Shown here: positions 1 through 64,000 of the stretch, in pieces
Layout of the letters: each line of letters begins with the position of its first letter
How positions within the stretch are numbered: position 1 is the stretch's first letter
Assembly (NCBI RefSeq): GCF_002305895.1
Contig: NZ_CP022203.1
Location: 346,001-410,000, forward strand
DNA: 64,000 bases
Direction of reading: 5' to 3'
Origin: Corallococcus macrosporus DSM 14697
GTDB lineage: Bacteria; Myxococcota; Myxococcia; Myxococcales; Myxococcaceae
Notes under the pieces: model-generated
The model's input: only the letters and a program-made list of their open reading frames with translations
Databases searched by the model: none
Told to the model about the DNA's origin: nothing
Position numbers and translations under genes: made by a program

Positions 1-2
1 AG

Positions 3-623
3 CGCCGGGACGCGCGGGTGGTGGACGCGCTGGTGCAGGGCGGGCGGCTGTCGGCGGAGACGCTGACGGACGAGGCGGCCCTGGAGGCGGCGGTGAAGGC
101 CGCCTACGACACCTTCGAGCGCCGCATGCCGGACGTGCTGGGCCGCGGGCGCCACGAGCTGGTGCAGGACCCCGAGCACCACACCAAGAAGCTGGTGTTC
201 CACACCGACGTGAATGGCGCCATGCGGGAGACGGTGCTCGACCACGCCTTCCTGTCGTCGCCGGAGTACGTGGAGCTGTCGGCGCTGCGCGACGCCTTCG
301 CGGCGCTGGGCAAGCCGCCGTACAAGGTCCGCGTGGAGGCGGGGGAAATCACCGTCTTCTCCGTGCAGGAGGTGCTGGCCGCCGTCCGCAAGGACGCGCA
401 GCGCGGCCTGGGCCTGCAGCGCTACAAGGGGCTGGGCGAGATGAACCCGGAGCAGCTCTGGGACACGACGATGAACCCGGCCACGCGCACGCTGCTCCAG
501 GTGCGGGTGGAGGACGCGGTGGAGAGCGACGAAATCTTCTCCCTGCTGATGGGCGAGGCGGTGGAGCCGCGCCGCGAGTTCATCGAGCGCAACGCCCTGG
601 ACGTGCAGAACCTGGACATCTAG
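3..623 (+). CDS. gyrB: DNA gyrase subunit B, C-terminal fragment
   Basis: This is the last 206 codons of gyrase B, the ATPase subunit of the type II topoisomerase that introduces negative supercoils; its 5' end lies before the window. The GyrB tail signature QRYKGLGEMN is followed by PEQLWDTTMNP and the family ending PRREFIERNALDVQNLDI. The fragment covers the end of the TOPRIM/tail region that contacts GyrA. The PEQLW and FIE..AL..NLDI pattern is typical of GyrB rather than ParE. The gene converges on the kinase gene on the other strand, with a hairpin between them. The call is firm; only the N-terminal half is unseen. Confidence 0.97.
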   Translation, partial: RRDARVVDALVQGGRLSAETLTDEAALEAAVKAAYDTFERRMPDVLGRGRHELVQDPEHHTKKLVFHTDVNGAMRETVLDHAFLSSPEYVELSALRDAFAALGKPPYKVRVEAGEITVFSVQEVLAAVRKDAQRGLGLQRYKGLGEMNPEQLWDTTMNPATRTLLQVRVEDAVESDEIFSLLMGEAVEPRREFIERNALDVQNLDI

Positions 624-702
624 TCCGGCCCGCGTGAAAGACGCGTGGGCCCGGTGCCCCCTCGGCCCCGCGCCCACGTGCCCTTCCCGTCCTTGTCGAG
701 CC

Positions 703-723
703 GGGCCCCGTACCGCGGGGCCC
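703..723. terminator. Hairpin between convergent gyrB and kinase genes
   Basis: A perfect 8-bp stem, GGGCCCCG and CGGGGCCC, encloses a 5-base loop in the 158-base gap between two converging genes. A second, looser inverted repeat (CGTGGGC at 644 and GCCCACG at 672) lies upstream. No T-run follows, which is usual in very GC-rich genomes, so its role as a bidirectional terminator is inferred. Confidence 0.55.
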
Positions 724-781
724 TCGTTGGCCCTTACGTCAGGAAGCCGCGCTCCCGCCGCCCGCGCCGCGCGTGGGGCCC

Positions 782-3538
782 CTACCGCGCCGAGCGGCGT
801 GAGCCCTTCAGGGCCTCCGCGCGCTCCTTGCCGGGCAGGTCCGTCACGTCGACGATGTCCACCTCCAAGGCGCCCTCGTTGTCACCGAGCTGCATGTCGG
901 GGAAGGTGCAGTGCAGGTCCTCGGTGCCCGTCACCTGGTAGCGCTTGCCCGTCTCCAGGATGCGGTGGGTGGCGCGCACGGACTCGGGCCTGGGCCCGCG
1001 CTCCACGCACAGCACCTGGCGGATGCGGCCGGTGGGGCCGGAGCGCAGCTCCGCGAGGTCGTCGCGCACGGTGAGCAGGTAGGTGGATTTCGGGTTGAGG
1101 CCGCGCAGCACCAGTTGGTGCTCCGGCTTGAGCTGCACCGCGTGCTCCCTGGCGTCGAAGGTGAAGGAGCGCGGCGGCACGTAGGCGGACTGGCGGACGT
1201 TGACGCGGACGGTGCCGCTGTTGTCGTCCGGGCCGCCGACATCCAGCGCGAAGACGTGGAGCTTGCGGGCCCCCTTGATGGAGCGCGGGGACGCGCCGAG
1301 CAGGCCGAAGCTGGTGTCCACCGGCCCGTCGCCCTCGATGAAGAAGGCCAGCGTGCTGGAGGCGGTGCCCCGGCCCTCGGCCAGGGCCGCGTTGCCCTTC
1401 GTCCACACGGAGTACGTCGCGCCGGGGTTCAGCTCGATGCTGGCGGTGGGGTACTCGGGCAGCGGGGCGGCGTTGTACCGGGGGCGCAGCACCAGCACGC
1501 GCGTGGGGTAGTCCACCTCGGTCATCGTCCGCTGCGGCGCCTCCGTCGCCACGGGCCCGCCCTGGGCGACCGCCACCTCCTCGGGGCCGGCGCCCGCGTC
1601 CTCCAGCGCGCCAGGGCCCCCGTCCTCCGGCGCGGCGCCCACGGCCTCCGCCGCGCCCGCGTCCTCGGGCGCCGCCACGGCCACTGGCGCTGGCGGCGGT
1701 GGGGGCGGGGCCGGCTCGGCGATGGGCTTCAGCTCCGCCGTCAGGGGCTCCACCAGGGTCGACGTGGGCGTGAAGCGCTTCGTCCAGGGCAGGTGCCCCG
1801 ACAGCGTCAGGGCCAGCGTGTTGGCCTCGCCAATCTTGACCTCCACCATCAGCGGCGTGACGCCCTTGAGCACCTGGTCGTTGAGCCGCACGGTGGCGCC
1901 CGCGGGCTTGGAGGCGAGCCACAGCGTGGTGGTGGACGCGCCCGCGTATTCAGAGGTGGACTCGCGCGCGATGACGAGCTTGTAGAACACGCCGACGAGG
2001 AACAGCGCGGCGGCGGCATAGATGATGCCCATTGTCAGGACGCGCGCCTTCTCCTTCCCCTTGGCCACGCGCGCCGCCTCTTCCCGCGCCAGCCTGTCCC
2101 GGGCCTCGTCCACGGAGGTGCGGTAGCCCTTGCCGCCCGGGAGGGGCATGGGGCGCGCCTCGGTGGCGGGCTCCGCGCCCGCCACGAGCGCGGGCACTTC
2201 GATGGGCGTGTCGTGGGGCACCGCCTGCATGGGGACGGCCGCTTCGGTGCGAGGCTCGTCGTCCAGCTCCGGCACGGGGGGGCCGGGGCGCTCGGCGGTG
2301 TACGTCCGGCGGACGCCGCCCTCGGCGCGAGGAAGCTGGGAGTGCGTCACCCGCCGCACGCCGCTGCTCGTGGGCCGGCGCATCCCCGCGTTGCTCGCCG
2401 GGGGGCGGCGGCCTCCCTCGCTGCCGGGGCGCCCGCTGTCACTGCCAGGCCGGCCGCGAAGGCCCGGGCTGGAGCCTCGCGGCCCGCTGCTGGACGGGAG
2501 CCGCGCGCGGCCCTGGGAGGTCTCCGTGCTGCCGGACTGCCAGGCGGCGAGCTGCTCCTGGAAGGCGGGGGACACCTCCACCCGGCGGCCCTCGGCGGTC
2601 AGCTCCTCCTGGAAGAGGTGCGCCATGAGCTGCGACAGCAGGGTGGGGGTGAAGCGCGGGTTGTCGCGGTAGAGCAGCTCCACCAGCGACTCGCTCAAAT
2701 CCTTCGCCGTCTGGTAGCGCGCCTCGCGGTCCAGCGCCATGGCGTGGGAGATGACCGTCTCCACGTCCGGGTTGACGGTGGGGTTGAGCACGGACGGGGG
2801 CAGGCAGTCGCCCGTGAGGATGCGGGGCAGGACGGTGACGAACTCCCCTTCATAGGGGCGCTTGCCGCACACCATCTCGTAGAGGACGACGCCCGCGGCG
2901 TACACGTCGGTGCGCGCGTCCAGGTCCTGCCGGCCCTGGGCCTGCTCGGGGGCGAAGTACGGGTACTTGCCCTTGAGGGTGCCGGGAGACGTCTTCGCCT
3001 CCACCGCGCTCGTCGCCTTGGCGATGCCGAAGTCGATGACCTTGACCTCGCCCTCATAGGAGATGAGGACGTTGTCCGGAGACACGTCGCGGTGCACCAG
3101 CCCCAGCGCCTGCCCGTCCTCGCCCACGTGCCGGTGCGCGTAGTCCAGGCCGTCACACAGCTTGCTGGCGATGTGCAGCGCCAGGGGCTCCGGGAACAAG
3201 CCCATGCCCATCCGCTGGGCGCGGCGCAGCACCTTCGACAGGGGCTGGCCCTGCACCAGCTCCATGGCGATGAAGTACTGCCCGTCCACCTCGCCGAAGT
3301 CGAAGACCTGCGCGATGTTGCTGTGGCTCATGCTGGCCACCACGCGCGCCTCGCCGATGAACATCTCGACGAAGTCCGCATCGTCGACGAAGTGCGGGAG
3401 GATCTGCTTGATGACGCAGGGCTTGGTGACGCCCGCCGCTCCCGTCATCCGGGCGCGGTAGGTGACAGCCATACCTCCCGCGGCGATCTTCGAGAGAAGG
3501 ACGTATTTGCCAAAGGGCTGAGGGCTGTTTTCCGCCAC
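782..3538 (-). CDS. Transmembrane Ser/Thr protein kinase with PEGA-like extracytoplasmic region
   Basis: This is a 918-residue Hanks-type kinase. The first 280 residues carry the glycine loop (IAAGGMAVTYRA), the ATP-binding lysine (VIKQI, about residue 44), the catalytic loop HRDVSPDN, DFGIAK and the APE-equivalent YFAPEQ. A low-complexity Ser/Gly/Arg linker follows, then one membrane segment (IIYAAAALFLVGVFYKLVI). Next comes a PEGA-like stretch (LWLASKPAGATVRLND), an Ala/Pro/Glu-rich spacer and an uncharacterised C-terminal beta-rich region. HRDVSPDN instead of HRDLKPEN is the usual myxobacterial form. The GTG start is chosen because the kinase domain begins ten residues later and GGAGGG lies upstream; the frame stays open to a start at 3598. 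The substrate is unknown, and an envelope-sensing role is inferred. Confidence 0.9.
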   Translation of the reverse strand: MAENSPQPFGKYVLLSKIAAGGMAVTYRARMTGAAGVTKPCVIKQILPHFVDDADFVEMFIGEARVVASMSHSNIAQVFDFGEVDGQYFIAMELVQGQPLSKVLRRAQRMGMGLFPEPLALHIASKLCDGLDYAHRHVGEDGQALGLVHRDVSPDNVLISYEGEVKVIDFGIAKATSAVEAKTSPGTLKGKYPYFAPEQAQGRQDLDARTDVYAAGVVLYEMVCGKRPYEGEFVTVLPRILTGDCLPPSVLNPTVNPDVETVISHAMALDREARYQTAKDLSESLVELLYRDNPRFTPTLLSQLMAHLFQEELTAEGRRVEVSPAFQEQLAAWQSGSTETSQGRARLPSSSGPRGSSPGLRGRPGSDSGRPGSEGGRRPPASNAGMRRPTSSGVRRVTHSQLPRAEGGVRRTYTAERPGPPVPELDDEPRTEAAVPMQAVPHDTPIEVPALVAGAEPATEARPMPLPGGKGYRTSVDEARDRLAREEAARVAKGKEKARVLTMGIIYAAAALFLVGVFYKLVIARESTSEYAGASTTTLWLASKPAGATVRLNDQVLKGVTPLMVEVKIGEANTLALTLSGHLPWTKRFTPTSTLVEPLTAELKPIAEPAPPPPPPAPVAVAAPEDAGAAEAVGAAPEDGGPGALEDAGAGPEEVAVAQGGPVATEAPQRTMTEVDYPTRVLVLRPRYNAAPLPEYPTASIELNPGATYSVWTKGNAALAEGRGTASSTLAFFIEGDGPVDTSFGLLGASPRSIKGARKLHVFALDVGGPDDNSGTVRVNVRQSAYVPPRSFTFDAREHAVQLKPEHQLVLRGLNPKSTYLLTVRDDLAELRSGPTGRIRQVLCVERGPRPESVRATHRILETGKRYQVTGTEDLHCTFPDMQLGDNEGALEVDIVDVTDLPGKERAEALKGSRRSAR

Positions 3539-3749
3539 GAAGGGGGAGCATACCCTCCTTCCAGGGAAAGTCCCGGTTCCGGATTGCGCCCGGTGCAAAG
3601 TTTTTCAGGGCCACCAATGTAGGGGGCTTCACAATTCTTCACGCACGGCGCCTGCCCCGCGGCGCCCTGGCGCGGTTATCTAGCGAGCCCGCTCGGCCGC
3701 GCCGGCGGAGGGGGGCGGCCGGTCCCCCGCTGAGAAAGAGGCGAAGCTG

Positions 3750-4931
3750 ATGGTGTCCGAGCTCCCCCGTCGCTCGCGATGGGGCGCCTTGTGCCTGGGT
3801 GGGGTGCTGCTGTCGTCGACGCCGGGCCTGGCCCGCGCCACCGGGCTGGAGGCGCCGACGGACGCGCCCCTCCAGGCGCGCCCCGCCCTCACGGAGACAG
3901 CCCTGGAGCAGGCGCCCCCGCCTCCCCCGGAGCGCCCCGGCTTCAAGCCGTGGGCGGTGCCGCTGGCGGTGGTGCCGGGGCTGCTCTTCCATGGGCTGGC
4001 GCCCCTGGCCGCGGGGGATGGGCAGACGGCGAAGCGGCTCTTCGCGCTGGAGGGCACGGGCCTGGGGCTCATCGCGCTGGGCGGGGTGCCCATCGCGCTC
4101 ACGGGCGCGTCCCGGCGCACCATTGGCCCGCTGTACGCGGTGACGCTGGCGGGCTTCAGCGTGCTGGGCATCTCCGCGCTGGCCAACCTCTACGCGGTGA
4201 CGGCGCCGGCCGTCGGCCCGGGCGTGGCGCCGCCCCTGCTGCCGCCGCTGGAGCTGGAGGTGGGCTACCAGTACGTGAAGGACACGGCCTTCGACTACCG
4301 CCACTTCGTCACGGTGGGGGCGCAGGCCCGCTTCGAGTCGCTGCGCCTCATTGGCACCGCGCGGGTGGACCCGTCGGAGGGCAACACGCAGGTGCGCCTG
4401 GGCGGCGCGTGGCGGCTCCTCGGCGCGCCGGAGCGCACCCTGGCGGGGACGGACGGCAGCGCGCTGGACGTGGAGGCCTTTGGCCAGTTTCACCGCTACC
4501 CCACGGAGGGCTTCGCGCTCGTCAGCGGGGAGGTGGGGCTGCGCGGCCGCCTGGCCATGGCGCGCATCAGCCCGGCCCTGGCGGGCTCCTTCGCGGAGGT
4601 CGCCGTGGGCACGGCGGCGGAGGCCCACACGTACCCGGGCGCGGTGAGCGACGGGAACCTGCACAGCCAGCTCCTCTTCACCTTCGGCTACGGCGTGTGG
4701 CTGGGCCGGGGAAGCGGGCCGTTCCGCGGCGACGCGATGCTCTATTACGACCACCGGAAGGACTCCTTCGCCGGGGGCATCCGCTCGCGCGGCGGTGGAA
4801 TCGTGGGGGCCTTCGGCCTGCGGGGCCGGGCGCTGCTGACGGACGATTGGGGCGTGGCCGCCGAGGTGCAGGCCGGTGGCGCGCTCGTGGGCCGGGTGTC
4901 GTTGATTCATGCGCTGGGAGGTGAGCGGTGA
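3750..4931 (+). CDS. Predicted outer-membrane or envelope protein, function unknown
   Basis: This 393-residue protein starts with a likely Sec signal peptide (basic n-region, then ALCLGGVLLSSTPGLARA). Residues 65-150 contain two or three hydrophobic segments (PLAVVPGLLFHGLAPL, GLGLIALGGVPIAL, LAGFSVLGISALANLYAV). The second half alternates hydrophobic and polar residues in short strands, as in a beta-barrel, and begins ELEVGYQYVKDTAFDYRHFVTV. It overlaps the following lipoprotein gene by one base (TGATG), so the two are probably one transcription unit. I do not recognise the family; the barrel reading is an inference from residue pattern. Confidence 0.75.
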   Translation: MVSELPRRSRWGALCLGGVLLSSTPGLARATGLEAPTDAPLQARPALTETALEQAPPPPPERPGFKPWAVPLAVVPGLLFHGLAPLAAGDGQTAKRLFALEGTGLGLIALGGVPIALTGASRRTIGPLYAVTLAGFSVLGISALANLYAVTAPAVGPGVAPPLLPPLELEVGYQYVKDTAFDYRHFVTVGAQARFESLRLIGTARVDPSEGNTQVRLGGAWRLLGAPERTLAGTDGSALDVEAFGQFHRYPTEGFALVSGEVGLRGRLAMARISPALAGSFAEVAVGTAAEAHTYPGAVSDGNLHSQLLFTFGYGVWLGRGSGPFRGDAMLYYDHRKDSFAGGIRSRGGGIVGAFGLRGRALLTDDWGVAAEVQAGGALVGRVSLIHALGGER

Positions 4932-6043
4932 TGCGCGCGGGTGTGACGGTGGGCGTGCTGGCGGCGCTGGTGTCGTCGGGCTGCGGCATGCGGCCCGCGG
5001 AGAACCGCGCGGTCGCTGACTCCAAGGTGGGCCAGGCCCAGCAGGGCGGCCTGACGCTGGCGGTGGCGGACGGGCTGGCGTCGGTGCGCGAGCTGGCGCC
5101 GGGCTCGCTGGTGCTGTGGGGCAACGCGCCGGCCTTCACCGCGCGCGTCGAGGTGGGCGCGCAGGCGCCGGCGGACTGGCTGCTGACGGTGCGCAACGCG
5201 ATGCCGGGCGCGGTGCTGGTGGCGGAGGAGGAGGGCGGCGCGCCGCTGGCGCAGGAGGCCCTTCCGCAGGCGCTGCCCACGGTGAAGGTGTGGCGCGTGG
5301 CGCTGCGCCCGGGCGCCACGGTGCGGCTGTCGGTGGCGCCGCCGGACTCGGAGTCGCGCGAGCCCTTCCGCTTCCTCGCGCTGGCGGACGTGCAGGAGGC
5401 CCTGCCGCGCGTGGGCGACATCTACGCGCGCATGCGGCGCGAAGACGCGGCGCGCTTCATCCTCTTCGCGGGGGACCTCACGGAGTCCGGCACGCGCGAC
5501 GAGCTGACGGAGTTCCAGGAGCGCCTGGAGGCCGGCTCGCGCATCCCGCTGTACGCCACCCTGGGCAACCACGAGACGTTCACCCGCGACGCGGCCGAGT
5601 ACCACGCGCTGGTGGGGCGCGGCAGCCAGAGCTTCGTCTTCAAGGGCGTGCGCTTCTCGGTGGTGGACTCCAGCAACGGCACGCTGGACCCGGGCGTGGA
5701 GGCGCAGCTCGACGGGTGGCTGGCGTCCTCGCGGGACGGCACGCACGTGGTGGCCATGCACGTGCCGCCGCAGGACCCGGTGGGCCTGCGCGGCGGCGGC
5801 TTCGCCAGCCGGGGCGAGGCCGCGGGGCTGGTGGGGAAGATGGCGCGCGCCGGCGTGGACCTCACGCTCTACGGGCACATCCACTCCTACTATTCGTTCG
5901 TCAACGCGGGCATCCCCGCCTTCATCTCCGGCGGCGGCGGCGCCATCCCGGAGACGTTCGACGGGGTGGGCCGGCACTACCTGTCCGTGGAGGTGAGCGC
6001 GGACGGCGGCTTGCATCAGGCGGCGCTGGTGCGGGTGGATTGA
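4931..6043 (+). CDS. Lipoprotein metallophosphoesterase (calcineurin-like)
   Basis: This 370-residue protein has a lipoprotein signal (VLAALVSSGC, lipobox SSGC) and a calcineurin-like phosphoesterase domain from about residue 135. Metal-binding motifs are visible in order: FLALADVQ (degenerate DxH), LFAGDLTESG (GDxxxxG), TLGNHE (GNHE), VAMHVPP and LYGHIHSY (GHxH). The first motif reads ADVQ instead of DxH, so the metal site departs slightly from canon. The region before the domain looks like a beta-sandwich, similar to the Fn3-like N-terminal part of purple acid phosphatase relatives. The ATG overlaps the upstream stop, so translation is probably coupled. It should act in the periplasm; the substrate is unknown. 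Confidence 0.85.
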   Translation: MRAGVTVGVLAALVSSGCGMRPAENRAVADSKVGQAQQGGLTLAVADGLASVRELAPGSLVLWGNAPAFTARVEVGAQAPADWLLTVRNAMPGAVLVAEEEGGAPLAQEALPQALPTVKVWRVALRPGATVRLSVAPPDSESREPFRFLALADVQEALPRVGDIYARMRREDAARFILFAGDLTESGTRDELTEFQERLEAGSRIPLYATLGNHETFTRDAAEYHALVGRGSQSFVFKGVRFSVVDSSNGTLDPGVEAQLDGWLASSRDGTHVVAMHVPPQDPVGLRGGGFASRGEAAGLVGKMARAGVDLTLYGHIHSYYSFVNAGIPAFISGGGGAIPETFDGVGRHYLSVEVSADGGLHQAALVRVD

Positions 6044-6140
6044 TCCGCGCGGGTGCTGTTTTAGCCTACCCTCTTGATCTGACACTGAACATCTGGGCAG
6101 ATAGGGACCACCTTCCCGCAAGGAGCCAGGAGGCCCGCCC

Positions 6141-6662
6141 ATGTTCGACTCGAACGAGAACGACCCCATTTCCCCGGCGCTGCGCGCGCTGCTCGAGCTG
6201 TTCACCACGGAGCTGGCGGAGGTCCGCTTCCCGGACATGAACGGCGAGGTGCTGGACGCCGCGGCCGAGCAGGTGCGGGAGCAGGCGGAGGCCGTGGCGC
6301 GCGCGCAGGCGGCGCTGGAGGCCGCGCGGCAGGCGCTGCAGGAGAGCCAGGAGGCGCTGCTCCAGAAGGGCCAGCGGGCGCTGGCGTACGCGCGCGTCTT
6401 CTCCGAGGAGAACGTGGAGCTGAGCGCGAAGCTGGACGGCATCCACCTGCCGCGCGCGGCGCGCAAGGGCGCCCGGGCCGACGGCGCGGTGGACCCGGGA
6501 AGCGCGGCGCAGGGCAACGAGGAGAACGCGCCTCGCCGCCGGGGCCGTCCGCCCAAGGCCCGCGCCGCCCCTGGCGCGTCGCTGTTCGCGGAGGGGTCCA
6601 CGCCGGAGGCGCTCGCGGCGTCCGCGCACCACACCGGCAACGGCATGCTGTCCGAGGCCTGA
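6141..6662 (+). CDS. Coiled-coil protein with AT-hook-like tail
   Basis: This 173-residue protein has a strong ribosome site (AGGAGG 9 bases before ATG). Residues 40-85 are an Ala/Gln/Glu-rich heptad pattern consistent with a coiled coil. Near residue 133 there is a basic RRRGRPPKAR block matching the AT-hook core GRP flanked by basic residues. Myxobacteria use AT-hook proteins in regulation (CarD, for example), but this protein shares only the short motif with them. It stands alone, with a terminator-like hairpin after it. Possible DNA-binding or nucleoid-associated protein; the AT-hook is the only functional hint. Confidence 0.7.
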   Translation: MFDSNENDPISPALRALLELFTTELAEVRFPDMNGEVLDAAAEQVREQAEAVARAQAALEAARQALQESQEALLQKGQRALAYARVFSEENVELSAKLDGIHLPRAARKGARADGAVDPGSAAQGNEENAPRRRGRPPKARAAPGASLFAEGSTPEALAASAHHTGNGMLSEA

Positions 6663-6681
6663 GCGCCCGGACGGAAACGAA

Positions 6682-6712
6682 GCCGCCCGGTGTGTCGCCA
6701 GCACCGGACGGC
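6682..6712. terminator. Hairpin between convergent genes
   Basis: An inverted repeat of GCCGCCCGGTG with CACCGGACGGC (one unpaired base on each side) has a 9-base loop. It fills the 70-base gap between the coiled-coil gene and the alcohol dehydrogenase gene, which run towards each other. Probably a bidirectional terminator. Confidence 0.6.
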
Positions 6713-6732
6713 CGCGTGAGGACAGGCTGGCG

Positions 6733-7905
6733 TCAGTTGGGCAGGAACACCGCCCGCACGCAGCCGTCCTGCTTCTTCTTGAAGAGCTCGTACCCCCTGG
6801 GCGCGTCCTCCAGGGAGAAGCGGTGCGTGGCGAGGAAGGACGGGTCCAGCTCGCCCTTCACCACGTGCTCCAGCAGGCGCGGCAGGTACTTCTGGCCGTG
6901 CTGCTGCGCGGAGCGCACCGTGAGGCCCTTGTTCATGATGACGCCCATGGGGAACGCGTCCATGACGCCGTAGACGCCCAGCACGGACAGCGTCCCGCCC
7001 TTGCGGCACGCGAGGATGGCCTGGCGCAGCGCCTGGCCCCGGTCCGACTGGAGGTGCAGCGCCTGCCTGGCGCGGTCCACGGCGGCGACCACGCCGGTGC
7101 CGTGGGCCTCCATGCCCACCGCGTCGATGCACGCGTCCGGGCCCCGGCCGCCGGTGAGCTCCTTCAGCACGTCCAGGACGCTGTCCACCTCCTCGTAGCT
7201 GATGGTCTCCGCGCCCACCTGCTCCCGCGCCAGCTTCAGCCGTTCGGGGTAGCGGTCGATGCCCACCACGCGCTCGGCGCCGAGGAGGAAGGCGGCCTTT
7301 TGCGCCATCAACCCCACGCCGCCGCAGCCCCACACGGCCACCGTCTGGCCGGGCTGGATGCCGCAGAAGTCCGCGCCCATGTAGCCGGTGGGCACGGCGT
7401 CGGAGAGGAACAGGGCCTGTTCATCCGTCACGCCTTCGGGGACCTGGAAGCAGTCGGTGTCCGCGTGGGGCACGCGGACGAACTGCGCGTGCGCGCCCGC
7501 GTAGCCGCCGAAGGCGTGGGTGTAGCCGTAGATGCCGGCTGTCTGGTAGCCGAACAGCGGCTCCTGCAATTCCCCCTTGGGGTTGGTGTTGTCGCAGAGG
7601 GACCAGAGGTCGTGCTGACAGTACCAGCAGCTCCCGCAGCAGATGAAGGACGGGACGACGACGCGGTCGCCCACGTGGACCTTCTTCACCTCGGGGCCCG
7701 TCTCCACGACGGTGCCCATGAACTCGTGGCCGATGACGTCGCCCTTGCGCATCGACGGGATGTAGCCGTCGATGAAGTGGAGGTCGGAGCCGCAGGTGGT
7801 GGACATCTTCACCTGGAGGATGACGTCGCGCGGGTTGACGATGCGGGGGTCCCCCACCGTCTCCACGCCCAAATCGTTGATGCCATTCCAGCAGAGCGCG
7901 CGCAT
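6733..7905 (-). CDS. Zinc-dependent alcohol dehydrogenase (formaldehyde dehydrogenase-like)
   Basis: This 390-residue medium-chain dehydrogenase oxidises an alcohol or aldehyde adduct with NAD(P). The catalytic zinc ligands are visible as CGSD (about residue 38) and GHEF. The structural zinc lobe is the four-cysteine block CCGSCWYCQHDLWSLC, and the Rossmann glycine motif is WGCGGVG. The roughly 30-residue insert after GMEAHG and the overall length match the glutathione-independent formaldehyde dehydrogenase-like branch of this superfamily. It lies 11 bases after the SRPBCC gene on the same strand, so the two are likely co-transcribed. The exact substrate cannot be read from sequence. Confidence 0.92.
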   Translation of the reverse strand: MRALCWNGINDLGVETVGDPRIVNPRDVILQVKMSTTCGSDLHFIDGYIPSMRKGDVIGHEFMGTVVETGPEVKKVHVGDRVVVPSFICCGSCWYCQHDLWSLCDNTNPKGELQEPLFGYQTAGIYGYTHAFGGYAGAHAQFVRVPHADTDCFQVPEGVTDEQALFLSDAVPTGYMGADFCGIQPGQTVAVWGCGGVGLMAQKAAFLLGAERVVGIDRYPERLKLAREQVGAETISYEEVDSVLDVLKELTGGRGPDACIDAVGMEAHGTGVVAAVDRARQALHLQSDRGQALRQAILACRKGGTLSVLGVYGVMDAFPMGVIMNKGLTVRSAQQHGQKYLPRLLEHVVKGELDPSFLATHRFSLEDAPRGYELFKKKQDGCVRAVFLPN

Positions 7906-7916
7906 GGGCCAGGTCC

Positions 7917-8705
7917 TCAGGAGGAGTAGCCGCCCTCGCGGGCGGCGGGGTTGGGCCGGGTGGTGGGAATCTCGCCGGCTTCGACGAGGCTCTTGAATCG
8001 CTTGAGCGCCTTGAGCGCGAGCAGCGAGGGCAGGGCGCCCAGCAGCTTCACGGCCTTCTCGCCCACCACGCCGCCCGGCGGGTCGAAGACGAAGCGGAGC
8101 GTCACCGACGTGCCCCAGTCCGCGGGCGCGCGGCGGAAGCGCACCCAGCCTTCATTGGGCAGCGCCGTGTCGCCCACGGAGCGCCAGCGCAGCAGCTCGC
8201 CGGGGTGCTCCTCCACCACCTCCGCGTCCCATTCCAGCGCCTTGCCGAACACGCCCGGCACCTTCCAGTGCTGCAGGCCGTCGCCGGAGGCGGTGACTTC
8301 GGCGAAGTGTCCCATGACCTGGTTGAGCGTCTCCGGGTCGCGCCAGCGGCGGTACAGCGCGTCCGGCGTGCCCTGGAGGGTGATGGAGCGCTGGAGCACC
8401 GTCAGCTCCACGGTGGTGTCCCGGCCCCGCTGCCGGCGGAGCGTGCGGACCACGACGCCGTGCTTGCGGACGTGAGGTTCCTGGTCGGTCCGGGTGCCGC
8501 GGAAGAGCAGGCCGCCACCGGCCAGGGCCATGGCCACGCCGCCCAGCCTGCCGCGCCGCAGTCCCAGCGTGAGCAGCGTGCCGCCGACCAGCGCCGAGGC
8601 CAGTTGGGGCAGGAGGGCCTCCGAATCGAAGCGCCGGCCGCGCTCCAGCAAGCGTCTGCCCCGGTCTCCGAGGCGGGCTCCTGGCGGCTGAATCGTGTCG
8701 CGCAT
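7917..8705 (-). CDS. SRPBCC-family (polyketide cyclase-like) membrane-associated protein
   Basis: This 262-residue protein has an N-terminal part with two weak hydrophobic segments (ALVGGTLLTLGL and GGVAMALAGGGLLF). From about residue 95 it carries an SRPBCC/START-like domain, with the family features of a Tyr-Arg-x-Trp-Arg-asp-Pro-Glu motif (YRRWRDPETLNQVMGHFAEV) and a terminal amphipathic helix (LLALKALKRFKSLVEAGEI). The ATG at 8705 is set by GGAGGAG eight bases upstream; the open frame extends further without coding character. Homologues often follow the same DUF2892-like arrangement and sit beside dehydrogenases, as here. The ligand is unknown. Confidence 0.85.
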   Translation of the reverse strand: MRDTIQPPGARLGDRGRRLLERGRRFDSEALLPQLASALVGGTLLTLGLRRGRLGGVAMALAGGGLLFRGTRTDQEPHVRKHGVVVRTLRRQRGRDTTVELTVLQRSITLQGTPDALYRRWRDPETLNQVMGHFAEVTASGDGLQHWKVPGVFGKALEWDAEVVEEHPGELLRWRSVGDTALPNEGWVRFRRAPADWGTSVTLRFVFDPPGGVVGEKAVKLLGALPSLLALKALKRFKSLVEAGEIPTTRPNPAAREGGYSS

Positions 8706-8972
8706 GGCGGGGGCTCCTCCAGGGCGGGCATCCGTCCCGCCACCGGAGAAACGTTGGGGGAGCCCGGGGGGATGACAACCCCGGGGAGGCGGGCCTCGCG
8801 AGGCGGGAGGCCCCGGGACGCCAGGAGGCTCATGGCCTCCCCAAAGGCCACGGCCCGGCCGGGTGCCGTCGCCGGAGCCCCCCTCCGCGCGCCGCACTCG
8901 ACCGGGCCATGGGACCGGGACCTCCGCGCTCGCGTGCGGCGGAGGCGCCCGGCTCAGCTCAGCGAAGGAACG

Positions 8973-10355
<1,383 letters not shown>

Positions 10356-10376
10356 GGGTGTTCTTCCTTCTGCGGG

Positions 10377-13300
10377 TTAGAGGGACCAGCCCAGCGACGC
10401 GCTGAAGGCGACGCCGGGCTTGTACGACTGCACGACCACCGAGTCCTGGCGGAGCGTGACGGAGGAGTTGAGCAGGTTGGCCGCGGTGAGCTTGAGCTGC
10501 GCGGAGCCGAGCTGCTGGGCCACGGAGATGTCCAGGCGGTGGAAGGGGCGCTCGTAGACGTCGGGGAGCCGCTGGACGCCGACCTCGCTGATGCGCGGGC
10601 CGTAGACGTTGTAGAGGACGGTGAACTCGGTGCCGCTTCCGGGCCGCTGGTAGCCGACGTTGAGGTTGATGACGTAGGGCGACTGGCCCTGGAGCGGCCG
10701 GCGCCGGTTCGTCTGCGCGCCGACGACGTTGTCGCCCAGGTCCACCTCGGACTGGATGAGCGTGAGGTTGGCGCCCACGCGCACGTCACGCAGGGACTCG
10801 GTGAGGCGCCCCAGGGAGGCGCGGGCCTCCAGCTCCAGGCCGTAGGTGTCCGCGCCGGCGGCGTTCCGGTAGGTGAGGTCCTGCGCCTCCGGGTTGTTGA
10901 TGACGCGCTCGATGGGGTTGACGAAGCGCTTGTAGAAGGCGCTGGCGGCCAGCACCTCGTTCTCACCCGCGAACCACTCGACGCGCGCGTCCACGTTGTG
11001 GATGCGCGTCTGCTCCAGGTCCGGGTTGCCGGACACGTTCCGGCGGCGCACGAAGTCGAAGTAGATGAAGGGCGCCAGCTCGCGGAAGGTGGGCCGCGCC
11101 AGCGTGTAGCTGTAGCCGGCGCGCAGGTTCACCGTGGGGGTGAGCGCGTAGATGGCGTTGAGGGCCGGCAGCAGGTTCGCGTAGTCGGCGCGGTTCTCCG
11201 TGTCAGCGGCGCCGGTGAACGGGTCCTTGAGCGTCAGCACCTGGTGGGAGGACTCCAGGCGCAGGCCGCCCACCAGGCGCAGGGCCTCCAGGGGCTGGGT
11301 GTCCGCGGAGACGTAACCGGAGAAGACGCCCAGGTACGCGTCATACGCGTCATCGGCGCGGGTGGAGTCGCGCACGGTGATACCGGTGCCCAGGTTCTCC
11401 GGCGCGAAGAGCTGCTCGGGCGGGAGCGTGCGGTCCACGGGCGTGTTGCCCAGGATGTAGCGGAAGCGGCGCGCGTTGAAGTCGCGGAAGGACACCTGGG
11501 CCAGGCCACCGGCCTTCAGCTTCACGGCGGACAGGGGCAGGGTGAGGTTGACGGTGCCGCCCGTGGACGTCTCCCCCAGCTCGGCGAAGAAGCGCTCGCC
11601 GCTGTTGGGCTGGTTGGGGAAGGTGGGGAGCGCGCCGGGGACGTTGAAGTTGCTGCTGTAGAGCGTGTCGCGGGTGTCCGGCTCGTCACGGTCGACGCGG
11701 GACACGTTGGCCTGCCAGTCCAGCTCCGCGTCGCCCAGCAGCCCCAGGCGGTGGAAGCCGCGGAGCTGGTTGAAGAAGAGCTGGCGGCTGACGAACTGGA
11801 GCCGCGTGCTCTCGTAGCGCTCGGTCCGGACGAGGTTGTTGGCCGTCGCCGTGTGCGTGCGCGTGTCGGTGCCGCGGGTGTAGAGGCCGAACCAGGTCAG
11901 CTCGTTGTCGCGGTCCAACTGGAAGCCCACGCTGCCCAGGCCGCTGAGGCTGGCCGTCTCGAAGCCCTGCGTGTTGTTGGCCGACTCGAAGGCGTAGAGG
12001 GTGTCCGTCTCGTCGCGGGAGGCGCGGGCGAAGGTGCCCTCCTGGACGCCGTCGCGGTGGCCGTAGTTGGCGCTGGCCAGGTAGCCCAGGCGGCTGTTGC
12101 CGAAGCGCAGGGTGTCACCCACCGACACGCCCAGGCCCATGTTGGGCAGCGCCGTGGTGCGGCGGGCCTGCCAGATGTTGGGGAAGCTGCGGTACTGCTG
12201 CGCGAGCACCTCGCTGGACTCGCCGGAGGCGCCGAGCTGGCTGTCGCGCGGAATCGCATTGGGGAGCTGGCGGCTGCTGCTGGGGAAGCCCAGCGCCTCG
12301 CCGAAGCCGCCCTGGCGCTGGCTGTTGCGCTCGCGGAACGTCGTCACGGAGTCGCCGCCCAGGCTGATGCGCGGCTTGAACTCGAACTCGCTGGGGTAGG
12401 AGTTGGTCTCGATGAGCAGCGTGCCGCCGCCGAAGGTGCCGGGCAGGTCCGGCGTGTAGCTCTTCACCACGTTGAGGTTGGCGAGCAGGTTGGTGGGGAA
12501 GATGTCCAGCGGGACGCTGGGCTCGTCCGGCTCCGGGCTGGGCAGGAGCGCGCCGTTGAGCAGCGTGGTGCTGTAGCGGCCACCCAGGCCGCGCAGCAGC
12601 ACGTAGCGGCCGTCCACCACCGTGGCGCTCACCACGCGCTTCACCGCGTCGCCGGCGCTGGAGTCCGGCGTGCGCGCGATTTCCTGCGCGCTGATGGCGT
12701 CCGACACGGCGGCGGCCTTCCTGCGCTCCTGGAGCAGCGCGCCCTCGGCCCGGCGGTCCGCGCGGGCCTCGACGACGACCTCCTGCACCGCGCCTTCGTC
12801 CGCGCCCAGCGCGACGTCCAGCCTGGTGGCCTTGCCCTTGTTCACGATGACGCCGGTGATGCGGCGGCCCTGGTACACGTCATAGAAGACGCGCAGGTCG
12901 TACTTCCCGGGCGGCAGCGCCACCCGGTAGAAGCCGTCCAGGTCCGTGAGCACCTGCTTCTGCGCGCCGGTGACGACCTTCACGGTGGCCTCGATGAGGC
13001 CCTCGCCGTTGGCCTCGTCCGTCACGCGGCCGTGGATGCCGGTGAAGCCCGGGGGCGGCACGGCGGACTCGGCCAGCATCGCCTCGTCGCCCATGTCTTC
13101 CATGGATGCGTCGGCGGGCGCCGCGGGCTGCTGCGCGGTCGGGTCGGCCTCGGTGCCGGGCTGCGCGGCCGTCGGCGCGGGAGTGGCACCCGGCTGCTGC
13201 GCGGTGGGCGCCGTTTCGGTGCCAGGCTGCTGCGCGGTGGGCGCCGTTTCGGTGCCAGGCTGCTGCGCGGTGGGCGCGGTCTCCGTGCCCGGCTGCTGCG

Positions 13301-13622
13301 CAGTAGGAGCAGGAGCAACGCCCGGCTGCTGCGCAGTAGGCGCAGGCGCAACGCCCGGCTGCTGCGCGGTAGGAGCAGGCGCGACGCCCGGCTGCTGCGC
13401 GGTGGGCGCTGCGGGCTGCTGCGTGGACGGATCAGTCGCGGCGGGCGTCTGCTGCGTGGACGGCGGTTGGGATTCCTCGGGTTCAGGAAGCGGTTGCGTG
13501 ACGGGGTCGACCGCGGGAGCGGGAGCCGAGCCCGGAACGCCGGGCGCCTGCGCGAAAACAGGCGTAGCTGTCATGACAAGCGCGGCCAGGAAGGCGCGCA
13601 AGGGGGCGGTGCGAGACAACAC
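10377..13622 (-). CDS. TonB-dependent outer-membrane receptor with carboxypeptidase-like domain
   Basis: This protein of about 1081 residues imports an unidentified ligand across the outer membrane using TonB energy. Its order is: signal peptide (LRAFLAALVMTATPVFAQA), a Pro/Gln/Thr-rich stretch built of 11-residue repeats, a CarboxypepD_reg-like domain (IHGRVTDEANGEGLIEATVKV), a plug domain (DAVKRVVSATVVDGRYVLLR, then RGLGGRYSTTLLNG) and a 22-strand-type barrel. The barrel has the usual R-AGYSYTLARPTFRELAPF motif and an aromatic end (ASLGWSL). I prefer the GTG start at 13622 because AAGGAG precedes it; an ATG at 13664 without a ribosome site would add 14 residues. The neighbouring tonB-exbB-exbD-exbD operon probably powers it. 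Confidence 0.92.
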   Translation of the reverse strand: MLSRTAPLRAFLAALVMTATPVFAQAPGVPGSAPAPAVDPVTQPLPEPEESQPPSTQQTPAATDPSTQQPAAPTAQQPGVAPAPTAQQPGVAPAPTAQQPGVAPAPTAQQPGTETAPTAQQPGTETAPTAQQPGTETAPTAQQPGATPAPTAAQPGTEADPTAQQPAAPADASMEDMGDEAMLAESAVPPPGFTGIHGRVTDEANGEGLIEATVKVVTGAQKQVLTDLDGFYRVALPPGKYDLRVFYDVYQGRRITGVIVNKGKATRLDVALGADEGAVQEVVVEARADRRAEGALLQERRKAAAVSDAISAQEIARTPDSSAGDAVKRVVSATVVDGRYVLLRGLGGRYSTTLLNGALLPSPEPDEPSVPLDIFPTNLLANLNVVKSYTPDLPGTFGGGTLLIETNSYPSEFEFKPRISLGGDSVTTFRERNSQRQGGFGEALGFPSSSRQLPNAIPRDSQLGASGESSEVLAQQYRSFPNIWQARRTTALPNMGLGVSVGDTLRFGNSRLGYLASANYGHRDGVQEGTFARASRDETDTLYAFESANNTQGFETASLSGLGSVGFQLDRDNELTWFGLYTRGTDTRTHTATANNLVRTERYESTRLQFVSRQLFFNQLRGFHRLGLLGDAELDWQANVSRVDRDEPDTRDTLYSSNFNVPGALPTFPNQPNSGERFFAELGETSTGGTVNLTLPLSAVKLKAGGLAQVSFRDFNARRFRYILGNTPVDRTLPPEQLFAPENLGTGITVRDSTRADDAYDAYLGVFSGYVSADTQPLEALRLVGGLRLESSHQVLTLKDPFTGAADTENRADYANLLPALNAIYALTPTVNLRAGYSYTLARPTFRELAPFIYFDFVRRRNVSGNPDLEQTRIHNVDARVEWFAGENEVLAASAFYKRFVNPIERVINNPEAQDLTYRNAAGADTYGLELEARASLGRLTESLRDVRVGANLTLIQSEVDLGDNVVGAQTNRRRPLQGQSPYVINLNVGYQRPGSGTEFTVLYNVYGPRISEVGVQRLPDVYERPFHRLDISVAQQLGSAQLKLTAANLLNSSVTLRQDSVVVQSYKPGVAFSASLGWSL
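13126..13410 (-). repeat. 33-bp tandem repeat inside the TonB receptor gene
   Basis: The block starting GGCTGCTGCGCGGT on the plus strand recurs at 33-base steps from 13126 to 13390, about nine copies with some degenerate. It encodes the 11-residue unit APTAQQPGVAP or APTAQQPGTET. Neighbouring copies fall into near-identical groups (three VAPA copies, three TETA copies), which indicates recent local duplication. The period keeps the reading frame, so copy changes alter linker length and not expression. Confidence 0.9.
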
Positions 13623-13696
13623 GACACTCCTTGCCGAGGTGCGCGTAGAGAACGCGACACGCATGGCATCTGGATGAAGGGGCTGTGACGATTCAG

Positions 13697-13732
13697 GCGG
13701 CGGACCGCAAACTCGGCGTCACGGTCCGCCGC
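13697..13732. terminator. Hairpin after the exbD operon
   Basis: A perfect 11-bp inverted repeat, GCGGCGGACCG and CGGTCCGCCGC, encloses a 14-base loop. It begins ten bases beyond the stop of the last exbD gene and ends before the TonB receptor gene on the same strand. It probably ends the Ton motor transcript, so the receptor would be transcribed separately. Confidence 0.65.
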
Positions 13733-13741
13733 GGCGCTGCA

Positions 13742-14170
13742 TCAATTCGCGAGCTTGTCCGGCAGCACGCCAATGGTGATGTCCCCGCCTCGCGCGAGGT
13801 CCAGCACATCCATGGCGGCGCCGTACGGCACGTCATCACTGGCGTCGAAGAACACAATCTTGTCCGGGCGCGCGTTGAGCATGCGCTGCAGCCGGGCCAC
13901 GACCTGGTCGCGGGGCACCTCTTCCCGGTTGATGCGCAGCACGCCGGACCTGTCCACCGTGAGGACCACCGGTGGCAGTGCATCGGGAGGAGGCGGCGGG
14001 GCCTCCTTGTCATCACCCTTGGCGGGCACCGTCATCCACATCTGCTTCGTCATCAGCGGGGTGACGACCATGAAGATGATGAGGAGGACGAGCACCACGT
14101 CCACCAGGGGCGTCACGTTCATCGCGGGGCGGATGCCGCCTTTGCCGCCGCCTCCGAGGTCGAATGCCAT
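13742..14170 (-). CDS. exbD: ExbD/TolR-type biopolymer transport protein (second copy)
   Basis: This 142-residue stator protein has one N-terminal membrane helix (VDVVLVLLIIFMVVTPLM). It is preceded by the family motif PAMNVTPLVDVV, in which the helix-start Asp is the proton-path residue. The periplasmic part carries KIVFFDASDDVPYGAAMDVLD, matching the conserved ExbD tail. It follows the first exbD by 11 bases and has its own AGGAG site. Two ExbD-like proteins beside one ExbB are common in myxobacterial Ton operons, and a heteromeric stator is possible. Periplasmic sequence differs clearly between the two copies. Confidence 0.93.
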   Translation of the reverse strand: MAFDLGGGGKGGIRPAMNVTPLVDVVLVLLIIFMVVTPLMTKQMWMTVPAKGDDKEAPPPPPDALPPVVLTVDRSGVLRINREEVPRDQVVARLQRMLNARPDKIVFFDASDDVPYGAAMDVLDLARGGDITIGVLPDKLAN

Positions 14171-14181
14171 GGCGAGTGCTC

Positions 14182-14589
14182 CTAGTTCTTCTTCTTGTCG
14201 ACGACCTGCAGGTTGATGCCGGGGAAGCCCAGCTCCTGCATGGCCTTGAAGAGGCCGCGCACCTCGGCGTAGCGCACGCCGCGGTCCGCCTTGAGCACCA
14301 CCGGCGAGTCCGGGTCCTTGGCGCGCACGGCCTTCAGCTCGGCCATGAGCGCGTCGCGCTGGAGCTCCTTGCGGTCCAGGTAGAAGGCGCCCGTCGCGGA
14401 GAGGCTCACCGTGGTGGGCGTCAGCTCCTTGTTCTCCTGGTCCGGGTTCGTCGCGGTGGGCAGGTCCACCGCGGCGCCGGACTCAATCTGGGGCGTGACG
14501 ACCATGAAGATGATGAGGAGGACGAGCACGACGTCCACCAGGGGCGTCACGTTCATCTCCGGCGTCAGGCTCCTACGCGGGGTGGACAT
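14182..14589 (-). CDS. exbD: ExbD/TolR-type biopolymer transport protein (first copy)
   Basis: This 135-residue protein shares the ExbD architecture: a short cytoplasmic N-terminus, PEMNVTPLVDVVLVLLIIFM as proton-path motif plus membrane helix, and a periplasmic domain ending GINLQVVDKKKN. The ATG lies inside the end of exbB (17-base overlap) behind AAGGAG, indicating translational coupling. With ExbB it forms the proton-driven motor that energises TonB. The conserved Asp of the LVDVVL segment is present, so it should be functional. Confidence 0.94.
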   Translation of the reverse strand: MSTPRRSLTPEMNVTPLVDVVLVLLIIFMVVTPQIESGAAVDLPTATNPDQENKELTPTTVSLSATGAFYLDRKELQRDALMAELKAVRAKDPDSPVVLKADRGVRYAEVRGLFKAMQELGFPGINLQVVDKKKN

Positions 14590-15325
14590 CGCGGGACTCC
14601 TTGCGAGCGGCCAGCTCCGGCCCCGTGGCCACCGCGGCGCCGTGGGTGGCGGCCGTCTTCTGGGGCCCCAGGTCCTCCAGGTAGTCCATGAACTCGCTCC
14701 GCGCGGTGTCCAGGGAGAGCTGGAGCGCGTCGGCGCGGGTGGAGAGGAAGTTGAACATCAGCACCGCGGGGATGGCGACGAGCAGCCCCAGCGCCGTGAC
14801 GACGAGCGCCTCGGCGATGCCGGCGGACACCGCGCCCAGGCCGCCCGAGCCCTCCTTGGCGATGCCGGAGAAGGCCTCGATGATGCCCACCACCGTGCCG
14901 AGCAGACCGACGAAGGGCGCCACCGAGCCGACGGTGGCCAGCACGGACATGCCGCGGCGCACGTCCGCGCTGACGCGCTCGTTGATGCGGACCAGCTCAC
15001 GGCGGGTGAGCTCCACCGGGCCCAGCTTGCCGGCCGGCGCGCGGGACTTGTTGAGGAAGTGCTTCATGCCACCACCCAGCAGCATGGCCAGGTGGCTGCC
15101 CTGGGTGGCCTCCGCCTCCTGCACCAGCGCCTCGTGCTGGTGCTGGGTGAGCAGGGGGCCGGCGCGGGACGCGAAGCGCTTGGAGATGGAGCGCGAGCGG
15201 AAGAAGACGAAGAGGCGTTCGAAGAACACCGCGAGGGACGCGACGGCGAAGAGGATGAGCGTCCACGCGATACCCAGCGCGAACACACCCATGTGGTTGT
15301 AGATGTCCCTGAGATTGAAATTCAT
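14573..15325 (-). CDS. exbB: ExbB/TolQ-type proton channel protein
   Basis: This 250-residue inner-membrane protein has three membrane segments: GVFALGIAWTLILFAVASLAVFF near the start, and a pair around residues 150-215 (VLATVGSVAPFVGLLGTVVG and ALVVTALGLLVAIPAVLMF). The motif GSVAPFVGLLGTVVGII and the following GISEAL-like SAGIAEALVVTALGL are the MotA/TolQ/ExbB signature. The large loop between helices 1 and 2 is cytoplasmic. It sits between tonB and exbD with a good ribosome site (AGGAG, 9-base gap). It makes the proton channel of the Ton motor. Confidence 0.95.
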   Translation of the reverse strand: MNFNLRDIYNHMGVFALGIAWTLILFAVASLAVFFERLFVFFRSRSISKRFASRAGPLLTQHQHEALVQEAEATQGSHLAMLLGGGMKHFLNKSRAPAGKLGPVELTRRELVRINERVSADVRRGMSVLATVGSVAPFVGLLGTVVGIIEAFSGIAKEGSGGLGAVSAGIAEALVVTALGLLVAIPAVLMFNFLSTRADALQLSLDTARSEFMDYLEDLGPQKTAATHGAAVATGPELAARKESRDVHPA

Positions 15326-15370
15326 GACGGGTTGCTCCTGGGGGGCAGGTGCGAGTGAGGCGGTGACGGC

Positions 15371-16153
15371 CTACGACTTGAGACGGAACGGAACCTTGAA
15401 GATGCGGAACACGGCGGTGGGCTGACCGGCGACGATGGCGGGCTTGAAGCGCCACGTCTTCGCGGCGGCCATGGCGGCGCTGGCGAAGGGCTCGTCGCCG
15501 CGCATCACCCGGAGCTGACTGACGCGGCCGTCCACGCCCACCACGCCCTTGAGGATGACCATGCCTTCCAGGCCCTTGGAGCGGGCCTCGGCGGGGTACT
15601 CGGGCGTGAGGTTGGAGGACAGCGGCTGCGGCGGCGTGCCGGACTCCGGGAGGTTGATGGGCGCGGCGCGGCCACCACCGCCCGCGAGCGTGTCACCGCC
15701 GGGGACGCCACCCACCACGCCACCCGGGACGAGCGCGCCGGTGCCGCCCACGGCGATGGGCGCGGCGGCCACCGCCTCCGTCGCGGCCTCGGGCGGCTTC
15801 TCCAGCGGCACTTCCTTGGGAACGACGATGTTGGCGGGCGCCACGGTGGGCGCGGCCGGAGGCGGTGCCTTCGCCGCCGCGGGCGGCGCGGGCCTGGGCG
15901 CGAGCTTCGGCTTGGGGGCCGGAGGCGGAGGAGGCGGTGGTTTGACTTCAACCACCGGCGGTGGAGGAGGCGGGGGCGGAGGACGGAACACCACGTCCAT
16001 GCCCTTCTTCTCCTTGATGACTTCCGTCACCTTGCCGGCCGCGGTGACGGCGGCAATGCCCATCAGCGCGAAGACGGCAACGGACGCCGTGGTGGAGAGC
16101 GCGAACCGCCGCGCCGAGTGGACGTCCGGGCCGCTGTCGAAGGTGTCGAACAT
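15371..16153 (-). CDS. tonB: TonB-family energy transducer
   Basis: This 260-residue protein spans the periplasm and transmits motor force to the outer-membrane receptor. It has one N-terminal membrane segment (ALSTTASVAVFALMGIAAVTAAG), a long Pro-rich spacer with runs of eight and more prolines and Lys-Pro repeats (KPKLAPRPAPP), and a C-terminal TonB domain. That domain contains LTPEYPAEARSKGLEGMVIL and ends TWRFKPAIVAGQPT, followed by PFRLKS. The ATG at 16153 is preferred over one nine codons upstream because homologous TonB proteins begin close to MFD; neither has a clear ribosome site. It heads the operon tonB-exbB-exbD-exbD. Confidence 0.92.
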   Translation of the reverse strand: MFDTFDSGPDVHSARRFALSTTASVAVFALMGIAAVTAAGKVTEVIKEKKGMDVVFRPPPPPPPPPVVEVKPPPPPPPAPKPKLAPRPAPPAAAKAPPPAAPTVAPANIVVPKEVPLEKPPEAATEAVAAAPIAVGGTGALVPGGVVGGVPGGDTLAGGGGRAAPINLPESGTPPQPLSSNLTPEYPAEARSKGLEGMVILKGVVGVDGRVSQLRVMRGDEPFASAAMAAAKTWRFKPAIVAGQPTAVFRIFKVPFRLKS

Positions 16154-16236
16154 GACTGGACGCGCATATAGCGACGCCATGTGTCGGGCCTGTCCGGTCC
16201 CCGTGACACTTTGCTTCCATCACCTTGACGGACGCG

Positions 16237-17511
16237 TCACGGCGCGAGCCCGCCACCCGAGCAACGTGGCAGGCGTGACACGGCGTCAGCGTCCACTGCC
16301 GCGCGCGGTGCGCCCAGGCGGCGCATCTGCGGCAGCAGGGCGATGAGCAGCACCGTGTAGACGAGCGGGAAGGGACGCCACTGGAGCACCTGGCGGCTCC
16401 ACTCCAGCCCCATCACCGTGTCCGAGACGAGCGCGCCCGTGAGGGCGATGAGCGCCACCAGCGCCAGGTTGCCGCGGTGGCGGCTCTCCACCGCGGCGTG
16501 GAGCAACGGCCAGGCGAGGACGTAGTTCGCGCGCCACGCCAGCGGTGACAGCAGGGTGACACCCAGGCAACACACCGCGAGGAGGTGCGCTGGCCCGGGT
16601 CTTGCCCACACCACGGCGGCGACGAAGAGGATCAGCGCCAAGGCCTGCGCCAGCGACATGTCGCCGGGAGCCACCACGGTGTCGGGCGGGTACACCAGCG
16701 CCAGCAGCAGGGTGGGCAGGCCCTGCGTGTTGTGCTGGAGCGCCCAGGGCGGCGTGGTGCGGGCCAGCGTGTCGCTCCAGAGCTGGAACTGCGTCAGCGT
16801 GCCGTCCCAGCCATAGCGGGCGAAGGTGGGCAGGGTGAGCGCCAGGCCCACCACCGCGGTGGCGCCGATGACGCGCCAGTGCCGGCGCCACAGGAAGAAG
16901 AGGCCGACGAGGGCGGCGGGCGGCTTGAGCAGGAAGGCGACGGCGAAGGCGGCGCCGGGACGCCACACCTGTCCGCGCTCGGCGCCCCACGCGGACAGGA
17001 GGATGAGCAGCAGGATGACGGCGTCCACCTGCCCGTAGAACAGCTCCAGGGTGAAGGCGGGCAGCAGGGTCAGCGTCGTCAGGACCGGCGCCCAGGCCCA
17101 GGGGGCGGCGCCTCGCGTCGGACGCGTGGCGCGCAGGGTGAGCCGGGCCACGGCGACCAGCGCGGCGATGGAGCCCAGGTTCCACAGGGCCACGGCGGCG
17201 CGCGCGGGGAGCAGCGTGAAGGGAAGGAAGAGCGGCGCGGTGATGGGCGCGTACTTGAACGGCATGTGGCCGTCGGACAGGCGGTAGATGTCCGAGGCCT
17301 CCCAGAAGCGCTCCGCCGCCATGAGGTAGACGCGGAAGTCCACGCCTCTGCGGGGATGCTGGCCCACGGCGACGGCGGCCACCGCCAGCACGGCCAGCAC
17401 GAGCCACCAGGCCTGGCGCGCCCAGGGCGCCCCCCCTCCAGGAATTGTCCCCTCACCCGCGGCCGGTGGGGGGGATTCGGAGCCAGGCGGCTCCGGAGCG
17501 ACGGCGGTCAT
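16237..17511 (-). CDS. GT87-family (DUF2029) membrane glycosyltransferase
   Basis: This 424-residue polytopic protein has about ten hydrophobic segments and resembles polyprenyl-phosphate-dependent mannosyltransferases of the GT87 family. The early motif VDFRVYLMAAERFWEASDIYR places the conserved acidic residue in the first extracytoplasmic loop, followed by MPFKYAPITAPLF, where the Tyr-Ala-Pro near a basic residue is the family hallmark. The start is the ATG at 17511; upstream frame is Gly/Arg/His-rich and non-coding in character. The C-terminus loses hydrophobicity (DADAVSRLPRCSGG). The donor is probably a lipid-linked sugar; the acceptor is unknown. No other glycan genes adjoin it. Confidence 0.87.
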   Translation of the reverse strand: MTAVAPEPPGSESPPPAAGEGTIPGGGAPWARQAWWLVLAVLAVAAVAVGQHPRRGVDFRVYLMAAERFWEASDIYRLSDGHMPFKYAPITAPLFLPFTLLPARAAVALWNLGSIAALVAVARLTLRATRPTRGAAPWAWAPVLTTLTLLPAFTLELFYGQVDAVILLLILLSAWGAERGQVWRPGAAFAVAFLLKPPAALVGLFFLWRRHWRVIGATAVVGLALTLPTFARYGWDGTLTQFQLWSDTLARTTPPWALQHNTQGLPTLLLALVYPPDTVVAPGDMSLAQALALILFVAAVVWARPGPAHLLAVCCLGVTLLSPLAWRANYVLAWPLLHAAVESRHRGNLALVALIALTGALVSDTVMGLEWSRQVLQWRPFPLVYTVLLIALLPQMRRLGAPRAAVDADAVSRLPRCSGGGLAP

Positions 17512-17585
17512 CGGAAGGGAGGGGTGGGGTGGGCAGCGGCACCATTTCACGCCCGGCCCCACGCACGCAACGGAGGGGCCCGCGC

Positions 17586-18977
17586 CTACAGGCCGTATGC
17601 CTCCAGGAGCTTCAGCCACACCTCGCTCATGGTGGGGAACGACGGCACCGCGTGCCAGAGCGTGTCGAGCGGCACCTCGCCCGCCACGGCGATGGTGGCC
17701 GCATGAAGCATCTCTCCCACCTCTGGCCCGGTGAAGGTGGCGCCCACCAGGACGCGGCGCTGCTCGTCCACCACCCACTTCACGGTGCCCGTGAGGCCCT
17801 TGCCCACCAGCGCGGTGCCGGACACGTCCTGGAGGTTCTTCTCCACCGTGCGCACCGGCAGCCCGGCTTCCCGCGCCTTGGCTTCCGTCAGGCCCACGCT
17901 GGCCACCTGCGGGTGGGTGAAGATGACTTGCGGGGTGGCCTTCGCGTCCGCCCAGGCCCTTGCCTGCCTGCCCGCGATGACGTCGCCCACCTGGCGCGCC
18001 TGGTACTTGCCCATGTGGGTGAGGAGGTTGCGGCCGTTGACGTCGCCGCAGGCGTAGAGCCAGCCGCCTTCCACGCCCTTCGCGCGGAGCTGGTCATCCA
18101 CCTCCACGGGCTTGCCGCCTTCCAGCCCCACCGCCTCCAGGCCGACTCCCTCCGTGCGGGGGATGCGGCCCATGGCCACCAGGATTTCGTCCGCGACGAC
18201 CTGCTCGCCATTCGACAGCGTCACCGTCACCTCGCCCTTGCCGCCAGGCCGCTGCACGCCCTTCACCGTCGCCCCCAGCAGCACGCGCGCGCCGGCGTCC
18301 CGCAGCGCCTGGGCCACCTGCTCGCCCGCGAAGGGCTCCGCGCGGGACAGCAGGCCCTTCCCGCGCTGCACCAGCGTCACCTCGGAGCCCAGCGAGCGCC
18401 ACGCCTGGGCCAGCTCCACCGCCACGGCGCCCCCGCCCAGCACCACCAGCCGCCTGGGCACGCTCCTGGCCGCGGTGCCCTGGCGGTTGTCCCAGGGCTG
18501 GGCGTCCTTCAGCCCGGGGATGTCCGGGATGCGCGGGCGGCTGCCGGTGGCCAGCACCACGGCCTTGCGGGCTTCCAGCTCGCGCACGGTGCCGTCCTTG
18601 CTCTCCACGCGCACCTTGCGCGGGCCGGTGAGCTTGCCGGTGCCCCGCACCACCTTCAGCTTCGCCTCCTCGGCCCACTTCACCTGGGAGTCGTCGTCGT
18701 AGTTGCTGACCATTGAATCCCGGTGGGCCAGCACCGCGCGCGCGTCGATGCCGCCTTGCAGCTTCTCGCGCACGCCCACGGCATGCTCCGCCAGGGACCG
18801 GACCTCCCCCGGGCGCAGCAGGGCCTTGCTGGGGATGCAGGCCCAGTACGAGCACTCGCCGCCGAGCAGCTCATGCTCCACCAGCGCCACGGACAGCCCG
18901 GCCTCCGCCGCGCGCGCACCGGCGACCTCTCCCGCGGGCCCCGCCCCAATCACCACCACGTCGAACGCTTCCGCCAT
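17586..18977 (-). CDS. FAD-dependent pyridine nucleotide-disulfide oxidoreductase
   Basis: This 463-residue flavoprotein belongs to the dihydrolipoamide dehydrogenase/mercuric reductase group. It has the FAD motif VVVIGAGPAGEVAGARAAE, the redox pair in GGECSYWACIPSKALL (Cys-x4-Cys), the NAD motif VVLGGGAVAVELAQAW and the second FAD motif YACGDVNGRNLLTH. The C-terminal interface domain ends HAVPSFPTMSEVWLKLLE. In the lipoamide enzymes this segment reads HxHPTxSE, and the second His is the catalytic base; here that position is Phe. A strong AGGAGGTG site precedes the ATG. It is not linked to pyruvate dehydrogenase genes, so the substrate is unlikely to be lipoamide. Confidence 0.9.
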   Translation of the reverse strand: MAEAFDVVVIGAGPAGEVAGARAAEAGLSVALVEHELLGGECSYWACIPSKALLRPGEVRSLAEHAVGVREKLQGGIDARAVLAHRDSMVSNYDDDSQVKWAEEAKLKVVRGTGKLTGPRKVRVESKDGTVRELEARKAVVLATGSRPRIPDIPGLKDAQPWDNRQGTAARSVPRRLVVLGGGAVAVELAQAWRSLGSEVTLVQRGKGLLSRAEPFAGEQVAQALRDAGARVLLGATVKGVQRPGGKGEVTVTLSNGEQVVADEILVAMGRIPRTEGVGLEAVGLEGGKPVEVDDQLRAKGVEGGWLYACGDVNGRNLLTHMGKYQARQVGDVIAGRQARAWADAKATPQVIFTHPQVASVGLTEAKAREAGLPVRTVEKNLQDVSGTALVGKGLTGTVKWVVDEQRRVLVGATFTGPEVGEMLHAATIAVAGEVPLDTLWHAVPSFPTMSEVWLKLLEAYGL

Positions 18978-19157
18978 GTGCCTTCACCTCCTGCCCGCTG
19001 CGTAGCGCGGCGGCGGGCGGTGCCCACGGCCGCGTTGAGACGCACGTCCGCTGCTGGAAAGTGAGGGTGGCCACCCTCCGACACCGGACACAGGGCCTGG
19101 GCCCGGAGGGTGGCTGGCTGTCAGGCCTGCCCGCGTCCGGCCGTCCCGGCCCGGCGC

Positions 19158-19187
19158 TTGACGCGGGCAAGGAGGCGGTCGCATCTT
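19158..19187 (+). promoter_or_regulatory. Sigma-70-like promoter candidate upstream of the rbfA-rtcB genes
   Basis: TTGACG and CATCTT are separated by 18 bases. The -35 element matches consensus at five of six positions and the -10 at three. It would start transcription near 19194, about 50 bases before a short ORF and 285 bases before the rbfA-like gene. The assignment is by pattern only. Confidence 0.4.
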
Positions 19188-19242
19188 GTTCGCGCAGCAT
19201 CACGGTCCGCGCGGGAGTCACGCACGCGGCGGGAGGTGTGCC

Positions 19243-19320
19243 ATGGGACGTGTCTTGAATGGAGTCTCGGGTCGCTCCGCGCTGAACGTGCTGAACCCGG
19301 TGGGCCGCCTCCCTCGCTGA
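19243..19320 (+). CDS. Candidate 25-residue leader peptide or small protein
   Basis: ATG follows GGGAGGT with a 6- to 7-base spacing, a better ribosome site than most genes in the window. The product begins MGRVLNGVSGRSALNV and ends RLPR; it is basic and slightly amphipathic. It lies between a promoter candidate and the rbfA-like gene, so it could be a leader peptide, a small protein, or chance. There is no run of a single regulatory amino acid codon of the classical attenuator kind. Confidence 0.35.
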   Translation: MGRVLNGVSGRSALNVLNPVGRLPR

Positions 19321-19478
19321 GCGGGACGGAGCGCGTCTCCAGAGCCTCGGGTACGGCCTGCGCGCGGAGCCTGCGTCTGCGTGCAATGGGCCGGCGTGTG
19401 CCTCGTGGACCGCTGACGGCGTGAAGCCGGGAGCGCACGAGGCGCACGCGCGGCCTTCTGGGAACCGTTCGTCCTCTC

Positions 19479-19841
19479 ATGTCCTCTTCCAGCAATCGCC
19501 GTACCCCGTCGTCGCGCCACCTGCGCGTGCAGTCCCATCTGTCCCAGGAAGTCTCCCGGACCTTCCGGGGTGAGCTGTCCGACCCGCGGCTGGAGGGCGT
19601 CGCGCTGGCGTCCTTCGAGCTGTCGCCGGATGGCCGCCTCGTCCGCATCGGCTACACCGTCACGCCCGAAGCCGCGGCGGGCGGCCTTCGGCCCCTGCAG
19701 GTGGCGCTCGAGGGCGCCAGCGGCTACCTGCGCTCACAGCTCGCGGAGCACCTGAACCTCAAGCGGGTGCCGCAGCTTCGCTTCATCTACATCGGCGTCG
19801 CGGAGCCCTCGCCCGGGGCGCCGGAGGAGGGCGAGTCATGA
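19479..19841 (+). CDS. Ribosome-binding factor A-like protein
   Basis: This 120-residue protein has the RbfA KH-like fold pattern: N-terminal SRHLRVQSHLSQEVSRTFRG, then LSDPRLEGVALASFELSPDG, RIGYTV, and the C-terminal RSQLAEHLNLKRVPQLRFIY. Classical RbfA helps mature the 16S rRNA 5' end in the 30S subunit and is normally encoded between infB and truB. Here it is coupled to rtcB instead (ATGA overlap), so it may be a second RbfA paralogue serving an RNA-repair setting. The family-defining helix and the L-xx-VP-L-F motif are both present, so the family call is firm while the role is inferred. Confidence 0.8.
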   Translation: MSSSSNRRTPSSRHLRVQSHLSQEVSRTFRGELSDPRLEGVALASFELSPDGRLVRIGYTVTPEAAAGGLRPLQVALEGASGYLRSQLAEHLNLKRVPQLRFIYIGVAEPSPGAPEEGES

Positions 19842-20998
19842 CGCTGCCCCGCCTCCTCCCAGCCGCGCCGGGCGGCCGTCCCATCCTCGTCTGGGCGCGC
19901 GCGCTGCCTCCCGGCGCGGAGAAGCAGCTCCGTCACCTCGCCGCCCAGCCCTATGTCGTGGAGCACGTGGCCGCCATGCCGGACCTCCACGTCGCCTCCG
20001 GCATCGCCGTGGGCACCGTCTTCGCCACCGAGCACCACGTCGTGCCCGGGGCGCTGGGCGGGGACCTGGGCTGCGGCGTGAGCGCCTGGCGCTTCCCGCT
20101 CACCACGGGCCTCCCCGGCCGGGACGTGCTGGAGCGCGTGCTGTCCCGGCTGGCCGAGCGCATCCCCGTGGGCGACGCCGTCCACCGGGGCCGGGGGCTG
20201 CCCCTGCCCGACGCGCTGGCGTCACCGCCCCTGTCCACCGGAAAGCTGAGCCATGCCTGGGAGCGGCTGGCGCCCAGGCACCTGGGGACGCTCGGTGGCG
20301 GCAACCACTTCCTCGAACTGGACCGGGACGCGGAAGGGGCGCTCTGGTTGCTGTTGCACACCGGCTCGCGCGGCGTCGGCGCGGCCATCGCGGACCACCA
20401 TGTGCGGGTGGCCCGGGCGCTCGGGGAAGGCAGCCTGCCGGGCCTGAGCACGCGCACCCCCGAGGGCGCGGCCTGTGTCGCTGACACGCGGTGGGCCTGC
20501 CGCTTCGCGCTCGCCAACCGGGAGGCCATCGCCGCCCGCGCGCTGGACGTCCTGGAGGAAGCCCTGGGCGTGGCCGCCGACGCCGCGTCCCGCGTGGACG
20601 TGCACCACAACCACGTCGCACAGGAGGAACACGGCGGCCGCCTGCTGTGGGTCCACCGCAAGGGCGCGGTGGGGCTCGAGGCCGGGCAGCGCGGGCTCAT
20701 CCCCGGCTCCATGGGCACGGCGTCCTACGTGGTGGAGGGCCGGGGCGAGCCGCGCGCCTTCCGCTCCTGCTCACACGGGGCGGGCCGCGTCCTCTCGCGC
20801 TCGGAGGCGCGGGCGCGCATCCGCCCGGCGGCGCTGGAGCACCTGCTGCGCCGCGTGGTGTACGCGCGCGAACGCGCCGCCACGCTGGTGGAGGAGGCCC
20901 CCGCCGCCTACCGGGACATCACCGAGGTGCTGGAGGACGAGGCCGACCTCGTCCGCCCCTTGACGCGCCTCACGCCGCTCGCCGTCCTCAAGGGCTGA
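19838..20998 (+). CDS. rtcB: RtcB-family RNA-splicing ligase
   Basis: This 386-residue enzyme would join RNA 2',3'-cyclic phosphate or 3'-phosphate ends to 5'-OH ends using GTP and manganese. Metal-site motifs are clear: MPDLHVASGIAVGTV, GGDLGCGVSAWRF (the Asp-Cys pair), LGGGNHFLEL, LHTGSRGVG and VHHNHVAQEEHGG. The guanylylated histidine is in the SCSHGAGRVLSR motif. At 386 residues it is shorter than E. coli RtcB (408) and resembles the shorter RtcB subfamily. The ATG overlaps the stop of the rbfA-like gene, so the two are coupled. No RtcA cyclase, RtcR regulator or archease gene lies nearby. Confidence 0.95.
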   Translation: MTLPRLLPAAPGGRPILVWARALPPGAEKQLRHLAAQPYVVEHVAAMPDLHVASGIAVGTVFATEHHVVPGALGGDLGCGVSAWRFPLTTGLPGRDVLERVLSRLAERIPVGDAVHRGRGLPLPDALASPPLSTGKLSHAWERLAPRHLGTLGGGNHFLELDRDAEGALWLLLHTGSRGVGAAIADHHVRVARALGEGSLPGLSTRTPEGAACVADTRWACRFALANREAIAARALDVLEEALGVAADAASRVDVHHNHVAQEEHGGRLLWVHRKGAVGLEAGQRGLIPGSMGTASYVVEGRGEPRAFRSCSHGAGRVLSRSEARARIRPAALEHLLRRVVYARERAATLVEEAPAAYRDITEVLEDEADLVRPLTRLTPLAVLKG

Positions 20999-21169
20999 CC
21001 GGGCGCGGGCCGCCCCTGGCGGAAATCCGGGGGCGGCTTTACCTGGGGTGTAATGGGAGCACCACAATGCGCCCGGCTCCAGCCACCTTCGGAGCCCGGG
21101 CGAGGGGTCCAGTGGCTGACATTGCAGGGAACCGCGTCAGGGGAGTTCCCCGCACCCGCCGGGATGCCG

Positions 21170-21175
21170 TACACT
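21170..21175 (+). promoter_or_regulatory. -10-like element before tRNA-Gln
   Basis: TACACT lies 31 bases before the mature tRNA 5' end. The corresponding -35 region has no good TTGACA match (TTCCCC at 18-base spacing). Assigned only from position and the -10 match. Confidence 0.3.
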
Positions 21176-21205
21176 CGGCCACCAGAAGTACACGAGAGAA
21201 CCTGC

Positions 21206-21279
21206 TGGGGCGTCGTCTAATGGCAGGACATCAGACTTTGACTCTGAGTATCAAGGTTCGAATCCTTGCGCCCCAGCCA
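21206..21279 (+). tRNA. tRNA-Gln (anticodon UUG)
   Basis: The sequence folds into a complete cloverleaf of 74 bases with the CCA end encoded. The acceptor stem is TGGGGCG with CGCCCCA, the discriminator base is G and CCA is at 21277-21279. The anticodon stem is TCAGA/TCTGA with loop CTTTGAC, giving anticodon TTG at 21238-21240 (reads CAA). The T arm is AAGG-TTCGAAT-CCTT. A 6-bp hairpin (GGACGC/GCGTCC at 21293-21313) follows and may stop transcription. Confidence 0.97.
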
Positions 21280-21340
21280 CTCCGCTCCGGGGGGACGCGG
21301 TAGCCAAGCGTCCGTCCCGTGCATGAAGGACGGTGGGCCG

Positions 21341-21868
21341 ATGCCGCAAAAGACACTCCTTCTGGTCTCCGTGGGTAGCCCGCCCGTTTCTCTGTTGAGG
21401 GACCTGCAGGACCCGCTGGCGGCGCACGTGGGTGTCGCGGCCGTGGTGTCGAAGACGGTGCTCCCGACGCCCGCCTACGCCTTCAACAAGGACCGCGGCC
21501 AGTACCACTGCAACGCCATCATGCGGCGGCTCACGCCCATGATGGAGCCCGGCCAGTTCGCGGTGCTGGGCATCACCGACGTGGACCTCTTCGTCCCGGA
21601 CTCCCCCTTCGTCTTCGGGGAGGCGGACCGCGAGTCGAAGACGGCGGTGATGAGCCTCCACCGCCTGGCCCAGGGCGCCACCAGCGATACGCTGCGGCGC
21701 CGCGCGCAGGTGGAGGTGGTGCACCAGGCGGGGCACCTGCTCGGGTTGTCCTACTGCGAGGACCCGCGGTGCGTGATGTTCTTCGCGCAGACGCCGCAGG
21801 ACTGCGACCGCAAGCAGCTCTCGCTCTGCAACCTCTGCCGCAACGAGCTCCAGAAGCTCAACCGCTGA
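21341..21868 (+). CDS. Archaemetzincin-like protein with altered zinc motif
   Basis: This 175-residue protein matches the archaemetzincin (M54) plan: an N-terminal alpha/beta part (AYAFNKDRGQYHCNAIMRRL, FAVLGITDVDLFVPDSPFVF), then the protease motif region and four following cysteines. The motif reads HQAGHLLGLSYC where the family has HExxHxxGxxHC, so the catalytic Glu is Gln and the third His ligand is Tyr. The downstream cysteine pattern CEDPRCVM and LCNLC that binds the second, structural zinc is intact. The start is set by GAAGGA ten bases before the ATG at 21341. It is probably a proteolytically inactive relative that keeps the fold. Confidence 0.8.
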   Translation: MPQKTLLLVSVGSPPVSLLRDLQDPLAAHVGVAAVVSKTVLPTPAYAFNKDRGQYHCNAIMRRLTPMMEPGQFAVLGITDVDLFVPDSPFVFGEADRESKTAVMSLHRLAQGATSDTLRRRAQVEVVHQAGHLLGLSYCEDPRCVMFFAQTPQDCDRKQLSLCNLCRNELQKLNR

Positions 21869-21967
21869 CGTTCTCCGTGCGTTGAATCACCCGTGGCGCG
21901 TTGACGTCGGTCCCGGTGCGCCCTGTAGTACGGGGCTCTCTTACGGCCGGGACGCGGAGTGACGACG

Positions 21968-22927
21968 ATGACGGGCAAGCGGAGGTTCCTCGGAGCAGCG
22001 GTATTGGCGGTGGGGATGCTGGGGGGCTGCGAGCCCCTGGACGACGGCGGTGGCGGCACCATCGGGGACGTCGAATTCACCCGCGGCTTCGCCTTCGTGC
22101 GCGAGGATGACCGCAACGTCTACGTGGTGGACGACGACGGCGACGCCAACAGCCCGCAGCGGCTCACCAGCGTGGGCGGCGCCTACTGGCCCTCCGTGTC
22201 GCGTGACGGCCGCGGCGTGGTGTTCGTCCAGCGCAGCGGCGGCGCCACCTCGCTGCTGACGGTGCCCACCACCGGCGGGACGCCGGCCACCCTGTTCCGG
22301 GCGAACGACCCGGCGTGCGCGCGCGGCTGCGCCAACTTCCGCACGCCCACCTTCAGCCCGGACGGCCGCAGCGTCGTCTTCGTCTTTTCGCCGGCCAACA
22401 GCTCGCAGACGGCGTTGGCGCGCATCAACACGGATGGCAGCGGCTTCCAGGACCTCACGCCCAACAACGTCATCGCCTACGGCGCGCCGTCCTTCGTGCC
22501 CAATGGCAGCGCGGTGGTGGCGGGCGCGGGCAGCGGCCTGAACCAACTGGACCAGCTTGCCTACGTGCCGCTCAACGGCGGCGCCATCACCTACTCCTCC
22601 CTGAGCGCCGGGGTGCAGTTCGTGGAGAACCGCGTGGCGGTGTCGCCCAACGGCTCGCAGGTGGCGGTGGACGGGAGGCTCTCCTCCGGGGGCACGCGCG
22701 TCTTCGTGGCGCCGCTGTCGGGCTCCAACGTGGGCGGGCTCCAGCGCGTCACCAGCAGCGGGGCGGGCTCCGAGGAGTCGTGGCCGAGCTGGACGGGGAA
22801 CAGCCAGCTCGGCTTCCTCATCACCTCCGGCGGCGGTGACCCGGCCATCTACCGGGCGAACCTGGGCACGGGCTCGGTGTCGCTGGCGGTGCCCAGCGCC
22901 ACGGAGCCGTCCTACGGGCCCATCTGA
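21968..22927 (+). CDS. Lipoprotein with TolB-like beta-propeller repeats
   Basis: This 319-residue protein has a lipoprotein signal (AAVLAVGMLGGC). The mature part is made of PD40/TolB-type propeller blades, each with a strand-turn-Asp pattern such as WPSVSRDGRGVVFV, TPTFSPDGRSVVFVFS, RVAVSPNGSQVAVDG and ESWPSWTGNSQLGFL. Four to six blades can be counted. The TolB N-terminal domain is absent, so it is not TolB itself. It probably serves as a binding scaffold in the envelope. GGAG lies eight bases before the ATG. No operon partner is evident; the next gene starts 150 bases downstream. Confidence 0.82.
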   Translation: MTGKRRFLGAAVLAVGMLGGCEPLDDGGGGTIGDVEFTRGFAFVREDDRNVYVVDDDGDANSPQRLTSVGGAYWPSVSRDGRGVVFVQRSGGATSLLTVPTTGGTPATLFRANDPACARGCANFRTPTFSPDGRSVVFVFSPANSSQTALARINTDGSGFQDLTPNNVIAYGAPSFVPNGSAVVAGAGSGLNQLDQLAYVPLNGGAITYSSLSAGVQFVENRVAVSPNGSQVAVDGRLSSGGTRVFVAPLSGSNVGGLQRVTSSGAGSEESWPSWTGNSQLGFLITSGGGDPAIYRANLGTGSVSLAVPSATEPSYGPI

Positions 22928-23078
22928 CGTAGGCCGTCGAGGGCGTCCCCCGCGTGGCCAGGCTCGGGCCATGCGGGGTGGCGCCGGTGCCGCCCGCCGG
23001 GCATTCAAGGGCGGCGCTTCGGGCCTGATTCGCGCCGCGGGGGGCGCCTGCGGTAGCCTGACGCATGGAGATGCAGGC

Positions 23079-23603
23079 ATGAGCGTGTCACCCGACAGCA
23101 AGTCCCTTGCCTCTGGCTCGCCGTCCCAGGAGCCCATCCTGGGGAGCCGGGCGGGCCACCTGGCCGGCTTCAATGCCAGCGGCGCGGTGCTGGTGGACTT
23201 CCCGGGGAGCGCCTCGGGCCCGGTGCCCGCGCGGCTCGCCGTCGTCGTGGAGCCCAAGGCGCTCCAGGCCGCCGTCGCCCAGCGGCAGAAGGTGGTGCTC
23301 CTCTTCGAGAACGGCGACGCCCGGCTGCCCTTCGTCATGGGGCTCATCCAGGAGCCCAGCGCCACGCCGCTGCTGGACGCGCTGCTGGAGGCGCCGCCCC
23401 AGGAGGCCGCGCCGCGGCCCACGGAGGCCCACGTCGACGGCAAGCGCGTCGTCATCGAGGGCCAGGACGAGGTCGTCCTCAAGTGCGGCGAGGCCAGCAT
23501 CACCCTGCGCCGCAACGGCAAGGTCATCGTGAAGGGCACCTACCTGGAGTCGCGCGCCACCGGCACCCACCGCATCAAGGGCGGCACGGTGGAAATCAAC
23601 TGA
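23079..23603 (+). CDS. DUF6484-like protein
   Basis: This 174-residue protein has an N-terminal small beta domain (PILGSRAGHLAGFNASGAVLVDFPG) resembling an OB-like fold. A central stretch reads QRQKVVLLFENGDARLPFVMGLIQ, and the C-terminal repeat-like beta strands are ITLRRNGKVIVKGTYLESRA, then IKGGTVEIN. The tail resembles the ends of VgrG/gp5-like spike proteins and of the DUF6484 family, whose members I recall near type VI secretion genes; no such genes are in this window. The start is the ATG at 23079 behind GGAG. An ankyrin-repeat gene follows after 200 bases. Confidence 0.7.
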   Translation: MSVSPDSKSLASGSPSQEPILGSRAGHLAGFNASGAVLVDFPGSASGPVPARLAVVVEPKALQAAVAQRQKVVLLFENGDARLPFVMGLIQEPSATPLLDALLEAPPQEAAPRPTEAHVDGKRVVIEGQDEVVLKCGEASITLRRNGKVIVKGTYLESRATGTHRIKGGTVEIN

Positions 23604-23802
23604 AGCGCCGGGCGTAGGGTGACGTGGGCTGGCTGGCCCGCGCCGGGTCGGCGAGCCGGCCTCGCCTCGGACGGGGCCATGCGGCGTGTGCCGCCTTGGG
23701 GCCCCGACGTGAGGCCGGGAGGCGGCCAGGGCACGGGGCGTCCCCGCGGCGACTGGCGCCCCGGTGCCCCAAGGCGCGATGCTGCCGCGCGGAGGTCTGA
23801 CG

Positions 23803-24273
23803 ATGTCCCTCTTCGATGCCGTGCTCGCGGGCGACCGTGACGCCGTGGAGTCCCACCTGTCCGCTGGCGCGGACCCGAACCCCTTTGATGAAGAGGGGCG
23901 CACGCCGCTGATGGCCGCGGCCCGCGCGGGACGGGCGGACCTGGTGCGGCTCCTGCTGGAGGCGGGCGCGGAGCCCGACCTGACGGATTCCATCGGCGAG
24001 TCCGCGCTCATCATGGCCGCCGCGCACGGCCACGCCGAGGTCTGCCAGTGGCTGATGCCCCACGCGCGTGACGACGAGCAGGACCTGGCGCGCACGCTAC
24101 TCTCCGGCCTGGGCATCACGGACCTGCGCCTGGACGCGCCGCCCCCGCCGGACAACAGCTTCCGCCGCAAGCTCGCCTCGGCGGGGGCCTACGTCTCCGG
24201 CAAGCTGGGGGACGCCGGCGCCACGAAGCGGCTGGAGCGCGTGTTCCGCTCGGAGAAGCAGCGCAAGCCCTAG
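23803..24273 (+). CDS. Ankyrin-repeat protein
   Basis: This 156-residue protein has three ankyrin repeats in the first 100 residues: SLFDAVLAGDRDAVESHL with GADPNPFDEEGRTPLMAAA, then ARAGRADLVRLLLEAGAEPD, then ESALIMAAAHGHAEVCQWLM. A Pro-rich linker and a basic helical tail (TKRLERVFRSEKQRKP) follow. GGAGG is seven bases before the ATG. It has no signal peptide, so it is cytoplasmic. Small ankyrin proteins act as binding partners or inhibitors; next to a spike-like protein gene it could be an adaptor or immunity protein, but that is speculation. Confidence 0.82.
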   Translation: MSLFDAVLAGDRDAVESHLSAGADPNPFDEEGRTPLMAAARAGRADLVRLLLEAGAEPDLTDSIGESALIMAAAHGHAEVCQWLMPHARDDEQDLARTLLSGLGITDLRLDAPPPPDNSFRRKLASAGAYVSGKLGDAGATKRLERVFRSEKQRKP

Positions 24274-24370
24274 AAGCGGCGAAGGCCCGGGGCTTCGCGG
24301 TGGAAGCCTCCGGGCCCTCGTGCGTGCCGCGAAGCGGGCGGGCCCTTTGCGCGGGCCCGCCACACCGGCG

Positions 24371-26587
24371 CTACTCCGGCTTGGCGCTCACCGTGGCGCC
24401 GGGGGCCACGGTGCCCACCGCGCCGCTCTTCGTCTCCAGCGCGTCGGCCACCAGCTCGGTGATGTCCTTGATTTTGATGTTCTCCTCGCGGCCGGTGTCG
24501 TTCACCGCGTCGGAGAGCATCGTGGAGCAGAACGGGCACGCCACCGCGACGATGCCGCTGCCGCCCTTGTCCTTGTAGTCGCCCACCTGGCCCGGCTTCT
24601 TCTTGTCCGCGGCGTTGGGGAAGGGCGTGCTCGGGTCCTCGGCGTGCTTCAGCGTCAGCGCGGCCTCGTTCAACCGGTTGTGGTTGATGCGCGTGCCAAG
24701 GTGCTCCTCCATCCACATGCGGCCGCCGCCGGCGCCGCAGCAGAAGCCCTCGCGCTTGCTGCGCTGCATCTCCACCACCTCGAGCCCGGGGATGGCGTTG
24801 AGCACCTCGCGGGGGGCGTCATAGACGCCGTTGTGGCGGCCCAGGTAGCAGGGGTCGTGGTAGGTGAGCTTGCTGTTCATCACCGCGGAGAGCTTGATGC
24901 GCTTCTCCTTCAGCAGCTCGTTGATGAGCTGCGTGTGGTTGATGACGCGGTACTCGCCGCCGAACTCCGGGTACTCGTTCTTGATGGTGTTGAAGCAGTG
25001 CGGGCACTGGGTGATGACGGCCTTCACGCCCATCGAGTTCCACGACTCGACGTTCGTCTTCGCCATCGTCTGGAACAGGTACTCGTTGCCCATGCGGCGC
25101 GCGGAGTCGCCGTTGCACATCTCCTGCTTGGACAACGTGGCGAAGCTCACGCCCGCCTCGCGCAGAATCTTCACCAGCGCGCGGCTGACCTTCTTCTGCT
25201 TGTCGTCGTAGCTGCCCGCGCAGCCCACGAAGAAGAGGTACTCGTAGGGGCCGCCGTCGTCACCCCACGTGGGCAGCGCCAGGTCCTCCGCCCACTCGTC
25301 GCGCCTGTCCTGTCCCAGGCCCCAGGGGTTGCCCTGGCGCTCGATGCCCTCGAACACGCGCTGGATTTCCGGCGGGAACTCCGCCTTCACCTGCACCTGG
25401 TAGCGGCGCATGTCGATGAGGCGCGGCACGTTCTCGATGAACACCGGGCAGGCCTGCTCGCACCAGCCGCAGCTCGTGCACGCCCACACCGTCTCCGCGG
25501 ACAGCGCGCTGCCCACGATTTCCGGCAGCGGCTCCTTGATGCCGTTGGGGCCGTAGCCTTCCTCCACCCACTGCTCGTTGTCCCAGATCCAGTGCTTCAG
25601 GTCCTGGTTGACGCCCTTGTGCGTGAGGGGCTTGCCGGTGATGTACGTGGGACAGTGCGTCTGGCAGCGGCCGCACTCCGTACAGGAGTACAGGTCCATG
25701 CCCTGCTTCCACGTCAGGTCCTTCACCGTGGCCGCGCCGAACTCCTCCTTCTCCAGGTCCGGCGTGGGCAGCTTGCCGGTGGAGTGCGTGCGCTGGAAGA
25801 AGACGGTCGGCAGGCCGGTGATGATGTGGAAGTGCTTGCCAATGGGCAGGAAGTTCAGGAACGCCAGGATGATGACCAGGTGGGTCCAGAAGCCGGCCAC
25901 GCCCACCACGTGCGCGGCCGTGGCGCCCAGCGGCATCATCGCCAGGCCCGTCAGGCTGGTGAACGGCTCCCACCACACCAGCGCGGCCGGGGACTGGGGC
26001 ACCTGCGTGGCGCCCATCTGCACCTGCTGCGCGGCGGCGGCGTGCTGGGCCACCATGTGGCTGCCACCGAAGAGGAACTCGGAGACCATCAGGCCGCCGA
26101 TGAAGCCCAGGATGAGGTACGCCTCCCACGACGGCGTCATGCGGTCCGGCTTCACCTTCCAGCGCACCCAGACGTAGTAGGCCACGCCCAGCAGGGCCAG
26201 CGCGGCGACCACGTCCTTGGCCAGCAGGTAGACCTTGTACAGGCCGAGCAGCAGCGTCTGATCCACCCAGAACGGGTGGCTCAGGTCCGTCAGCACCTCC
26301 AGCGCCGTGGACGAGAAGCCCATGGCGAAGAGCATGACGGTGCGCACCGCCAGCACCATGAAGGCCGCGTAGATGAGCACGTGGAACAGGCCCGGGGTGA
26401 ACTCCTCCGGATCCACCAGGCGCTTCTGGCCAAGGCCGAAGCGCACCAGCTGCGCCACGCGGAAGGGGATGTTGTCGAGCCGGTTCTCCTTCTTCATCGC
26501 GAGCAGGACGCCCACGCGACCGGACATGGTCATCACGAAGATGGGAACGGCGAGGGCTAGCAACAGGCCGGTGATGATGGGACTCAT
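24371..26587 (-). CDS. Membrane Fe-S oxidoreductase, EtfD-like (ETF:quinone oxidoreductase type)
   Basis: This 738-residue protein has about six membrane segments in the first 270 residues, resembling the nitrate reductase gamma/heme b family. Two 4Fe-4S motifs follow (CTECGRCQTHCPTY and CTSCGWCEQACPVF), then two CCG domains of heterodisulfide reductase type. The CCG cysteines appear as FFVGCAGSYDD, TQCPHCFNTIKNEYPEF, HDPCYLGRHNGVYDAPRE and GFCCGAGGGRMW. The same architecture occurs in mycobacterial EtfD and related ETF:menaquinone oxidoreductases, which pass electrons from fatty-acid beta-oxidation to quinone. A promoter candidate with a palindrome lies upstream. etfAB is not adjacent, so the partner is inferred. 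Confidence 0.85.
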   Translation of the reverse strand: MSPIITGLLLALAVPIFVMTMSGRVGVLLAMKKENRLDNIPFRVAQLVRFGLGQKRLVDPEEFTPGLFHVLIYAAFMVLAVRTVMLFAMGFSSTALEVLTDLSHPFWVDQTLLLGLYKVYLLAKDVVAALALLGVAYYVWVRWKVKPDRMTPSWEAYLILGFIGGLMVSEFLFGGSHMVAQHAAAAQQVQMGATQVPQSPAALVWWEPFTSLTGLAMMPLGATAAHVVGVAGFWTHLVIILAFLNFLPIGKHFHIITGLPTVFFQRTHSTGKLPTPDLEKEEFGAATVKDLTWKQGMDLYSCTECGRCQTHCPTYITGKPLTHKGVNQDLKHWIWDNEQWVEEGYGPNGIKEPLPEIVGSALSAETVWACTSCGWCEQACPVFIENVPRLIDMRRYQVQVKAEFPPEIQRVFEGIERQGNPWGLGQDRRDEWAEDLALPTWGDDGGPYEYLFFVGCAGSYDDKQKKVSRALVKILREAGVSFATLSKQEMCNGDSARRMGNEYLFQTMAKTNVESWNSMGVKAVITQCPHCFNTIKNEYPEFGGEYRVINHTQLINELLKEKRIKLSAVMNSKLTYHDPCYLGRHNGVYDAPREVLNAIPGLEVVEMQRSKREGFCCGAGGGRMWMEEHLGTRINHNRLNEAALTLKHAEDPSTPFPNAADKKKPGQVGDYKDKGGSGIVAVACPFCSTMLSDAVNDTGREENIKIKDITELVADALETKSGAVGTVAPGATVSAKPE

Positions 26588-27132
26588 GGGACTCTGAGGA
26601 CCTCTAGGGCGCGGCGGATGGGCCCGGGCTGCCGCGGCGCGGCAAATTCTTGAGTACGCTTCAACCCTAACAGGGGTGATTCGCGAATCAAGCACCCTGC
26701 TGCCCCAGGCGTCCTTCACTGGAGAACCCCGGGCGGGTCCGCCGGGGGGAGGGCGGCCATCGCACGGATTTACCGGTGTGAAGCCGCCGCCGGGCACCTG
26801 CTGAAAATGCGCGCCGGTAAACCGCGGAGGGCTTCCCTGCCGGGTCCCCAGGACTTACCTTGTGCGATTGCCACGGGCTCTGTCCGACGTCTGACGGTTC
26901 GTAACTGCCTGGAAGTACAAGCTCTCACTGCTGGAGAGCGGGCAGGTAGGCGGACGGGCTCCACGGCGCCTGGAACTTTGAGACCCCAAGGGCTTTACAA
27001 CGCGGGGCGACATCCCCAACATGGTCGGTAAATCGGTCAACGCCTGCTTGAGCGGGCCTCGCATGGGGCGAGCCCGGGTCGACCGAAGCGGGATGCCCCC
27101 CTCCACCAGGGTGGCCTCCAGAGGAGCCGACG
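26588..27132. other. 545-base region between divergent genes
   Basis: This gap separates the EtfD-like gene (leftward) from a 53-codon gene (rightward). Near 26664-26691 it holds a leftward promoter candidate overlapped by a palindrome. It also has an inverted pair TTTACCGG (26769) and CCGGTAAA (26814), and a bulged hairpin GGGCCTCGC with GCGAGCCC just before the small gene (about 27053-27075). The middle part (26860-27000) is less GC-rich than its surroundings, has no coding frame, and matches no RNA family I recognise. Confidence 0.5.
26664..26691 (-). promoter_or_regulatory. Promoter and palindromic operator candidate for the EtfD-like gene
   Basis: Read on the minus strand, TTGATT and TAGGGT are 16 bases apart, a plausible -35/-10 pair about 77 bases upstream of the ATG at 26587. 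A perfect 14-base palindrome, TGATTCGCGAATCA (26677-26690), covers most of the -35 element, which is a typical placement for a dimeric repressor. The regulator is not identified. Confidence 0.5.
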
Positions 27133-27294
27133 ATGGTTCACGACGACACCACGTACATGGACGATGAAGGGTTGCCTTATGTGGATCCGCGGCAGGACGC
27201 CGACGCGGAGTCTTCGGGGGCCGACGAGGGCGCGCCCGGCCGCCGTTGGGGCTACGCCGAGGAGTCCTGGGGCGGCTGGAGCGCGGCTGAGTAG
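27133..27294 (+). CDS. Small acidic protein of 53 residues, unknown
   Basis: This short gene has a clear ribosome site (GAGGAG, seven bases before ATG) and is followed seven bases later by a perfect terminator hairpin. The product is strongly acidic (MVHDDTTYMDDEGLPYVDP at the start) and ends in a Trp-rich segment (RRWGYAEESWGGWSAAE). It has no membrane segment or signal peptide. Its codon third positions are GC-rich except near the start, like its neighbours. The acidic body with an aromatic tail suggests a binding or regulatory peptide, but nothing assigns a function. Confidence 0.6.
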   Translation: MVHDDTTYMDDEGLPYVDPRQDADAESSGADEGAPGRRWGYAEESWGGWSAAE

Positions 27295-27300
27295 TTCGCG

Positions 27301-27329
27301 GCCCCCGCGGCCGGTGGAAGCGCGGGGGC
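27301..27329 (+). terminator. Terminator hairpin after the small acidic protein gene
   Basis: A perfect 9-bp stem, GCCCCCGCG and CGCGGGGGC, encloses an 11-base loop and starts seven bases after the stop codon. Its position supports the small gene as a real transcription unit. Confidence 0.65.
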
Positions 27330-27562
27330 ACTCGCGGTAACCGGGGCGACGGATGCCCGCGTGGTGGCTCCCGCGACGGTGAGCCCCCGGGCCCCCCCTT
27401 GCTCCAAAGCACGACTCCCGACATTCTCAGACCCCGCAGCCTGCCCGTGGGCGTCCCCCGCTCCCGTGCGTTGTGGCCCATGAGACTTCCGGCATCGGGG
27501 GCGCTCCGCCCTCGCAGATTGATTCGCGGCACAATGCCTCGTGCGACCACGGGGGAGTACGT

Positions 27563-28816
27563 ATGAAGCAGACGGCCTGGGCAGTGGAGCGTGACGGCGA
27601 GCACGGCCGCGAGGTGCTCCTCCTCGTCACCCTGGAGGCCGACGCCGACGCCCCGCGCGCCCCCGTGGCCATCAACCTGGCGTTGGATCGCAGCGCCTCC
27701 ATGCGCGGCGTGCCGCTGCTCGCCGCGGTGCAGGCCGCCCAGGCGCTCGTCGAGCGCGCCAGCCCCCGGGACTACCTGGGCCTGCTCACCTTCGACGCGG
27801 AGCCCGAGCAGGTCCTCCCCATGCGCGCCATGGACGCCAGCGCCCGCGCGCAGCTCCTCAAGGTGCTCGCGCGCCTGGAGTCCGGCGAGGGGACCGCCCT
27901 GCACGAGGCCGTGGAGCGCGCCTCGGAGGCCGCCCGCCGCGTGCTCGTGCCCGGCGCCCGGCCCCAGGTGCTGATGCTCACCGACGGCGAGCCCTCCGTG
28001 GGCCCGTCGCAGCTCGCCGAGTTCAAGACGCTGGGCGCCCGCGTCGCCGAGTCCGGCGTCATGCTCCACGCGCTGGGCCTGGGCCGCCACTACCTGCCCG
28101 ACGTCCTGGAGGCCCTCACCAGCCCCTCCGGCACCGGCTTCGTGCACGTGGATGACCCGGAAGGGCTGCCCATGGCCGTGGGCCAGCTCGGCGCCGAGCT
28201 CTTCGGTGAGGTCGTCGCCGACGCGCGCGTGCACGTGCTGCCCTCGGGCTTCGCCGACGTCCGCTGCCGCCACCGCTATCCCTCGCGCGTGGAGGGAGAC
28301 GCCATGAGCGCCACCCTGGGCGCCGTCTCCCAGGCCTTCCCGCGCCGGGTCCTCTTCTCCGGCATGCTGGGGGAGGCGGAGTGGAACCTGGGGGTGACGA
28401 CGTCCTACTCCGAGCACGGCGACACGCGGCGCATCACCATCCCGGTGACGCGCGTGTTGCCCGACAGCGAGGCGGGCCGCTTCGTGCGCGCCGTCGCCTC
28501 CGAGCTGGACCTGGTCGCCGCCGAGGCCACCGCGTGGAAGGCCCTGGGCCGCCGTCACCAGGACGCCGCGGAGCGGGCGCTGGAGGCCGCCGACGTGGCC
28601 CTCTACAAGCTCGCGCGGCTGGGCGCATCCGACGTGCCCGCGCAGCGCCACGTGGAGCGGCTGGCGGACCTGCGCCGGGTGATTGAGCGCCGCGCCAACC
28701 AGAACCCCGCCCTGGTGATGCGCCGCGCGCACTCCGAGGTCTCCCGCATCACCATGAGCCGCGTGGGCCCCGCCGCCCCCGCGCCCGCGCTGCTGCCCTG
28801 GAAGACCGAGGACTGA
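27563..28816 (+). CDS. VWA-domain protein
   Basis: This 417-residue protein carries a von Willebrand factor A domain at about residues 30-200. The MIDAS motif is ALDRSASMRG (DxSxS form), with the later Thr and Asp in QVLMLTDGEPSVGPS. The C-terminal half begins near GELFGEVVADARV-type sequence and ends in a long Ala/Glu/Arg helical stretch, as in the YfbK/von Willebrand proteins of bacteria. It has no signal peptide or transmembrane segment, so it is cytoplasmic. It is monocistronic, with GGGGGAG before the ATG and a hairpin after the stop. The metal-dependent binding partner is unknown. Confidence 0.88.
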   Translation: MKQTAWAVERDGEHGREVLLLVTLEADADAPRAPVAINLALDRSASMRGVPLLAAVQAAQALVERASPRDYLGLLTFDAEPEQVLPMRAMDASARAQLLKVLARLESGEGTALHEAVERASEAARRVLVPGARPQVLMLTDGEPSVGPSQLAEFKTLGARVAESGVMLHALGLGRHYLPDVLEALTSPSGTGFVHVDDPEGLPMAVGQLGAELFGEVVADARVHVLPSGFADVRCRHRYPSRVEGDAMSATLGAVSQAFPRRVLFSGMLGEAEWNLGVTTSYSEHGDTRRITIPVTRVLPDSEAGRFVRAVASELDLVAAEATAWKALGRRHQDAAERALEAADVALYKLARLGASDVPAQRHVERLADLRRVIERRANQNPALVMRRAHSEVSRITMSRVGPAAPAPALLPWKTED

Positions 28817-28833
28817 CGGCCGACGCTCGGCCG
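28817..28833 (+). terminator. Terminator hairpin after the VWA gene
   Basis: CGGCCGA and TCGGCCG form a perfect 7-bp stem with a 3-base loop directly after the stop codon of the VWA gene. The stem is short but very stable; no T-run follows. Confidence 0.55.
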
Positions 28834-29007
28834 CCCTCTGTGGGGTCATGACGTCTCTTCTGTGACGCTGTAACCCCTGGCCGTCCGCCTGGCAGAGGGC
28901 GTGGCGCGTCATCAGGGGGAATGCCCGCCTGCCCGGATGGTTCACTGTGCTCGGGGCCGGGTGTCTGCCGCTGGCGGGACGGCCTCCTCTGGGTTAACGG
29001 GAGTCGC

Positions 29008-31335
29008 ATGACGCATCGGCGGTCCAAGAGGCTCGGCGTGGTTGGCGGAATCGGACTGCTGCTGGTGGCGGCGGTCGCGTGGGCGGAGCTGCCCGCGTCG
29101 GCCGTGGCCACGAGCGCGCCGGATGAAGGGGACCCGCGCATCGAGGGCGCCCTGCTGGTGGACGCGACCCAGGTGAAGCCGGGGGACACCTTCCGCGTGG
29201 GCGTGCGCTTCCGCTTGGACCCGGGCTGGCACGTCTACTGGAAGAACCCGGGTGACTCGGGCCTGGAGACGGAGGTCGCGTGGGACACGCCCGGCGTCAC
29301 CGTGGGGCCGCTCCAGTGGCCCTTCCCGCACACCTTCCGCACGCCCGACGGCTTCATCACCACCCACGGCTACGACGGCGAGGCCATCCTCATCGCCGAC
29401 GCCAAGGCCATGGAGGGCCCCACCACGGGGGTGTTGACGGTGTCCGCCGCCGTGGAGGCGCTGGTCTGCGAGGTGCACTGCATCCCCGCGGAGCTGGTGC
29501 TGACGCGCTCGCTTCCCCTGGGCCCCCAGACGGTGCGCGACGCCGAGACGGCGGCCGTCTTCGACGCGGAGCTGGCCAAGGTACCCCGTCCCGCCCGGGA
29601 CAGCGGCCACGTGGCGACGCTGGCGCTGGACGCGCCCCAGCTCACGGCGGGCCAGGACTTCACCGGCACCCTCACCGTGACGGCCCCGGGCGGCGCGGCC
29701 GTGCCCGCGGTGGAGGGTGACTTCTTCGTCGCCGAGCGCATCCCGGGCGTGGCGCGCGTGGGACTGTCGGCGGAGGGACCGGGCCGCTTCAAGCTGAAGG
29801 GCAAGGCGGAGCCGGACGTGCAGGCCACCGCGCCGGGGCTGACGGGCGTGCTGCGCCTGGGCACGGCGGCCACCGGTTACCAGTACCTGGAGGTGACGGC
29901 GCCGCTGGCCCCCATGGTGGCGGCAAGTGGCGCGGCGGCGGGGACGCCGGCCGCGGTGAAGCCGCCGTCGGTGAAGGACAGCATCGCCGCGGTGAAGCCG
30001 GTGGGCGCCGCCGTCGCCACGCCGCCCGCGGCCGAGTCGTCCATGGGCCTGGGGCTGGCGCTGGTGTTCGCCTTCTTCGGCGGCGCGCTGCTCAACCTGA
30101 TGCCGTGCGTGTTCCCCGTGCTGGCGCTCAAGGCCTACGGCTTCACGCGCATGGTGCAGCAGGAGCAGGGCCGCGTGGGCGCGCACGCGGCGGCCTACGC
30201 GGGCGGCATCATCGGCACCATGCTGCTGCTGGCGGGCGGCGTGCTGGCGGTGCGCGCGGGCGGGGCGAGCGTGGGCTGGGGCTTCCAGTTCCAGGAGCCG
30301 CTCTTCGTCGCGGGCGTCTGCGCGGTGCTGGTGGCCTTCGCGCTCAACCTCTTCGGCGTCTTCAACGTGGGCCTGGATGGCACCGCGCTGGCGGGCAAGG
30401 TGGACCAGAGCCACGGCCTGATGCACAGCGCCGGCGAGGGCGTGCTGGCCGTCGTCCTGGCCACGCCGTGCTCGGCGCCGCTGCTGGGCACCGCGGTGGG
30501 CTTCGCCTTCGCGGCCGGGCCCCTGACGGTGCTGGCCGTCTTCACCGCGCTGGGGCTGGGGCTCGCGCTGCCCTTCTGCGTGCTGGTGCTGGTGCCCGGG
30601 CTGGCCAAGAAGCTGCCCAGGCCGGGCGCGTGGATGGAGCGCTTCAAGCAGGTGCTGGGCTTCGCGCTGCTGGGCACCACCGTCTGGCTGGTGTGGGTGA
30701 TGGGCGGGCTGGCCGGCGTGGACGGCATGGCGCGGCTGCTGGCGTTCCTGGTCGCGGTGGGGCTCGTCACGTGGCTGTATGGCCAGGGGCAGGCGCAGGA
30801 TGGCGTGCGCAGGCTGGCCACGGTGGGAGTGGCCGCCGGTGTGCTGGTGGCGTCCGGCCTGTTGACGCTGCGCTTCGAGGACCAGGGCCCCGCGGCGGCG
30901 CCCCCGCTCGGGTCCGCGGTGGCCACGGCGCGGCCGTGGAGCGCGGACGCGGTGGACTCGGCGCTGGCCGCGGGCCAGCCGGTGTTCATCGACTTCACGG
31001 CGGACTGGTGCCTCACCTGCAAGTTCAACGAGCGCACCGTGCTGTCCACCGACGAGGTCCGTGACGCCTTCTCGAAGCACCAGGTGGCCTTCTTCATCGC
31101 GGACTGGACGCGCCGGGACGCGCGCATCACCGCCAAGCTGGCCGAGCATGGCCGGGCCGGTGTGCCCATGTACCTGGTGCTCAGCCCGGGCGCTCCCGCC
31201 ACGCCGGAGGTGCTGCCGGAGTTGCTCACCCCGGGCCTGGTGTCGGACGCGGTGAAGCGCGCGGCGGAGTGCGCACCCTCGAAGCTGGGCGGCGGCGCGA
31301 ACGTCCTCTGCGCCGCGGGCTTCCCCAATCACTGA
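29008..31335 (+). CDS. DsbD-family thiol:disulfide interchange protein
   Basis: This 775-residue protein carries reducing power from cytoplasmic thioredoxin to the periplasm. A signal segment (GGIGLLLVAAVAWA) leads to a periplasmic beta domain with the pair CEVHC (about residue 157). A membrane domain of eight or nine helices follows, with the key cysteines in LMPCVFPVLALKAYGF and LATPCSAPLLG. The C-terminal thioredoxin domain carries FTADWCLTCKFNE (CxxC). The N-terminal domain is longer than in E. coli DsbD and resembles the ScsB type. The next gene, 49 bases downstream, encodes a secreted thioredoxin-fold protein that is a likely client. Confidence 0.92.
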   Translation: MTHRRSKRLGVVGGIGLLLVAAVAWAELPASAVATSAPDEGDPRIEGALLVDATQVKPGDTFRVGVRFRLDPGWHVYWKNPGDSGLETEVAWDTPGVTVGPLQWPFPHTFRTPDGFITTHGYDGEAILIADAKAMEGPTTGVLTVSAAVEALVCEVHCIPAELVLTRSLPLGPQTVRDAETAAVFDAELAKVPRPARDSGHVATLALDAPQLTAGQDFTGTLTVTAPGGAAVPAVEGDFFVAERIPGVARVGLSAEGPGRFKLKGKAEPDVQATAPGLTGVLRLGTAATGYQYLEVTAPLAPMVAASGAAAGTPAAVKPPSVKDSIAAVKPVGAAVATPPAAESSMGLGLALVFAFFGGALLNLMPCVFPVLALKAYGFTRMVQQEQGRVGAHAAAYAGGIIGTMLLLAGGVLAVRAGGASVGWGFQFQEPLFVAGVCAVLVAFALNLFGVFNVGLDGTALAGKVDQSHGLMHSAGEGVLAVVLATPCSAPLLGTAVGFAFAAGPLTVLAVFTALGLGLALPFCVLVLVPGLAKKLPRPGAWMERFKQVLGFALLGTTVWLVWVMGGLAGVDGMARLLAFLVAVGLVTWLYGQGQAQDGVRRLATVGVAAGVLVASGLLTLRFEDQGPAAAPPLGSAVATARPWSADAVDSALAAGQPVFIDFTADWCLTCKFNERTVLSTDEVRDAFSKHQVAFFIADWTRRDARITAKLAEHGRAGVPMYLVLSPGAPATPEVLPELLTPGLVSDAVKRAAECAPSKLGGGANVLCAAGFPNH

Positions 31336-31384
31336 CAGCCGTGCCGTCTCTCCCCCGCAGTCTCAAGAACGCTGGAGGAACATC

Positions 31385-31966
31385 ATGAAGCAGGTCTTCA
31401 CCGCTCTCGCCGTGGGTACGTTGTTCGTGAGTGCGCCCGCTCTGGCTGACGCGGAGGTCGGCAAGCCCGCGCCGTCCTTCACGCTGAAGGACGAGTCCGG
31501 CAAGGAGCACACGCTGGCGCAGTACAAGGGCAAGGTCGTCGTGCTCGAGTGGACCAACCCCGAGTGCCCCTTCGTGCAGCGGCACTACAAGAGCGACACG
31601 ATGGCCACCACGCTGAAGGGCTTCGACGCGAAGAAGGTCGTGTGGCTGGCGGTGGACTCCACCGCGCACAACACGCCGGCGAAGTCCGCGGCCTGGAAGA
31701 AGGAAGAGGGCTTCCCCTACCCGGTGCTCCAGGACGCGAGCGGCACGGTGGGCAAGTCCTACGGCGCGAAGACGACGCCGCACATGTACGTCATCGACGA
31801 GAAGGGCGTCGTCCGCTACGCGGGCGCCATCGACGATGACCCGCGCGGCAAGAACGCCAGGCCGTCCAACCACGTGAAGACGGCGGTGGACGCGGTGGTG
31901 GGCGGCCAGCAGGTCCCCACCAGCACCACCACGCCCTATGGCTGCTCGGTGAAGTACAAGAGCTAG
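31385..31966 (+). CDS. Secreted thioredoxin-fold (redoxin/TlpA-like) protein
   Basis: This 193-residue protein has a Sec signal (FTALAVGTLFVSAPALADA) and a thioredoxin-like redoxin domain: VGKPAPSFTLKDESGKEHTL, then KVVVLEWTNPECPFVQRHY, and the cis-Pro region TTPHMYVIDEKG. The active site has one Cys (NPECPF) in place of CxxC; a second Cys lies only at the C-terminus (YGCSVKY). That layout fits a peroxiredoxin-like or single-Cys redoxin protein. It follows the DsbD-like gene with a good ribosome site (GGAGGA), so it is probably kept reduced by it. Confidence 0.88.
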   Translation: MKQVFTALAVGTLFVSAPALADAEVGKPAPSFTLKDESGKEHTLAQYKGKVVVLEWTNPECPFVQRHYKSDTMATTLKGFDAKKVVWLAVDSTAHNTPAKSAAWKKEEGFPYPVLQDASGTVGKSYGAKTTPHMYVIDEKGVVRYAGAIDDDPRGKNARPSNHVKTAVDAVVGGQQVPTSTTTPYGCSVKYKS

Positions 31967-31992
31967 CGCGAAGCGCGGCGGTGTTGATTCCC

Positions 31993-32027
31993 GAAGGCCC
32001 TCGTCCCGCGCTGGGGCGGGGGCCTTC
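31993..32027 (+). terminator. Terminator hairpin after the redoxin gene
   Basis: GAAGGCCC (31993-32000) pairs with GGGCCTTC (32020-32027), and the interior CCCGC/GCGGG extends the stem. It lies 26 bases after the redoxin stop and is followed by TTCTGCCTG, with a weak T-rich end. Confidence 0.65.
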
Positions 32028-32116
32028 TGCCTGTCCGGCGGGCGGTGGCGCCAGGGCAGGTGGCTTGCCCAGCGCGAGGAGGCTTCGGACCTTTCCCTCC
32101 GAAAGGGGAAACCACC

Positions 32117-32353
32117 ATGGCCGACAACAAGGGCAGCCCCGTGCGGGGCGATGAGCGGATGGACACCACGCGCCCGGAGGAGCTGGAGCGCGAGGCGAGG
32201 CACCAGAAGGGCGCGGTGCGCGGCGACGTCACGGATGAGGACGTGGGCGAGGACCGCATCCTCCAGAAGGGAATCGGGGGCTACGGCGCCCAGGAGGGCA
32301 CCGAGCCGGCGCGCGAGGCACCGCCGCTGAGTGACGAGCACGGACGCCGTTGA
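32117..32353 (+). CDS. Small highly charged protein, unknown
   Basis: This 78-residue protein is almost entirely hydrophilic (MADNKGSPVRGDERMDTTRP near the start), rich in Glu, Asp, Arg and Gly, and without any hydrophobic segment. It is likely intrinsically disordered. An AAAGGGGA ribosome site precedes the ATG. Composition resembles stress-related hydrophilic proteins, but no family motif is recognised. It stands alone between the redoxin gene and the MFS gene, which faces it. Confidence 0.65.
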   Translation: MADNKGSPVRGDERMDTTRPEELEREARHQKGAVRGDVTDEDVGEDRILQKGIGGYGAQEGTEPAREAPPLSDEHGRR

Positions 32354-32543
32354 GCCGTGAGCGCGGGGGGCCTCTCCTGGGGGGCCATGTTGAAACCCGG
32401 CCGGGCCAACCTGGGGCGGCGTGCGCCCCGCGGCGGCGGTAGGGCGCATTGGGTCCTCGCGGCGTTGGGAGCCGGTCCGGTTCACCGGAGCGGGCGCGCC
32501 ACGCGTGGGGGCCCAAGGGTCGCTTGGTCCGTGCCCCTGCGAT

Positions 32544-32621
32544 GCGGAGGGCGTGCGCCCCACCCGTCGTGCCCGGCGTTCGCCTGCCCTGCGTCCGTGT
32601 CACGCGGAGGGCGTGCGCCCC
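32544..32621. repeat. 18-bp direct repeats, 60 bases apart
   Basis: GCGGAGGGCGTGCGCCCC occurs exactly at 32544-32561 and 32604-32621. A shorter, related copy (GGGGCGGCGTGCGCCCC) lies near 32413. The second exact copy spans the end of the MFS gene and supplies its last codons. Each unit contains the palindrome GGGCGTGCGCCC-like core, so each could form a hairpin. Confidence 0.7.
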
Positions 32622-34012
32622 GCCTCGCGCGGAATCGTGAGCCACGCGCACAGGGCGCCCACGGCGCACAGGCCGGCGGACACCCAGAGCGCGCGGCGGG
32701 TGCCCACCAGGAAGTCCACGCCGCTGTCGCCGGCCAGCCCGCCCAGCAGGGGCAGCAGCGCCACCGCGAGCAGTCCGGCGATGCGGGCCACGGCGTTGTT
32801 CACGCCAGAGGCGATGCCCGCGTAGCGGTCCTCGACGGCGCCGAGCACCACCGCCGTGAGGGGGCCCACGGTGAGCGCCAGGCCCAGGCCCAACACCCCG
32901 ATGCCGGGCAGCACGGTGCTGACGTAGTCACCCCCACGCTGGATGCGCGTCAGCAGCGCCAGCCCCATGCCCGCCAGCAGCGGCCCCGCCGTCATCAGCG
33001 GCCTCGCGCCCAGGTGTCCCGCCAGCCGGCCCACCGGCGGTGAGAGCAGGAGCAGCAGCAGGGTGATGGGCAGCAACGCGGCCCCCGCGCCGAGCGCCGA
33101 ATAGCCAAGCTGCTGCTGCAGGGCGAGCACCACCAGGAAGGTGGCCCCACCCAGCGCGAAGTACACGACGAGCGTGGTGAGGTTCGCGCCGGAGAAGGTC
33201 CGTGAGTGGAAGAGGGTGAGGGGAAGCATCGGGGCTCGCTGCCTCGCCTCCAACGCGAAGAAGCCCGCGAGCAGGACCGCGCCCACGAGGGCGGCGACGA
33301 TGGCCGCCAGGGGCCACCCATGGGCGGGCCCTTCGATGAGCGCGTAGATGAGGCCTCCCAGGCCGAGCGCCGCCGTCACCGAGCCCGCGAGGTCCAACCC
33401 CCGCGTCCCCGCCTGTGGCGCGATGTCCGGAACGTGGCGCAGCGCCGCCCACGCGGTGAGCGCGGCCAGGGGCACGTTGAGGAAGAAGACGAAGCGCCAC
33501 GAGCCCGCGTCCACGAGCCAGCCGCCCAGCAGCGGCCCCACGGCGGTGGTGACGCCGGACAGCCCGGCCCAGGCGGACACGGCGCGCTGCCGGTCCTCCG
33601 GCGGGAATGACGTGCGCAGCAGGGCGAGGCTCGCGGGCACCAGCAGCGCGGCCCCCACGCCCTGCGCGGCGCGGAAGGCGGCCAGCGTCCAGGCGCTCGG
33701 CGCCAGCCCGCACAGCACGGACGTGACGGTGAAGGCGAGCATGCCCAGCAGGAAGACGCGCCGCTGTCCCTTCGCGTCGCCCAGCGCCCCTCCCGTGAGC
33801 ACCAGGGAGCCGAGCGTGAGCAGGTAGGCGTCCACCGCCCACTGCAGGCCGGACAGGCCCGTCTGGAGCTCCCGGCCCATGGCGGGCAGGGCGACGTTGA
33901 CGGCCGTGGAGTCGAGGAACGCCATGCCGCTGCCCAGGACGCTCGCGAGCAACACGCCTCTGCCCCGGGGACTGTCATAGGCGACGGGGGTGCCGGGGGG
34001 AGTGGTGGCCAT
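32600..34012 (-). CDS. MFS multidrug exporter, DHA2 (14-helix) type
   Basis: This 470-residue transporter uses the proton gradient to expel drugs or metabolites. Family features are the first helix LASVLGSGMAFLDSTAVNVALPAMGREL (motif D1), GALGDAKGQRRVFLLGM (motif A, with Asp and Arg kept) and the motif C-like GVGAALLVPASLALL followed by GGWLVDAGSWRFVFFLNVP. Helix pairs continue to residue 460. The last residues (REAGRTPSA) lie inside a local direct repeat. Divergent from the UBP-finger gene; no adjacent regulator was found. Confidence 0.92.
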   Translation of the reverse strand: MATTPPGTPVAYDSPRGRGVLLASVLGSGMAFLDSTAVNVALPAMGRELQTGLSGLQWAVDAYLLTLGSLVLTGGALGDAKGQRRVFLLGMLAFTVTSVLCGLAPSAWTLAAFRAAQGVGAALLVPASLALLRTSFPPEDRQRAVSAWAGLSGVTTAVGPLLGGWLVDAGSWRFVFFLNVPLAALTAWAALRHVPDIAPQAGTRGLDLAGSVTAALGLGGLIYALIEGPAHGWPLAAIVAALVGAVLLAGFFALEARQRAPMLPLTLFHSRTFSGANLTTLVVYFALGGATFLVVLALQQQLGYSALGAGAALLPITLLLLLLSPPVGRLAGHLGARPLMTAGPLLAGMGLALLTRIQRGGDYVSTVLPGIGVLGLGLALTVGPLTAVVLGAVEDRYAGIASGVNNAVARIAGLLAVALLPLLGGLAGDSGVDFLVGTRRALWVSAGLCAVGALCAWLTIPREAGRTPSA

Positions 34013-34171
34013 GGGGCTCTACCGTGCACCCGGGGCCGCGCGTGCGCCAATCATCGGACCGTGAAGAGGACGGGGCTTCGGTGGCTCGCCGCCCTGGCCG
34101 GTGGCCGCTGATGGACCTGTGACTCAGTGCCTACGGTGTGGAGGGCGCTGGGCGTCCAGAAGGGAGGTCAC

Positions 34172-34465
34172 ATGGAACCGATTTGCGAGCACCTCGAACA
34201 GGCGGGTGACCCGCCCCCTCGCGCGCGAGGCTGCGAGGAGTGTCTGGCCATGGGGGCGAGCTGGGTGCATCTGCGCCGCTGTCTGACGTGTGGCCACGTC
34301 GGGTGCTGTGACTCATCCCCGAACCGGCACGCCACGAAGCACTTCCAGCGGACGGCCCACCCCGTCATCCAGTCCTTCGAGCCGGGCGAGGCGTGGGCCT
34401 GGTGCTACGAGGACGAGCTCTTCACCGAGCACCGGCCGGGGTCCTCCCAGGACGCGCGCTTGTGA
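34172..34465 (+). CDS. UBP-type zinc finger protein
   Basis: This 97-residue protein is almost wholly one ubiquitin-binding ZnF-UBP (BUZ) domain. Ligands are visible in order: CEHL, CEECLAMG, LRRCLTCGHVGCCDSSPNRHATKH and H in FQRTAHPVIQSF, followed by the aromatic WAWCYEDELF that closes the family core. In eukaryotes this domain reads the free C-terminus of ubiquitin; bacterial versions occur as stand-alone proteins with unknown targets. GGAGGT lies four bases before the ATG. There is no ubiquitin-like gene nearby. Confidence 0.88.
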   Translation: MEPICEHLEQAGDPPPRARGCEECLAMGASWVHLRRCLTCGHVGCCDSSPNRHATKHFQRTAHPVIQSFEPGEAWAWCYEDELFTEHRPGSSQDARL

Positions 34466-34562
34466 CGTGGACTTGCTCGCGAGGGGCTGTGCTAGCAGAG
34501 TCCTCCGCTATCATCCCCGGGCCCTTTTCAGCTCGTGGGAAGAAAGGCGCGGCACCGCACCC

Positions 34563-34865
34563 ATGGACGCGTGGACTCTCGAAGGCTCGCGCATCACCGA
34601 CCCGGAGACGTTGAGCCGCCTGCGGGAGATGCTGGCGAACGAAAGCCCGCTCATCATCGAGCACCGCTTCTACCGGGAGACGCGCGCCCCGCACCGCTTC
34701 ATCTGCGACGACGCCGACGTGCTGGACGAATATCTCCAGGAGTCACGTCCTGGAGATTCGTTCTGGGTGTGGTCCTACAAGAGCCTCTGCCGGGACGACA
34801 ACCTGCTCCTCCAGGGGAAGATGCCGGACGCGGAGGGCAGGACGCCTCGCGGCGTCGTGGCCTGA
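34563..34865 (+). CDS. Hypothetical 100-residue protein
   Basis: This 100-residue cytoplasmic protein begins MDAWTLEGSRITDPETLSRL. Its central part, NESPLIIEHRFYRETRAPHRF followed by ICDDADVLDEYLQ, looks like a compact alpha/beta fold. It lies 97 bases after the UBP-finger gene on the same strand and might share its transcript. I do not recognise the family. The ATG at 34563 is the first in frame after non-coding sequence; a ribosome site is weak (AAAGG 19 bases upstream). Confidence 0.65.
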   Translation: MDAWTLEGSRITDPETLSRLREMLANESPLIIEHRFYRETRAPHRFICDDADVLDEYLQESRPGDSFWVWSYKSLCRDDNLLLQGKMPDAEGRTPRGVVA

Positions 34866-34866
34866 G

Positions 34867-35127
34867 TCAGGCGGCCACGGGCCCGATGCGAGGCCGCCTC
34901 CGCGCCCGGGCCGTCTTCCGGCCGCCGCCCCCGCGCAGCAGCTCCAGCGTCACCTCGTCCTCCGTGGCCAGCGCCATGAGCCGCTGCAGGTCATCCACCT
35001 GGAGGCCGGCCTCGTGCTCCACGGCCTGGCTGGTGGTGAGGATGGGGGGCCTCGGCGTCCCAGACGATGCCGGCGGACCGGTCAGGGCGCTGCCCTGCCC
35101 ATTTGGGGAGGTCTCCTGGCCATCGGG
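34867..35127 (-). pseudogene. Open frame continuing past the HNH nuclease stop
   Basis: Directly after the stop of the HNH gene the same frame stays open for 86 codons. It encodes a Pro/Ser-rich stretch and then a helical, gene-like tail (TTSQAVEHEAGLQVDDLQRL, followed by MALATEDEVTLELL and a basic end). No ATG occurs until late; a GTG at 35022 would give 51 residues but has no good ribosome site. It could be the decayed 3' part of an older gene, a small unrecognised gene, or chance. The stop abuts the neighbouring gene by one base. Confidence 0.35.
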
Positions 35128-36060
35128 TCAGCTCGCCTTGAGGAAGCGCTCGTAACGGGCTTCCAGGTAGTCGCGGCGCGGCTGCTGTTCACGGGACTCC
35201 GGCAGGACGCTCAGCGCCTTTCCGGCGAAGGACTTGAGTCCGTACTCCAACGTGGGGCCGTCGCGCTCGGCGAGCAGCCGGGGCGCGATTTCGATGATGC
35301 CATCGGGGCGGATGCCCAGCAGGTCCGTGTCGAAGGCGCCGTGGTGGAGCTTGCAGAGCGCGAGCCCGTTGGGGACCTCCGGCCGGCCGCGCTCGTCCCG
35401 GTCCGGAAGGATGTGCGCCGCGTCCAGCAGCTCCAGACGGGGGAACCGGCACACCGCGCACCGCTGCGAATAGGCGCGCAGCACGTGCTGCCGGAAGGCG
35501 GCTTGATGCAGCCGCTTCTTCATCTGGACCGTGGCGTAGCGGCGCTCCAGGTTCAGGAGCTTCGGGTCCGCCGCGTGGAGCCCGGGCGTCAGCACCTCCG
35601 CGTCCGGGGCGGCGGAGACGACGGTGAAGCTCAGCTCGGCCGGGTTCACCTCGGCGATGTAGACGGGCCAGATGGGCCGGTAGAAGCCGGACTCGATGCC
35701 GTAGAAGTAGATGAGCGGGACGTCCCACGCCATGCCCCTCACGAGCCGCCGGTTGTCGCGTGATTCGACGTCCGTTCCCTGGAACCGGTACTGGAAGCCC
35801 TCGTTCGAGCGCAGGTCGTCGTAGCGCGCCTCGCGGCCCTCGCGGGGCACGGTCGTCTTGATGGACAGCGCCGTCTCGCGCATGTGCCGGGGCCAGAAGA
35901 TGCCGCGCGCGCGGTTGGCGAAGTGCAGCGTCTCGCCCTGGTACGTGAAGCCTTGATTGATGACGTTCCAGGGCAGCACCTCGCCATGCTGGCGCACCAG
36001 CTTCTGCAGCGCGTTCATGGCGGCGACCCGGATGGGCCAGTCGAGGTCCTGGTTCGTCAA
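35128..36060 (-). CDS. HNH endonuclease-domain protein
   Basis: This 310-residue protein has a C-terminal HNH nuclease domain: zinc-type CAVCRFPRLELLDAAHILPD, then NGLALCKLHHGAFDTDLLGI, with the catalytic His in DAAH and the Asn and His in NGLALC..HH. The N-terminal 180 residues carry an uncharacterised sensor-like region beginning DWPIRVAAMNALQKLV, as in restriction-type proteins that read modified DNA. No methyltransferase adjoins. The start is TTG at 36060, since homologues I recall begin close to this WPIR segment; an ATG at 36018 is the alternative. Probably a modification-dependent or solitary nuclease. Confidence 0.85.
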   Translation of the reverse strand: MTNQDLDWPIRVAAMNALQKLVRQHGEVLPWNVINQGFTYQGETLHFANRARGIFWPRHMRETALSIKTTVPREGREARYDDLRSNEGFQYRFQGTDVESRDNRRLVRGMAWDVPLIYFYGIESGFYRPIWPVYIAEVNPAELSFTVVSAAPDAEVLTPGLHAADPKLLNLERRYATVQMKKRLHQAAFRQHVLRAYSQRCAVCRFPRLELLDAAHILPDRDERGRPEVPNGLALCKLHHGAFDTDLLGIRPDGIIEIAPRLLAERDGPTLEYGLKSFAGKALSVLPESREQQPRRDYLEARYERFLKAS

Positions 36061-36223
36061 CCCGGCCAGGCTACCAGGTCCAGGCCGGCGGCGAGGCCAT
36101 CGGACCTCGCGACCAGCCCGCCAGGGGAGCGGTCCGCGCGTCCCCGGCTCCGCTGCTTCCTCATGGCCCGCGCATCCCTACGTTCACCAGGGACTTCACG
36201 ATGGCGAACGAAAGGTCAGCCCC

Positions 36224-36760
36224 ATGGAACAGCCACGCGAGAGCACGACGAACCAGCCGCAGGGTGTCATCCAGGGAGACCGCCGCGAGTTCGAGGCCCT
36301 GCTGAAGGACTACGACACCGCGCTCCTCACCACCCGTGGCGCGGACGGGCACTTCCACACGCGGCCCATGGCGGTGGCGAAGAAGCACAAGTCGGGCACC
36401 GTGCTCTGGTTCGCCACCTGGGCGGACACGCAGAAGGTGCAGGACCTGGAGTCAGACCCGCACTGCTCCCTGGCCTTCCACGCGTCGGAGGACAGCGCCA
36501 CCTACCTCTCCGTGTCGGGCGTGGTGGAGATTGTCCGGGACCGGAGGACCATCCATGACCTGTGGGAGCCCGGCTGGAAGCCCTGGTTCCCCAAAGGTCC
36601 GGACGAGGGAGACATCGCCCTGCTGCGCTTCACGCCCGAGCACGCCGAATATGTCCACCCGGCGGGCGGGAAGCTCAAGGTCCTCTTCAGCACCGCGAAG
36701 GCGCTGGTGACGAAGCAGCGCCCCGACATCGCACCGAAGAAGGAGCTGGACCTGCACTGA
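36224..36760 (+). CDS. Pyridoxamine 5'-phosphate oxidase-like (general stress protein 26 type)
   Basis: This 178-residue protein has the flavin-binding split-barrel fold. It has DYDTALLTTRGADGHFHTRPM, then KSGTVLWFATWADTQKVQDL, DPHCSLAFHA and a C-terminal FTPEHAEYVHP. It matches the general stress protein 26 subfamily and is not the pyridoxal-biosynthetic enzyme PdxH, which is longer and has different phosphate-binding residues. The cofactor is probably FMN or F420-like. The gene is divergent from the HNH gene and converges on the cluster after it. Confidence 0.88.
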   Translation: MEQPRESTTNQPQGVIQGDRREFEALLKDYDTALLTTRGADGHFHTRPMAVAKKHKSGTVLWFATWADTQKVQDLESDPHCSLAFHASEDSATYLSVSGVVEIVRDRRTIHDLWEPGWKPWFPKGPDEGDIALLRFTPEHAEYVHPAGGKLKVLFSTAKALVTKQRPDIAPKKELDLH

Positions 36761-36778
36761 GGAATACGGAGCGCCCGC

Positions 36779-37636
36779 TCAGCGCCGCTCCAGCAGCGCG
36801 CCACCCGGCCCGAAGCCCAGGGTGAGGCACAGCACGCGCGAGTGACGCGCCAGCCGCGCATCACTCCGCGCGGCCTCCGTGGCCAGCTCGGCATCGTTGA
36901 GCACCAGCGCCGTCCCGTGCCCCTCGGTCCCCAGCGCCGCTCGGAGGATGTCCGCCACCAGCGACGCCTGTCCCTCCCAGCCGTAGGTGCAGCCTCCTGG
37001 CACCAGCATCGCGTCCAGCGGGCACGGCAGCGCGAGGCACAGGGCATCGGGTGGCCGCGCCGAGAAGACCCGCAGGGCACTGGCGATGAACGCCACCGCC
37101 GCCTTCACGTGGCGCCCGTCCGTGGGGCGCGCCATTCCAATGAAGTACCGGGGGAGCAGGGCCGTGTCGCGCTCGAAGATGCGCGGCGCCGCCGTGTGGC
37201 TCACACACTTGATGCCGGTCTGCCCCACGTCGAGCGCCACCGGATGGGCGGGCGCGAAGGGCGCCAACAGGCGCAGGCCCGCCTGGGCCGGGGCGAAGAG
37301 CGGATGCTCCGCCGCGTAGACGGGGCAGGGGAGCGCGGGGGCCACGCGCGCGAGCATCTCGCCAAACCCCTCCAGGCAGACGAGCCCACCACTGAGCCAC
37401 ACGGCATCCACGACGTGCCGCTTCGCCAGGGTCGACAACGCCACCGTGAGGGCCGGGCGCAGCCGTCCAGCGAGCGCTCGCTCGGGCACGCCCGCGCTCC
37501 GGTCCGCTTCCACGCGAGGCGCCCCGAGCACCTCCCACAGCTCGCGCCCCTGCACGGGCAGGTTCCACACCTCCAGCGGTGATACACCCGGCAGCACCAG
37601 TCGCCGCACGTCCCAATCACGCATGCAATCACTCAC
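36779..37636 (-). CDS. ROK-like ASKHA-fold protein with permuted lobes
   Basis: This 285-residue protein has sugar-kinase/actin-like motifs in an unusual order. Residues 60-125 look like the ROK C-lobe (DAVWLSGGLVCLEGFGEML, then PVYAAEHPLFAPAQAGLRLL). Residues 130-285 look like the N-lobe: phosphate-1 VALDVGQTGIKCVS, then GGCTYGWEGQASLV, LVLNDAELATEAA and phosphate-2 CLTLGFGPGGALL. The zinc motif of true ROK proteins (HGHMx, CxCG) is missing. Its GTG overlaps the stop of the glycosyltransferase (GTGA), so it is coupled and may phosphorylate or sense a sugar used there. Confidence 0.78.
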   Translation of the reverse strand: MSDCMRDWDVRRLVLPGVSPLEVWNLPVQGRELWEVLGAPRVEADRSAGVPERALAGRLRPALTVALSTLAKRHVVDAVWLSGGLVCLEGFGEMLARVAPALPCPVYAAEHPLFAPAQAGLRLLAPFAPAHPVALDVGQTGIKCVSHTAAPRIFERDTALLPRYFIGMARPTDGRHVKAAVAFIASALRVFSARPPDALCLALPCPLDAMLVPGGCTYGWEGQASLVADILRAALGTEGHGTALVLNDAELATEAARSDARLARHSRVLCLTLGFGPGGALLERR

Positions 37637-38826
37637 GCCACGAGCCGGGTGATGCGTTCAGCGGCTCCCTTCGCGCCGTCCCGTGCCTGGTAGGAGGCGG
37701 CGATGCCGGCCGCCCGCTGGCGCAGCGCCGTGCCCGGCTCCAGCAACTGGCGGAGCGCCGCGCGGCAGTCCTCGACGGAGAGCGTGCGCGAATCCCTCAC
37801 CAGCCCGGCGCCCGACTTCTCCAGGAAGTGCGCCTGGATGGGCTGGTCATTGCAGACAGGAAGAAGCAGCATCGGAACGCCTTCGGTCAGCGCCTCCATC
37901 ACGGAGTTGGCGCCGCCGTGTGACACGAGCACGGAAACCCGCGGGAGCAGTTGTCGCTGAGGTGTGTATGGCACGGCGACGACGTCACCCGGAAGCGTGT
38001 AGACAAATTCTGTATCAGCCAGCTCGCCCGCGCTGAGCACGACGGTGACGCCCAGGGGGGCGGCGGCTTCGGCGAGCGTTCGGAACACCTCCGGCTGCCA
38101 CGAAATCTGGCTGCCGAAGGACACGTACACCACGGGCCTGGAGCCCAGCCGCTCCCAGGGGAAGTCCACCTCGTCGCCGCGCGCCTCGGGAGGCGTGGAC
38201 GGGCCCACCAGGTGCGTGGCGGGCGGGAGCCCGGCGTCGGGGCCGAGGAAGGCCTCCGTGGCGAAGATGACGTTGAGGTCCGGTGACAGGCACTCGCAGT
38301 TGCGGAAGCGGGCATCGAAGCCGTGGCGGGCGAACAGCGCCTGCCGTTCCCCGGCCAGCGCGCGCACGTTGCGGCGCAGCCCGTAGTCGACCGGCGGCTC
38401 CAGCAGCGACAGCGCGGAGGACACCCCGGCCCAGGGGATGCGCAAGTCATGGGCGGCCAGCACGGCGGCGTACTGCATCCCGTCCAGCGCCATGACCTCC
38501 GGGCGGAAGCGCTCGACGGCCTCGCGCACCGGCGTCAGCAGCGAGGGCACGGCGTCAATCAACAGCCCCCGAATCCACTTCCCCAGCGCGGCCTCGTCGA
38601 GCACCAGCCGCGCGAGCGCCTCGCCTCCCGTCTCGATGGTGGGCACGGGCGGCCCGGCGTGGGGCAGGGGCAGCACCTCCACGCCCAGCCGCTCGAGCTG
38701 CGGCGCCGGCTCGGGGAGGCACAGCCAGCCCACGTGGTGGCCCATGCGGCGCAGCCACAGCGCGACACCGGCCATGGGGTTGAGGTGGCCCTTCTCGGGG
38801 GAGGTCGCAATCAGGATTCGGGACAT
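37633..38826 (-). CDS. GT1-family (macrolide-type) glycosyltransferase
   Basis: This 397-residue enzyme transfers a nucleotide sugar to a small-molecule acceptor. It has the GT-B fold with an N-domain starting RILIATSPEKGHLNPMAGVA (acceptor-side His-like GHLNP). The C-domain has the donor signature PVVYVSFGSQ, then LLPRVSVLVSHGGANSVMEAL and GVPMLLLPVCNDQPIQAHFLEK; HGGxNSxxE and DQ are the nucleotide-sugar residues. It matches the MGT/UGT subfamily of natural-product glycosyltransferases. It overlaps the preceding asparagine-synthetase-like gene by 16 bases and the next gene by 4, so all three form one operon. Confidence 0.92.
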   Translation of the reverse strand: MSRILIATSPEKGHLNPMAGVALWLRRMGHHVGWLCLPEPAPQLERLGVEVLPLPHAGPPVPTIETGGEALARLVLDEAALGKWIRGLLIDAVPSLLTPVREAVERFRPEVMALDGMQYAAVLAAHDLRIPWAGVSSALSLLEPPVDYGLRRNVRALAGERQALFARHGFDARFRNCECLSPDLNVIFATEAFLGPDAGLPPATHLVGPSTPPEARGDEVDFPWERLGSRPVVYVSFGSQISWQPEVFRTLAEAAAPLGVTVVLSAGELADTEFVYTLPGDVVAVPYTPQRQLLPRVSVLVSHGGANSVMEALTEGVPMLLLPVCNDQPIQAHFLEKSGAGLVRDSRTLSVEDCRAALRQLLEPGTALRQRAAGIAASYQARDGAKGAAERITRLVA

Positions 38827-40109
38827 GGGGGGCGAGCGCTGGCGTGGGCGTGGAGCATGGCGAGCGAGCACAGCCGCATCAACAGCCGGTCCACGCCCCC
38901 CGCCTCGGAAGCGTCAGGCGCCAGACGCGCGGAGCGCTCCAGCAGCGCCCGGGCCGCGCCCACGTCGACGACCTCCAGCGGCCCCAGCCGGTCAGGCGTG
39001 AGCCATTCCCGGTACAGCTCCAACCAGCGCGCGCGGACGGGACTGGAGAGCGCCGTCTGCGCGTAACGCGGCGTCTTCCGAGCGAGCCGGACCGCGTCGG
39101 GCACGAGCGAGCGCACCGCGTGCCGGAAGAGCCACTTGCCCGCGTCGTGACGGGCCAGCACGTCCCGGGGAAGCGCCAGCGCCGCGTCCGCGAAGCCTGC
39201 GTCCAGGTAGGGCGTGTGCACCTTCACCCCCTGTGTGCTCGCGCTGCGGAGCTCGGGAGGCAGGACCAGCTCCCAGAGGACCCAGGCCGCGTAACGGACC
39301 TCTTCTGGATGATCCTCGTCACCGGGCGCCAGCCCCGCTTCCCACGGGAGCAGCCGCGCCCGCTGATCCACCCCCAAGTTGTCCACAGGCCCTGGGCGCA
39401 GCACCTCGCGAGCGAGGCGCCGGTCCTCCCTCACCCGGGCCGTCGCGCCCACGAGCGCCTCCGGATTGCCCATGAGCACCTCGTCCGCGCCGGCGCCGCT
39501 CAGCAGGGTGACAGCGCCCTGCCGCCTGGCCTCCGCGTAGAAGGCGAAGCTCGCCACGGCGCGGGCGTTGAGGATGGCCGTCTCCTGGCTCAGCACAGCG
39601 GGCTCGAACAGCTCGGGGAGCACCGCGTCCGGGATGGCCACGTCCACCAGCTCGACGCCGGCCTCACGCGCTACCGTCCGGGCATTCCGCCGCTCCGTGG
39701 CGTCCGCGAAGTGGACGTCCATGGTCCAGGCACGGACGCGTCCAGGGGCCTGCCGCGCGGCCAGGGCGCACAACGTGGCGCTGTCCACGCCGCCGCTCAG
39801 GCTCACGTCCACCGCGCCCGCCGCCAGGTGCCGGCCCACGCGGTCCGCCAGCGCGGCCACGAGCCGCTCCGCCAGCGTGTCTTCATCCGCGAGCGCCTCC
39901 GTGCCGCGCCGCACGCGAGGCAACGCCCCGGGCACCCTGCGCACGCCCTGGAACACGCTCTCCTCGGGCCGCAGCGAATGGCGCAGGAAGGCGGCGACGG
40001 CCTCCGGGGCCAGCCCCGTGGGGTTGAGCCGCCACACGGATGACGCCACACGCGCCGATGACTGGTAGCGGGGCAGGGCGGCGAGCGGGCCGCCAGAGGC
40101 GTGAGACAC
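38811..40109 (-). CDS. Asparagine-synthetase-like amidotransferase lacking a complete glutaminase domain
   Basis: This protein of about 432 residues has the ATP-pyrophosphatase domain of asparagine synthetase: the PP-loop DVSLSGGVDSATLCALAA, then TLLSGAGADEVLMG, and a late DKxxFR-like AGKWLFRHAV. The first roughly 70 residues (HSLRPEESVFQGVRRVPGA) match only the end of a glutaminase/beta-lactam synthetase-like N-domain, with no start Cys. It is therefore probably an amide- or lactam-forming enzyme using a non-glutamine nucleophile, as in lasso cyclases and beta-lactam synthetases. The GTG at 40109 is the start because the frame runs into the divergent radical SAM gene; another GTG is nearby at about 40052. 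Confidence 0.85.
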   Translation of the reverse strand: MSHASGGPLAALPRYQSSARVASSVWRLNPTGLAPEAVAAFLRHSLRPEESVFQGVRRVPGALPRVRRGTEALADEDTLAERLVAALADRVGRHLAAGAVDVSLSGGVDSATLCALAARQAPGRVRAWTMDVHFADATERRNARTVAREAGVELVDVAIPDAVLPELFEPAVLSQETAILNARAVASFAFYAEARRQGAVTLLSGAGADEVLMGNPEALVGATARVREDRRLAREVLRPGPVDNLGVDQRARLLPWEAGLAPGDEDHPEEVRYAAWVLWELVLPPELRSASTQGVKVHTPYLDAGFADAALALPRDVLARHDAGKWLFRHAVRSLVPDAVRLARKTPRYAQTALSSPVRARWLELYREWLTPDRLGPLEVVDVGAARALLERSARLAPDASEAGGVDRLLMRLCSLAMLHAHASARPPCPES

Positions 40110-40163
40110 GCGGCTACTGTGACAAGCGCCAGGGGCCCCGGGCAACCTCGGTATAGTCCCGCC

Positions 40164-40952
40164 GTGCGCTACGAGCTCCAAGACGGACGCATCCTCACCT
40201 GGTCCCTGGAGACGCACGTCGCCACGCACTGCAACCTGCGCTGCGAGCAGTGCTGCCCGCTGTCGCCGCACCTGCCCGCCTGGTCCGTGGACCCCGCGGC
40301 CCTGGGCAAGGACTTGCGCCAGCTCGCCCAGGCCCTGAGGCCCAACGTCTTCAAGCTCACGGGCGGCGAGCCCTTCCTCCACCCCGACCTGCCAGCGGTG
40401 CTGGACGCCGTGCGCGCCTCGGGCATCTCCCGGCAGGTGTCCGTCACCACCAACGGCTTCCTCGCCCAGAGCGCGCCTGACGCCGTCTACGAGCGCCTGG
40501 ACCGGATGACCCTGTCCGTCTACACCTCCGCGCCGCTGCCGGAGCGCTCCATCGCCCGCATCACCGAGCGCTGCGAGCAGCACGGCGTCCACCTCACGGT
40601 GAAGCGCATCGACGCCTTCCAGCAGCTCACGCCGGAGGCGCCCCACGAAACCGAAGAGGCCGTGCGAGGCGTCCACGCCCGGTGCTGGCTGAAGGTCCGC
40701 TGCCACCTGGTCCACGCGGGCCGCTTCTACGCCTGCACGCGCCCGCCGCACGTGGCGACGGTGCTGGGGCGCACCTACCCGGAGCTGCCCGCGCTGGGCG
40801 AAATCGACGGCGTGCCGCTCGACACGCCGGACCTGCTGGGCCACCTGCTCAACCACCTCGAACGGGAGACGCCGCTGGCCACCTGCCGCTACTGCCTGGG
40901 CGGCGACGGCGCCTGGCGGCCGCACGCCCAGCTCCCTCGCGCCCGAAGCTGA
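40164..40952 (+). CDS. Radical SAM protein
   Basis: This 262-residue enzyme has the cluster motif CNLRCEQCC (CxxxCxxC) near residue 26, then the SAM-binding GGE (KLTGGEPFLHPD) and VSVTTNGFL. The C-terminus ends with a short cysteine pair (CRYCLGG) after RCWLKVRCHLVHAGRFYACT, a SPASM/twitch-like remnant that could hold an auxiliary cluster. It is divergent from the asparagine-synthetase-like gene with 54 bases between the starts, so both may share a regulatory region. The start is GTG at 40164. The substrate is not evident; no precursor peptide gene is in the gap. Confidence 0.9.
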   Translation: MRYELQDGRILTWSLETHVATHCNLRCEQCCPLSPHLPAWSVDPAALGKDLRQLAQALRPNVFKLTGGEPFLHPDLPAVLDAVRASGISRQVSVTTNGFLAQSAPDAVYERLDRMTLSVYTSAPLPERSIARITERCEQHGVHLTVKRIDAFQQLTPEAPHETEEAVRGVHARCWLKVRCHLVHAGRFYACTRPPHVATVLGRTYPELPALGEIDGVPLDTPDLLGHLLNHLERETPLATCRYCLGGDGAWRPHAQLPRARS

Positions 40953-40994
40953 GCCGCCGCGCAAGGCGCCTCAGCCCCGAGCGAGCCCCACACC

Positions 40995-42005
40995 TCACCG
41001 CGCCCGCGGCTGGGACGCCTTGGGCAGCGTGGACTGCATGGTCGGCGGATAGCGCTCACCCGCGGCGACCCCCGGCGGCGCGATGGCGTTGATGGCGGCC
41101 AGGTCCGCGGCCGTGAGCGTCACCTCCAGCGCGCCCAGGTTCTCGTCCAGGTACTTGCGGCGCTTGGTGCCGGGGATGGGCACCAGGTCCTTCCCCTGCG
41201 CCAGCACCCACGCGAGCGCGAGCTGCGCCGGGGTGCACCCCTTCTCCTTCGCCAGCCGCTCGATGTGCGCGACGAGCTCCAGGTTGCGCGTGAAGTTCTC
41301 CCCCTGGAAGCGGGGCGAGAAGCGGCGGTAGTCGTCCTGCGCCAGGTCCTCGAAGCGCTTGATTTGCCCCGTGAGGAAGCCGCGGCCCAGCGGGCTGTAC
41401 GGCACGAAGCCCACGCCCAGCTCGCGGCACGCCTGGAGCACGCCGTCCTCCGGCTCACGGCTCCACAGCGAGTACTCGCTCTGGAGCGCGGTGATGGGGT
41501 GCGCCTTCGCCGCCCGGCGCAGCGTGTCCGCGTCCACCTCCGACAGGCCCAGGAAGCGCACCTTGCCCTCGCGCACCAGCTCCGCCATGGCGCCCACCGT
41601 CTCCTCGATGGGCGTCTGCGCGTCCAGCCGGTGCAGGTAGTACAGGTCGATGACGTCCACGCCCAGCCGGCGCAGGCTGGCCTCGCAGGCCTGCTTCACG
41701 TACTCCGGCCGCCCGTTGATGCCGCGCTTGTGCGGGTCCGCCGGGTCGCGGACGATGCCGAACTTCGTCGCCAGCACGACCTTCGCCCGGTGCGGCTTGA
41801 GCACCCGGCCCACGAGCTGCTCGTTGGCGCCCGAGCCATACATGTCGGCGGTGTCGAAGAAGGTGATGCCCCGCTCCAGCGCGTGCAGCAGCGTGGCCTC
41901 CGACTCCGCGTCATCCCGCCCCGCGTAGAAGTCGGACATCCCCATGCAGCCCAGCCCCAGCGCCGACACCGTGGGGCCCTGCGTTCCCAGCTTCCGAGTC
42001 TCCAT
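40995..42005 (-). CDS. Aldo/keto reductase
   Basis: This 336-residue NADPH-dependent oxidoreductase has the catalytic tetrad pattern: [20 protein letters not shown] (Asp and Tyr) and KVVLATKFG (Lys); the fourth residue is in DLYYLHRLD (His). The phosphate-binding end is [17 protein letters not shown], then [20 protein letters not shown]. It belongs to the AKR13/AKR11-like aldo-keto reductases of bacteria. GAAGGAG precedes the ATG. Substrates are broad and cannot be read from sequence. It converges on the radical SAM gene, and a shared pathway is possible but not shown. Confidence 0.94.
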
Positions 42006-42089
42006 GTCCCTCGCTCCTTCCTCGTGGTGACGCCCCCTCTAACGGGACACGCCGGTCAGCGCATGCCCTTCGCGGCCCCAATCACCCCG

Positions 42090-44165
42090 TCAGGGCGCGT
42101 GGGCCGCCTGCTCCGCGCCCAGGTTGCTGGGGAGGACCACGGTGAAGGCGGAGCCCTGGCCCAGCGTGCTCTCCACCTGGACCCGGCCGCCCATGGCCTC
42201 CACCAGCGTGCGGGTGATGTAGAGCCCCAGGCCCAGGCCGCCGTAGTTGCGCTCGGACACGGCGCGCTCGAAGCGGCCGAAGAGGCGGGGCAGGTGCTCG
42301 GGCGCGATGCCAATGCCCTGGTCCCGCACCGTCAGCCGCGCGCCGCCGTCATGGGGCTCCAGCCGCACGAGGATGGGCTTGCCATTCCCATACTTCACGG
42401 CGTTGTCCACCAGGTTGGTGATGACCTGCTCCAGGCGCAGCAGGTCCCACCGGCCCACGATGCGGAGGTCCTCCGCGTCCAGCCGCAGGGTGGACCCGGC
42501 GCGCGCGGCCTGGGGCTCGTAGCGGGCCACCACCTCCCGGACGAGCGGACCCAGCTCCATCTCCTCCATCGCCAGCGACAGCCGCCCCGCGGCGATGCGG
42601 GACACGTCGAGCAAATCCCCCACCAGCTCCGCCAGCTTCTTCACCTGTCGCGCGCCCACCTCCACGTAGCGCTCCACCACGCCGCGCGGAACCGGTCCGG
42701 GATGCCGGGCCAGCTCCCGCGCGAGCGACTGGAGCTTCAGGCTCAGTGGGGTGAGCGGCGTCTTCAGCTCGTGGCTGGCAATGGACATGAACTCGTCGCG
42801 CAGGCGGATGGCCTCGCGGGCCTCCGCGTAGAGCTGGGCGTTCTCCATGGACAGCGCGGCCCGGTGGGCCAGCTCCTTGGCGAAGGCCAGGTCCGACGCC
42901 GTGTAGTACCGGCCGGAGTAGGTGTGGATGAAGGAGAGGACCCCCAGCACCTGTCCACGGGCAAGCAGCGGCACGGAGATGAAGGAGACCGGCCCCAGGG
43001 CCCGAATCACCCGGGCGTGCTCCGCGTCGTGCCCGAGCTCGAGGGCGCGCTCGCGCGTCAGGTGCTCGATGTAGACGGGCTCCGCCTTCAGCAGGGCCAC
43101 CGTGGGAGGGTGCCCCGGATTGCCCTCGGGCAGGAGCCCATGGCGGAGGAGGTCCTCCGCCAGCGCGTCATCCTCGGGCCTGAAGTGCGCCGCCTCCAGC
43201 CGCCGGAACGTGCCATCCGGCTCCGCCACGTCCACCACGCACCAGTCCGCGAAGGTGGGCACCACCCGCTTCGCCAGGTTCCGCAGCGTCGCCTCGTCGT
43301 CCAGCGACGACGTCAGCACCGCGCCCGACTCCGCCAGGAGCCAGTCGCGCGCCTCCGCCTGCTGGAGCTCGTGCGTCAGGGCCTCCGCGCGCTGGCGGGC
43401 GCGGACCAGGTCCGTCACGTCGAAGCCGAAGCCGGCGATGCCGTCCACCTGGCCCTTCTCGTTCCGGGTGGGCTGATACACGATGTTGAGACAGACCTCC
43501 TGCGTCTCCCCGTTGGGGAGGGCGCGGGGAAACGGCACGGCGTTGCCCACGAAGGGCACGCCGGTGCGGTAGACCTCGTCCAGGATGGTGATGAAGCCCC
43601 GCGCGTCGGCCCAGGGCAGCGCCTGGTGTGCCTCCTTCCCCACCAGGTCGTCCCGCCCCACCAACGCGTTGTTCATCGGGTTGGAGAAGGAATAGACGTG
43701 CTGGGGGCCTCGCATGAGGATGATGCAGGCGGGGGCGTCCCGGAAGAGCGCGTGGAGCCTCGCCTGCCCGGCCTCCGCCTCGCTCCGGGCCGCGCGTTCG
43801 CGCTCCAGGAGCTGGGCCCGCTCCGCGTTGACCTTGCGCAGCATGACGTTCAGCTTCGTCATCAGCAGGGCCAGCACGGCGAAGGCGGCCAGCGAGACAG
43901 CTCCTTTCGTGCCTGGAAAGAGGGTGAGCAGCGGCTCGAAGAAGTAGAAGTCCACCACCACCACGGACAGGGCCGTCGTCACCAGCGCGGGGCCCCAGCC
44001 GCCCCACCAGCCGGACACCATCACCGCGCCGAAGAAGAACAGGAACGGGGTGGCCGAGATGAACGACGCGAGGCCCCATGCGACGGCGAGGGAGATGAGC
44101 GCGACGCCGTAGCGTCCGGCGCGGGAGGCCCAGAGGGGGGGATGTCGTTCTGGACGGGCGTGCAT
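42090..44165 (-). CDS. Membrane sensor histidine kinase with DUF4118, PAS and GAF domains
   Basis: This 691-residue kinase has four N-terminal membrane segments of the KdpD type (DUF4118; AWGLASFISATPFLFFFGAV, then VVVVDFYFFEPLLTLFP). A PAS domain (PACIILMRGPQHVYSFSNPM), a GAF domain (FADWCVVDVAEPDG to LLARGQVLGVLSFIHTYSG), the H-box SIASHELKTPLTPLSL and the HATPase (DNAVKYGNG, DQGIGIAPEH, GGLGLGLYIT) follow. The PAS region resembles the PAS_4/blue-light group, but the flavin cysteine motif is absent. No response regulator adjoins, so it is an orphan kinase. The ATG at 44165 is preferred over an upstream open frame without coding character. Confidence 0.93.
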   Translation of the reverse strand: MHARPERHPPLWASRAGRYGVALISLAVAWGLASFISATPFLFFFGAVMVSGWWGGWGPALVTTALSVVVVDFYFFEPLLTLFPGTKGAVSLAAFAVLALLMTKLNVMLRKVNAERAQLLERERAARSEAEAGQARLHALFRDAPACIILMRGPQHVYSFSNPMNNALVGRDDLVGKEAHQALPWADARGFITILDEVYRTGVPFVGNAVPFPRALPNGETQEVCLNIVYQPTRNEKGQVDGIAGFGFDVTDLVRARQRAEALTHELQQAEARDWLLAESGAVLTSSLDDEATLRNLAKRVVPTFADWCVVDVAEPDGTFRRLEAAHFRPEDDALAEDLLRHGLLPEGNPGHPPTVALLKAEPVYIEHLTRERALELGHDAEHARVIRALGPVSFISVPLLARGQVLGVLSFIHTYSGRYYTASDLAFAKELAHRAALSMENAQLYAEAREAIRLRDEFMSIASHELKTPLTPLSLKLQSLARELARHPGPVPRGVVERYVEVGARQVKKLAELVGDLLDVSRIAAGRLSLAMEEMELGPLVREVVARYEPQAARAGSTLRLDAEDLRIVGRWDLLRLEQVITNLVDNAVKYGNGKPILVRLEPHDGGARLTVRDQGIGIAPEHLPRLFGRFERAVSERNYGGLGLGLYITRTLVEAMGGRVQVESTLGQGSAFTVVLPSNLGAEQAAHAP

Positions 44166-44284
44166 GGTCAGGGGGCGTGCTCCTGGCCGGCGGCATACCG
44201 CCGGGGATGAGCCACGCACCTTTCAGGTAAGCACCGGAGCCCACTGCAGGACATCTTGCTCGCCGCGCTGTCATGCAAGGCTGC

Positions 44285-45595
44285 TCAGCGCGGCCCGCGG
44301 AACGGCACGGGCTTCGTGCCGGTGGCCAGCGCTGACACCTCCACGTGACACACCTCCACGCATGGCCGCGTCCACCCCAGGTTCCGCAAGGCGCCGCCCA
44401 GCCGCTCGCGCAGCGGCGCCACGTCCGCGGGGCTCGCGCCCGCCAGCTCCAACTGGAAGCGTGACGTCTCGACCTGGGTCAGCCGGAAGCGCCGCAGCGC
44501 ATGGTGTTTGAATACCCAGGCCAGCGCCCAGGCGTCCACCTCCCGGCCCGCGGGCGTGACGAAGTGGCAGGCCCCACGGCCGCCGAAGTGCTCCAGCGTC
44601 CACCCGTGGAACCCGCAGGCGCACGCGTCGCGCCGCACGCGGCCCGCGTCGCCCGGGCGGTAGCGCAGCAGGGGGAGCACGCTGGGGCGCAGCCGCGTCA
44701 CCACCACCTCGTCCAGGCCCGGCTCCAGCCAGACATCGGGCGCCAGGACGTGGAAGCGGCCCGGCGCCTCGGGCCGTAGACACTCCCAGGCCAGCGGCCC
44801 CGTCTCCGTGGTTGCGTAGTAGTTGAGGACGGGCGCGGGCACCACGCTCGCGAGCTCCGCGCGCAGGCCCGCGGGCAGGTGCTGCGCGGAGGTGAGCACC
44901 AGCCGGGGCGTGGGCACGTCGCGCTGGGCCGCCAGCCAGCGCAGGCCCTCCGGGTCGGAGAAGAGCACCGCGGGCCGCACGCGGCGCAGGCGCTGGAGCG
45001 CGTCCTCCCGCAGCACGGAGAGGCGGTGCAGCGCGCCGTCCCGGAGGATGGGCAGGCGCACGGAGTACTCCAGCCCGCCCGGCAGCGCGTCCAGCAGCAC
45101 CACGCGGGGACGCGCGGGCAGCACCGCCCCCGCGCGCGCCACGAGGAACCGGAGCACGGCCCACATGTGCAGGCAGTCGCGCCTGTCCCTCACCACGTTC
45201 ACCGGCGCCCCGGTGGACCCGGAGCTCTTCACCACCACGCACGCGTCGGCGTCCGCCGGCGGCGTGGGCACCGCGTCCCAGTGCTCGGCCAGGGCCTCGC
45301 GGTCCAGGAAGGGCAGGTGACGCAAATCCTCCAGCGTCTGGAGGTCCCCCGGGTGGAGGCCCGCCGCGTGGAGCCTCGCGGCGTGGTACGGCGAGTCCCG
45401 CAGGGCGGCGCGCAGGAAGGACAGCCGGGCGTCCAGGTCCGCGCGGGCCGCGTCCTCGTCGGCAAGGGCGGCGAAGCGGGACAGGCCATCGGCGATGGAC
45501 TCCGCCCAGGGGATGTGGGGGCGCTGCGAAGCGGTGTCCCGGCGGATGTTCGCGCGAGGCGCGACGCGCAGGTCCGGGGACAGGCCCGTCGTCAC
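44285..45595 (-). CDS. PaaK/coenzyme F390 synthetase-like adenylate-forming enzyme
   Basis: This 436-residue protein activates a carboxylate with ATP. The P-loop-like VVVKSSGSTGAPVNVVRDRR is the AMP-binding core motif, followed by YYATTETGPLAWEC and LPLLRYRPGDAGRVRRD, the Asp-Arg adenylate-binding motif. The C-terminal Lys-containing tail (TGTKPVPFR) is the position of the catalytic lysine of the ANL family, as in phenylacetate-CoA ligase. The start is GTG at 45595, which overlaps the upstream stop (GTGA), so it is the last gene of the MoxR operon. An acyl or peptidyl substrate inside the operon is possible but unknown. Confidence 0.88.
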   Translation of the reverse strand: MTTGLSPDLRVAPRANIRRDTASQRPHIPWAESIADGLSRFAALADEDAARADLDARLSFLRAALRDSPYHAARLHAAGLHPGDLQTLEDLRHLPFLDREALAEHWDAVPTPPADADACVVVKSSGSTGAPVNVVRDRRDCLHMWAVLRFLVARAGAVLPARPRVVLLDALPGGLEYSVRLPILRDGALHRLSVLREDALQRLRRVRPAVLFSDPEGLRWLAAQRDVPTPRLVLTSAQHLPAGLRAELASVVPAPVLNYYATTETGPLAWECLRPEAPGRFHVLAPDVWLEPGLDEVVVTRLRPSVLPLLRYRPGDAGRVRRDACACGFHGWTLEHFGGRGACHFVTPAGREVDAWALAWVFKHHALRRFRLTQVETSRFQLELAGASPADVAPLRERLGGALRNLGWTRPCVEVCHVEVSALATGTKPVPFRGPR

Positions 45596-46155
45596 TCCCG
45601 CCACCCGCGCGCCTCCGAGGCGCGCTGCTCCGCTTCGCGGAGGGCCTGCTGCCGCTTCTCCGCCTCCTGCTTCCGGGCCTCCTCCGCGCGGCGCATCTCC
45701 GCCTCCGCCTTGCGGTAGTCGAGCTGCTCGAGCCGGGCGATGGAGCCCTTCGGCGACTCGCCCTTGCACTGCCCGCCCACCACGCGCACCCACTTGCGGA
45801 GGAACTCCTCGCGGCGGAACGTGTTGGAGCGAATCATCTCCGCCGTCAGCGGGGCCACGTCGTGGAAGAAGCGCTGGAGCAGCGTCGTCGCGTCGTCGCT
45901 CCTGCCCAGCGTCCGCACCGTCTCCTGCCGCAGCGCGGAGGACACCAGCACGTGCGCCAGCATCACCACCTGCTCCCGCCACAGCGGGGAGCGGGCCCGG
46001 TCCTCCAGGGCGCCCCAGTCCGCCCGGGACGGTGGCCGGAGCTTCGCCAGGCGGAAGGTGTCGCAGATGATGGCCAGGGCCAGGTCATGCGAATACGGCG
46101 ACACGATGGGGGCCGCTTCGAGCTGCGTCTGAAGCTCGCGGATGTCGAAAGCCAT
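45592..46155 (-). CDS. Coiled-coil protein of the MoxR operon
   Basis: This 187-residue protein has an alpha-helical N-part (FDIRELQTQLEAAPIVSPYS, then DLALAIICDTF) and an Ala/Glu/Arg-rich coiled coil from residue 145 (EQLDYRKAEAEMRRAEEARK). It has no membrane or signal segment. The ATG at 46155 has GGAG upstream; a TTG at 46164 overlapping the preceding stop is possible. It lies between the metallopeptidase-VWA gene and the ligase gene. I do not recognise the family. A scaffold or adaptor for the MoxR/VWA complex is an inference. Confidence 0.75.
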   Translation of the reverse strand: MAFDIRELQTQLEAAPIVSPYSHDLALAIICDTFRLAKLRPPSRADWGALEDRARSPLWREQVVMLAHVLVSSALRQETVRTLGRSDDATTLLQRFFHDVAPLTAEMIRSNTFRREEFLRKWVRVVGGQCKGESPKGSIARLEQLDYRKAEAEMRRAEEARKQEAEKRQQALREAEQRASEARGWRE

Positions 46156-46160
46156 GGGAC

Positions 46161-47831
46161 TCAATTCTCCAGCAGTGCCTGGGCGAGGTCGGCGGCCGCC
46201 TTCGCGAAGTCAGAGGGCCAGCGCACCAGCACCAGCCGGAAACGGCGCTCGCGCAGCAGCGGCGCCAGCACCTTCCGGGCGCGGAGTTCGTCGGGGAGCG
46301 CGAGCACGGCCACCACCAGGCGCGAGCGGCGGACGGACTCCAGCACCGGCGTCAGGTCCTTCTCCGCGCTGAGGTTCCACAGGAAGTCGCTGTCGGAGAT
46401 GATGATGCGCAGCGCATCGGGGCGCTCGCGAGACAGCGCCTCCATGACGTCGAAGGGGAACTGCGTGCCCCCGCCGATGTAGCTCAGCAGGAAGTCGCGC
46501 GCCGTCTCCTCGTCGTACATCCACGGCGACACCAGCGGCTTGCGGTAGGCGGAGTACACGATGCCGCGCACCGTGGCCTTCTTGCGCAGGGCGGAGGCGG
46601 ACAGCACCTGGGCCGCCAGCGTCATCGCGTTGAGGCTGTGCTCCGGGTCGGGCATGGAGCCGCTGGTGTCCAGGTAGATTTCCACGGACGGCACGCCTGG
46701 CTCGGAAGGAGGCGGCAGGTCCGCCTCCAGCTCGCGGCGCAGGGGGGACACCGCGGCCAGGTGGCCCTGGGACAGCACCGTCAACGTCCAGTCGATGCTG
46801 TTCGGGTCGTCTCCGTACTCCCACGCCTGGGGCGTGGTGCGCAGGTAGGGCTCCGGCTGGGAGGGCGTGGAGGGGAGCTTCAGGATGTGCGGGTCCACCA
46901 GCCGCTTGTAGTGCTTCGCCACCAGGGCTCGCCGCAGCTTCCCATCTCCCTTGCCGGGCAGGTGCTCGGTGACGCGGTGGATGGTGTCCAGCGCGTCCTT
47001 CTCCTTCGAGCGGGTGCTCAACGGCTCCAGCCAGCCCTGCTCCTGCGCCTCCTCCATCGCGTCGTCCCAGCGGCTGCTGCCGTGGATGGCGGCGTCCAGG
47101 TCGTCCACGTCCGGCGCGGAGACGTCACCGCCCAGCGGCAGGCTGAACTCCAGGTCCGCCGGCTTCTCGATGTAACGGATGAAGGTGGCGCAGAAGTAGA
47201 GGAACTGGAGCTTGCCGTCGGGCAGCGCGTAGAAGGTCTGCGCGAACATGCGCGCCTCGGCGCGCACGCCGGGGAAGCGCCTCTCCATCGGCTCGAGCTG
47301 CGCGGGCGGCACCAGGCTCCCGGGCGTCAGGCCCCATAGCTCCTCGTAGATGGCCAGGTAGAAGAAGAACAGCGCCGACATCTCGCCGCCCTGCACGCGC
47401 TGGAAGCCCCGGTACACCGCGCACAGCGCCTCCGCGTGGGTGCGGCCCACCACCTCGTTCACCTGCAAGTCGTAGAAGAGGTTGGTGAGGGACTGCCTCA
47501 GGCCGGGGACCAGCCGCTGCTCCTGCACGCGCAGCTCCGCGTCCCAGCCCAGCGTGTGCGGGAAGCGCGCGTGGTGGCCGATTTCATGCGCCAGCACCGC
47601 GGTGAGGCTGCCCGTGGCCTCCATGGCCTCCAGGAGCTTGAAGTTGACGAAGACCTGCCGCTTCACCAGGTCGATGTACGCCAGCGGCTCCTGGGCGTGG
47701 CTGGCGTCGGGGGCGAAGGCCACGTGGGGCTCGGGCGGGCTGAGCTGCACGCGCACGTCCCACAGCGCCAGCGCGTCGCGCCAGCTCTTGGCCACGTCTT
47801 CCGGGGGGATGCGCGGCGGCCGCTGGCTCAT
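46161..47831 (-). CDS. HExxH metallopeptidase fused to a VWA domain (DUF2201-like)
   Basis: This 556-residue protein combines two domains. The N-part has LTAVLAHEIGHHARFP (HExxH, about residue 94) with an adjacent helix, as in predicted zinc metallopeptidases. The C-part from about residue 370 is a VWA domain with MIDAS DTSGSMPDPE and the later RIIISDSDFLW. The linker is a long helical section. This architecture resembles the DUF2201/MoxR-linked VWA proteins; the protease domain is the distinctive part. It overlaps both neighbours by ATGA-type contacts. With the AAA ATPase it probably forms a chaperone or remodelling complex, and the protease may cleave the client. Confidence 0.85.
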   Translation of the reverse strand: MSQRPPRIPPEDVAKSWRDALALWDVRVQLSPPEPHVAFAPDASHAQEPLAYIDLVKRQVFVNFKLLEAMEATGSLTAVLAHEIGHHARFPHTLGWDAELRVQEQRLVPGLRQSLTNLFYDLQVNEVVGRTHAEALCAVYRGFQRVQGGEMSALFFFYLAIYEELWGLTPGSLVPPAQLEPMERRFPGVRAEARMFAQTFYALPDGKLQFLYFCATFIRYIEKPADLEFSLPLGGDVSAPDVDDLDAAIHGSSRWDDAMEEAQEQGWLEPLSTRSKEKDALDTIHRVTEHLPGKGDGKLRRALVAKHYKRLVDPHILKLPSTPSQPEPYLRTTPQAWEYGDDPNSIDWTLTVLSQGHLAAVSPLRRELEADLPPPSEPGVPSVEIYLDTSGSMPDPEHSLNAMTLAAQVLSASALRKKATVRGIVYSAYRKPLVSPWMYDEETARDFLLSYIGGGTQFPFDVMEALSRERPDALRIIISDSDFLWNLSAEKDLTPVLESVRRSRLVVAVLALPDELRARKVLAPLLRERRFRLVLVRWPSDFAKAAADLAQALLEN

Positions 47832-48655
47832 GCCGGGACGAACACCAGCACGTGCTGGGAGGTGTGCAGCGTGGCCGCCACCCGCCAGTCATTGGACAGG
47901 GTGGCGAACCACGCGTCCGCGCGAGGGTCCTCCCGCAGCGCCTCGTCCAGTTGCGGGCTCTCCGCGCGCGTCTGCTCCGGCACCTCGCGGCAGCCCATGG
48001 CGCCCAGCGTCACCGGCGTCCGCGCCAGCCAGATGCCCTGCGTGGCCGCGTCGCGGCCCGCCACGGCCTGGCGGTGCCGGTCATGCACGCACACCACGGT
48101 GGGGGACAGGAAGTGCATCGCGCCGGGCAGGAAGCGGCTGTCCTCCTGGGACAGGTCCACCCAGTGCGCCTGGGCGCGCGAGGCCAGCGGCGCGTCGGGC
48201 GGCTCCAGGGCCACGGCGGACGTCTCGCGCAGCCGCGCCTCGATGTCCTGGAGCGACGTCAACCCCTGGCCCACGCGCCAGAAGATGCGCTGCACCCACG
48301 GCGGCGCGGCCTCCAGGTTCTCCCCCAGGTTCCACAGCTTGGCGAACACCTGCGAGCGCTCCTGGGATGGCACCGCGGCCAGCAGGCGGGGAACCAGGTC
48401 CGACCACGCCAGGGTGAAGAAGTTCTGCCGGCCGGCGCTCGCGGGGTACAGGTAGCCCAGGCCAATGGCCTCCGCGCCGAGCTTGAGGTAGGCGCGCAGC
48501 AGCTCCTCTCCCTCCGCGGCCGGCGTGCCCGCTTCGAGCAGGGCCTGCCCCAGCCGCTGCGCGGCGCCGCCGGTGAGCTCCCGCCACAGGGCGGAGTCCC
48601 AGCGCACGAAGCGGGCGCGGGCGTTGGCCTCCAGCTCGTCGGTGAAGGTGCTCAT
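47828..48655 (-). CDS. Unknown protein of the MoxR operon
   Basis: This 275-residue protein is cytoplasmic and mainly alpha-helical in the first half (FTDELEANARARFVRWDSAL, then QRLGQALLEAGTPAAEGEEL). A beta-rich second half has two VWA-like or hydrolase-like segments (ARTPVTLGAMGCREV and WRVAATLHTSQHVLVFVPA). No catalytic motif is recognised. The ATG at 48655 overlaps the stop of the MoxR gene (ATGA), and its stop overlaps the start of the metallopeptidase gene, so it must be a component of the same complex. The frame extends further upstream as an overlap shadow of the MoxR gene. Confidence 0.8.
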   Translation of the reverse strand: MSTFTDELEANARARFVRWDSALWRELTGGAAQRLGQALLEAGTPAAEGEELLRAYLKLGAEAIGLGYLYPASAGRQNFFTLAWSDLVPRLLAAVPSQERSQVFAKLWNLGENLEAAPPWVQRIFWRVGQGLTSLQDIEARLRETSAVALEPPDAPLASRAQAHWVDLSQEDSRFLPGAMHFLSPTVVCVHDRHRQAVAGRDAATQGIWLARTPVTLGAMGCREVPEQTRAESPQLDEALREDPRADAWFATLSNDWRVAATLHTSQHVLVFVPA

Positions 48656-50187
48656 GGGCGGCCGCCCGGGTTCTCCTTCAGCCACGTCGCGTAGTTCCGG
48701 TAGCGGCTGTACAGGGACTTGAGGTGGATGACGTCCTCGTAGACGGGGCCGGACAGCTCGTGCCGCGTGAGCAGCTCGTTCAGCAGCACCGTCACCTTGG
48801 ACATGCGCTTCTCGGTGGTGCGCAGGTCCACGCCGGACAGGCCCTTGTCCAGCTCGTGGCGCAGCGCCGTCACCTTGCGGCGGAGGGGCTGGTGCGTGTC
48901 GTAGTGGCCCATGGCCATGTCGAACATGTTCCGCAGCCAGGCCACGCGGTCTTGGAGGAGCATGCGGTGGCCCTTCACCTCGAAGAAGGCGCTGCGCGGG
49001 TTGGGCACCAGCTTCTCGTGCAGCACCCACGGCGCAATCTGCCGGAAGTCCTCCAGCTCCACGGCGCGGTGACCGCGGAAGAAGGCCATGGCCTTCGCGA
49101 AGTGGAGGATGGTCTGGTACGCGCGCACGCTGACGCCGTTCTCCGTCTGCGTGCAGAGGTGGACCTTCTTGTCCAGCGGGCACTGCTCGTTGCACACCGC
49201 GGCCACCGTCTGCCCGGCCAGCTTGAGCGTGTCCTTGTGCTTGAACTCGAAGCGCGGCGAGGCCATCCGGCAGAAGTCCAACTGCCCCAGGAAGAAGGCG
49301 ATGCGCTCCAGCACGTCCTTGGGCACCTCCACCTCCAGGATGGCGGCGTAGGCGCGCTCCAGCTCGCCGGGCGTGAAGACAATCTCCCTGGGCAGCAGCT
49401 CCTCGGGGGACTTGTCCGCCTCCAGGCGCTGGAGGAGCTGGTCCATGAAGCCCGAGTTGAACGGCACCGCGCGCACCACCACGTCGATGCGGTCCTTCAG
49501 CGCCTCGATGACCTGGAACGTGCCGCCGCCCTGGTCGTCGTTGGCGGTGAGGAACCAGGAGGAGCGGCCCGCGTAGACGTACTGGTCCATCATCTCCGCG
49601 TAGCCCTCCGCCATGAGGGACAGGAGCGCGGACTGCGTCTTGGTGGGGATGCGGTTGTACTCGTCGATGATTTTCACGCGCTGGCCAATCCACTTGCGCC
49701 AGCTCACCTTCACCGCGGACAGGTCCTCCGCCTTGAGCATGTCGGAGGGCAGCGGCGCGCCCAGCAAATCGGAGATGGAGAGCTGCGGATGGCCGCGCTG
49801 GATGCCGCGGTGCACCTCGTCGCGGCCCATGCCGGACAGCAGCGCCATGAGGATGGCGGACGTCGTCTTCCCGCGCCCCGGCCCGCCCACCAGCAGCGCG
49901 CGCCGGCAGGTGAAGAGGGTGAGCAGGGGGATGAGGACGAAAGAGCTGTAGCTGGTGTCCTCGGGCAGGTGGAGCTCGTCACCCGCCGGCGTCTTGAGGG
50001 ACGCGGACGCGCCGAACTCCAGGTCGTAGTAGGGACAGATGACGGCGTTGTTGGTAATCCACCAGTACGCCTGCCGCATCTTGTCGTGGAGGCTGCCGCC
50101 GTCGCGCTCGGAGAGGTGGACGTTGAGCTGCTTGTCCGCCGTCGCGCGCCCGGTGAGCAGGCGCGTCACCCAGTCCTGGTTGGCCAT
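48652..50187 (-). CDS. MoxR-family AAA+ ATPase
   Basis: This 511-residue ATPase has Walker A LLVGGPGRGKTTSAILMAL (about residue 100-115), Walker B VKIIDEYNR, sensor-1 FLTANDDQGGG and an arginine-rich region with DRIDVVVRAVPF. The N-terminal 90 residues and the long C-terminus (from residue 300) with helical HATALRHELDKGL-like repeats are larger than in standard MoxR (about 330 residues), which fits a substrate-binding extension. MoxR ATPases act with VWA proteins to load metals or remodel complexes, and a VWA partner is encoded three genes downstream. It is the first gene of a five-gene operon. Confidence 0.92.
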   Translation of the reverse strand: MANQDWVTRLLTGRATADKQLNVHLSERDGGSLHDKMRQAYWWITNNAVICPYYDLEFGASASLKTPAGDELHLPEDTSYSSFVLIPLLTLFTCRRALLVGGPGRGKTTSAILMALLSGMGRDEVHRGIQRGHPQLSISDLLGAPLPSDMLKAEDLSAVKVSWRKWIGQRVKIIDEYNRIPTKTQSALLSLMAEGYAEMMDQYVYAGRSSWFLTANDDQGGGTFQVIEALKDRIDVVVRAVPFNSGFMDQLLQRLEADKSPEELLPREIVFTPGELERAYAAILEVEVPKDVLERIAFFLGQLDFCRMASPRFEFKHKDTLKLAGQTVAAVCNEQCPLDKKVHLCTQTENGVSVRAYQTILHFAKAMAFFRGHRAVELEDFRQIAPWVLHEKLVPNPRSAFFEVKGHRMLLQDRVAWLRNMFDMAMGHYDTHQPLRRKVTALRHELDKGLSGVDLRTTEKRMSKVTVLLNELLTRHELSGPVYEDVIHLKSLYSRYRNYATWLKENPGGRP

Positions 50188-50262
50188 GCGCGCGGGAGCC
50201 TAGCACCCGGGGTGGACGCGGGGCAGCGCCTTCCACGGCGCGGCCCGTCGCTCACAGGGCGC

Positions 50263-50631
50263 TCAGGGCCCTCGCAGCCGCGACATGAGGAGGAAGCCCA
50301 CGGCCAGCGCGAGCAGCACGCCCACCACGGTCCACACGACGATGGAGAGCCCGGCGGGCACCTTCGACACGATGGGCAGCTTCTGGGTCCGGAGCTCCTC
50401 CGTAATCTGCGCGAGCAGTCCGGCGTCGTAGGTCACCGGCTCGCCCTCGCGAATCCGCCGGCCCATCTCCTCCAGCTCCCCACCCGGCAGGTAGCGGTCG
50501 GTGAGGAACACGCTGCGCGCCTGGAGCTCCCGTTCGGTTCCGTGGGCAGCGGGGTCCAGGCCACAACCCGCGCAGGGTGTGAACGCGCCCACCTTCGAGT
50601 TGCCACACCGCACGCAGACAGCCAGGCTCAT
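50263..50631 (-). CDS. Zinc-ribbon membrane-anchored protein
   Basis: This 122-residue protein starts with a zinc ribbon (CVRCGNSKVGAFTPCAGCGL, with CxxC pairs). A charged middle part precedes one C-terminal membrane helix (VVWTVVGVLLALAVGFLLM). A tail-anchored protein with its ribbon in the cytoplasm is the likely topology. No family assigned. It lies 75 bases after the MoxR operon start on the same strand and runs away from it; a link to that operon is not shown. Confidence 0.75.
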   Translation of the reverse strand: MSLAVCVRCGNSKVGAFTPCAGCGLDPAAHGTERELQARSVFLTDRYLPGGELEEMGRRIREGEPVTYDAGLLAQITEELRTQKLPIVSKVPAGLSIVVWTVVGVLLALAVGFLLMSRLRGP

Positions 50632-50682
50632 GCGCCTAGCCTAGCGCGAATGCCGCGGTGCGCGATGCTCCCCTTCCACGAC

Positions 50683-50708
50683 GCGGCCCGCGGGGCTTCG
50701 CGGGCCGC
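50683..50708 (-). terminator. Hairpin after the SH3 lipoprotein gene
   Basis: GCGGCCCGCG and CGCGGGCCGC form a perfect 10-bp stem with a 6-base loop, 15 bases after the stop of the SH3-domain gene on the minus strand. Just before it, at 50714-50731, a second hairpin (GGCCCCC/GGGGGCC) includes the stop codon. Confidence 0.7.
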
Positions 50709-50722
50709 TCACCGGGCCCCCC

Positions 50723-51745
50723 TCAGGGGGCCAGGTTGCTCAGGTGCTGCCGGATGTGTGCCACGGACGTCGTCATGGCGGCCCGGCTGGAGGCGAACTT
50801 GTATGCGGGGTTCCAGGTGTGGCTGCCGCCGTAGCACCAGCTCAGGCCCTGGACGACACACTGGTGGTGGACCTGCGGGTACTGGATGGCGAAGCCCACG
50901 CCGTGGTTGCGCAGCAGCCACGACTTGCGCAGCGCCAGGTTCGTCGTGTTGACGATGGTGGAGTGCTCCACGCTGCCCGCCGCGAAGCCCGCGGTGCGCG
51001 CGGTGTGGTCCAGAACCTGGGCGATGCTCCAGCCTTCCCGCGCGTAGAGCTGCCGCGCCATGTTCTCCACGCTCGCCTGCGAGTGGTAGTGGACCTGCAC
51101 GCCGGACAGGCCCACCTGCCACGGGCCGCCGTTGTTGTTGCAGGACTCCAGCGGCCAGATGACCCGGTCGCCCGTGGACGTGTTGCAGATGGAGAAGCTC
51201 TGCGGGTTGGAGCTGGGGTTCGGGCGGTTGGGGCCCAAATCCCAGATGCCCTCCTTCATCGCCCACCACGACACGAGCGCGGCCTTGTCCAGGCGCTGCG
51301 CCCGCGTGCCGGTGAGCCGGGGCACCGTCTTCGCGGCCACCCAGCGCAGCCACTTCTCCTGGTCCTTGCTGAGCGCGTAGCCATTCACGTACAGGCTGGG
51401 CACCTGGTCCCAGTAGTCGCCGTGGGACCAGCCCACCTGCCCACCGACGTTGACGCGGTAGAAGCCGTTGCTGGGCGTCTCGCTCACCACCGTGGCCTGC
51501 TCGCCAATGGAGACCAGCCGGAGGCTGGCGTAGGACGTGGAGGGGCCGGTGCGCAGGTAGACGTTCTCCACGGCGCGAATCCGCGCGCCGGCGAGGATGC
51601 CGAAGAGCAGGGGCGACTCGGTGGTGCCCGTCTCTCCGACCGCGTCCGGGGGCAGGGCGGCGTCATCGGGGGGAAGGCCCTCTCCACAGGCGAGGCTGAA
51701 CAGCAGGAAGGATGAGGCGAGGGCGCGGCGTGTCGTGACGGACAT
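50723..51745 (-). CDS. SH3-domain lipoprotein, possible peptidoglycan-binding protein
   Basis: This 340-residue protein has a lipoprotein signal (LASSFLLFSLAC) and a bacterial SH3 domain at about residues 55-110 (VYLRTGPSTSYASLRLVSIG, then VNVGGQVGWSHGDYWD). The C-terminal 200 residues are uncharacterised. They contain LVSWWAMKEGIWDL and GGPWQVGLSGVQVHYHS, which recall lysozyme-like hydrolase cores but do not prove one. It may bind or cut cell wall. It is divergent from the protease gene at 51982, across a 17-base palindrome. Confidence 0.8.
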   Translation of the reverse strand: MSVTTRRALASSFLLFSLACGEGLPPDDAALPPDAVGETGTTESPLLFGILAGARIRAVENVYLRTGPSTSYASLRLVSIGEQATVVSETPSNGFYRVNVGGQVGWSHGDYWDQVPSLYVNGYALSKDQEKWLRWVAAKTVPRLTGTRAQRLDKAALVSWWAMKEGIWDLGPNRPNPSSNPQSFSICNTSTGDRVIWPLESCNNNGGPWQVGLSGVQVHYHSQASVENMARQLYAREGWSIAQVLDHTARTAGFAAGSVEHSTIVNTTNLALRKSWLLRNHGVGFAIQYPQVHHQCVVQGLSWCYGGSHTWNPAYKFASSRAAMTTSVAHIRQHLSNLAP

Positions 51746-51829
51746 GGGGTTCTCCCAAGGGGGAAACAGCGCCGGGGCCTTGTGCACGGCCTGTGCCCCG
51801 CGGCGTCCCAGGGAGTGGCGCGTGGCCGG

Positions 51830-51846
51830 TGACCACTTTGTGGTCA
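51830..51846. promoter_or_regulatory. Perfect palindrome between divergent genes, operator candidate
   Basis: TGACCAC-TTT-GTGGTCA is an exact inverted repeat of 7 bp with a 3-base centre. It lies about 85 bases before the SH3-lipoprotein start and about 135 before the protease start. An AT-richer centre in GC-rich surroundings fits a dimeric regulator site. Palindromic DNA alone does not prove binding. Confidence 0.55.
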
Positions 51847-51918
51847 TTTCATGCGTCAGGTGACGGGTTCCGGCCGCGCGGTGGCGTGGCGCTCCAGGGC
51901 GGAGGCACGCGGCACGGC

Positions 51919-51961
51919 CGCTGCAACTGTCCGCCGCGTCCCATCCGGGACAGTCGCAGCG
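51919..51961 (+). promoter_or_regulatory. Leader hairpin before the protease gene
   Basis: CGCTGCAACTGTCC (51919-51932) pairs with GGACAGTCGCAGCG (51948-51961), 13 of 14 pairs, with a 15-base loop. The stem ends 20 bases before the ATG of the protease gene, next to the GGAG ribosome site. It could be an RNA structure controlling translation, or an operator. Confidence 0.5.
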
Positions 51962-51981
51962 CACCCCTCAGGAGACGCCCC

Positions 51982-52731
51982 ATGGATGAACAATCGCTTG
52001 CCCCTCGCCAGCGCTTTCCCCGCTGGATGCTGGCGGGGTGGATGGCCACCGCCGCCGTCGTTGGCTTCCATCATGTGCCCACGGCCAACGCGTCACATTC
52101 GCACACGGGTTGGAACCAGGTTCACATCGCCACCATCCACGGCAACGACGGTCCGGTGGGAGGAGGCAGCGGGCCGGGCTCGCAGGACGAAGAGTATTGT
52201 GTGATGTCGTCAACCAGCGCGCTCCCGGCCGCGACGATCGCGCCCTTCATCGAGCAGACGCTGGCGAAGCTGGCCTTCAACATCATCTGGGACGGCGCCG
52301 CGGACTGGCGCGTGGACCTGTGGCGCGCCGCGAAGTTCTGCAACCAGTACACGACGGCGGAGCGCAACCGCATCGAGCTGGAGTTCCGCGTCGCCGAGTC
52401 CTGGGCCTCGCTGTGCGGCGGCGAGCAGTACGCCTGTGTCACCGCGGTGAACCCGGTGACGGACTCCAGCGGGCGGCACCAGCACTACATGTACATGAAC
52501 GCGCACCTGAAGCGGGAGCAGATGGCCGCCATGGGGGACCGCGCGCGCAAGTTCATCAACCACGAGACGGGCCACCTCGTGGGCCTGAAGGACCCCGGCT
52601 ACTACGGCGACTGCATGCACAGCGTGATGCACAACAACCTGTACCTCAGCTACGGGTGCACCGACCCGGTGTGGCACCCCACGTCGTCCGACTTCGTGTC
52701 CGTGCGCAACATCGCGAACCGCGCCAACTGA
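51982..52731 (+). CDS. Secreted snapalysin-like zinc metalloprotease
   Basis: This 249-residue protein has an N-terminal hydrophobic signal (AGWMATAAVVGFHHVPTANAS) and a protease domain in the second half. The zinc motif is HETGHLVGLKD, with Asp as the third ligand as in the M7 snapalysin group (HExxHxxGxxD), followed by the Met-turn region SVMHNNLYLSY. Earlier Cys pairs suggest disulfides. GGAG is nine bases before the ATG. A small lipoprotein gene follows after 34 bases, and a leader hairpin and a palindrome lie upstream. Probably exported to digest proteins or peptides, as myxobacterial predators do. Confidence 0.87.
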   Translation: MDEQSLAPRQRFPRWMLAGWMATAAVVGFHHVPTANASHSHTGWNQVHIATIHGNDGPVGGGSGPGSQDEEYCVMSSTSALPAATIAPFIEQTLAKLAFNIIWDGAADWRVDLWRAAKFCNQYTTAERNRIELEFRVAESWASLCGGEQYACVTAVNPVTDSSGRHQHYMYMNAHLKREQMAAMGDRARKFINHETGHLVGLKDPGYYGDCMHSVMHNNLYLSYGCTDPVWHPTSSDFVSVRNIANRAN

Positions 52732-52765
52732 ACGCCGTCACCCCTTCGACATGAGGAACATCCCC

Positions 52766-53467
52766 ATGAAGCGATTCCCCCTGCGTGAGCTGGCCCATGT
52801 GGTCGCGATGTCTGGCGTCGTCCTGGCGGCGGTGCGCTGTGGCGGTCCCGAGGACCCGCACGCGCATGATGACGCCACGGAGTTCAATGTTCAGAGCGCC
52901 CTGCTGACGCGCAACCGCGATGCCCTGCGCCTGTGCGTGCAGGAGTCCGCGTCCCTGCGAGGCAGCGCCGCGCGCATCAACGAGCGGCTCGGCGCCAGCC
53001 TGCGTGCCGTCTCCAATCACCCCGACTGGGCGGCGGCGCGCTTCGGGGACCAGAAGCCTACGATTGAGCTGGGCTGTCCCGGACCGGCGCTCGCGCTGGA
53101 GCGGCTGGAGCCCAAGGAGTCCATCATCGGTCCGGGGCTGGCGCTGAAGCCCAGCCGCTACCGCACCTTCATCCACGTGCTGGATGAGAAGACGGCGGAC
53201 GTGGTGCTCGGGGAGCGGCAGGTGGACCGGGCGCCCGCGGAGTTCCTGCGCGTCGACGACCACGTGCTGGCGGAGGTCTCCACGGCGCTCGTCGTGCGCG
53301 AGTCCTACCTGGACCACCCGGAGTTCGCCGCGCGCTGGCTCGCGGGCGCGGTGGGCCTCCAGGCGCGGGAGGATGGGCTGCCCGGTGTGCTGGGTGACGT
53401 GTTGGACAAGCCCGTCACGGACACCTCGTCGCTGACGAAGCCCGGGCTCGACCCGACGACGCACTGA
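52766..53467 (+). CDS. Lipoprotein co-transcribed with the protease, unknown
   Basis: This 233-residue protein has a lipoprotein signal (SGVVLAAVRC) and no recognised domain. The mature part begins GPEDPHAHDDATEFNVQSAL and ends with a Thr/Leu-rich segment. The ATG at 52766 has AGGA just upstream, inside an in-frame earlier ATG (52751), so the later one is preferred. The gene is 34 bases after the protease stop and probably on the same transcript. A role as inhibitor, chaperone or surface anchor of the protease is a guess. Confidence 0.75.
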   Translation: MKRFPLRELAHVVAMSGVVLAAVRCGGPEDPHAHDDATEFNVQSALLTRNRDALRLCVQESASLRGSAARINERLGASLRAVSNHPDWAAARFGDQKPTIELGCPGPALALERLEPKESIIGPGLALKPSRYRTFIHVLDEKTADVVLGERQVDRAPAEFLRVDDHVLAEVSTALVVRESYLDHPEFAARWLAGAVGLQAREDGLPGVLGDVLDKPVTDTSSLTKPGLDPTTH

Positions 53468-53566
53468 CGCGAGGGGCCCGGGCGCGGCTCCTCCCCTTCG
53501 CTTCGGAGCCGCATGCTCCGCGGGCGGAGGGGAGGGCTGGGCATCCCACGCACCTCATGGCCTCGA

Positions 53567-53591
53567 GCCTCCCGGAAATCCTCCGGGAGGC
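53567..53591. terminator. Bidirectional terminator hairpin
   Basis: GCCTCCCGGA and TCCGGGAGGC make a perfect 10-bp stem with a 5-base loop, centred in the 209-base gap between two converging genes (protease operon and sigma-54 activator). It should stop both transcripts. The remaining gap holds no coding frame I would support. Confidence 0.7.
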
Positions 53592-53676
53592 CCGAGCGTC
53601 CCCCGCACGTCATGGCCTTGGGCTTTCGTCCATCATTCGGAGCGCCGGGCCACGCAGTCCCCTTCACGCGCGCGGC

Positions 53677-56532
53677 TCAGGCCCTGCGAGCGCGCGGCGC
53701 ACGGGTGGACCGGGCAGAAGGCGCCTCGAGCTCCCGCCCGGACATCCGCCGCAGCTCGGCGTTGCCCAGCACGACCTGCGTCAGCCGGGAGCGGGAGATG
53801 CGCAGCGCCGACGCGGTGGCGACGACATTGCCACCATTCTCGACGAGGCTCTGGGCAATGCACTGCCGCTGCACCTCCGCGAGGAAGTCGCGGAGGGAGC
53901 CCCCATGCTGCCGGAAGAGCATGGGGATGTCCGTCATCGCCGCGGGCGCGGCCCGGGGCTCCGCGCACTCCATCGCCCGATGCAGGAGCGGCGCGAGCAC
54001 CGCCGCGCCAATGGCAGGCGCGTCCGAGAGCACATCCGCCGCCCGCGCCAGGTTGTGAAGCTCGCGGACATTCCCCGGCCAGGGATGCGCGCGCATCAAC
54101 CGCGTGGCCTCGGGCGTGAAGGACTTCGGCGCGCCACCGCGCTCCTGTGCGGCCTGTTCCAGGAAGTGCGTGGCCAGCAGGAGCACGTCCTCGTCCCGTT
54201 CACGCAGCGGCGGCAGCTCCACCTGGATGCCATTGAGCCGGAAGAAGAGGTCCTGCCGGAAGTCGCCCGCGCGGACCGCCTTCGCCAGATTCCGGTTGGA
54301 GGCGGCGACGACGCGCACATCCACCTGGACGGTCTCCGTGCCGCCCACGCGTTGGAACGCGCGCTCCTGCAAGGCGCGAAGCAGCGCCGCCTGTCCCCGA
54401 GGGCTGATGTCGGCCACCTCATCCAGGAACAAGGTGCCGCCGTGGGCCTGCTCGAAGCGCCCCCGCTGGCGCGCCAGCGCGCCCGTGAAGGCGCCGCGCT
54501 CATGGCCAAACAGGTCCGATAGCAGCAGCTCGTCGTTGATGGCCGCGCAGTTGACGGCGACGAACGGCCCGGAGGCGCGGCGGGACATGTCGTGGATGGC
54601 GCGCGCCGCCAGCTCCTTGCCCACGCCCGTTTCACCGAACAGCAGCACGCTCGCGTCGGACGAGGCCACCTTCCGCAACTGCGCCACCGCGGCGCGGAAA
54701 GGCGCGGAGCTGCCGCGGAGGTACGGCGGCGCGAGCCCCTCGTCCGTGGGCGACTCACCCAGCAAGGTCAGCAGCCGGGGCCGGTCGTAGGCGCGGCGGA
54801 AGCGCGGCTGGGCCTCGGGCGGGAGCGCGTCGACGAGGCGCCTCCACTCCGCGAGCGCCGCCTGCCGAGCGCCCAGCCGCTGCGCCTCGGTCCCGCCCGC
54901 TTCCGCCAACTGCAGCGTGAGGACCCGGGCTCGCAGCGCGAAGTCCTGCGCGCTCAGCAGCTCGGGGCGAGCGCTCGCGCGGCGCAGGGCCCGTCGCGCG
55001 CGGGCCACGTCGCCATTGGCGAAGGCGACGCGCGCATCGAGCAGATGGAGCCGGGCCGGCTGGGTGGCGCTGTTGCGCAGGTAGAGCCGCTGGGCCAGGG
55101 CATCCAGGACGGAAGAAGCCTCCGAGGCCCGCCCCAGCGCGAGCAGGGCCTCCACCCGCAGCCAGCCCGTGGGAATGGCATACAGATGCGGCTGGGCCGT
55201 CTCCTCGCCGCCGCTCAGCCCGTCCAGGGTGGTGAGCGCCGCGTCCCACTCGCCGCGGGCGCAGTGCAGGTGGGCGCGGCTCAAGCCCACGGCCAGGCGG
55301 GCCTGGGGCGAATCAGGCGCGCGCGCCACGAGCGCGGCCAGCTTGCGCTCCGCCTCGGCGGTATCCCCCAGGAAGCAGTCTGCGGCGATGGCCTGCGGGT
55401 AGGCGGAGAGCTGCTGGAAAGGGATGTCCAGACCTGGCAGGGCCCGCGTGAGCGCGGACTGGGCCTCCAGGTGCCGGCCCTCCCGGGAGTACGCGAGCCC
55501 GAGCCCCAGCAGGGCCACGGCCTCGAAGGGAACCTCGCCGCAAAGCAGCGACAGGGCGGCGAGCCCCAACTGGATGGCGGCGGTGTTCTGCTCCGCGCGC
55601 CGGGCGAGCGTGGCGAAGGCGACCTTGGCCAGCCCCACCATGTCATCCAGCCCGGCGGCGCGGGCCTGTCCCTCCACCGTGGTGAACAGGCGCCGGGCCA
55701 GCGAGTCATCGCCGGCATCCATGGCCACGCGCCCTTCGAGCACCGTCATCATCAACCGCGAAAAGGTGTTCTCCGGCCCGGCGAGCCCCTGATGCGCCTC
55801 GCGCGCGAAGGCGATGCCCGCCTCCCGCTGTCCCGCGTCGAGGAGGAACTGGAGCTGCGTGGGCGCCAGGAAGCCATGGGCCGCCGAGCCGCGCCCCGCG
55901 AGCCCTTCGGCCCCCAGGGCCCAGGCCACCAGCGCGTGGCCGGAAGCCACGTGTCCCCCACGAACGAGGACGTGCGCGGCCGTGGCCAGCAAGGCGCTGG
56001 CCCACCGCGCCTGCTCACCCCAGGACGTGTAGTCCCAGGGCGGCGGCATGGCGCTGCGCGAGGGCTCGGGCTCCAGGGCCCACGCGATGCCGTCCACCAT
56101 GGCCGCCGCGCGACCTGTGGCCCTCTGAAACCGCGCACGTCCCTGGCCCAGCGGGTCCGCCGCCAGCATCAGCAACAGGGCCTCGTCGGGGGCCTCGAGC
56201 AGCGGCGCCAGGCGCGCGCACGTCTCCCGGACCTCCGGCACCTCCAGCAGGTTCACCGCCATGTCGAGCGTAGCGGCACGGGTGGGCGCCAACCGGTGGC
56301 CCGGCAGCAGCGTGCACAGCCCCGCCTCACACGCGAGCCGAGCGCCCTCCTGGAGCGGTGCCCCCAGCGCCTCGGCCAGGGTGTTCACCGGCAGGGGCCG
56401 AGGCACCGCGCAGGCGGCCAGCACGCTCAAGCGGCGCAGGCGCGCGGGCTCGCGCCGGGCGGGGTGCAGCAGAGAGGCGATGGTGTCATCAGGAGAGACA
56501 GGCACAGCCCGAAAGCCTGAGGCCGCGCCCAC
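53677..56532 (-). CDS. Sigma-54-dependent transcriptional activator with large helical sensory region
   Basis: This 951-residue activator has no receiver domain. Its first 620 residues are Ala/Leu/Arg-rich helical repeats, TPR-like in pattern (AVLALGRAS, then [12 protein letters not shown] type). The AAA+ core has Walker [17 protein letters not shown], the sigma-54 loop GAFTGA (in [16 protein letters not shown]), Walker [14 protein letters not shown] and the R-finger region [17 protein letters not shown] Fis-type helix-turn-helix ends it ([17 protein letters not shown]). The GTG at 56532 is the furthest plausible start; an internal GTG at 56505 is possible. The signal is unknown, and target promoters may be nearby, but no sigma-54 promoter could be confirmed. 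Confidence 0.92.
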
Positions 56533-56652
56533 ACGCCATCAAGGGGCCCCCGCCGGGCGCGCCGTGACAGGCGCACCGCCGGTGGAATGCTTCAGCAAAG
56601 CGGTTTCAGTAGAGTTGGCTGCCTGTCTACGGGGCATGCGAGGGGGCGCGGC

Positions 56653-57729
56653 TCACGCCAGCGTGACGCCGTGCCCCGGCGCGTCCCGCGGCAGCTCCAG
56701 CCGGGCGCCTGCGTACCGGGCCCCACCCTGGAAAGGGTGGCTCGCGATGAACAGCGGCGTATCCAGGTCAGCGTAGGAGAAGCCTCCCAGCCCGGCGGCG
56801 AGCTGGGCCGAGGTGGACATGGCCAGCACGCTCTCCACCATGCCGCCCACCATCAGCTCCAGGCCGGCGGCGCGCGCCAGGCTCCACATCGTCAGCGCCT
56901 CCACGACGCCGCACTTCATCGTCTTGATGTTGATGGCATGCGCGGCGCCTTCCCGGATGAGCCGCAGCACATCCTTCGCGGAGCGAGCGGATTCATCCGC
57001 GCACACCGGCACGCGCGAGCGCCGCGTGAGCTCCGCCATGCCCGCCACGTCCTGCGCGGGCACGGGCTGTTCGAAGAGGGCCAGCGGGACGTCCGCGCGC
57101 TCCAGCTCCTTCAGGAAGGCGAGCGCCTCGGCCACGTCATAGCCGCCGTTGGCATCCGCGAAGAGCCGGGCTCCGGGCGCTACTTCATGAATGGCGACGA
57201 GCCGCGCCGCGTCCTCGCCGGGCGTCAGCGCGCCGACCTTGACCTTCAGCGTGGAGATGCCGCGCCCCAGGATGGCCTGCGCGGACCTTCGCGCATGCGC
57301 CACGTCGCCCGCGGTGACCGTCATGTCGATGTCCAGCGAGGTCTGCGCGCCGCCCAGCAGTACGTACATGGGGACGCGGTAGTGCCGGGCCAGCGCGTCG
57401 AGCATCGCCGTCTCCAAGGCGCACCGGGCGGAGGGCGCCAGCGCGAGCGAATCCCCCAAGGTCTCGGACAGGGGCCTCCAGGCGCGAACGTCCTGGCCCA
57501 CCAGCCCCGCGCGCACCGTCTCCAACGCGTTCAAGGTGCTGCCCTGTGTCTCACCGCTGACCGCGGGGAAGGGCGCGGCCTCGCCCAGCCCCTCCGTGCC
57601 GTCCGCGAGGGTCAGCCGCACCAGGACGTTCTCCGCGGCGTACTGCGCCCCGGTGGCGATGGCGAAGGGCTCGGTGAGCGGGAGGTGCAGCGGCTCGAAG
57701 CGGAGGGCGGTGATGAGGGTGGGCGTCAT
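56653..57729 (-). CDS. Dipeptide epimerase-like enolase-superfamily enzyme
   Basis: This 358-residue enzyme has the muconate-lactonizing subgroup pattern. The N-terminal capping domain (FAIATGAQYAAENVLVRLTL) is followed by catalytic KVKVG (KxK), metal ligands in DANGGYD, FEQPV and CADES, and the second lysine in INIKTMKCGG-type sequence (NIKTMKCGVV). These are the motifs of L-Ala-D/L-Glu epimerases and related dipeptide epimerases, which recycle murein peptides. Side-chain specificity cannot be set from motifs alone. It lies upstream of nothing obviously related; the hybrid kinase gene is divergent. Confidence 0.88.
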   Translation of the reverse strand: MTPTLITALRFEPLHLPLTEPFAIATGAQYAAENVLVRLTLADGTEGLGEAAPFPAVSGETQGSTLNALETVRAGLVGQDVRAWRPLSETLGDSLALAPSARCALETAMLDALARHYRVPMYVLLGGAQTSLDIDMTVTAGDVAHARRSAQAILGRGISTLKVKVGALTPGEDAARLVAIHEVAPGARLFADANGGYDVAEALAFLKELERADVPLALFEQPVPAQDVAGMAELTRRSRVPVCADESARSAKDVLRLIREGAAHAINIKTMKCGVVEALTMWSLARAAGLELMVGGMVESVLAMSTSAQLAAGLGGFSYADLDTPLFIASHPFQGGARYAGARLELPRDAPGHGVTLA

Positions 57730-57812
57730 GGACGGCCCGGGAGCCTAACCGCCCGGGTCGCCCCGGAGCGCGCGCGCGCCGGGGGAAGCGGCGGTTGGCT
57801 GACACACGGGAA

Positions 57813-59879
57813 ATGATACTGATACATGAAGGCCCCCGCCTCCTCGTGGTTGCCACGGGTTCATGCCGGGAGGGAGCGACTCTGAGCGACCGATTCCAGG
57901 CGGCTCCGGTGCCTGACACAAACGTGATGTTGGCGGCGCTCGAGGAAGCGGAGCGGCACCAGCCCGACGGCTGCATGGTGTTTCACGCCGTGCGGGACGC
58001 CGCCGGTGCGTTGGTCGACTTCCAGTGGGCCTGGGCGAACCACGCGGGGGCGCGGGCCCTGGGGCACGCGCCGGAGTCGCTGCGGGGCCAGCGCCTGCGC
58101 GAGCTGACGCCGGGCTCGGCACTGGCCGTCCGGATGGACGTGCTCCGGAGCGTGGTGGAAGCCGGGCGCCCCGCCGTGGACAGCTTCCAGGAAGGGGAGG
58201 CGTGGCTCCAGGCAACCGCGGTGCCGCTGCGGGACGGGGTGCTGCTTCGGCTGCGTGACGTCACCAGCGCCCTGCGGTTGGAGGAGGGCGTCCGCGAAAC
58301 CCTGGACTGGGTGCGGAGCGTGCTGGAGGCCACACCCGACGCGTTCTTCACGGTGGATGCGGACTGGCGCGTCACCTACGTGAATCACGAGGCGGCGGCC
58401 ATCAGCGGGCGCTCCCAGGAGCAGCTCTTCCGGCAGATTCTGTGGCAGGCGTGTCCGGAGTTGCTGGGCACGCGGATGGAGCGCGAGCTGCGCCGGGTGG
58501 CGGGCGGCGCGGGTCCCACCATCTTCGAATGGCGCGCCACGCCGGGCCGCTGGCACGAGGTGCACGCCTGGGGCGCCAACGGCAACGTGTCCATCTTCGG
58601 GCGGGACGTCACCGCGAGGAAGCAGGCGGAGGCGGAGCGGGACATGCTCCTGTCTCGCGAGCACTCCGGCCGCCTGGAAGCGGAGGCCCTGGTCCACGAG
58701 CGCACCCGCGAGCTGATGGTCGCGCGAGAGCGCCTGGTGCAGTCGGAGAAGCTGGCCATGGCGGGGCAGCTCGCGGCGGGCGTGGGGCACGAAATCAACA
58801 ACCCGCTCTCCTACGTCGTGGGCAACCTCCAGTTCGCCCTGGAGCAGCTCGCGCCCTTCACGGCCCGGCTGGAGGCGCGGGACGCGCTGGCCTGCGCCCT
58901 GGGCGAAGCGATGGAGGCCCTGCGCGAGGCGAAGGAGGGCGCCGAGCGCATCCGCAACACCGTGCGTGATTTGCAGACCTTCGCCCGGGCGGAGGAGCCG
59001 CGGCTGTCCCCGGTGGACGTGCACGCGGCGCTGGAGTTCGGCCTCGCCATGGCGATGCCCCACCTGCGCCACCGGGCCCGGGTGGAGAAGCGCCTGGGCG
59101 AGGTGCCCACGGTGATGGCGCACGAGGGGCGGCTGGGGCAGGTGTTCCTCCAACTGCTCGTCAACGCCGCGCAGGCCATCCCGGAAGGCGATGTGGCGCG
59201 CTACCAGGTGACGCTCTCGTCCTGGAGGGAGGGCGCGTCGGTGGTGGTGGAGGTGGCGGACAACGGCCACGGCATGGCGCCCGAGGTGCTGGAGCGCGCC
59301 TTCGAGCCCTTCTTCACCACCCGCCCCCTGGGAGAGGGCGCCGGGCTGGGCCTGTCCACCAGCCTGGGGCTGGTGCGCGGCATGGGCGGCGAGCTGTCGG
59401 CCACGAGCGCGCCAGGGCAGGGCAGCGTCTTCCAGGTGCGGCTGCCCTCCACGCAGTCCGCCGCGCCCTCCGTCCGAGCAGCGGAGGACCAGGTCCCTCC
59501 CGGCCGGAAGCGGGTGTTGGTGGTGGATGACGAGCCGCTGCTGGCCTCGGTGCTGGGCCGCATCCTCGGCGCGCGTCACGACGTGGTGGTGGTCCACAGC
59601 GGGCGCGAGGCGCTGGACACGCTGGCGCGCGACGCGGACTTCGACCGCGTCTTCTGTGACTTGATGATGGCGGACCTGACGGGGATGGACGTGTACGAAG
59701 CCCTGTCCTCGCGTCAGCCGGAGCTGCTGAAGCGCTTCGTCTTCATGACGGGCGGCGGCTTCTCCGAGCGGGCCCGCGTCTTCCTCCAGACGGTGCCGGT
59801 GCCACGCATCGAGAAGCCCTTCGAGCTGGGCGTCCTGCACGCGCTGGTGGAGGACGCCCCGCCGCGCGCCGGAACCTGA
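57813..59879 (+). CDS. Hybrid histidine kinase with PAS domains and terminal receiver
   Basis: This protein of about 688 residues is cytoplasmic. It has PAS-like segments (MVFHAVRDAAGALVDFQWAW near the start and VLEATPDAFFTVDADWRVTY in the middle), a coiled coil, the H-box QLAAGVGHEINNPLSYVVG, the N-box QLLVNAAQAI, and HATPase motifs DNGHGMAPEV and GAGLGLSTSLGLV. A receiver domain ends it (VLVVDDEPLLASVLGRIL, phosphoacceptor in FCDLMMADLTGMD, lysine in IEKPFEL). The H-box HEINNP is of the HPK4/NtrB-like class. The true start is uncertain: ATG 57813 or 57927, or an upstream TTG. A second, downstream regulator is not present, so the receiver may pass phosphate onwards. Confidence 0.9.
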   Translation: MILIHEGPRLLVVATGSCREGATLSDRFQAAPVPDTNVMLAALEEAERHQPDGCMVFHAVRDAAGALVDFQWAWANHAGARALGHAPESLRGQRLRELTPGSALAVRMDVLRSVVEAGRPAVDSFQEGEAWLQATAVPLRDGVLLRLRDVTSALRLEEGVRETLDWVRSVLEATPDAFFTVDADWRVTYVNHEAAAISGRSQEQLFRQILWQACPELLGTRMERELRRVAGGAGPTIFEWRATPGRWHEVHAWGANGNVSIFGRDVTARKQAEAERDMLLSREHSGRLEAEALVHERTRELMVARERLVQSEKLAMAGQLAAGVGHEINNPLSYVVGNLQFALEQLAPFTARLEARDALACALGEAMEALREAKEGAERIRNTVRDLQTFARAEEPRLSPVDVHAALEFGLAMAMPHLRHRARVEKRLGEVPTVMAHEGRLGQVFLQLLVNAAQAIPEGDVARYQVTLSSWREGASVVVEVADNGHGMAPEVLERAFEPFFTTRPLGEGAGLGLSTSLGLVRGMGGELSATSAPGQGSVFQVRLPSTQSAAPSVRAAEDQVPPGRKRVLVVDDEPLLASVLGRILGARHDVVVVHSGREALDTLARDADFDRVFCDLMMADLTGMDVYEALSSRQPELLKRFVFMTGGGFSERARVFLQTVPVPRIEKPFELGVLHALVEDAPPRAGT

Positions 59880-59896
59880 AGGGCCTCCGGCGCGCG
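59863..59896 (+). terminator. Terminator hairpin overlapping the hybrid kinase stop
   Basis: CGCGCGCCGGA and TCCGGCGCGCG form a perfect 11-bp stem whose loop contains the stop codon (59877-59879). It lies between two converging genes, with 34 bases of gap. Confidence 0.65.
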
Positions 59897-59913
59897 AGTC
59901 CGCTGGAAGGTGA

Positions 59914-60600
59914 TTACAGCTTCACTTCGTCCCGGTCCGGCCGGGTGATGTAGCCGGAGCCCGCGGCGACCAGCTTGGCCATCAGCTTGTCCATGCCGTT
60001 GGAGCGGGCGAAGGCCATCTCGTTGCGGGTGGCGCCCACCAGGGTGAGGAGCTGCACCTTGCCGCTGGGGAGCACGAAGTGGTCGGGCCGGGACGGATCC
60101 CGGACGAACACGAAGCCGCCCAGCTTGGACTCGCCACCATCCAGAGAGCCTTCCACCGGGTAGCGGTGGCCCATGGCGAAGGCGCGCAGGGACACGAGGT
60201 TGTAGGCCATCATGTCCAGCAGCCGGAACACCGGCCACTTCGCCTCTTCAGGCGTGTGGATGACCATCTCGTAGCCCAGCCCGCTGGGCGCGTCGTCGGG
60301 GATGTCCTCTCCGGGTGCCGCGGTGAAGGGGTTGGACAGTCCACTGGTGACATAGGTCCAGTAGGGGTAGCTCTCACTGGGCGGAGCGACGCGCACGCCC
60401 ATGGGACCCCAATTGGGGTCGGCTTCCTGGACCTGGGCCAGCTCACTCTCCATCCACGCCTGGATGGCATCCGTCTGGTCGAGCGTGAAGACGCCTTCGT
60501 CAATGGCGCCGAACATCTTCGGATACTCGACTTCGTCGCGGTCCGCCCAGCAGTCCTCGTACCACTGGATGAAGTCTTCGTCCGTCTCCGGGGCTTTCAT
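59914..60600 (-). CDS. Suppressor-of-fused (SUFU) domain protein
   Basis: This 228-residue cytoplasmic protein has the SUFU fold pattern: YWTYVTSGLSNPF, then GYEMVIHTPEEAKWPVFRLLDM with MAYNLVSLRAFAMGHRYPVEG, and a late FVLPSGKVQLLTLVGATRNE. In eukaryotes SUFU regulates Gli factors; in bacteria the domain is widespread, often as an immunity protein in polymorphic toxin loci. No toxin gene is adjacent here. It is a single gene, convergent with the hybrid kinase. Confidence 0.85.
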   Translation of the reverse strand: MKAPETDEDFIQWYEDCWADRDEVEYPKMFGAIDEGVFTLDQTDAIQAWMESELAQVQEADPNWGPMGVRVAPPSESYPYWTYVTSGLSNPFTAAPGEDIPDDAPSGLGYEMVIHTPEEAKWPVFRLLDMMAYNLVSLRAFAMGHRYPVEGSLDGGESKLGGFVFVRDPSRPDHFVLPSGKVQLLTLVGATRNEMAFARSNGMDKLMAKLVAAGSGYITRPDRDEVKL

Positions 60601-60684
60601 GGCGATGACACTCTAGAGGCTCACTCCGGTTTCACAACTTCAAGTCGCGTGGAGGCCTCTCCGGGCTGACAGTCCGGGGGGCGG

Positions 60685-61884
60685 TCAGGTGCCGGTGGCC
60701 CCGCTGGCGCCGGGGGAGCCGGCCAGGGGCCAGGGCTTCAGCCCGCAGATGCGCTCGGCCTCCTCCACGGCGGGCGCCAGCCGCGCGTGCTCCCGGCGGA
60801 GGAAGCCCCGCACCGCGCCGTCCAGTGTCTTGTCGAAGATGAGATGGGCGCTGTGCACGGCGGTGGGCTCGAAGCCCCGGGACACCTTGTGCTCGCCCCC
60901 GGCGCCGGGCTCGAACACCTTGCGGCCGGCCCGGATGCAGTCCTCCACGGAGTGGTACAGGCAGACGTGGAAGTGGAGGAAGGGGTGCTCCTCGAAGGCG
61001 CCCCAATAGCGGCCATAGAGGCGCTCCGCGGTGGCCAGGTTGAAGGCGCCGGCAATGACCTTTGGGCCACGAACGGCCTCCACCAGCTCCACCGCGTCCG
61101 GCATCGTGCGGAAGACGCGCGCGAAGAAGTCAGGGGTGAGCTGAATCTGCCCCCAGGCGTGGCGCTCGCAGGTGGAGGTGTAGAAGTCGTAGGCGCGCCG
61201 GGCATGCTCCTGGGAGAGCGCCTCGCCTCGCACCGTGCGCAGGGTGATGCCCTGGGTGGCCGCGGCCCCGCGCTCGCGCCTGAGCTGGTTGCGGCGCTTG
61301 GAGTCGAAGCGCGCCAGGTAGTCGTCGTAGCTGGCGTAGCCCGGGTTCTTCCAATGGAACTGGAGGGTGATGCGCCGGGCGAGCCCCTCGGCCTCCAGGA
61401 AGTCCGCCTCGTCCCCCGTCGGATACAGGACATGGACGGACGAGCAGCCCGCCTCCTGGGCGCTCCCGGCGGCCGCGGCGAGCAGGGCGCGGCGCAGGGC
61501 GGGCACGTCCTCGCCCGGGGCGATGAGGAAGCGGGGCACGGTGGCGGGGGACAGCGGCCCGCCCACGACGAGCTTCGGGTAGTACTCGACACCGAGCCGG
61601 GCGGCGGCGTCCGCCCAGCCGAAGTCGTAGATGTACTCGCCCATGCTGTGGAACTTGAGGTACGCGGGCGCGGCGGCCACCAGCCTGGGGCCACGCCACA
61701 GCGTGAGGTGATGCGGCGCCCAGCCCGTCTCCTCGGTGGCGCTTCCGCTCTCCTCCATGGCGGCCAGCCAGGCATGCCGGATGAAGGGCGGGGCGTCGGG
61801 GCCGGCGAGCGCGTCCCAGCCATCGGCCGGGGCATCAGTCACTGCTTCGAGGATGCGGAGACGGAGCGAGGTATCGGCGGGCAC
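60685..61884 (-). CDS. FemAB/GNAT-like peptidoglycan-type acyltransferase (DUF482)
   Basis: This 399-residue protein matches the DUF482/COG3146 family of putative peptidogalycan biosynthesis proteins. It has the N-terminal segment PADGWDALAGPDAPPFIRHA, the central IDDFGWADAA-like YIYDFGWADAAARLGVEYYP, the conserved FDSKRRNQLRRERG (KRR motif) and the C-terminal CLYHSVEDCIRAGRKVFEPG, followed by EHKVSRGFEP. The fold is a tandem GNAT acyltransferase, and GNAT-like enzymes here would attach an acyl or amino-acid group, perhaps to wall precursors. The start is GTG 61884. The desaturase gene lies 55 bases upstream on the same strand, so they may be co-transcribed. Confidence 0.88.
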   Translation of the reverse strand: MPADTSLRLRILEAVTDAPADGWDALAGPDAPPFIRHAWLAAMEESGSATEETGWAPHHLTLWRGPRLVAAAPAYLKFHSMGEYIYDFGWADAAARLGVEYYPKLVVGGPLSPATVPRFLIAPGEDVPALRRALLAAAAGSAQEAGCSSVHVLYPTGDEADFLEAEGLARRITLQFHWKNPGYASYDDYLARFDSKRRNQLRRERGAAATQGITLRTVRGEALSQEHARRAYDFYTSTCERHAWGQIQLTPDFFARVFRTMPDAVELVEAVRGPKVIAGAFNLATAERLYGRYWGAFEEHPFLHFHVCLYHSVEDCIRAGRKVFEPGAGGEHKVSRGFEPTAVHSAHLIFDKTLDGAVRGFLRREHARLAPAVEEAERICGLKPWPLAGSPGASGATGT

Positions 61885-61939
61885 GGGGGCACTTCTAACG
61901 CGCCTCGCACATGCCCGCCGTGGGTTGCTGGCCTGTCCG

Positions 61940-62725
61940 TCAGGCGGCCCGGGCGGCGCCCGCCGACCGAGCGGCCTCGGGCCAGACGGCGCGCTGTGGA
62001 GTGGCGATGCGAATGATGCGCAGCAGGGCCAGCACGCGCATCACCTGCCACGTGGGGTCCAGTTCGAACTTCCGGGCCGCGAAGTTGGGGCTGCTGCCGT
62101 ACTTGTGGTGGTTGTTCTGGAAGAGCTCCCCCATGCAGAGGAAGTCCATGGGCAGCGAGTTGCGCGACTTGTCGGTGCTGTCGAAGTTCCGGTAGCCGTA
62201 CTTGTGGCCGCACCAGTTGACGATGGCGCCGTGAACGGGGCCCATGAGGAAGTGCAGGGGCAGCAGCAGGAACTGCCAGGGCGCCGTGGCGAAGGCCACA
62301 TAGAAGGCGGAGTAGAAGGCCACCCAGCCCAGCGTGGCGAACCACGAGGTGCGCAGCGTGGTGTCCACGAGCGGCCACTCCGGATAGCCGCCCAGGAAGC
62401 GGGCCTCGGGCTGGCCGCGGCCGGCCGCGTAGTCGTCGTAGCGCGCCTTGGTGTGCCACATCATCCGCGCCACATCCTTGAAGAAGTGGGGCGAGTGCGG
62501 GTCCTTCTCGGTGTCGGAGAAGGCATGGTGCTCGCGGTGGAGGATGGCGTACGCCTTGGGCGAAAGGTACGACGAGCCCTGCACCAGGTAGGTGAGCAGG
62601 TGCATCACCCGCTCCGTCTTCGGCCCCATGGTGTACATGCGGTGGGCCGCGTACCGGTGCTGGAAGAAGCTCTGGAAGAACACACAGAGCAGCCAGTGCG
62701 AGACGAAGAAGATGAGGACGGCCAT
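61940..62725 (-). CDS. Acyl-CoA/fatty acid desaturase
   Basis: This 261-residue membrane di-iron desaturase has the three histidine boxes: HRYAAHR (HxxxxH), HREHHAFSD (HxxHH) and QNNHHKYG (HxxHH type). Hydrophobic segments flank them (VLIFFVSHWLLCVFFQSFF at the start, FATLGWVAFYSAFYVAF in the middle). It inserts a double bond in membrane fatty acids, most likely as a delta-9 or related stearoyl-type enzyme, which myxobacteria use for cold and developmental lipid changes. At 261 residues it is short for the family (about 300 or more). ATG at 62725 is firm. Confidence 0.92.
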   Translation of the reverse strand: MAVLIFFVSHWLLCVFFQSFFQHRYAAHRMYTMGPKTERVMHLLTYLVQGSSYLSPKAYAILHREHHAFSDTEKDPHSPHFFKDVARMMWHTKARYDDYAAGRGQPEARFLGGYPEWPLVDTTLRTSWFATLGWVAFYSAFYVAFATAPWQFLLLPLHFLMGPVHGAIVNWCGHKYGYRNFDSTDKSRNSLPMDFLCMGELFQNNHHKYGSSPNFAARKFELDPTWQVMRVLALLRIIRIATPQRAVWPEAARSAGAARAA

Positions 62726-62867
62726 TCGAGTTCCCGGGTCAGTGTCAGAACCGGGGTAACACCGGGCATGTCATGGCAGCGTCACGCGGCATGGAAGAGC
62801 AGCGCGCTTGCCCCGTGGGGCGACGCGCTCGGCCGCGCCGCTTCAGGGGGCCATCAGTAGAACGCGC

Positions 62868-62881
62868 CATGTCGTGACATG
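62868..62881. promoter_or_regulatory. Inverted repeat between desaturase and bioA, operator candidate
   Basis: CATGTC-GT-GACATG is an exact 6-bp inverted repeat, about 70 bases before the bioA start and 143 before the desaturase start. A related half-site cluster (CATGTCATGG) lies at 62768. No BirA-type TTGTAAACC operator was seen. Weak evidence; may be chance. Confidence 0.3.
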
Positions 62882-62949
62882 ACGCGAGGCGCCGTCTCCC
62901 GCTCTTCCGGTACGGAGGAGCCCCGGACCCACAGGAGAGGAGTACACGC

Positions 62950-64000
62950 GTGAAGCGGGCGGACATCGTTGGACTGGACAAGGCGCACGTCTGGCATCCC
63001 TACACGGCGATGGAGGCCTACATCGCGGAGACGGATCCACTGGTGGTGGCGCGCTCGGAAGGGCCGTACCTCCATGACGTGGACGGCACGCGCTACCTGG
63101 ACGCCAACGGCTCCTGGTGGGTGTCCACGCTGGGCCACCGTCACCCGCGCCTGCTTCGCGCGCTCGCCGAGCAGGCCGCCACGCTCCCCCACGTCTCGCT
63201 GGCGGGCATCACCCACGAGCCCGCGGCGCTGCTGGCGTCGGAGCTGGCGGCCATCGCCCCCGGCTCGGACCGCCCGGACCTCCCCGCGTCCGAGCGCCTG
63301 GCTCGCGTCTTCTATTCGGACAACGGCAGCACCGCGGTGGAGGTGGCCATCAAGATGGCGGCCCAGTACTGGGCGCAGAACGGCCACCCGCGACGCACCC
63401 GCTTCATCACCCTGTCGGGCGCCTTCCATGGAGAGACGATGGGCGCCACCAGCGTGGGAGGTGTCCCGCTGTTCCGTGAAGTCTTCGGCCCCTTGCTCTT
63501 CGACGTGGTGCACGCCCCGTCGCCCGCGGAGGAGGGCGGCTGGGCGCGCGCTTTCGAGCAGGTCCAGGCCGCCCTGCGAGCACACCCGGATGAGATTGCC
63601 GGCGTGATTCTGGAGCCGGTGCTCCAAGGCGCCGCGGGCATGCTGATGTATTCGCCGGACTTCGTCCGGGCGGTGCGGGAGGCCACCCGCGAGGTGGACA
63701 CCTTCCTCATCGCCGACGAGGTCTTCACGGGGCTGGGGCGCACGGGCGCACGCTTCGCGGTGGACCTGGCGGGCGTGGTGCCAGACATGCTGTGTCTGGC
63801 GAAGGCCCTCTCGGGCGGCATCCTGCCGTTCGGCGCCACCCTGGCCACCGAGCGCGTCTTCTCCGGCTTCCTCGGACCGTCGAGCCGGGCCCTCTATTAC
63901 GGGCACTCGTACTGCGGAAACCCGCTGGGGGCCGCCATTGCCCGGGAGGTGCTGGCCGTCTACCGGGACGAAGACGTGATGGGGCAGGTGGCCCGGAAGG
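62950..64000 (+). CDS. bioA: Adenosylmethionine-8-amino-7-oxononanoate aminotransferase (partial)
   Basis: The 5' part (350 codons) of bioA, the biotin-pathway PLP enzyme that makes 7,8-diaminopelargonate from KAPA and SAM. Motifs: HVWHPYTAMEAY at the start (a BioA hallmark), GSWWVSTLGHRHPRL, DNGSTAVEVAIKMA, LSGAFHGETMGA, IADEVFTGLGRTG (the PLP-stacking Asp) and CLAKALSGGILPFGA (PLP lysine). It continues past the window. The start GTG at 62950 has GAGGAG seven bases before it. It is divergent from the desaturase gene. No other bio gene is in the window, though more may follow. Confidence 0.95.
   Translation, partial: MKRADIVGLDKAHVWHPYTAMEAYIAETDPLVVARSEGPYLHDVDGTRYLDANGSWWVSTLGHRHPRLLRALAEQAATLPHVSLAGITHEPAALLASELAAIAPGSDRPDLPASERLARVFYSDNGSTAVEVAIKMAAQYWAQNGHPRRTRFITLSGAFHGETMGATSVGGVPLFREVFGPLLFDVVHAPSPAEEGGWARAFEQVQAALRAHPDEIAGVILEPVLQGAAGMLMYSPDFVRAVREATREVDTFLIADEVFTGLGRTGARFAVDLAGVVPDMLCLAKALSGGILPFGATLATERVFSGFLGPSSRALYYGHSYCGNPLGAAIAREVLAVYRDEDVMGQVARK

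Follow-up and report, generated by a model that had tools for sequence, protein, structure and literature searches.

The radical SAM enzymes SpeY and BtrN act on sugar or cyclitol alcohols, SpeY in the biosynthesis of spectinomycin. Three PDB entries (7WZV, 7WZX and 7X0B) carry the title "The structure of a Twitch Radical SAM Dehydrogenase SpeY". BtrN is a 2-deoxy-scyllo-inosamine dehydrogenase with a twitch domain, and its structure was solved with 2-DOIA. Aminoglycoside pathways combine glycosyl transfer, radical SAM chemistry and dehydrogenation in a logic similar to the one proposed below (PMC5461906), and in a subset of the MoxR-vWA-centric conflict systems a radical SAM protein is the effector (PMC7159879). 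The locus described here lies in a 64,000-nucleotide stretch of DNA (the window) from a complete genome of 8.97 Mb. It is like the aminoglycoside clusters in logic and is not one of them: no cyclitol-forming, cyclitol synthase, sugar-nucleotide or aminotransferase gene was recognized among the scanned genes near it (about 32.6-51.8 kb), so the acceptor and the donor must come from elsewhere.

Four intact genes, as judged by translation, Pfam and NCBIfam, form the locus (Table 1): a radical SAM gene on the forward strand, and genes for an asparagine-synthetase (AS)-like ATP-PPase, a GT1 glycosyltransferase and a ROK-like protein on the reverse strand. The original prediction of a radical SAM gene facing an operon of three overlapping genes was borne out, and both overlaps, of 16 bases between the ATP-PPase and GT1 genes (38811-38826) and of 4 bases between the GT1 and ROK-like genes (37633-37636), are kept in close relatives. 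The divergent gap, first given as 54 bases, is about 114 bases when measured from the GTG at 40164 and 51 bases when measured from the alternative start at 40101. The GTG at 40164 is the most likely radical SAM start, because homologous proteins begin there and because a TATAGT box 6-8 bases upstream of it is kept in most Myxococcus-group genomes (17 upstream regions aligned). This box suggests that the start may be leaderless or nearly so. A promoter and terminator consensus scan found nothing. Three genomes of the same genus (G120, G128 and G131) have one in-frame TGA within the stretch that aligns to the 283-aa form of the radical SAM protein; the gene is intact in them if the TGA precedes GTG 40164, as the shorter start predicts.

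Table 1. Features of the locus and of the linked five-gene block, with positions in the window
Feature	Position	Strand	Remark	Basis
Circularly permuted ROK/ASKHA-fold protein (predicted)	36779..37636	-		AlphaFold2, alignment, profile and fold searches
GT1 glycosyltransferase, MGT/macrolide type	37633..38826	-		PF00201, PF06722
Asparagine-synthetase-type ATP-PPase without catalytic glutaminase domain	38811..40049	-		PF00733, alignment
TATAGT box	40150..40163 (approximate)	+	just before GTG 40164	alignment of 17 upstream regions
Twitch radical SAM enzyme, SpeY/BtrN-type (predicted)	40164..40952	+	alternative start 40101	PF04055, profile match, AlphaFold2 model, alignment
AMP-binding (PaaK/CapK-like) ligase	44285..45595	-		PF00501, co-occurrence, distance, neighbourhoods
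187-aa protein, no family assigned	45592..46155	-	member of linked block	
Metallopeptidase (HEVGHH)/VWA-like protein	46161..47831	-		PF01435 (weak); VWA-like by eye only
275-aa protein, no family assigned	47828..48655	-	member of linked block	
MoxR-type AAA ATPase	48652..50187	-		PF17863/PF07726

The ROK-like and radical SAM genes are present in an identical set of genomes, 49 of the 195 Myxococcota species genomes searched. These carriers are all the genomes of the window's genus (g1) and of genera g5, g6 (probably Corallococcus) and g9 of the same family, plus three outliers (G027, G155 and G186), while the other listed genera of the family have neither gene. The locus is thus common to all the Myxococcus-group and Corallococcus-group genomes searched, plus a few distant bacteria. 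Had the three outliers been picked independently out of the 149 genomes that lie outside the clade, the two genes would share one and the same triple with a chance probability of 1.9e-6; the 46 in-clade genomes share these genes by descent and are not independent. All four genes are under purifying selection (pairwise dN/dS 0.15-0.26), and since their reading frames are also kept over 49 genomes, the conservation of the locus goes beyond chance. The worry attached to the original prediction, that orthologues of these genes might not co-occur, clearly fails in the face of this shared distribution and of the relatives found elsewhere. That no genome of the carrying genera is without the locus suggests a core or developmental function more than the variable kind of cluster that is typical of natural products.

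Myxobacteria are a major source of natural products, and the locus is in every searched genome of the carrying genera, yet no product was found in the literature. A partial search (open-licence literature, with most subscription journals outside its scope) found no paper on SpeY, on the locus or its product, or on a permuted ASKHA/ROK protein, and no description of a SpeY-type radical SAM enzyme paired with a glutaminase-less, amide-forming ATP-PPase.

By profile and model the radical SAM protein belongs with the SpeY/BtrN-type twitch sugar or cyclitol dehydrogenases, this activity being a prediction. Its family profile matches PDB 7wzv over the full length (E 6e-59, obtained without the SpeY-like sequence L066), and its AlphaFold model (pLDDT 91, made without templates from an alignment that included L066 as one row) matches SpeY structures 7wzv, 7wzx and 7x0b with Z 33, TM 0.92 and 33% identity, the twitch fold match also covering the whole protein. 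The next-best structure is that of BtrN (PDB 4M7T; Z 15.2, 14% identity). The cysteines of the CX3CX2C motif (C23, C27 and C30) are invariant in 19 sequences, four twitch cysteines (C174, C191, C241 and C244 in the numbering of the 262-aa form) are likewise invariant, and SpeY shares both sets. It differs from SpeY in having an extra cysteine, C180, which is near-invariant and is missing from the SpeY-like L066 protein, so the enzyme could instead be an epimerase. The SpeY/BtrN placement moves it away from peptide chemistry. Genomic context also differs: the window gene stands with ATP-PPase, GT1 and permuted ROK-like genes, whereas the L066 gene stands with sugar-nucleotide and aminotransferase genes. 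L066 is a contig of Streptomyces sp. NRRL B-1347. The genes around its SpeY-like gene (9962-10870), identified by eye, are of dTDP-sugar, aminotransferase and Gfo/Idh types, and the cluster appears to be one of the spectinomycin type. A PADLOC match of the window protein to pVip (42 bits) was set aside, SpeY being far closer.

The ATP-PPase (PF00733, E 1.3e-37) resembles asparagine synthetase B and the beta-lactam-synthetase-type ATP-PPases in its PP-loop domain, keeping the SGGVDS motif and the downstream lysines K307 and K327. It was correctly described at the outset as lacking a complete glutaminase; the alignment shows more precisely that the catalytic part of this class II domain, with its Cys nucleophile, is gone and that only the end of the domain is left. 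In the glutaminase-less sequences another residue (K in the window) stands in place of the Glu of the AsnB motif GLEARVPF, which the two full AsnB sequences keep. Because the glutaminase domain and this Glu are both lost, the enzyme is unlikely to make asparagine; its product is likely to be an amide or lactam formed with an amine nucleophile or free ammonia. The GT1 protein (PF00201, E 3e-19; PF06722, E 2.7e-14) has a GT-B C-terminal domain of the UDPGT/EryCIII type and scores 138.7 bits against TIGR01426, below the cut-off of 260; its solved relatives are mostly natural-product UDP-glycosyltransferases.

The label "ROK-like" in the original prediction fits the motif content of the fourth protein and not the order of its motifs, which appears to be circularly permuted, and Pfam recognizes nothing in it: it has no match in Pfam, NCBIfam or PADLOC, and copies rotated in sequence have none in Pfam either, PF00480 included. 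Its AlphaFold model (32 sequences; pLDDT 93, pTM 0.91) has two RNase H-like domains with phosphate-1 and phosphate-2 hairpins by secondary structure, which is the ASKHA fold, and fold searches match it to ROK proteins, PPX, pantothenate kinase, MreB and Lmo0178. Like the ROK sugar kinases, such as the polyphosphate/ATP-glucomannokinase 1WOQ, it has phosphate-1, phosphate-2, ND and adenosine-type motifs on this fold; unlike them it has the permuted order, DxGQT instead of DxGGT, and no zinc motif (CxCGxxGCxE is absent from all 32 sequences). From the N terminus, two short strands come first; a helix-strand-helix-strand-helix stretch that contains the adenosine-type SGG motif is next, followed by a full phosphate-1 domain (DxGQTxxK at 136, NDAEL at 247) and, at the C terminus, by the phosphate-2 hairpin GFGPGG (GxGxG at 274). 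The SGG motif thus lies N-terminal to phosphate-1, and the family order of phosphate-1, connect-1 (ND), phosphate-2 and adenosine is not followed. The DxGQTxxK, NDAEL and GxGxG motifs are invariant in the 32 sequences, remote ones included.

Do other comparisons see the same order? In a profile search residues 134-284 match the N-terminal half of the ROK kinase 1woq (E 9e-5), and stretches within residues 19-125 weakly match chains of MreB, of Kae1-type proteins and of kinases in their C-terminal halves. In the fold search residues 129-284 pair with the N-terminal half of a GlcNAc kinase (to residue 141) at 20% identity. When the profile is rotated the matches turn collinear; the E value of one alignment to 3lm2, for example, goes from 1.5 to 0.077. 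When native, rotated and duplicated profiles were aligned by hhalign to 21 myxobacterial ROK proteins, no match reached significance (best E about 0.04, probability about 1%); the aligned blocks are collinear only after rotation, and we do not base the permutation on this comparison. We consider it highly probable from the model and the alignments that this protein has a circularly permuted ASKHA/ROK fold, the break falling within domain II behind the second strand of that domain. We know of no other circularly permuted ASKHA/ROK protein, nor of such a partner, or an ATP-PPase, in the BtrN pathway. If confirmed, the protein would provide a circular permutant of the actin/hexokinase fold from nature, in which the coupling of ATP to sugar binding by the two halves of the fold could be tested directly.

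Outside the clade these genes occur in other arrangements, most of which have a radical SAM gene, an AS or AsnB gene and a GT1 gene in common. The G027 locus has genes for the radical SAM enzyme, a glutaminase-less AS, a full AsnB, GT1, GT2, the ROK-like protein and PIG-L; that of G155 has full AsnB, GT1, ROK-like and PIG-L genes, with the radical SAM gene on another contig beside the five-gene block described below; and G186 has radical SAM, GT2 and ROK-like genes on a short contig. Among the matches listed, Paraliomyxa has AS, AsnB, GT1, protein kinase, ROK-like and PIG-L genes with a radical SAM gene elsewhere, and two Acidobacteriota have radical SAM, AS and GT1 genes, with PIG-L in one of the two. 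The ROK-like protein was not found in the one Acidobacteriota genome searched, nor were relatives of PIG-L and GT2 in the window's own genome, in a search run without a positive control. Both Acidobacteriota loci have a class III (lysine-6-aminotransferase-like) gene beside them (L065 4913-6265 and L176 5534-6889, 80% identical), which we do not count as a part, as it may be mere synteny.

The locus is also not "minimal", as it was originally called, since five more genes (44285-50187) travel along with it and relatives add PIG-L, GT2 and AsnB. These five genes stay together as a block in both Myxococcota and Acidobacteriota, and in the Acidobacteriota contig L065 all of them follow the radical SAM gene in the same order. 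In the 42 genomes with both genes on one contig, the AMP-binding ligase gene of the block is 21-7027 bases (median 3342) from the radical SAM gene, and it adjoins that gene directly in G102 (L051), G155 (L045) and L065. The ligase is linked to the locus in Myxococcaceae and Acidobacteriota, and in G155 to the radical SAM gene only. G013 has the ligase gene without the cluster, as several more genomes have the VWA-like gene, so the block can also stand apart from the locus. PADLOC gave no match for the block. As in the MoxR-vWA-centric conflict systems (PMC7159879), a MoxR ATPase adjoins a VWA-like protein (VWA-like by eye only in the window); the window block differs in being accompanied by the AMP-binding ligase and the sugar enzymes.

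What might these proteins make together? A SpeY/BtrN-like radical SAM enzyme, a small-molecule GT1, an amide-forming ATP-PPase, PIG-L in relatives and a sugar-kinase fold lead us to favour, with reasonable though not strong confidence, a locus that encodes tailoring steps for an amidated (amino)sugar or pseudo-sugar conjugate and not for a ribosomal peptide. Counting against this reading are the presence of the locus throughout whole genera, the failure to recognize cyclitol-forming or sugar-nucleotide genes among those scanned nearby, the negative search of the window's own genome for PIG-L and GT2 relatives (run without a positive control), and C180, which could make the radical SAM enzyme an epimerase. 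Beside what is observed (gene content, intactness, co-inheritance, enzyme family placement, conserved motifs and a predicted permuted fold), we infer the order of steps, the substrates, the kinase activity and the role of the linked block as follows: GT1 would transfer a sugar from an activated donor to the acceptor; the radical SAM enzyme would take H from a sugar or cyclitol carbinol and oxidize (or epimerize) it; the ATP-PPase would adenylate a carboxylate and join it to an amine or free ammonia; and the permuted ROK-type protein would bind ATP and sugar and either phosphorylate the sugar or act as a sugar sensor. In the distant relatives PIG-L would act as an N-deacetylase, and further steps would fall to GT2 and full AsnB. 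The probable task of the AMP-binding ligase is to provide an activated acyl group; the MoxR/VWA-like pair may serve to remodel one of these enzymes or to activate it. A more far-reaching idea, which we put forward only tentatively, is that the locus makes a new class of sugar-derived metabolite or cofactor in all members of the Myxococcus/Corallococcus clade, with the first permuted ROK/ASKHA sugar kinase and with maturation aided by a dedicated MoxR/VWA-like ATPase system and by the AMP-dependent ligase, both of which accompany it across phyla.

The original prediction of a biosynthetic locus stands as far as a conserved multi-gene set with amide-type, radical and glycosyl-transfer enzymes is concerned, and its peptide, lasso and beta-lactam framing is not supported: the radical SAM enzyme goes with SpeY and BtrN, PIG-L and GT2 genes accompany the set in relatives, and there is no sign of a precursor peptide. 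The ATP-PPase could nonetheless act with the radical SAM enzyme on a lasso- or graspetide-like precursor peptide encoded elsewhere, which GT1 would glycosylate, and the ATP-PPase does have weak similarity to macrolactam/lasso cyclases (NF033561, 57.8 bits against a cut-off of 300; NF033535, 19.9 against 525). We regard such a ribosomal product as quite improbable, since the radical SAM enzyme is not of the peptide SPASM type and relatives have the PIG-L and GT2 genes just mentioned. The earlier failure to find a precursor also holds, as the four genes are too tightly packed to hold one and the genes on either side change from genus to genus; no leader-processing partner was seen in the cluster or its close flanks, and a look for conserved short ORFs near the cluster noticed none.

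An amidated, oxidized sugar could alternatively be destined for the envelope or matrix (LPS, exopolysaccharide, spore coat or glycolipid) and not for a diffusible small molecule. Core conservation across whole genera, the GT2 and PIG-L of relatives, and the general occurrence of AsnB-like amidation and PIG-L deacetylation in surface polysaccharide pathways agree with this, but MGT-type GT1 enzymes, solved relatives included, usually act on small acceptors, and no polymerase, flippase or undecaprenyl-phosphate transferase was recognized among the scanned neighbour genes; we think an envelope product unlikely. Somewhat less doubtful, though still not what we expect, is that the ROK-like protein is no enzyme and serves the pathway as a sugar-binding regulator or chaperone. 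The ROK family includes repressors, the fold searches matched Lmo0178, and both the Pfam match and the ROK zinc motif are missing; however, the phosphate-1 and phosphate-2 motifs and the catalytic-type Asp (D248 of NDAEL) are invariant in 32 of 32 sequences, and the predicted model leaves no room for a DNA-binding domain.

Neighbouring HNH, PPOX, AKR and histidine kinase genes were considered as parts of the locus and rejected, being missing or displaced in other genera. The HNH protein (35128-36060), which has a PADLOC match to PDLC04132 (71 bits), is beside the locus in some species and apparently broken or absent in others. In Corallococcus-type genomes (L046-L050) 2-10 kb of unrelated genes, among them DEAD/RecQ-like and NERD-UvrD helicase genes, are inserted exactly between the divergent radical SAM and AS genes, and the AS protein there carries a long insertion.
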